DNA of 23,653 nucleotides from a virus. The stretch spans positions 1-23,653 of the IMG/VR virus record IMGVR_UViG_3300029286_000251; one strand, given 5' to 3'. Under the pieces are notes generated by a model. That model saw nothing but the letters and a program-made list of their open reading frames with translations, had not been told where the DNA came from and searched no databases. How positions within the stretch are numbered: position 1 is the stretch's first letter; the number at the start of each line of letters is the position of its first letter. Positions 1-23,653 of the stretch are shown here, one piece after another. A program made the translations under genes and the position numbers.

Positions 1-604
1 CATAGTCAATGGCGATTGCCGACGCGCTGGTGAACTGCTTGGTCAGCTTGACAACGCCATGCGCCCCCGCCACAAAAGCCGCCTGCAATGCAACGGAATT
101 ATCCCCAGTGGTCGTCGCACCCCACCATTCGGGGTAGATGGTAGAACCAGAAGGGAATACTACCTTTCCCGTACCCGTACAGGAAAACACCTGATACAGA
201 CCAGCCTCAAACGGGCCGTTGATGGTAAGAGTCTTTCCTGTAGCGACTGAATATATAACTCCATTAGGAACATTAAGCGTAGTTGTTACTGTCTTATCAG
301 TAGAGATAGTATATGTCCCTAATACAAGATCATCCATCCTTACATCTTCATATATCTTAGTAGTATAACCTGATTTAGATACATTGATGTCATAGGTCTG
401 GTCTGCATTATAGTCAAAGTTATCAATATAGAAATAGAACGATCCATCAGAAGCTGAAGTGACTCCCGTAATCGCAGCAGTTGCAGTAAAGGTATCATAG
501 ATACTTGCTACCGTAGATGTGTTAGCAAGAGTAACTGCAATCGTGGCACCTGAAATGATCTTGCCATTACCATCTCTGCTCGTTCCAGCGTACTTCCATC
601 GCAT
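1..604 (-). CDS. Tailspike / tail fibre protein, C-terminus cut by the window edge
   Basis: An open frame with no stop runs from an ATG at 604 to the left edge, giving about 201 residues of an incomplete protein. The ATG overlaps the stop of the upstream gene as TGATG and has a strong AGGAGGT ribosome site five bases upstream (610-616). Residues 1-120 look like an anchor plus an Ig/carboxypeptidase-regulatory-like beta domain (SDGSFYFYIDNFDYNADQTY, SKSGYTTKIYEDV). From about residue 121 the sequence changes to the start of a right-handed beta-helix spike: GKTLTINGPFEAG, FPSGSTIYPEWWGA, then SVALQAAF. PEWWGA followed by 'D-x-x-ALQAA' is a known signature at the head of pectate-lyase-like phage spikes that bind or cleave surface polysaccharide. 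The receptor-binding part lies outside the window, so its substrate cannot be named. It is the last gene in view, after the ejection proteins. Confidence 0.82.
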   Translation of the reverse strand, partial: MRWKYAGTSRDGNGKIISGATIAVTLANTSTVASIYDTFTATAAITGVTSASDGSFYFYIDNFDYNADQTYDINVSKSGYTTKIYEDVRMDDLVLGTYTISTDKTVTTTLNVPNGVIYSVATGKTLTINGPFEAGLYQVFSCTGTGKVVFPSGSTIYPEWWGATTTGDNSVALQAAFVAGAHGVVKLTKQFTSASAIAIDY

Positions 605-1989
605 CAGATACCTCCTGTGATTTGTTCCATAGTCCCTTCAGGCATTCTGTTTCTCATCAGGGCCGGTTCTCTTTCTGTCTGAGTAGGCATAAAGTCAAAA
701 GAAAGAGTAGCATCAACTAGTCCAGCCATTGCTTTAGCTCCTAGACTTGTGCCCCCTGTGGCTGCGGCGGCAATCAAATCTTCCGGCCCATAAGTTTCCT
801 GCACCCCTCCACCTTCGTACTTATTAACCATAGTCTTTCTTTTCATCTCTTTTGCTTGCCCCGGAGAAAAAGCCCCTTGCCATTTCTTTACTTCTTTATC
901 AGAAGGAAGTACAGCAATAATATCGTCAGGCTCAAAGTCGTATCTCTTTCTACTCAATATTCTACCTGAAGGGTCTAGCTCCCTAGTGCCAGGATCATAA
1001 GGTTGTTTATGAAGTAATTCTTCTTTAGTCATTTTTCTTCTTGCAGCCGTATCGAATGAATCTACTTCATGTATCTGTGCTCTATATAATTCATAGTCTT
1101 TATTTCTGTTAACAAATTCTCTTAGTCTAAGAATGTCTTTGCTATTGAAATCATCAAGATTTCTTTTATGCGTACTCCATTTATTAGCTCTGTCTGCATA
1201 TAAAAAATCAACACCGCTTTTTAATTTCTTATAATTGCTTCCATGAACTCCTATATCGGACAATGTCATCCTATCTATTCCTGTAATCCGTTCATACTCT
1301 TGAGCTAGTTCTTGATTCCTTCTATATATACTGCTTGCATCCGCATTAGATAGTCGCTGCTGCAATATCATTTCATTGTTGAACATCTCATTGCTTATTG
1401 CATTTATTCTGTTTTTATCGGAATGCTTTAGATTCTTTACCTTCTCATAAGCGTCTTTTGCTACATCATAATATGCTTTTGATCTCTTTTCATTCTCTCT
1501 GATCTCAGGTATAGCTTCATCTGCCAACTTTCTGATAAGAGTTTTATTAGCTACCCATGCTTTTACAGGCCCACCACCATGAGGCCAATCCTCTTTCTCT
1601 TGGATAGCGTGTTGTAGTTCATGAATCATTGAACCTACTTTACTTGGCGCATCTTGTGCTATTGCGATTTCTCCATTAACATAAGTACTGACTGTCCCCG
1701 GAATCTTTTTTACTTTAATGTTCTTCCATAGTTCAGGGTAGTTCTGTGCTAATTCAGGGTGCGAGAAGATATCTGCAATTGGCTGGAACTTATCTCCCGG
1801 CTGTTTAAGATACTGTGATCCCACATCAGATATCTCTGCCTGAACCTTCTTATCTACAATCGTAGAGAACTTCCCTTCGATATCTGCCCAGTTCTTAGCC
1901 TTAGGGCCGACTCGTATAGCCTCTGCATCTTCAGGTAGCAATGCTGACCCCAATGCAGTCGCACCAAACGCTGGAAGAAGTTTCTTCAT
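604..1989 (-). CDS. Virion-associated zincin-like (HExxH) protein
   Basis: The 461-residue protein starts at ATG 1989, which overlaps the stop of the giant upstream gene as ATGA, with an AGGTGG ribosome site just before it. Residues 123-127 are HELQH, set in MIHELQHAIQEKEDW and followed by PHGGG. HExxH is the zinc-binding and catalytic motif of zincin metallopeptidases. The context 'HELQHxIQ-E--xxGG' resembles metallopeptidase-like LPD domains of large phage polyvalent proteins; that match is from memory. Residues 1-24 form a signal-like hydrophobic stretch ending in PEDAEA. Residues 150-330 are highly charged and probably helical. An acidic segment (YDFEPDDIIAV) and a hydrophobic Ala/Gly patch follow near the C-terminus. 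Position after the ejection proteins suggests it is packaged in the virion and delivered to the host or acts on the cell wall. Protease activity is an inference; the third zinc ligand is not certain (E131, E133, D134 or H137). Confidence 0.62.
   Translation of the reverse strand: MKKLLPAFGATALGSALLPEDAEAIRVGPKAKNWADIEGKFSTIVDKKVQAEISDVGSQYLKQPGDKFQPIADIFSHPELAQNYPELWKNIKVKKIPGTVSTYVNGEIAIAQDAPSKVGSMIHELQHAIQEKEDWPHGGGPVKAWVANKTLIRKLADEAIPEIRENEKRSKAYYDVAKDAYEKVKNLKHSDKNRINAISNEMFNNEMILQQRLSNADASSIYRRNQELAQEYERITGIDRMTLSDIGVHGSNYKKLKSGVDFLYADRANKWSTHKRNLDDFNSKDILRLREFVNRNKDYELYRAQIHEVDSFDTAARRKMTKEELLHKQPYDPGTRELDPSGRILSRKRYDFEPDDIIAVLPSDKEVKKWQGAFSPGQAKEMKRKTMVNKYEGGGVQETYGPEDLIAAAATGGTSLGAKAMAGLVDATLSFDFMPTQTEREPALMRNRMPEGTMEQITGGI
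605..620 (-). promoter_or_regulatory. Ribosome binding site of the tailspike gene
   Basis: AGGAGGT at 610-616 lies five bases before the ATG at 604. It sits inside the last codons of the upstream gene, and the stop (TGA, 604-606) shares its A with the ATG. This fixes the tailspike start and suggests translational coupling. Confidence 0.8.
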
Positions 1990-4900
1990 TGTCTTGCCAC
2001 CTTATTAAATTCTCTAATCATATCTTCTGTAGCAATACCGCTGATAGAGTTTGCTTTCTGAAGCATCTCTGCTTTCTTTTCCGGGGAAGCGGTCTTGAGC
2101 CTGTTCCATAGTTTCTCTGCCCTTGCTTTAGGAGAATCTTTTCTTAGATTCTTCCAGAAGTATTTATCGGGCAAATCTTTAATCTCATATTCATCTTCAT
2201 ATCTCTTTGTGAGTCTGTCCTGAATTTCTTCTGGGGCACTCTGGATATACTTCACTACTGCATCATAGTCTGATCTTGATTTGGTCTTAAAGAACCGATT
2301 CATCTTTTCATCAAAATCTCTGTTCTCAACAAACCTTTCAGTTCTTACTTTCATGTCAATTTCTTTAGACTCTTCCCTGTATTCAGTAGCAGGGTTAGTA
2401 TAAGACATTAATCGTTTAACTGAAGGGTTCGCTGATACCAATTCATTCCATCCCGTAGTAGCCAGTTTTTCTTGTGCCTCCCCTGTAGCGAACTGAATTG
2501 CCGTCCCTGTTGCACTAACAATAGGGTTACTATAAGGGAGGACTTTACCAAGAGCAGTCTGCATTCTTACAGGAGAAAGACCTGTGGCTTGTCCTAATTC
2601 CTTGAACGCTTTTGGGGTTTCAGGGTAGGCTTCTTCTTTGGGGTCAACCCCCTGCGCACCTTTCCAGATTTGATCCCAAGTGAAGTCATTGACATTTGCC
2701 GCCATTGCAATAGCCCCTGCCAATAATGGTGGGAGGGAAGTCTTGATACCAAGATTCTGTAAAGCAATGAACAACTGTCTTTTAGGGATTGTACCGCTTA
2801 TCCCAAACTCTGCTGCTGCATCCATAGCACTTAAGAATATCTGCTGTGGTTGATCTTTGGCGATCTTCATGAATCTATAGACTTTGTTCCCTTGAGAATC
2901 ATGGAAGTCTGTTACTCCTGGCATTTGCGGAGGGACGATAATAAAGTTCTGCGCCTTGTCGGAATCTGAAATCTGTTTCAATGCTTCTGGGTTCTGTGAT
3001 CTATTCCAAGCATACAGCAAAAGACTTGCCGTTGAAAGTTGTGCCATCTTATAAGCAAAGTTAATCGGGTCTTGCTTTGCATTTCTTCCCAATACTCTTG
3101 TGCCTTGAATAGAAGCGTTAAGATACGGAACCATTGTATCAAGGAATTTAATTACATTTCCACCCTGAGAAAAGTCAATGCTACCTTCTCTTGCTATATT
3201 GGTTGCTTCGTATTCTAACTTACGCATCTCCTGTGCGTTTGGCGCACGGCCTAATCTTTTAGTAGATTCAGTAGTAAGATTTTCTAATGCTCTTCTTCTA
3301 TGGGCAACACGTGTCCAGATTTCTGAAGTCTCTCCAAGATACCCAAGAACCTTAGTAACGCTATTGATCTGTTCTCCTACTGCACCATGACCACCAAATC
3401 TACCATAGTAAGTTAGAAACTCTGTCCCGCCACCATCTCTAATGTAATCTTGTACTGCACCTTTACGAGTGAATACATCTTTGGCCGTGACTGCAAAATC
3501 TTTTGCGAACTGTGCAATAGCTACCGGAAGATGTCCTGAATACTGATGTCCAGACCACACAAGTGCTATATCTCTAGGCATGTTTGTGATCCAGAACAAA
3601 GGGTTATATCCTGTCGCCGCTGCTTTTAATGGAGTGCTTAACGAGAACCATCCAAGGAATTTACTTAGAGTATGGTTTATCAATGGGTCTGTTTTAACCC
3701 ATGACTTCTCAAATTCTTTCGGGACAATCATATCTACCCTTGTCCCATTCTCCATCACAGACACAATCCCTTCCCCGCTTTTAGGTTGAGCATACTGTGG
3801 GACACCGTTCTTTGAGTATCCAATAATGTTTGCCCTTCTAACAAGAGGGTTGGTTACATTCTGTTTTGCTAGTTCATCGGCTAATTCCAGCACAGATAGA
3901 TTAGCTTTATTTCTTGCAATAAGGTCTTGCACCCTTGAGGTATGTTGCTGTAAGAGAAGTTGCGATCTCTTCTCCATCAGGCCAATAGAACCTTCATCAA
4001 GTGCTTTGATACCAGAGTTAGGTGCATTGATAGCCCTACCGGAAATCTGCCCGTCCATCGTATCAAGATACTCAAGGTACTTTCTTGGGGAATAGAGCTT
4101 ATCTTTCATTGCATCAAAGGCTTCTTGAGATACAATTCCGTTTGAAAGTAACTGATCTAACTGATTCCTAGTTGCCTTGAAGTATTCTCCCATTCTTGTT
4201 TCAAGATTGGTGACTTGTTCTGTGGTAAGTCCTTCGATCTTTCCTACATTATCAAGGTAATCCTGAAACTGTTTTCCTTGTAATGCGTCAGGATGTCGGA
4301 CTCCGGGTTTGTATCCAGCGATTTCTACGTTACGTTGTGCTGCAATAAGGTTATCAAGAACAGTCTTCATCCTTCCATTAAGACCTTTGTGAATCTTCTC
4401 TGTCGCAAATCCAAACTGCCTTACTGCTTCTGCATTTGATCCGGCAGTAAGGTTTCTCATTATGACTGCTTGGCGTCCAAGTTCAGGATCAGCAGCCATT
4501 AGCATATTCTTTGCCTTACCAGAGACATCAATGAATCCTCTTACGAATGCATCCTTGAATTTCTTGGCAGACATACCAAACTTGGATATCAATGCATCGT
4601 CGGTCTTACGGAACATATCTGCTACTTGGAGTGCGTTCTGTTCTTCAAGAGTCTTAGGAACAAAAGTAATAGCCTTCTTGGGCCTTGGGAAGAACACCAT
4701 CCCCGCTGCCATACCTACAGCACCCTTCATTGGATCATAGGATATCGTTCCTTCTTCATCTATATCTATTCCTGCCACAGCACCAAAGACATTCTGTTTA
4801 GGGGGCCATAGTCCCATATCCTTTAACTGCTGTATATCTTCAGGAGACATCGTTTCAGTCTTTACTCCATCAGAGGCTTCTACTTTATTGCCTTTCTTTC

Positions 4901-6950
4901 TAAGGATAACTTTAGGAGTAGAAGATTTTGCAGCCTGTGCTACTTTCGCACCACTCTTCTTTAATGATTCTATCTGAGCCATTACAAAGTTAAGTAGTTT
5001 ATTTGCTTGAGTGGCCTCTTCTTTATTGTTTGCTTTTAATGCAGCAAGACGAGTTTCATTAACTCTTCCTGCTTCTGCTTCAAGTTCTGCAAGTTTAGTG
5101 GAGTTGTCTACTTCTGCGACTTTAGTCTCTTTAGCCGTTTTTACAGGAGTAGGAGTTTCTATTTTAGGAGCGACTCTTGCAGCAGGAGCCGATGGTTGTG
5201 ATCTTGCCACATTCCATTCGGATGCCACCTTAGCGTGCTGATCAAGAATAGTCTCTATCTTCCCTTGAAGCTCTTCAATAAGAGGTTTATTGCCTGACTG
5301 CATTGCAGTCATTAACTGTTCTCTTAAATCTTTTCCTTGCTGAACAAGACCATCCATTTCTGCTTTAAGACCACCTACTGTCTTAGGCATGCCACTAAGG
5401 ACTACTTCTTTAGGAGAAGCAGGAACAGGTTCTGGAATACTAGTTCCCCCGGCCTCTTTCGCAGTGGCTCCAGGCGTGCCAGTGGTTGTCTTAGAGGGCG
5501 CGGGGGAAACTTTCTTAGGAACTGTAGCCTTTATAGCCGGTGCTACAGGTGTTGGTTTTGGAAGATTGACATTCTCGCCCTCCTGCACGAATTTCTGGAC
5601 TGCCAATTTATCCATTGCATCCCATGTAAAAGAGGGACGATCAAGAATTGCTTTCATCCTTAGGGCTTCTTCCGATCTTGCAGACCTCACCGAACCGCTA
5701 AACTCTACGGCAAGTTCTTCTTGAAGGGCTTTACGAACCAACTGGTCTTCTGTTTCTGTGACACCATACTTAATAGGATCAAGTAATGTTGCGGCTTCTT
5801 CTGAAGTGTACTCTTTAATATTAAGTTGACGGAGTTTCTCCCCAATCAAAAGACCTGATTTATTATTGGCCTCAAGTTCCCTATAAGCATTAGGTAAAAC
5901 TCTCTGGCGGATTTCTGCTTTACGAGCAGCATCCTTAGCGTTCTTATATTCTTCCCTCAGCCTAATAATGTTCTCTTCAAGATCGCGGCCAAGTCTATCT
6001 GTCTCTACTTTTCTACGGGCAAACATCAATTCAAGGGTGAGTTTCCTTGACGCTTCTTCAGACTGCTTTTTAATCAGTTCTTCAACAGGAGCCATTGCTT
6101 CATTAGAAGCACCGCCCTCTGCCATTTCCTTTAACTTAGTCTTTAATGCAGTAACATCATTAAGAATAGGGACTAGACCTGTAGTTCCTTTGTCTCGTTC
6201 TAATCTTAAGACATGCTGGAGGGCTTCTGTTTTAGTTGTCCCCATCACCTTAGCGAGTTTATTTACACCAAGGGCAACCCTTCCAGCCCATCCAACAGAA
6301 GTAGTTGCTGCTTCAATTCCAGCCCAAATACCAGCATCCTTTGCCACATCTTCAACTGTGGGTAGCTCACCTTCTTTAATGAGATGCTCTGCTGCGGTCT
6401 TAGCGCCACCAGCAATACCCCATCCTGTGATCTTAGCAAGAGGATCGGCCCACTTAGATTTAGTCAGATTGGTTACGATCTTCGCTCCTGAACCAATGAC
6501 CTTTGCCGCCTTAGAAATAGGCAGAAACTCTCCTGCCATCTTAGCGGCACCAAGACCCATTTTGGCACTCGTAGAATCAAGGTCTTTAGGAGCAATAAAC
6601 TCTTCTCCTTTAATGACTTCTCTTTTTGATGAAGGTTTAGGAAGAATCTTGTCAGAGATTCCTAGGGTCGCACCAGAAAATGCTTCTCTTGCGGTATCAA
6701 CCACGGTTCCCGGCAGACCAGCAACAGTCATCCCTGCTGCATAAAGATTGGGATTTGTGGTCTTGAACTCTTTAGGTTCGTTTATTGTAGAAAAGAACGC
6801 TGTAGCGACTTCTTGACGAGTCCCTTTATCAAGTGCCTTGTATTCATCTGTGGCAATGTTCTTATCAAAATATATTCGGGCAACTTCATTCTTGGTTCCA
6901 AGAGGAAGTTCTTTCCATTGAGGGTCTTTAAGAATATCTTCCCAAGGCAT
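1986..6950 (-). CDS. Giant internal virion / ejection protein (polyvalent type)
   Basis: The 1654-residue protein starts at ATG 6950 behind AAAGGAG. Two short tandem repeats open it (residues 11-30 and 36-55, pattern W/Y-K-x-L-x-x-G-T-K/R-x-E-V-A). Residues 60-240 are Gly/Ala-rich and amphipathic. Charged coiled-coil-like segments lie near 290-360, 520-580 and 615-665, separated by a Pro/Thr/Ala linker (460-610). The best-conserved-looking part is about 1080-1320, with NPLFWITNMPRD and later DFSQGG followed by VPYLNASIQG. That pattern resembles the LPD38-type domain of large polyvalent phage proteins (from memory). The C-terminus (1525-1654) is highly charged and helical. By size and position, third after the Ala/Gly-rich and coiled-coil genes, it matches the T7 gp16 slot: an inner-core protein ejected into the cell to help DNA entry. 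No lysozyme or transglycosylase motif was recognised. Confidence 0.72.
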   Translation of the reverse strand: MPWEDILKDPQWKELPLGTKNEVARIYFDKNIATDEYKALDKGTRQEVATAFFSTINEPKEFKTTNPNLYAAGMTVAGLPGTVVDTAREAFSGATLGISDKILPKPSSKREVIKGEEFIAPKDLDSTSAKMGLGAAKMAGEFLPISKAAKVIGSGAKIVTNLTKSKWADPLAKITGWGIAGGAKTAAEHLIKEGELPTVEDVAKDAGIWAGIEAATTSVGWAGRVALGVNKLAKVMGTTKTEALQHVLRLERDKGTTGLVPILNDVTALKTKLKEMAEGGASNEAMAPVEELIKKQSEEASRKLTLELMFARRKVETDRLGRDLEENIIRLREEYKNAKDAARKAEIRQRVLPNAYRELEANNKSGLLIGEKLRQLNIKEYTSEEAATLLDPIKYGVTETEDQLVRKALQEELAVEFSGSVRSARSEEALRMKAILDRPSFTWDAMDKLAVQKFVQEGENVNLPKPTPVAPAIKATVPKKVSPAPSKTTTGTPGATAKEAGGTSIPEPVPASPKEVVLSGMPKTVGGLKAEMDGLVQQGKDLREQLMTAMQSGNKPLIEELQGKIETILDQHAKVASEWNVARSQPSAPAARVAPKIETPTPVKTAKETKVAEVDNSTKLAELEAEAGRVNETRLAALKANNKEEATQANKLLNFVMAQIESLKKSGAKVAQAAKSSTPKVILRKKGNKVEASDGVKTETMSPEDIQQLKDMGLWPPKQNVFGAVAGIDIDEEGTISYDPMKGAVGMAAGMVFFPRPKKAITFVPKTLEEQNALQVADMFRKTDDALISKFGMSAKKFKDAFVRGFIDVSGKAKNMLMAADPELGRQAVIMRNLTAGSNAEAVRQFGFATEKIHKGLNGRMKTVLDNLIAAQRNVEIAGYKPGVRHPDALQGKQFQDYLDNVGKIEGLTTEQVTNLETRMGEYFKATRNQLDQLLSNGIVSQEAFDAMKDKLYSPRKYLEYLDTMDGQISGRAINAPNSGIKALDEGSIGLMEKRSQLLLQQHTSRVQDLIARNKANLSVLELADELAKQNVTNPLVRRANIIGYSKNGVPQYAQPKSGEGIVSVMENGTRVDMIVPKEFEKSWVKTDPLINHTLSKFLGWFSLSTPLKAAATGYNPLFWITNMPRDIALVWSGHQYSGHLPVAIAQFAKDFAVTAKDVFTRKGAVQDYIRDGGGTEFLTYYGRFGGHGAVGEQINSVTKVLGYLGETSEIWTRVAHRRRALENLTTESTKRLGRAPNAQEMRKLEYEATNIAREGSIDFSQGGNVIKFLDTMVPYLNASIQGTRVLGRNAKQDPINFAYKMAQLSTASLLLYAWNRSQNPEALKQISDSDKAQNFIIVPPQMPGVTDFHDSQGNKVYRFMKIAKDQPQQIFLSAMDAAAEFGISGTIPKRQLFIALQNLGIKTSLPPLLAGAIAMAANVNDFTWDQIWKGAQGVDPKEEAYPETPKAFKELGQATGLSPVRMQTALGKVLPYSNPIVSATGTAIQFATGEAQEKLATTGWNELVSANPSVKRLMSYTNPATEYREESKEIDMKVRTERFVENRDFDEKMNRFFKTKSRSDYDAVVKYIQSAPEEIQDRLTKRYEDEYEIKDLPDKYFWKNLRKDSPKARAEKLWNRLKTASPEKKAEMLQKANSISGIATEDMIREFNKVARQ

Positions 6951-6962
6951 CTTGTTGCTCCT

Positions 6963-8033
6963 TTACTTACCCTTAGACTTTTTAATGGCCTCAAGTAATC
7001 TGCCAAGTTCAGAACCTTCGCCACCCGGCAAAGACAGTCCCGGCTTCTCTTTCTTCCCGGCACTCTTATATTCTTTCCAAGCCTCTTCCATTACTTGATC
7101 TTCATCTTTGAATCTTTTCTTTGCATAAGCAGAAAGATAATCAGACCAATCAAGGACATCCTTCTTGAGTTTAAGTCCTTTGTCTAGGGCAAACCGAGCA
7201 GCATTTGCAAGCCTGTCGGTCTTACCTGATTCAGTTTTTTCTGTAATAGCCATCTGTCTTGTTTTGAATGGCCCTGTATATGCTATTTTCCCTTGTGGGG
7301 TATTTATATAATACGTACCTGTTCGTTCATCCATTAGAACAGCAACATTATCCCGTGTAACTCCTACATCTTTATAAGAAGGAGTATATCCCGCTTCTGG
7401 TCTAAGACTTTCTCTTTTATTTTTTGCTAATCTCTCTTGCAATTGATCTGCGGAAAGATTCCCATTCCAGTATTCTTCTGCATCAATACCGTACTTAGTA
7501 ACAGATGCCTCATGTTCTTTTTGGAATCCTTCTATTTCTGCTAATTTTGAAGTTCTAGCCGCAGACAATTGTCTCCGTTTCCCAATAAGTTCTGCCTTCT
7601 TTTTGTTATCATCTGGCATCTCCAGGATTTGCTGGTCTAAAGTTTCTATCTGAGACTCAACACTTTGCAACCCTGCCATCTTTGCGCCTTCAATAAATTT
7701 AGGAATTTTCATAATCTCCATAGCGGAAGTTAAATTCCTAGTCCTGATTATTCTTTTCCCGTTTAATTCTTCTGTGTGAGGCGTAAGTATCTTGTCTAAG
7801 TATTCATATCGTGGATCACCTTTGGTTAGGCCAGCACTTGCATATATATCGTCAATAGCCATAGGAGTATTCATAAACTCCATCTCTTGTTTCTTTCTTG
7901 TCCCCTCCATATCAGTCAAGGCTTGACGCTTCTTCTCACCCTCCATAGCAAGAGAGGTTTGTTTCATGCTTTGTAATGCCTGTACGTTCTGAATACCTTG
8001 GCTAAGTCCTATGCCTACTCCAGACCAATCCAT
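6963..8033 (-). CDS. Internal virion protein, coiled-coil (T7 gp15-like position)
   Basis: The 356-residue protein starts at ATG 8033 with AAGGAGG upstream that overlaps the previous gene's stop. It begins MDWSGVGIGLSQGIQNVQAL and becomes very charged and helical. A likely coiled coil covers about residues 105-175 (SQIETLDQQILEMPDDNKKK, then RRQLSAARTSKLAEIEGFQK). A short beta-rich patch near 215-245 (VAVLMDERTGTYYINTPQGK) and a lysine-rich C-terminus follow. I do not recognise a family. Its place between an Ala/Gly-rich protein and the giant ejection protein is where short-tailed phages encode the middle member of the internal core set, so a role in the ejection apparatus is the most reasonable inference. 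A tail or chaperone role is not excluded. Confidence 0.6.
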   Translation of the reverse strand: MDWSGVGIGLSQGIQNVQALQSMKQTSLAMEGEKKRQALTDMEGTRKKQEMEFMNTPMAIDDIYASAGLTKGDPRYEYLDKILTPHTEELNGKRIIRTRNLTSAMEIMKIPKFIEGAKMAGLQSVESQIETLDQQILEMPDDNKKKAELIGKRRQLSAARTSKLAEIEGFQKEHEASVTKYGIDAEEYWNGNLSADQLQERLAKNKRESLRPEAGYTPSYKDVGVTRDNVAVLMDERTGTYYINTPQGKIAYTGPFKTRQMAITEKTESGKTDRLANAARFALDKGLKLKKDVLDWSDYLSAYAKKRFKDEDQVMEEAWKEYKSAGKKEKPGLSLPGGEGSELGRLLEAIKKSKGK

Positions 8034-8045
8034 GATAATACCTCC

Positions 8046-8981
8046 TTACCAACCACCAAATATTTTTTTGATTGTATCCGTTATCCCACTAAAAACCTGT
8101 TCAACAGCACCAACAATGTCTCCCTTAAATGCTTTCTCTAGTGATTTTCCAACCACATTATTTTCGGCCTCTTGAAACCAATTCACTGTTTTCCCTATTG
8201 CGCTATCCTTTCCAAATACAGCTTTCATTGCTAATGCTCCAGGGCCAACAGCAGCAATACTTCCCGGGGCACTCATAAAAGCCCCAAAGTTTGATCTATC
8301 TTCAATCGCTTTATCCGTTTCTCCGTATTTCCCTCTTAATGCAGAAGCCACCCCTGCAATTGCTACTGGTCCAGCGATACCCCATCCAGCACCACCGGCT
8401 GCACCTGATCCTGTTGCAGCCGTTGATCCTCCCATACTTCCGTATGTACCACCAAGTTCAAGTGCCCCTGTCGATCCAATTGATGCTCCTCCGGCGTATC
8501 CACCGCCCATTGCGGCTCCTCCTGCAAGGCCCGATTCAACTCCACCAATGGCCGCATTTGCTGCTCCAGAGTATAAAGCAGTTCCAGCCTCTGCCGCACC
8601 TATTGCCGTTGGTGCTGCCCCTGCAACATAATTGTATCCAGCTTTAGCGGCATCTCCCAGCAAGGTGCTATTACTCATTAGATATGCCCCGCCAAGACTT
8701 GTGGCTGCACTCGTCAATCCTGCTCTGCTTGCAGCATCTCTACTCTTCTCTGCTTCTGCTTGATTAAAAGCTTGTGCATTTTCAGCCAACGCAAATGCCC
8801 TATCTCTATTAGACACATCTTCGGCTCTTGCAGACCTTCTTTCTTCCGATTCGTATCTTGTAGAAAGAGCAGCAGACAAGGCTCCCGGTGTCAATGCAGC
8901 ATCGTATCGTCCGGTTTGAACCTGACGCCCCTCCTGCATCCTCTTTAATTCATCCATAAATGTTGACCACGGCTGTGCCAT
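8046..8981 (-). CDS. Ala/Gly-rich internal virion protein (T7 gp14-like position)
   Basis: The 311-residue protein starts at ATG 8981 with AAAGGAGGT upstream; the ribosome site adjoins the stop of the nozzle gene. The N-terminal third is polar and helical (MAQPWSTFMDELKRMQEGRQ and a charged stretch to about residue 85). Residues 88-220 are extremely rich in Ala, Gly and Ser with hydrophobic runs (AAIGGVESGLAGGAAMGGG, GSGAAGGAGWGIAGPVAIAG). The C-terminus is amphipathic (VVGKSLEKAFKGDIVGAVEQ, ending IKKIFGGW). This composition is typical of small ejection proteins that insert into or cross the outer membrane ahead of the DNA. Family membership is inferred from composition and order, not from a motif. 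Confidence 0.6.
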   Translation of the reverse strand: MAQPWSTFMDELKRMQEGRQVQTGRYDAALTPGALSAALSTRYESEERRSARAEDVSNRDRAFALAENAQAFNQAEAEKSRDAASRAGLTSAATSLGGAYLMSNSTLLGDAAKAGYNYVAGAAPTAIGAAEAGTALYSGAANAAIGGVESGLAGGAAMGGGYAGGASIGSTGALELGGTYGSMGGSTAATGSGAAGGAGWGIAGPVAIAGVASALRGKYGETDKAIEDRSNFGAFMSAPGSIAAVGPGALAMKAVFGKDSAIGKTVNWFQEAENNVVGKSLEKAFKGDIVGAVEQVFSGITDTIKKIFGGW

Positions 8982-8993
8982 AACTACCTCCTT

Positions 8994-11900
8994 TTACAAG
9001 ATATCCTCGCGAATTGGCTTCATAAACCCGCTAATAACTAACGGTTCCGATCCTATTGTTTCTGTCGTTGTAGATATACTACATTTAATACTATGAAACA
9101 CAGCATGAAGTGCTACCGATCTTGATACTTGATAAATCCTTTTACCTGAAAGAACCTGAGAAACCGCGACTACTGTTGTGCCTGTCGTGTCTCCATCTCC
9201 ATACCATGTTATCGTTATCGTCTGTGCAGAAGATTTCACTACACCTATAAACTTAAGGTGTCTTATTATAGATTCGTACATCGTAGACTTTGATAACGCG
9301 ATATCCCCAAGTCTGAAGGTATAGACGACTGCATTGCCGTCGAAGGTGGTTCCGTATTCTAGTCTCTGAATAAACCCATCTGAAGTTCCGGCATACACAT
9401 ACTGCATCCCATTAGAGTCCATTACGGGGAATGCTCTCTGTAAGTCTTTGCCTGTACCACGATCAATCTCCGACCACTTCTTTAGCATCAAGTGATAGAC
9501 CATTTCTCTTGAAGTCGTGACCCAATGGTATTCAAGTTTCACTTGGTCAAAGAACCCTGAAAAATCAGAACAGTCATTCCCGACGTAAGTTGACTTCCCA
9601 GAATCAAACATATCATCAATGTCTTGAGAAATCTTGGTTACAGAGTTTCCATCAAACATCTGTATCCCGCCAGCACTCTGCCATATCAAGACATGCTTGG
9701 TAAGTCCAGGGGCTACCTCATAAGCCATATCGCATTTTGCTAATGTGTTAGGAGCAAGGCATCCTACAGAATCAGAAATCGTAAGAATCTTGAAGTCTGA
9801 CGGAGTCGTACCGTCAATAAGGTACATCTCGTTCCGCTTGAATACTACTGCACTATCAAACAGAGATGCACCGAATCTTGAGAATACTGTAGCTCCGGCT
9901 ACCAGTTCTTCCGGCCCACCAAAGAATAGACTTGTAGCTCCTGTGCCATTAAAGATACATACAGTTCCTAACTGAGAGCATGTGCCCATATTTCTGTTCC
10001 GGTCAATCTCATTGAACAGCCATAGTCTATTCTGCCAGTTCAATGCAAATCTATAAGGAAGGACTTGTTTGGGTGCCGTGATACCATAAACATAATCTAT
10101 TCTTAAGCTGCTTGTAGTTTGACTTAATATTATTTTATAATAATACAAATCCATCTTATTCCCAACAGAGGTTTGAAACTCTGCCGTATCTGCTACGACC
10201 CTCCATGTGATTGAGCCACTTTGGGCAAATGATTTTCCGCCTACTGAAGTACCGTCATCAATTTCGCCTACAGTCGCCCATGCTTGTCCTGTCCAGTAAT
10301 ACACCGTTGCTACTGTATTAGCAGTTGTGTTGGCATATGAAGCATCAGCAACTAGAAAATTTATCCCCATGCACTTCTCTTGGAATCCAAAGTACATTGA
10401 ATATCCTGCCGCAAAGGTCCCAAGATTTGCATATGACAAAGCGTAAGTAGAATCATAATCTGCTACAGAAAGATTTACGGTTACATCAGAATATGTTGTA
10501 GTGTATAGAAAGGCACTCGCACATTGTCTTCCTATATTATCCCAAATATCTACTATAGGTTGTAATGGAGCATCAATCGTGCAGTAATATACCGTGATAT
10601 TATCGTCTATACCTGTAAAAGCAAACTGGTAGTAATAAGCAATTATTTCTCTGATAACCTTTGGTGACGGTGACAATGCGGTACTATCAAATGATACAGT
10701 CCCTGTTTTATTCATAACCTTCGTCGCATCTACTGCATTTACGGTTGTATCAGTAAGTGCTCCACAAGTCGCCCAACTATCCCCGTCCCAATAATAAGCC
10801 GCAGTAGAAGTAGTTGCTGTAGCGTTGCCCGTATCAATATAAAACTTAACCCCTTGGATCGGCCTGGTGCAAGCAATATAAAGATAAGTAGTAGTTGCAG
10901 AGGCATATGCCGCAAGTGGAACAGCAAAGTCTGTCGTATGCCTACAGGCAGAAGACCACCTTAATTCATCTATCTTGCCTTTGTAATAAGTTGAATCATC
11001 ATACCCATACTGCATGTTTCCTAAGTATAAAAGTCCACGGTCTGCATCTGATACTGTCGCTTTAAGCGTTGCTGTACCAGCGGAAGGACCAGTAAAGATA
11101 TAAAAGTTACTTGAACTCTGTGAAACTTCTATGTAGTACCAAGTTGCTGCGGCAATAGTCCCTACTGCTGTAGATAATGATACAACCGCTGCGGGAACTT
11201 CATAACTTTCATAAATAACCAAAGACAGGACTCCGGTTGTACTCACGGAGATTTTAATGTAATTATCTCCAGCATCTGCTTCTGCGCTTGTAGTATTAGC
11301 AATAAGGTTTCCCGCACCACTCGCAGACACATGAACATGCTCCCCATTTGCAATATTCCCTGAAGTGATTTGGTAGTATATTGTCCCTACTCCTGATCCA
11401 TCCCATGCTCCTGAAGCAAGAACGATATTGAGAACCTTTATTACTGCCCCACTTGTTTCTCCATAAAGAACTTGTCCGACAGTAGGAGCATTTGTTCCTG
11501 TATCATAAGTGAATTTCTTAACATCTGTCTTTTGGAACATAATAGGTCTTATTGCAGCAAGATCGGTAAAATAGAACCTTCCGTCTAACGTCCACTCAGC
11601 GGCAGTACCGGCATAAGTAAAGTCAGAGTCAGTTGCCCTATAAGCGTATTGATTCGTACCGTCTAGCGTAAGCGCATTAGAGAAAACTCCTGCTGTATAT
11701 GTAGGAGTATTTACCGCAGTAAGGTTATTGGTGTTGCCGGAAGAATCTGTAACATCAGCATTAAAGGTCCATAATCCTTTTACACTTGCGTCTGCTCCAC
11801 CCGTAACCCTTTTAAGTGTTGCTCTATTGTTGGCATCGTTGATGGCATTCGTAACCGGAGTCGTGAAGTCTTGCCAGAAAGACCCTGCTGGATCAAAGTT

Positions 11901-12368
11901 AATGAACTTGGCACACCTGTACTCATCCCCGCCCCAAACATAATTCTTCTTCCCGTTCATTGCTACCATGCAATTGTCAGGAGCATCGGAAAAGAATACA
12001 TCGTTATTATTATCTAGGGTCTGCCATGCGGTATATGTCGTATCATCCCCAACCGAAGGAATTGTAGGAGATTCTACCTTAACCAATCTTGAATTAGTGC
12101 TGCTCGTCGTCTGGACAATGATATGATCTTCAGTAGGCTGATCTTTTTTGAAATGATATCCATTTCCTACTGTAGCATAAGTAGTCGCAACAGAGTTGGT
12201 CGCAGTCATTCCCCTGACTCCGACTATCCCTGTGTTCTCATGCCGATAATTCTTTAGTTCCTGAAAGTCTCCTGGCTGAAGATAAATGGGATCAACATCA
12301 GTCCTCAACTTCCCGCCAAGAGGAATCTCAAAAGGAACTAATGGTTTATCTAAAAGTCGCTTGTCCAT
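8994..12368 (-). CDS. Tail hub / nozzle beta-propeller protein with LamG-like insertion
   Basis: The 1124-residue protein starts at ATG 12368, where TAATG fuses its start to the upstream stop; a 17-residue longer frame exists but would lie inside the upstream gene. The N-terminus (LVPFEIPLGGKLRTDVDPI, then LQPGDFQELKNYRHENTG) and the C-terminal half (YRFALNWQNRLWLFNEIDRN, FGGPEELVAGATVFSRFGAS, AVVFKRNEMYLIDG, GGIQMFDGNSVTKISQDIDD) look like the beta-propeller tail proteins of the T7 gp12 or P22 gp10 kind that close the tail. Residues 197-483 form a LamG/concanavalin-like domain (GLWTFNADVTDSSGNTNNLT, LDGTNQYAYR, GKIDELRWSS) that could bind sugar. A second beta module (286-363) sits inside it. 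Residues 494-601 and 657-766 are an internal duplication. Order, directly after the adaptor, supports a distal tail tube role. Confidence 0.7.
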   Translation of the reverse strand: MDKRLLDKPLVPFEIPLGGKLRTDVDPIYLQPGDFQELKNYRHENTGIVGVRGMTATNSVATTYATVGNGYHFKKDQPTEDHIIVQTTSSTNSRLVKVESPTIPSVGDDTTYTAWQTLDNNNDVFFSDAPDNCMVAMNGKKNYVWGGDEYRCAKFINFDPAGSFWQDFTTPVTNAINDANNRATLKRVTGGADASVKGLWTFNADVTDSSGNTNNLTAVNTPTYTAGVFSNALTLDGTNQYAYRATDSDFTYAGTAAEWTLDGRFYFTDLAAIRPIMFQKTDVKKFTYDTGTNAPTVGQVLYGETSGAVIKVLNIVLASGAWDGSGVGTIYYQITSGNIANGEHVHVSASGAGNLIANTTSAEADAGDNYIKISVSTTGVLSLVIYESYEVPAAVVSLSTAVGTIAAATWYYIEVSQSSSNFYIFTGPSAGTATLKATVSDADRGLLYLGNMQYGYDDSTYYKGKIDELRWSSACRHTTDFAVPLAAYASATTTYLYIACTRPIQGVKFYIDTGNATATTSTAAYYWDGDSWATCGALTDTTVNAVDATKVMNKTGTVSFDSTALSPSPKVIREIIAYYYQFAFTGIDDNITVYYCTIDAPLQPIVDIWDNIGRQCASAFLYTTTYSDVTVNLSVADYDSTYALSYANLGTFAAGYSMYFGFQEKCMGINFLVADASYANTTANTVATVYYWTGQAWATVGEIDDGTSVGGKSFAQSGSITWRVVADTAEFQTSVGNKMDLYYYKIILSQTTSSLRIDYVYGITAPKQVLPYRFALNWQNRLWLFNEIDRNRNMGTCSQLGTVCIFNGTGATSLFFGGPEELVAGATVFSRFGASLFDSAVVFKRNEMYLIDGTTPSDFKILTISDSVGCLAPNTLAKCDMAYEVAPGLTKHVLIWQSAGGIQMFDGNSVTKISQDIDDMFDSGKSTYVGNDCSDFSGFFDQVKLEYHWVTTSREMVYHLMLKKWSEIDRGTGKDLQRAFPVMDSNGMQYVYAGTSDGFIQRLEYGTTFDGNAVVYTFRLGDIALSKSTMYESIIRHLKFIGVVKSSAQTITITWYGDGDTTGTTVVAVSQVLSGKRIYQVSRSVALHAVFHSIKCSISTTTETIGSEPLVISGFMKPIREDIL

Positions 12369-13297
12369 TATCGGTAAGACCTGTCGGTTAAGGTTCTTTT
12401 TTGGAAATTTACACCCCATCTTCCCTTATTGAATGACTTGTCTGAAGCACCCTTATGTCTCCTCACGGCAGCTTCCCATACCTGATACCATCTATCTCCA
12501 AAGTTTGCTTCGCGATCACGATACTTATAAAGCCATGCAGCATACTTCACGATTGCTGGCATTACAGTCGCATCGAATCTATACCTTCGGGAATAAGAAT
12601 AAACCGGCATCGGTTTTACAACATAAGGAATGGTAATAGTGTGACCAGCGGTTAATGATGCAGGGTCGAGAAGGAGGGATTTCCTTCCCTGCGGCACGAT
12701 TACATATGAATCCCCGCTGGTCACGTAATTGTTCGTCCCGCCGAATAATGCTACTACACACACCGTATTGGATGTGACTGCAAGAACAATCCCATCACTA
12801 GCATCAGTCGTGTTATGCACTGGATCACCCGGAGAAATCGTCGTGAGGAATGTCTGACCTGTATCTGTTAGATTACATTCTCCAAGTGTAGCCGTCCCAG
12901 TGGATGTTGCCGCACTTGAAATGTTACTTTCAAACGAAGCGTCAACGATACTGAAACTGTTTGGGATGCTCTGATCTGTAGTACTGTTCTGATAAAAGAC
13001 AGGCCCATAATCCCTCCAAGGAATGTAATAGTATCCACTCCCATCGTAATACTTGATTACATATTCGTTCCTGTCATTCGTCACATACAGATTCATGTAG
13101 TCATTATTCAAAGCATACGCTGAAGTAGTCGCCGTTGTCGTTATAGTCTGCGACCCCGTAAGAGACTTGGTTATTTCAGCATACGCACAAGCGGCTTCGT
13201 AGAGGAAGTCATAGGATGTCCTGTCGTCCAAGTATGATGATGTTGATGGTTCTTCCAGCAACTGACGTAATTGGTATAAAAGTATTTTCCCATCCAT
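12368..13297 (-). CDS. Head-tail adaptor (tail tubular A-like) protein
   Basis: The 309-residue protein starts at ATG 13297, 36 bases after the previous stop, with AAGGGGAAG upstream. N-terminal helices (ILLYQLRQLLEEPSTSSYLD, then RTSYDFLYEAACAYAEITKS) and a C-terminal helical part (PAIVKYAAWLYKYRDREANF, YQVWEAAVRRHKGA) resemble phage adaptor proteins that sit on the portal ring, as T7 gp11 or P22 gp4 do. Between them lies a beta-rich module at residues 118-202 (NLTDTGQTFLTTISPGDPVH, NTTDASDGIVLAVTS, ALFGGTNNY, SGDSYVIVP). That module belongs to a sequence pattern often seen inserted in phage structural proteins. The gene leads by a one-base overlap into the nozzle gene, its expected binding partner. 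The adaptor call is moderately secure, from shape and order rather than a definitive motif. Confidence 0.6.
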   Translation of the reverse strand: MDGKILLYQLRQLLEEPSTSSYLDDRTSYDFLYEAACAYAEITKSLTGSQTITTTATTSAYALNNDYMNLYVTNDRNEYVIKYYDGSGYYYIPWRDYGPVFYQNSTTDQSIPNSFSIVDASFESNISSAATSTGTATLGECNLTDTGQTFLTTISPGDPVHNTTDASDGIVLAVTSNTVCVVALFGGTNNYVTSGDSYVIVPQGRKSLLLDPASLTAGHTITIPYVVKPMPVYSYSRRYRFDATVMPAIVKYAAWLYKYRDREANFGDRWYQVWEAAVRRHKGASDKSFNKGRWGVNFQKRTLTDRSYR

Positions 13298-13333
13298 AGG
13301 ACTTCCCCTTATTGTAACATATCGTTAATACTA

Positions 13334-13879
13334 CTAATCTCTTCGTAAGCTTTCGGTGTTGCTAATTTCGTTGAAGTATTTACTGGAAATCTTCCAAAGC
13401 TTTGCCGCGCCCTCACGATTGATCTTACCGTCAATGATGTTCACATTGGATGCCTTAGCCAACTCAGCAATCGTATCGTCCACAGGAATATCATAAGTCG
13501 TCGCCCTTCGGACTTCCATATGGCTATCGGCCAATCCCTTTACCATTTGTGATCTGGTGAACATTCTTTCCTGAATATTCTTGGCTAGGGTCTTCCGTGT
13601 CTTATCAAGTTTTGTTTCCATTTCCCCTGATAATTTAGGGCGGGAAGACTCAATATCTGACAGTTTCTTGGAGTATCTCCTGATCCGTTCCTTAACGGAT
13701 GGAATCTGATCTTTAGGAACAAGGTCGTTCTCCATGTTGAACTCGTCCCTGCGAAGGTCTTCCTTGAGATCATCTACCATCTGTTCGTTGTACCAGACAG
13801 GATACTCCGAAGAAATAATCTTCCTGCCATCCTTTAACTGCGTCATATCCGCTTCCGAAAAAAAACTTACTTCTGCCAT
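13334..13879 (-). CDS. Uncharacterised helical phage structural-module protein
   Basis: The 181-residue protein starts at ATG 13879 behind a strong GGAGGGG site; the upstream stop (TAG, 13888-13890) touches it. It is rich in Lys, Arg, Glu and Asp and almost certainly helical. A coiled-coil-like stretch covers about residues 55-105 (VKERIRRYSKKLSDIESSRP, METKLDKTRKTLAKNIQERM). The C-terminal part (VDDTIAELAKASNVNIIDGK, INREGAAKLWKISSKYF) looks like a small globular helical domain. I do not recognise the family. Its place between capsid-region genes and the head-tail adaptor suggests a head-completion, tail-assembly or chaperone role, but nothing in the sequence proves one. Confidence 0.65.
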   Translation of the reverse strand: MAEVSFFSEADMTQLKDGRKIISSEYPVWYNEQMVDDLKEDLRRDEFNMENDLVPKDQIPSVKERIRRYSKKLSDIESSRPKLSGEMETKLDKTRKTLAKNIQERMFTRSQMVKGLADSHMEVRRATTYDIPVDDTIAELAKASNVNIIDGKINREGAAKLWKISSKYFNEISNTESLRRD

Positions 13880-13887
13880 AACCCCTC

Positions 13888-14418
13888 CTATTTTTGCTCA
13901 ATGTCATAACCATAAATCTTTCGGTCAAGAGTTTTCATCACCGAAGATTCACCGTGGACTGTAACCTCTGCGCCCAATCCTTTTGCATATCCACACCAGA
14001 AATCACACCCTGCCTTTAATCTTGCATAATCACCCATTGATATCGTAACTCCGTACAAATGTATATCTGTAAACCCCTCATTGAGAACATAAGCAATTGC
14101 ATAATCAACTGTTGAACCAAAGTAATCAGTCTTGAACTTCTTCATCACTTCTTTAAGTGGATAATTATCAAGCCCGATATACGGGATTTTATTTTTCTTG
14201 CATAATTCCATTACTTTTTTATTCTCGTCTAACTCAGCCTGGCCCCACCTCCCATCGGCATACATGTTCATATCAATCACAAGGTCAACGGGGCGACGAA
14301 GTATCAACTGGGTTAGTCCGATAGAATACCCATCTTTAGGGGCTTCGCCCCATGTCTTGCCTTTGCCTATGATGTTTACCGATTTGCCTTTTTTATCTAT
14401 ATTCTTTTTTGCCATCAT
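13888..14418 (-). CDS. Rossmann-like (DUF115-like) protein
   Basis: The 176-residue protein opens with ATGATG; the second ATG (14415) fits the weak GGTG ribosome site better. The sequence alternates strands and helices: VNIIGKGKTWGEAP (Gly-rich loop after the first strand), PVDLVIDMN, IPYIGLDNYP, FGSTVDYAIAYVLNEGFTDI, HLYGVTISMGDYARLKAG, FWCGYAKGLGAEVTVHGESS and a C-terminal YGYD. The pattern 'GxGxxW ... stxxYxiAxxxxxGxxxIxLYGxx ... YWxGYAxGxGxxV' matches, from memory, a widespread phage family related to DUF115/MptE-like nucleotide- or sugar-nucleotide-binding folds. Enzymatic activity is not shown. Such genes are often found beside phage capsid genes, and a role in modifying virion or cell-surface sugars is a possibility only. 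Small hairpins lie just before the start and may limit translation. Confidence 0.6.
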   Translation of the reverse strand: MMAKKNIDKKGKSVNIIGKGKTWGEAPKDGYSIGLTQLILRRPVDLVIDMNMYADGRWGQAELDENKKVMELCKKNKIPYIGLDNYPLKEVMKKFKTDYFGSTVDYAIAYVLNEGFTDIHLYGVTISMGDYARLKAGCDFWCGYAKGLGAEVTVHGESSVMKTLDRKIYGYDIEQK

Positions 14419-14420
14419 AA

Positions 14421-14453
14421 CACCATTATTGGTGGGGGAATATAGCGTCCCCC
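14421..14453 (-). other. Two adjoining hairpins in the gap before the Rossmann-like gene
   Basis: The 49-base gap holds GGGGGA (14434-14439) pairing with TCCCCC (14448-14453) across an 8-base loop, and CACCA (14421-14425) pairing with TGGTG (14430-14434) across a 4-base loop. They share one base, so only one can be complete at a time. No U-run follows in the transcript direction, so neither is a classic terminator. The second stem contains the only Shine-Dalgarno-like bases before the next gene. Confidence 0.45.
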
Positions 14454-14467
14454 GGCGCTTCTAATGG

Positions 14468-15406
14468 TTAGGTTACTGTATCAGCCGCAGGGCCAAGAAT
14501 ACCAGAGGCCGCAGCCGTATTCGTCACATAGTTCTCAAACATCATACAGGCATCTCCAGTAATAGCAGCTGCAAGAACAACTGCCGCACCACCAGCGATC
14601 CTATTGTCACTGATAATACCAGTAGACCCTGTAACTAGATTGATAACAGTAGTGATCGTTCCACCAAGCCAGGAAATCCTATTCCCCGTAATCTCACACT
14701 CAATCACTGCCGTAGAACCACTAATGCAGATGGAACTCGTAGACGCATAAGCGGTAATCCAGATCGTGTTGTTGAGAATCCGAGTGTGGTCAGTACCAAC
14801 AAGAACAATCCAGCCCTGTGCAGCACCAGCAGCAGCGGTCTGACGATGAAAGCAATTCTTGATTGTCAACTGATCCGCAGCATTGGTCGTAAGACAGAAC
14901 TGTCTACACTGTCCCGTAGTAGGGTAGAAATCTACCGCGTCAATCGTACACCCTGCTCCAGTAACATAGAATAGAGTAACCACTTCATCAATAGTGTTGG
15001 TAACAAGGATGTTCTTTACGAGCACATCAGCAGCAGAGATTGCAAACGTAGATGCCGTCGCAGAGAACGAAATCGTGGGTCGAAGGCTTCCGTTGCCAAG
15101 ACCAATAATCGAAATACCTTTGACATCTGCCGTGATGCCACCAGCCGCTGCAATCGTTTCCGTATGCCCCGGAAGTACATAGATCACATCACCCTGAGAT
15201 GCCCTGCATTTCCCAATTGCATAGTCAATAGTTGCGAAAGGTTTTTGCAAAGTACCGTAAGAAGGATCATCGACACCTGCAATCCACTTAGCAGAAGCCG
15301 TTTTACCTACGAAAAATACGTTACCTGCAATTACACTCCCATTCGTACACCCGAAAATAGGAACACCATAACTCGTAACTCCATCAGGATAATCTGTAGT
15401 ACTCAT
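14468..15406 (-). CDS. Right-handed beta-helix virion protein beside the capsid gene
   Basis: The 312-residue protein starts at ATG 15406 behind GGAGGTG. After about 50 residues that include VFFVGKTASAKWIAGVDDP, it has GTLQKPFATIDYAIGKC (51-67) and DVIYVLPGHTET (73-84), the usual opening of a DUF1565/pectate-lyase-like parallel beta-helix. Regular strand-turn rungs follow (GISIIGLGNGS, DVLVKNILVTNT, CTIDAVDFYP, LTIKNCF, TRILNNTIWI, CEITGNRISW, GIISDNRI, MMFENYVTN). No catalytic acid cluster of a polysaccharide lyase could be assigned. It is shorter than most tailspikes and lies directly after the major capsid gene rather than with the tail genes. A head decoration or accessory fibre role is therefore more likely than the main receptor-binding spike, though that is inference. 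Confidence 0.72.
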   Translation of the reverse strand: MSTTDYPDGVTSYGVPIFGCTNGSVIAGNVFFVGKTASAKWIAGVDDPSYGTLQKPFATIDYAIGKCRASQGDVIYVLPGHTETIAAAGGITADVKGISIIGLGNGSLRPTISFSATASTFAISAADVLVKNILVTNTIDEVVTLFYVTGAGCTIDAVDFYPTTGQCRQFCLTTNAADQLTIKNCFHRQTAAAGAAQGWIVLVGTDHTRILNNTIWITAYASTSSICISGSTAVIECEITGNRISWLGGTITTVINLVTGSTGIISDNRIAGGAAVVLAAAITGDACMMFENYVTNTAAASGILGPAADTVT

Positions 15407-15543
15407 TTTACACCTCCATTAAAAGGGACGTTGCCCTATCGTACTTCCGCCTCATGCACCGCCGCTGAGAATCTAACTCAACTTTACCCGTTGTTTGAGT
15501 AGGAGGGGCTTTTGGCGATTACCCCTCCTACCCGTTAGTTAAA
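15407..15543 (-). other. Longest non-coding gap (137 bases), between capsid and beta-helix genes
   Basis: This is the only gap above 50 bases. It holds the 10-bp hairpin listed separately and a ribosome site (GGAGGTG) for the beta-helix gene. The seven-base direct repeat ACCCGTT flanks the hairpin (15486-15492 and 15530-15536). I looked for a sigma70-type promoter and found only a poor TACGAT -10-like box without a matching -35, so I do not call one. Confidence 0.6.
15499..15531 (-). terminator. Strong hairpin after the major capsid gene, terminator-like without U-run
   Basis: GTAGGAGGGG (15499-15508) pairs perfectly with CCCCTCCTAC (15522-15531) across a 13-base loop, starting 13 bases after the capsid stop. 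The ten-base-pair GC-rich stem is typical of a terminator or an mRNA-stabilising or processing site. No T-run follows on either strand, so strong Rho-independent termination is doubtful; partial read-through or protection of the capsid message's 3' end is equally possible. Confidence 0.45.
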
Positions 15544-16485
15544 CTACGTCACATTATGCCCGTAAATCCAGCGCCACTCAGTGAATCCATAAGCAAACCG
15601 AGAGTAAATGGACTGCTTAAACATGAACGTATCAAAGTCGGTAGTCGTAGAGATTTCAGGAGCAATGCGATCAACCCAAAGCAAGTATTCCTTCATCTTG
15701 CGACTATCAACCATATACCAGTTGTTAGTATCAAGGTCATCGAGGCGGGGATAGGCAATGACCTTCCACCGACCACTCTGAGCATTGATCTTGTTATTGC
15801 CGCTATCGGGATCAAGCACCGACTTGGCACCAGCATCGTTTGCACCGACTGCCTCACACGCCGTATCGTACAGATTGTCAGGAACGATAAGCGTATCCGG
15901 TTCGATAATGATTCTCTGGCCGGACTCGTTCTTGAACTGGCGCATAAGGATACGGGTTGCACCAATGGCAGTTTTAGACAGAGCAGTAGAACCGGCATTG
16001 GAGAAGCCGGAAGTAGTCGAGACTCCTGCCTTGGTGGTGTGCGAAGACGAACAAAGCGAAACACCTTCATCATTCGTCATGTAGGTGAACGCAGAACTGA
16101 AGGCATAACCAAAAGCCTCTGCGCCACGTTTCTCACGAACCCGATGCATGGATTCCACCAGACCGGCCTGACGGCTCTTGATGACTCCGTAACGCTCGTC
16201 GTCAATCAACTTGCGTTCAATCTGGATTCCACCCGCATATTCCTTGGGTTCGATACGAGTATAATACTGAGGAGAAACCCCAAGATATTCCAGGTTACCA
16301 CTGAATGCAGGAATATCAGGGACTGCCCCAACACCGTAGAACTCTTCCCATGCCTTGTCCGATTTAATCATACCAAAGAGGCTATCAATCATGGAAGGCA
16401 ACTCTTTGAAAGAGTCTGCGTAAACCTTTCGCAGATTGTCGTCCAGCAGACGTACAAATTGCGATGAAACCAACGGGTTAGCCAT
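15544..16485 (-). CDS. Major capsid protein, HK97 fold, Mu gpT-like
   Basis: The 313-residue protein starts at ATG 16485 with TAGGAGGT upstream, which contains the stop of the preceding gene. The opening (FVRLLDDNLRKVYADSFKEL, then SMIDSLFGMIKSDKAWEEFY) and the pattern GAVPDIPAFSG, VSPQYYTRIEPKEYAGGIQI, ERKLIDDERYGVI resemble the Mu-like major head subunit family (gpT). Further matches are AFTYMTNDEGVSLCSSSHTT and the LIVPDNLYDTACEAVGAND strand-helix of the A-domain, ending in FMFKQSIYSRFAYGFTEWRW. Several hundred copies would build the shell on the scaffold encoded upstream. No N-terminal delta domain or protease is seen, consistent with a separate scaffold protein. Base composition is near 50% GC in four hand-counted 60-base lines, well above the terminase gene, which suits a very highly expressed gene. 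Confidence 0.85.
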   Translation of the reverse strand: MANPLVSSQFVRLLDDNLRKVYADSFKELPSMIDSLFGMIKSDKAWEEFYGVGAVPDIPAFSGNLEYLGVSPQYYTRIEPKEYAGGIQIERKLIDDERYGVIKSRQAGLVESMHRVREKRGAEAFGYAFSSAFTYMTNDEGVSLCSSSHTTKAGVSTTSGFSNAGSTALSKTAIGATRILMRQFKNESGQRIIIEPDTLIVPDNLYDTACEAVGANDAGAKSVLDPDSGNNKINAQSGRWKVIAYPRLDDLDTNNWYMVDSRKMKEYLLWVDRIAPEISTTTDFDTFMFKQSIYSRFAYGFTEWRWIYGHNVT

Positions 16486-16495
16486 GATCTACCTC

Positions 16496-17314
16496 CTAAG
16501 CACGGACGCCGAGGTACTGGAGAGTATTCAGTTTGAAGATTGCATACTCTTCCCCGGCAGTCGAAAGGTTAAGTTCCAGAACATCCATAAAGATGTAATT
16601 CGTGGTCATAACGGCTGCGGAATTTTCGATCCACATTCCGAGAGAGTCCAACATCCCTGTGGTCGTTCCAAGAACGAGGTTAGAACCAACAAACTGATCC
16701 CCAACGGCAATATCATAGGGCCAGTTCGGGCCATAGAAAGTCTTAGTCGTAGTGCTGGTATCATAACTGGTTCTATACAGACCCGCGTTTGCACCCTTAC
16801 GGCAGTAATAGGTCGCCTTGTAAGCTACAGGGGTGAACTCATTCGCGCTGGAAGTGTAACCCGTTCCATCCGAAGAACCCGTAGTTACGGTGGCAACCGT
16901 TGGTGCCGTACCATAAGCACCATTGAAAATCCTGCCCTTGAGAACCGTATGAGGTCCAAGAACTGCGACCTGGACAAGAGCCTGCGGATCACCCTTAGAG
17001 AACATCCCTTCCTGACCAGTCCAATCCCTTGCGACCTGTGCCGCCTGAGTCCTGACAGAAGTGATATATTCCGCTCCGTATGTAGCATTGTAAAGAGGAG
17101 TCCTGTTGTTCGTCCCAATCACAACTCCAAACGGAATCCAATCGGCAGTCGTGTCTGCAACACCAGCAATCACCCACGGTTTAACACCATTGGTACTACC
17201 AGTAGGGCCAAGAACAACGATCTGACCGATATAGCACGTTTGGGCAGTTGAATTGGTGTAGTCAACTGGATACCAGCCTACATGCACCGGATTCTTGACA
17301 ACTTCATATCCCAT
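16496..17314 (-). CDS. Probable capsid accessory (decoration) protein
   Basis: The 272-residue protein starts at ATG 17314 behind AAAGGAG. It is rich in Thr, Gly, Val, Tyr and Asn with few charges, and looks all-beta: CYIGQIVVLGPTGSTNG, WVIAGVADTTADWIPFGVVI, GDPQALVQVAVLG, FNGAYGTAPTVATVTT, then a C-terminal MDVLELNLSTAGEEYAIFKL. It lies directly before the major capsid gene, where many phages encode a shell-stabilising or decoration protein (for example DUF2190-type proteins in Mu-like heads). I cannot assign a family from sequence alone. A minor capsid or head-closure protein is the main alternative. Its composition and relatively high GC resemble the capsid gene, suggesting an abundant virion protein. 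Confidence 0.6.
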   Translation of the reverse strand: MGYEVVKNPVHVGWYPVDYTNSTAQTCYIGQIVVLGPTGSTNGVKPWVIAGVADTTADWIPFGVVIGTNNRTPLYNATYGAEYITSVRTQAAQVARDWTGQEGMFSKGDPQALVQVAVLGPHTVLKGRIFNGAYGTAPTVATVTTGSSDGTGYTSSANEFTPVAYKATYYCRKGANAGLYRTSYDTSTTTKTFYGPNWPYDIAVGDQFVGSNLVLGTTTGMLDSLGMWIENSAAVMTTNYIFMDVLELNLSTAGEEYAIFKLNTLQYLGVRA

Positions 17315-17332
17315 AATAATTCTCCTTTATTC

Positions 17333-17707
17333 TCACGGAAGATTCGTACAGCCGCAAAATGCACATCCTCTTACCGCTACAGCCATCCTAGGGCTATAGT
17401 AATCAGTAATAGGGTTGCTGTCTGCGCCGTTCTCTATGAGAACACCTTCCATGTCTAATTGATCCATTGTTATAGAAATATTGTTCTCGTCGCCTGAGTT
17501 ACCCACATCCTGATTCTCAATAGCAAAGTCACGCACGGATATTCCGTTTGACCCACTCAATGCAAGTCGTGACAGATCATTGATGAACCCACAATTCCAA
17601 CAACGGATATACCGATTGGAATCCTCAAACGATCCAAACACCTTTTTAGATTTCTTGTGCTTCGGGATTTTATCCCTTCGCACACTTATGTACCTACTAC
17701 TACTCAT
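17333..17707 (-). CDS. Small protein with two CxxC pairs (zinc-ribbon-like)
   Basis: I choose ATG 17707, which overlaps the scaffold stop by eight bases and has AGAAGG about 10 bases upstream; a longer frame from 17734 would put nine more residues inside the scaffold gene. The 124-residue product has a basic N-terminus (RRDKIPKHKKSKKVFGSF), then RCWNCGF (C36, C39), an acidic middle (residues 58-98) and a C-terminal RGCAFCGC (C115, C118, C120). The two CxxC pairs could bind one zinc ion and close the chain end to end. No function is known to me. Its place between scaffold and capsid genes suggests a minor head or assembly factor. Confidence 0.65.
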   Translation of the reverse strand: MSSSRYISVRRDKIPKHKKSKKVFGSFEDSNRYIRCWNCGFINDLSRLALSGSNGISVRDFAIENQDVGNSGDENNISITMDQLDMEGVLIENGADSNPITDYYSPRMAVAVRGCAFCGCTNLP

Positions 17708-18437
17708 TGAGCACCTTCTGAACACGATCTTCATCCATCTGCATTGCCTTGGCGAACTTGGAACTTACTTCGTCCAGTTTCACTCTAGGGGCAGGATTTG
17801 ATGTCTGTCGTGTTGAATTAGTTACTCCTGTAGCGGCGGCACTTCCACCTCTAACATTCGGAGATGCGGTTTTGTACTTTGCTTCAATGACCTTTCCACG
17901 GGCCTTATAGTAGTTTGCTATCGCGTCAGCTTTAGCATCCTTCCTGTTAGACCAAGTAGGATATTCAGCAAGATTGGTCAGCAATTCTTTTTCAATCATT
18001 GCATGATTCTCAGGGTCTTCGGTATACATACTTTTGACTGCTCTGAGATAATCAGCAGAATATCTCTGCAACTGCTCTTCCTTTTTTCTACTCTCTTTGG
18101 TTTGTAGGTCACGAAGTTCCCTCACCGTCAAAATACGATCCGGATCATCATCGTCGTCCGCTGCTGGAGACTGAACATAGGTCTGTCGCGGTTCATTCTG
18201 CATCATCAACATTTGCTCCAGTCTGGATAAAGTTCCCTTCACTTCCCAAAACTCTTGTTCAAACTTTGACATCCTGCGCCCAAGTCTTGACCTCTCTTTA
18301 TTATCAAGGGGTTCGTCAGGATCATGTTGGCTAGTCTGGGAACCATCATCTCCGTCGAGAACCGCGTCAGACGAAGATGCACCACTTGCCTCTTCCGAGG
18401 GAGTCTGGTCATCTAAGGTCGTTTCTTCGTTCTCCAT
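17700..18437 (-). CDS. Capsid scaffolding protein
   Basis: The 245-residue protein starts at ATG 18437. An ATG twelve bases earlier (18449) is out-competed because the GGAGG that follows it is the ribosome site for 18437. The first 60 residues are highly acidic with Ser and Thr (ETTLDDQTPSEEASGASSSD). A predicted coiled coil follows (SKFEQEFWEVKGTLSRLEQM), then a DDDDD run, a charged helical region (LTVRELRDLQTKESRKKEEQ), a Thr/Asn-rich linker and a short C-terminal helical motif (VKLDEVSSKFAKAMQMDEDR). Acidic, coiled-coil, no cysteine-rich or enzymatic motif, and location between portal and capsid genes are the usual marks of a scaffold. The C-terminal helix is the likely capsid-binding end. 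No internal protease domain is present. Confidence 0.75.
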   Translation of the reverse strand: MENEETTLDDQTPSEEASGASSSDAVLDGDDGSQTSQHDPDEPLDNKERSRLGRRMSKFEQEFWEVKGTLSRLEQMLMMQNEPRQTYVQSPAADDDDDPDRILTVRELRDLQTKESRKKEEQLQRYSADYLRAVKSMYTEDPENHAMIEKELLTNLAEYPTWSNRKDAKADAIANYYKARGKVIEAKYKTASPNVRGGSAAATGVTNSTRQTSNPAPRVKLDEVSSKFAKAMQMDEDRVQKVLNE

Positions 18438-18447
18438 CTTTTCCTCC
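18438..18447 (-). promoter_or_regulatory. Ribosome binding site deciding the scaffold start
   Basis: GGAGG at 18443-18447 lies five bases before ATG 18437. It overlaps the G of an earlier in-frame ATG (18447-18449), so that earlier codon cannot be served by this site and lacks one of its own. Confidence 0.75.
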
Positions 18448-18449
18448 AT

Positions 18450-18770
18450 TTATTGATTTAATGCGGCTTTATGGGCGGCATTATACTGATCCACATTCTT
18501 CTCGTATATAGCAATTCTATTAGACCACGTTCCGAGTATTTTCGTTAGTTCCCTGTATACTCCTTTCTCCCAATCTTTAGTATCTTCGGCAGTCATTCTA
18601 TCGAAGTATTCACTATGGAGTGTAACCAAGTCCTTAAGTAATTGCTTTCCTACATCTGTCCTAATTGCCATTACAAAATCTAAACTGCCCTCAAATACTT
18701 TTAGAGCATTGAAGTTTCTACCTCTTACTTTGCTGACATAATCTACTATCTTTTCGTCGTCCAAGATCAT
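18450..18770 (-). CDS. Uncharacterised small protein between portal and scaffold
   Basis: The 106-residue protein starts at ATG 18770, overlapping the portal stop as ATGA, with GAGGGA just upstream. It is helical and charged: DDEKIVDYVSKVRGRNFNAL, EGSLDFVMAIRTDVGKQLLK, DTKDWEKGVYRELTKILGTW, ending NAAHKAALNQ. There are no cysteines or recognisable motifs. A small helical protein in this slot is common in phages between portal and scaffold and may be a head-assembly accessory; this is inference from position only. Confidence 0.65.
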   Translation of the reverse strand: MILDDEKIVDYVSKVRGRNFNALKVFEGSLDFVMAIRTDVGKQLLKDLVTLHSEYFDRMTAEDTKDWEKGVYRELTKILGTWSNRIAIYEKNVDQYNAAHKAALNQ

Positions 18771-20698
18771 ATCATTCCCTCACTTTGAGCATCTCTTGCG
18801 GCGGTTTCCTGCCCTGACATTGGAGCACCATTCTGATTAGATATCGGTTGCTCTCCCCCTCCTTCTGGTTGACTCTCACCTCCTTTTGCGTCTTGAATAG
18901 GCTTCGCCTTTGAAAGACTGTCTATCATCCCCCCAATACTTTCATATTCAGTACCCATCAACTTAGAAATCTCACTAAGGATGTTTGCAATGATCGGGAT
19001 AATCGCCGGGACTGCCTGTGCCATTCCAACGAGTCTCCCGAGAATCTGATCGTACATCTTGATCTTAGTTTGTTTGTTGTATTCCGTTTCAATGTTACTG
19101 GATACGGGCTGATAATTAAACTCTGCTTCGGGATCGAAGTATTGTGCCTTATCTCCCATGATCTTCATTGCTGTAATAGGGTGCATAAAAGCATATCCCA
19201 TCTGAAGCATCATCCAATAGAAATCTACCAAAAATGTGTATTCAAATGTAAGCGACTTGTAGTTTGATCTTAGATTTGTCTTTGCGTCAGCACCAGCTAC
19301 TGCCGTAGCAGTCGTAGACGCCCTCCCTGGTAGTTCACCCATCGTAGTAGGATAAATAGATTCAAGTTGCTGGAGACTGCTTTTTGCAATGCCAACAATG
19401 TTCAATGCCGATTCTATATTACCATCTATCTTGAACTCTGTGATGTCGTCAGAGTTTTCTACAATCATCGAATGTTCAGGTTCAAAATAAATCGAATCAT
19501 TATCATCGTATGCTTGTCTGCGAACTTTAAGTGTAGGCATCATGGATAACTTCGACCTATCAATACCCATGTTGAGCATGTCATTGATTAATGCCTGAAG
19601 TTCTCTGCCGTAGTTGCCATCGGAAATACCAACATCCTTAGTAGGATGAATGTAACATAGACCTCTAATAATTGGCCTAAAGGGGTTTCCTATTGAAGAT
19701 ATAAACGGATTAGGTTGATGCCTAATAAGGATTTTCTTATTTCCAGAATAAGCGATTGTGACTATTGCTTCGATCAATTCAGCATTCTGTTTGATGTTCC
19801 CGCTATCAGTAAATCCATAGTCTATTTCTGTTGGGTTTCCAAATTCATCCCTATTTTTAACAACGGCCCAAATCTTTCTGAAGAACTCTACAATATCATA
19901 ATACTTTAATACTGGTTTTGCTTTGGGATCGTTTGCCTTTTCATCTGTTTCTCTTGAAGTGTCTGTAACATTGTTAGAAGGATCGTCTTTAAGAAGATCA
20001 AGATTTATATATCCATTCTCTTCTTCAAGTTCTTTTAATCCTTCATAGGTCATTTCTGATCTAATCGCTACCCATTCTTTATCTTGGATCGAATAAACAT
20101 ATTTATTATCAGTAAACACATTCCTGGGATCAACTACATCGTATTCAAATCTGTCTATGATAGGAACTGTGGTTTCGTTTTCAATGGGAATCATCCCTGT
20201 AATCGGTTCGCCATTTTCAGAATATCCTGTAACAGATGGTTGCTGGCCTGATTGCTTAACAGTCTTTAATCTCTGCTTCCAACTACACACTACATAAACG
20301 CATCCTCTGGTCGAGTTGATGCTTCTTGCTCTTACATACTTTTGATAGTGATGAAGTTCCCTGACATTAAGCATTGAGTTGATATAATCTTTGGCGGCAG
20401 CGGCCTTCATCTTGGATTCTGGAACACCACTTCCAAGATAGACTTCAACGAAATCTCTTGTTGGAAAATACTGGCCGACCCATTGGGCAGCTTCAGTCAA
20501 ATGGATTGACGCATACTCTGGAAGAAACACATCTGATAGCCATTCGTAGTCCTTTTCGGTTCTACGACATTCAAGCATATCAATAGTTGAGGAGAAGTCA
20601 GCATCTTCGCTGCCTTGATTTCTACGGGCGAGATCATACTGAGTATAAAGGAAGTCAGTAATGTGCGTCTCAGATTGGCTTAGCGTCTTTTTTCTCAT
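18767..20698 (-). CDS. Portal (head-tail connector) protein
   Basis: I place the start at ATG 20698, with AAAGGA eight bases upstream and five bases after the stop of the zinc ribbon gene. The frame is open for 24 more codons, beginning at a TTG, but those overlap the zinc ribbon gene. The 643-residue product has typical portal features: an N-terminal helical wing (ECRRTEKDYEWLSDVFLPEY), a long central region including RFEYDVVDPRNVFTDNKYVY, the RGLCYIHPTKDVGISDGNYG and LQALINDMLNMGIDRSKLSM stem/crown helices, then SIYPTTMGELPGRASTTATA with a conserved-looking Gly/Ala/Thr segment. The C-terminus is acidic and Gln/Gly-rich. Twelve copies would form the vertex ring through which DNA enters and leaves. 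Size and order fit podoviral connector proteins (T7 gp8 type); sub-family is not certain. Confidence 0.8.
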   Translation of the reverse strand: MRKKTLSQSETHITDFLYTQYDLARRNQGSEDADFSSTIDMLECRRTEKDYEWLSDVFLPEYASIHLTEAAQWVGQYFPTRDFVEVYLGSGVPESKMKAAAAKDYINSMLNVRELHHYQKYVRARSINSTRGCVYVVCSWKQRLKTVKQSGQQPSVTGYSENGEPITGMIPIENETTVPIIDRFEYDVVDPRNVFTDNKYVYSIQDKEWVAIRSEMTYEGLKELEEENGYINLDLLKDDPSNNVTDTSRETDEKANDPKAKPVLKYYDIVEFFRKIWAVVKNRDEFGNPTEIDYGFTDSGNIKQNAELIEAIVTIAYSGNKKILIRHQPNPFISSIGNPFRPIIRGLCYIHPTKDVGISDGNYGRELQALINDMLNMGIDRSKLSMMPTLKVRRQAYDDNDSIYFEPEHSMIVENSDDITEFKIDGNIESALNIVGIAKSSLQQLESIYPTTMGELPGRASTTATAVAGADAKTNLRSNYKSLTFEYTFLVDFYWMMLQMGYAFMHPITAMKIMGDKAQYFDPEAEFNYQPVSSNIETEYNKQTKIKMYDQILGRLVGMAQAVPAIIPIIANILSEISKLMGTEYESIGGMIDSLSKAKPIQDAKGGESQPEGGGEQPISNQNGAPMSGQETAARDAQSEGMI

Positions 20699-20703
20699 TT
20701 CAT

Positions 20704-20856
20704 CTATCCTTTTATAGTGAAGGAAACAACGCTTAATTGTTTCTTTAAGGGTCTTCCGCAATATTTGCAAGGTATTTCTTTATCATTATCCTTAAGAGGG
20801 ACTATGATCTCGAATCGTTTCTTACACTTATCGCAAGTGTAATCATGCATCGGCAT
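20704..20856 (-). CDS. FmdB-type zinc ribbon protein (50 residues)
   Basis: A short gene starts at ATG 20856, fused to the terminase stop as TGATG, with AAAGGAG ten bases upstream, and ends with TAG at 20704, just before the portal. It begins MPMHDYTCDKCKKRFEI and has CKYCG near residue 30; C8, C11, C30 and C33 make two CxxC knuckles, and it ends VVSFTIKG. 'MP-x-Y-x-C-xx-C-xxxFE ... C-xx-CG ... F-xx-KG' is the pattern of the FmdB family of small zinc ribbons, which are putative regulators found in bacteria and phages. The residue pattern and tight packing argue strongly that it is a real gene. Its role may be a nucleic-acid or protein contact during packaging; function is unproven. Confidence 0.8.
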   Translation of the reverse strand: MPMHDYTCDKCKKRFEIIVPLKDNDKEIPCKYCGRPLKKQLSVVSFTIKG

Positions 20857-23653
20857 CAGCGCAATACTCCTTTTGCATAATATTTTGGACGACTAACTTC
20901 TGAATTATATGGGCCAAAGTGTGTTCTAGTAATCAATGGCGACTTAAGTAAGCACTCAATAGCTAATGGGAAATGACTGAACTTCATTTGAGGCTTTTCT
21001 TTAGGATCGTTACGAGTCATGGTTTCCCTTGATGCCCATTCTTCATATCTCCAGTTTCTCATGCTTTCTATAACATATTTACAATTATCGGTTATCCATA
21101 TCGTAGGAAGATAAACTGTCCTTCCGTTATCAATTACTTTATTATTAAAAGGCTTTCCTACTTTTATAGAATTAAGAAGTCTTTTTGTAAATTCTTCTCT
21201 TCCTCTAGTTCCATGAGTTTCCCAAGACTGCCAATGCCCACCCCTACAAATGTTCTGATTTCTAAATTCATTGAAGTATCTATTTAGATCATCAATAGTA
21301 GAGAAGTTAGTCGAGTTCTGCTTCTTTGCAGCATTGGGGTCTATTAGGTCAAGCAGATATTTATGATCACCACTCATATGTGCTATGTTTAGAGCAATGT
21401 CATAAGTGATATTATTTGTCTTTGCAGATGCATCACACCACACAAAGATTTCATCTTGAGGGGAAATACCTAACCAGACTACTGCCCAAGGATTAGATTC
21501 GTGATGGTCTATTCCTCTTGCAAACTTATATGCATCTGGGATGCCTTGTGGGAAATAAGTATCTTGTTTAATGACATGAGTATGTGGGTCAAATGACTTA
21601 AAGACCCTCCCAGATAATTGCCTAAACAATCCATATCTACGAGCATCAACAATATCTTCATCATCATACATGGCGAATAGGCTATCAATGTATTCTTTTG
21701 CTGTCGTAGGGATGCCAGTAATCTTGGATTTCTGCTTGGCTAGTTCTTCATAAATAGGGTTATCGTCTGTTGCTGCCATGATAACACAGATATCATCAGA
21801 CGAATCCGTTATCTGCATTTCAGGAACATCTTCTCCGTATCTCTCTTTAATCCTTTTTCTTACTGCTTCAGTTCTATAGATAATCCTTGCTCTTTCATAA
21901 AGAGAATCAAATTCCCATCCAATAGCCCCAGGAACAGGAGTAAAGGTAAATATGATATCTCCGTCTGCCGCTAAAAGTCTTGGTACTTGCTCTTCAAAGA
22001 AATCCTTGCTGCACTCCTCGTCGATCCAGCAGGAATTATGAGATACTAATCCTCCTTGAATTAGAAAATTATTTCTTGGTGATCTTGCTACTATCCTCTG
22101 CGTTTTTATTCCATTTTTTTCTCGATAGTCCCATCCTCCACTTTCCATTTGGATATCGTAAGTGATTTTCTTCCCTATGTATTCTATTTTTTTAACAAGA
22201 ACAGATTTTTTAACTGGCAGTATATTTTTTCCGCCTTTTTCACTATATCTTCTTTTTGCTTCTTTTAATACATTAGTAACGCTATTATCTTTATGAGCAA
22301 TTCCAATCTCACTAAGAAATTTTATTGCATCTCTTGATTGCGCTATAATTATCCAATATTGTTTATTCCATTTATTTGTAAATGTTTTTGTATATTTATT
22401 TGATCTTATCCCTAATCTTCTTAATAATAAAAATAAGTCATCTGATAACCTTTCTGATGTAGAACAATATCCTATTGATTTGCCAGATGCCCATCCATCT
22501 GTAGCATATAGATATCTTAAAAATAACCTTATTGTTTTGTCATCTTGTGTAAATATATCTCTAGGAATAAACTTTTCTCCTGCCTTTTTCCCGTATAATC
22601 CCGACTCTTCCAAATATTTTTTTAATTCTTTGCTATTTATTTTGTATTGCGGTGTTCCATGTTTTTCATATCTTACTTGCTTTATTGATCCAATTAAAAC
22701 ATTTGTTAAGTCATCTATAAATATCTTGTTCTTTGCTGTAATAAATATTCCATTTTCTCCAGTATGCCCATCACCAATTAATGAGGCTACCCATTTAATT
22801 AACCAATCTTCAATAGTTTTTGTTCCATAAATAATTGGAAGTTTTGCTTTTAGGCTATCTCCAACTTTTAATTCTCCTATCGACTTATATGTTCCACATC
22901 CAGCGGAAGCAACCATCATTCTATGGTCTTCTGTTGCTATAAAAGACAATCCTTTCTGGCATGATACTTTATATACATCCTTCTCTCCTGTGCATTTTAT
23001 ATCTTTTACTTTATTGGTCCTTTGTCGATCACTTCTTCCTCCGATAGCCTCACAAATAAGCTCGTCTCCTACCTCTATGTTTTCTATCTCCTCCCAAATA
23101 CCATTTGTTTTAAGTATCCGTTGCCCTTGTGCCAAACACCGACGCTGTACTCCAGCACCAGCTTGAGTATCCTGAGAAAATGACACATATTCTATCTGGA
23201 TATTGTCGCCTACGGGAGCCTTGACAGTTACAACTGCTTTTCTTGCTGTGATATCCTTTTCCATTAAGGAACTAGGAAATCTTCTCTTGAATGCTGGATA
23301 CTGGGTATTCCTGACTTCACCTTCCGTATTTTCACTTGGCAAAGTTTGCGAAGCAAATCTGAAAGTTCTTATTCTGTCTTCAGGTTTAATCCTTTTTGTT
23401 ACATTTGGATGAATCCCAAGTATCCGCATTGTGAAATCAACGGCAATAGAATCGGTATTATGATGCACCATCCCTGCGGCAATATAATTATGATACTTCG
23501 GAACCGTAAAATCATAAACCTCTTGACAGGAAACCAATTCAATGCTAATAACCTTATTCCCATCTAAAACATGAACTGAAGGGCAAGATTCCAAAGTGGT
23601 CTGATGTAGGGAAGGCGAAATTTCACCGTCCCCGGTCTGCCGAAGCGAAAGAA
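20856..23653 (-). CDS. terL: Terminase large subunit, 5' end outside window, split by two inteins
   Basis: The frame ends at TGA 20856 and stays open to the right edge; the first in-frame start-like codon in the window (23594) is TTG inside an intein, so the true start is beyond the window. Numbering residues from that TTG: extein resumes at T47 (TDSIAVDFTMRILG, the residue after the P-loop GK), runs to R152 (SFSQDTQAGAGVQRR), and continues at S521 (SCWIDEEC, Walker B D525-E526). Then come RLLAADGDIIFTFTPVPGAI (TFTP coupling motif) and an RNase H-like nuclease domain (GIDHHESNPWAVVW with D696; LLDLIDPNAAK). The enzyme packages DNA into the procapsid, using ATP to drive translocation and cutting concatemers. 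The visible extein is about 498 residues. The third nuclease acid is not obvious near KFSHFPLAIECLL, where a D is usual. Confidence 0.88.
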   Translation of the reverse strand, partial: LSLRQTGDGEISPSLHQTTLESCPSVHVLDGNKVISIELVSCQEVYDFTVPKYHNYIAAGMVHHNTDSIAVDFTMRILGIHPNVTKRIKPEDRIRTFRFASQTLPSENTEGEVRNTQYPAFKRRFPSSLMEKDITARKAVVTVKAPVGDNIQIEYVSFSQDTQAGAGVQRRCLAQGQRILKTNGIWEEIENIEVGDELICEAIGGRSDRQRTNKVKDIKCTGEKDVYKVSCQKGLSFIATEDHRMMVASAGCGTYKSIGELKVGDSLKAKLPIIYGTKTIEDWLIKWVASLIGDGHTGENGIFITAKNKIFIDDLTNVLIGSIKQVRYEKHGTPQYKINSKELKKYLEESGLYGKKAGEKFIPRDIFTQDDKTIRLFLRYLYATDGWASGKSIGYCSTSERLSDDLFLLLRRLGIRSNKYTKTFTNKWNKQYWIIIAQSRDAIKFLSEIGIAHKDNSVTNVLKEAKRRYSEKGGKNILPVKKSVLVKKIEYIGKKITYDIQMESGGWDYREKNGIKTQRIVARSPRNNFLIQGGLVSHNSCWIDEECSKDFFEEQVPRLLAADGDIIFTFTPVPGAIGWEFDSLYERARIIYRTEAVRKRIKERYGEDVPEMQITDSSDDICVIMAATDDNPIYEELAKQKSKITGIPTTAKEYIDSLFAMYDDEDIVDARRYGLFRQLSGRVFKSFDPHTHVIKQDTYFPQGIPDAYKFARGIDHHESNPWAVVWLGISPQDEIFVWCDASAKTNNITYDIALNIAHMSGDHKYLLDLIDPNAAKKQNSTNFSTIDDLNRYFNEFRNQNICRGGHWQSWETHGTRGREEFTKRLLNSIKVGKPFNNKVIDNGRTVYLPTIWITDNCKYVIESMRNWRYEEWASRETMTRNDPKEKPQMKFSHFPLAIECLLKSPLITRTHFGPYNSEVSRPKYYAKGVLR
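22035..23138 (-). mobile_element. Complete LAGLIDADG intein in the terminase (before Walker B)
   Basis: The 368-residue intein starts with Cys (CLAQGQRILKTNG, block A, with IEVGDELI) and ends in SHN followed by extein Ser, all consistent with protein splicing. Block B is GLSFIATEDHRMMV, with the T-x-x-H motif. Two homing endonuclease motifs, WVASLIGDGH (codons 22764-22793) and LFLRYLYATDGW (22491-22526), both keep an aspartate, so the nuclease may be active. Block F is split: TYDIQMES and NNFLIQGGLV are separated by about 22 residues, and the His usual before NF is Asn. Four counted 60-base lines of the intein are about 28% GC against about 38% in extein lines, a sign of separate origin. Confidence 0.88.
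23457..23653 (-). mobile_element. C-terminal end of a second intein, at the terminase P-loop
   Basis: The last about 65 residues of an intein run from the right edge to N46, coded by 23457-23459. Block F is EVYDFTVPKYHNYIAAGMV and block G is VHHN, followed by Thr of the extein. The next residues TDSIAVDF are what follows GK in a terminase Walker A motif, so this intein splits the P-loop between Lys and Thr. The N-terminal part, and any homing nuclease in it, lies outside the window. Confidence 0.85.

Follow-up and report, generated by a model that had tools for sequence, protein, structure and literature searches.

Probable independent invasions of a phage large terminase by two inteins, and candidate antisense HNH genes in one intein lineage

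Background

Has the DNA-packaging ATPase of one phage been interrupted by inteins at both of its Walker motifs, and if so, by one event or by two? The question arises at the right edge of a linear IMG/VR record of 23,653 bases (G000; the whole record, ending at position 23653, is called the window here), for which an initial annotation had proposed a large terminase (TerL) with both ATPase motifs interrupted. TerL is a favourite intein host; the mycobacteriophage inteins TerL1-a and TerL1-e, for example, are inserted at the Lys/Thr junction of the P-loop and within Walker B, respectively (Kelley et al. 2016, PMC5050341). TerL of the cyanophage Mic1 possesses two inteins, in its ATPase and nuclease domains (PMC7156551).

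Results and discussion

The terminase frame

The structural gene module of the window is encoded on the minus strand, with TerL at its right edge. TerL is followed by a 667-aa gene at the place expected for the portal (without PHROGs match) and, further along, by the major head protein (phrog_371, E 3e-19), for which a PADLOC run returned nothing. The module also contains a 1,654-aa protein (1986-6950, minus strand). TerL runs off the right edge of the contig, so that the P-loop lies outside the window. In reading order the frame comprises a 65-aa intein C-terminus ending in HHN, a 106-aa extein, a 368-aa intein and an extein from SCWIDEE to the stop, in 931 codons without stop or frameshift:

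20856..23651, minus strand: TerL precursor frame, 931 residues plus stop, 5'-open at the contig edge; identity from the fold of a relative (L014)
23457..23651, minus strand: intein 1, C-terminal 65 aa only, blocks F and G, ...EVYDFTVPKYHNYIAAGMVHHN^TDS, before the P-loop Thr
23139..23456, minus strand: middle extein, 106 aa, P-loop Thr to just short of Walker B, TDSIAVDF...GAGVQRR
22035..23138, minus strand: intein 2, complete, 368 aa, at the Walker B motif, CLAQGQ...VSHN
20856..22034, minus strand: C-terminal extein, Walker B SCWIDEE, remaining ATPase and nuclease domain

A Pfam sequence search with the joined exteins gave no match. The TerL of L014 is 67% identical to that of the window, and its fold aligns with D6E TerL (Z 20.6, 375 aligned residues; the rmsd of 16.7 is due to hinged domains). 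Its ATPase domain matches that of P74-26 (Z 19.1, 222 aligned, rmsd 3.4) and its nuclease domain those of P22 and SPP1. By way of this fold, the window protein combines an ASCE ATPase with Walker A and B and an RNase H-like nuclease, as is characteristic of phage large terminases. Megablast of the window against phages gave no match, and the relatives carried by two GTDB MAG contigs (WOR-3, Syntrophales) are too distant for host assignment.

The Walker B intein

Intein 2 displays the motif order C1...TEDH...LIGDG...ATDGW...NNFLIQGGLVSHN^S, with the splicing residues C1, T69-E-D-H72 (block B) and H367-N368, followed by Ser at the +1 position. Four residues separate it from the Walker B Asp (SCWI-D); this placement and its end at position 22035 had both been given correctly in the initial annotation. 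Joining of the exteins (QRR^SCWIDEE) reproduces the empty sites of L014 (QRKSCWIDEEC) and L015 (QRRSVWIDEEC) in exact length, residue for residue. Block F reads NNF instead of HNF, as in the homologues; with the usual His replaced by Asn, the splicing chemistry is not the textbook one. Pfam detects LAGLIDADG_3 (E 2e-16), and Intein_splicing under its curated cut-off (E 1.4e-6). Two motifs are recognisable:

22767..22796, minus strand: first LAGLIDADG motif, ...SLIGDG, Asp kept (D123)
22494..22523, minus strand: second LAGLIDADG motif, FLRYLYATDG, Asp kept (D214); Pfam LAGLIDADG_3

Both aspartates are invariant across four homologues, and two helices, each with its catalytic acid, point to a LAGLIDADG homing endonuclease. 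The fold of intein 2 is argued from profiles only, because an AlphaFold model from two sequences had a pLDDT of 40.

A single-sequence search with intein 2 found no close relatives in viral contigs and, among phage records, only distant ones; further Walker B inteins were found with a two-sequence alignment query (A3). Over its full length intein 2 is 52% identical to the Walker B intein of L124 (intein B), 45% to that of L112 and 42% to that of L121. The Walker B inteins form one lineage, with 42-59% mutual identity and at most about 27% to P-loop inteins. The GC content of intein 2 is 0.315 vs 0.387 in its exteins, and lies below that of all 451 equal-length sliding windows on the contig, i.e. 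the intein is its most AT-rich 1,104-nt stretch. The Walker B inteins of L112 and L121 also show a clear GC drop against their exteins, that of L124 a slight one. The four inteins (window, 22029-22037; L112; L121; L124) differ in their insertion codon within the Walker B strand, which lies 0, 1, 2 or 4 residues past QR; the joined product is always QR-x5-D, with Cys or Ser at +1.

Given its two intact LAGLIDADG aspartates, its AT-richness and its absence from the sister terminase (L002/L003, Walker B QRASAWFDEE without insert), intein 2 is most simply the younger element of the pair and probably still mobile by homing.

The P-loop intein

The end of the record at 23653 cuts intein 1 down to its last 65 aa; the N-half of the intein, the P-loop Lys and the N-extein lie beyond that point. 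The visible part possesses the C-terminal splicing blocks F and G, the terminal His-Asn and a Thr at +1. Pfam Intein_splicing covers residues 32-65 (profile positions 121-155 of 155), and NCBIfam intein_Cterm scores above its cut-off. Over the last 35-38 aa, the splicing block is 71% identical to P-loop inteins of L016 and L028, and the N-terminal Cys with blocks A and B is present in relatives L002, L016 and L028. The proposed insertion at the Lys/Thr junction is seen in the window from its Thr side. As the Lys is off the contig, the site is taken from the sister terminase L002/L003 (found by extein scans, 75% identical over the C-extein), in which a 133-aa intein occupies the P-loop as FTGNQAGK^CLTKN...HHN^TDTLAMD, i.e. 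GNQAGK^T when joined; we infer the same site for intein 1. The claim that both ATPase motifs are interrupted thus stands for intein 2, seen end to end, and for the C-terminus of intein 1, while the P-loop itself is out of view.

On the opposite strand, intein 1 contains the probable remnant of a gene:

23561..23653, plus strand: antisense HNH relic in intein 1, HLKHELKGKIPKWSDVGKAKFHRPRSAEAKE, cut by the contig edge

Positions 23561-23620 of this strand match the antisense HNH proteins of L016 and L028, treated below (tblastn E 1e-7, 50-60% over 20 aa). The relic corresponds to the last third of the HNH protein and directly adjoins the intein C-block; no segment with the catalytic motif is found where intein 1 would be expected to hold it. 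With that part of the gene deleted, intein 1 is probably immobile.

Double occupancy in relatives

Wider scans yielded about 65 distinct TerL frames after merging of duplicates, or 56 once near-copies were removed (the tree set); the counts come from pattern scans and are minimum figures. In this census most relatives hold neither intein. P-loop inteins occur in L002, L016, L027, L028 and L030, all five with an empty Walker B site, and a Walker B intein occurs in L112 only, the P-loop of which is empty. Searches with Walker B inteins added L121-L123, again with Walker B occupied and the P-loop empty, and L124 (52.9-kb contig), a distant relative (41%) whose TerL ORF of 1,297 aa contains complete inteins at both sites, GNQMGK^[355 aa]^TCSVAYQ and TAGVQR^[375 aa]^CSIWLDEE. 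The Walker A plus Walker B architecture proposed for the window thus exists in complete form in another phage. The P-loop intein of L124 is 53% identical to that of L030 and 46% to that of L027, and is unrelated to intein 1, which is of the L016/L028 type. A tree of TerL C-exteins groups the window and L002 as sisters (support 100/99), and the double state needs two changes, forced by well-supported branches. Tree and unrelated P-loop inteins agree that double occupancy arose at least twice, by independent invasions. The suggestion of two invasions in the initial annotation is borne out by this pattern, by the single occupancy of each site in relatives and by the base composition of intein 2.

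Several further features were observed in the scans. The P-loop reads GNQAGGT, without Lys, in TerL of the L038 group (L038-L043), and GNQFGKNE, without Thr or Ser after the Lys, also occurs in this TerL family (odd P-loops: L038-L043, L010, L011 and L014). A reverse transcriptase-like gene of L003 (2805-3809) near a protein (927-2516) ending in ...YVGARLVFRK resembles a diversity-generating retroelement. A phage AAA+ ATPase (L127:1949-5881, plus strand) possesses two apparent inteins, one in the P-loop (GVPG^...^TGKS) and one at GLVGG^...^SEEK. The terminases of Perkons and KLEB27-3, suspected by length of two inteins, contain one each, at Walker A, and the intein in TerL of crAss cr53_1, considered as a Walker B case, comes after TGGDEG, which is not a Walker B residue.

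Origin of the double insertion

Taken together, it is very likely that two independent invasions brought self-splicing inteins into the ATPase domain of this TerL. Intein 1 would have entered between the Walker A Lys and Thr, from a terminase P-loop lineage with an opposite-strand HNH gene. Deletion of the part with the catalytic motif would have left it without mobility, and it would persist because only exact removal restores a working motor. Intein 2, four residues ahead of the Walker B Asp, would have arrived later. Both are predicted from their sequence motifs to excise autocatalytically after translation and to leave one TerL with Walker A and B intact, the nuclease activity of intein 2 being predicted likewise. 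That both splicing events are needed before packaging follows from the chemistry.

The same requirement could be a selected double gate, in which packaging is held until both inteins splice, redox state or temperature being conceivable triggers. Inteins do cluster in terminase ATPase motifs, ATP hydrolysis is possible only after splicing, and conditional splicing has been proposed for the two-intein TerL of Mic1 (PMC7156551). Yet each site is filled alone in relatives, most of which hold neither intein, and the P-loop inteins of the two Walker A plus Walker B doubles are unrelated to each other. This is what one expects of mobile elements rather than of a conserved switch, and we regard such a gate as improbable. 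Somewhat less probable still is a split intein: the C-part, all that is visible of intein 1, would then be one of two halves, with the N-part of TerL encoded elsewhere in the genome. Phage split inteins whose halves are separated by a nuclease gene were reportedly described by Dassa and colleagues in 2009 (cited in PMC3229294). The complete relatives of the same lineage (L002, L016, L028 and L133-L140) are, however, all contiguous open frames, and the window frame is open right up to the contig edge. That the inteins are artefacts of a chimeric assembly or the terminase a pseudogene is very improbable: this is a single metagenomic contig with its P-loop end at the contig edge, but the 931 codons are uninterrupted, both junctions give the exact extein length of empty relatives, and homologous in-frame inteins recur at the same motifs in independent contigs and samples, which also argues against chance.

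The reading preferred here, two independent invasions, has partial parallels. The insertion point of TerL1-a is exactly at the P-loop Lys/Thr junction, as proposed for intein 1, and that of TerL1-e is in the Walker B motif, as for intein 2, the likeness being one of motif; the two are separate entries from different phages, whereas the window has both sites filled in one gene (PMC5050341). Mic1 TerL likewise contains two different inteins, one with a homing endonuclease domain, but its second intein is in the nuclease domain and that of the window at Walker B (PMC7156551). TerL of the crAss-like phage OBYQ01000140 consists of three in-frame parts split by two inteins; unlike the window, these are Hint-Hop inteins in a gene with recoded TAG, and the text consulted gives no insertion motifs (PMC7886860). 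In view of the published Mic1 and crAss-like cases, the Walker A plus Walker B pair is a variation on known two-intein terminases. The unusualness claimed initially is therefore reduced to the pairing, of which no report was found in the open-access literature; two-intein terminases and each site singly were already known.

An antisense HNH gene in the intein 1 lineage

L028 and L016 have P-loop inteins of 304 aa, in which about 200 aa separate the splicing blocks. Read in frame, this stretch has no endonuclease domain match; its opposite strand contains an open frame of 200 or 204 codons in which Pfam detects HNH_3 (E 2e-8 and 7e-12).

L028:7273-7875, minus strand: P-loop intein locus with nested antisense HNH
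L016:1946-2560, minus strand: P-loop intein locus with nested antisense HNH

Between L028 and L016 the same bases give 55% protein identity in the HNH frame and 31% in the intein frame, and the bases differ by 32%, 31.5% and 57% at the first, second and third HNH codon position; the concentration of differences at the third position points to selection on the HNH frame. The intein frame is also free of stops, an outcome that random synonymous recoding of HNH yields at 0.0002 or less, these P values hinging on codon weights drawn from each TerL. A scan with both inteins found more members in TerL P-loops (L130-L140, L143 and L144). An intact antisense HNH frame in one register is present in all nine distinct full-length members (L130 to L139), about 180-210 codons long (248 open codons in L139) and with a GGAG/AGGA-like ribosome-binding site ahead of its start codon. 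In each of the nine the intein register lacks stops (recoding P up to 0.001), and differences over all pairs amount to 41, 33.5 and 60.7% by HNH codon position. The 133-aa intein of L002 has lost the whole HNH frame, and the series from full frame to relic (window) to none (L002) fits the usual decay of homing elements.

The closest HNH relatives in phage records (40-41%) are those of Pectobacterium phage Ymer and seven other records. In the Ymer records the HNH gene is antisense to a 754-aa gene listed as hypothetical protein, which is TerL according to Terminase_6N and 6C:

Ymer (L145) 1074-3338, minus strand: TerL
Ymer (L145) 2447-3145, plus strand: HNH

The 288-aa Ymer intein (GFG^...HHN^TGKS) is a second type of P-loop intein, and its antisense HNH protein comprises 232 aa (HNH_3, E 1.8e-6); no clear ribosome-binding site precedes its first ATG. 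Relatives such as Escherichia phage KW1E_UTAR, with an empty P-loop, match Ymer TerL only from residue 340, just past the intein. Between Ymer and Sabo the TerL exteins are identical, and all 15 base differences lie inside the HNH span, 10 of them at HNH third positions (5 HNH vs 13 intein residue changes). P-loop intein and antisense HNH occur together in TerL of eight cultured-phage records (Ymer genus and Dickeya phage Setonix), where TerL is labelled hypothetical protein or is unannotated. The words intein and HNH are absent from the paper on the Ymer genus.

The nearest parallel is ShiLan (Arsenault et al. 2025, PMC11855218), where a hidden out-of-frame HNH overlaps an open phage methylase frame. 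That arrangement is described as neither intein nor intron, unlike the intein 1 lineage, and the words antisense, opposite strand and reverse complement are absent from the text (PMC11855218). An opposite-strand endonuclease in inteins or in a fractured-gene arrangement was not found in the open-access literature, which argues weakly for novelty. On balance we favour, with some reserve, the reading that the intein 1 lineage constitutes an undescribed class, in which the homing endonuclease is a separate opposite-strand HNH gene nested in the open intein frame; the class would recur in terminase P-loops, including those of Pectobacterium phages, and the window would hold a relic copy that lost the nuclease and was later joined by a Walker B intein.

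Conclusions

This TerL, in which each Walker motif is disrupted by a selfish element of its own, is a clean case for the limit of intein load in one active site, and the double state is open to comparison because it arose at least twice. If the class is real, its inteins encode a spliced-out linker on one strand and the mobility enzyme on the other. To our knowledge, no known intein architecture splits nuclease and host-protein expression by strand. Inteins with an antisense HNH would separate the two in this way and matter more than double occupancy, and they sit in cultured phages whose terminase is only a hypothetical protein in GenBank.
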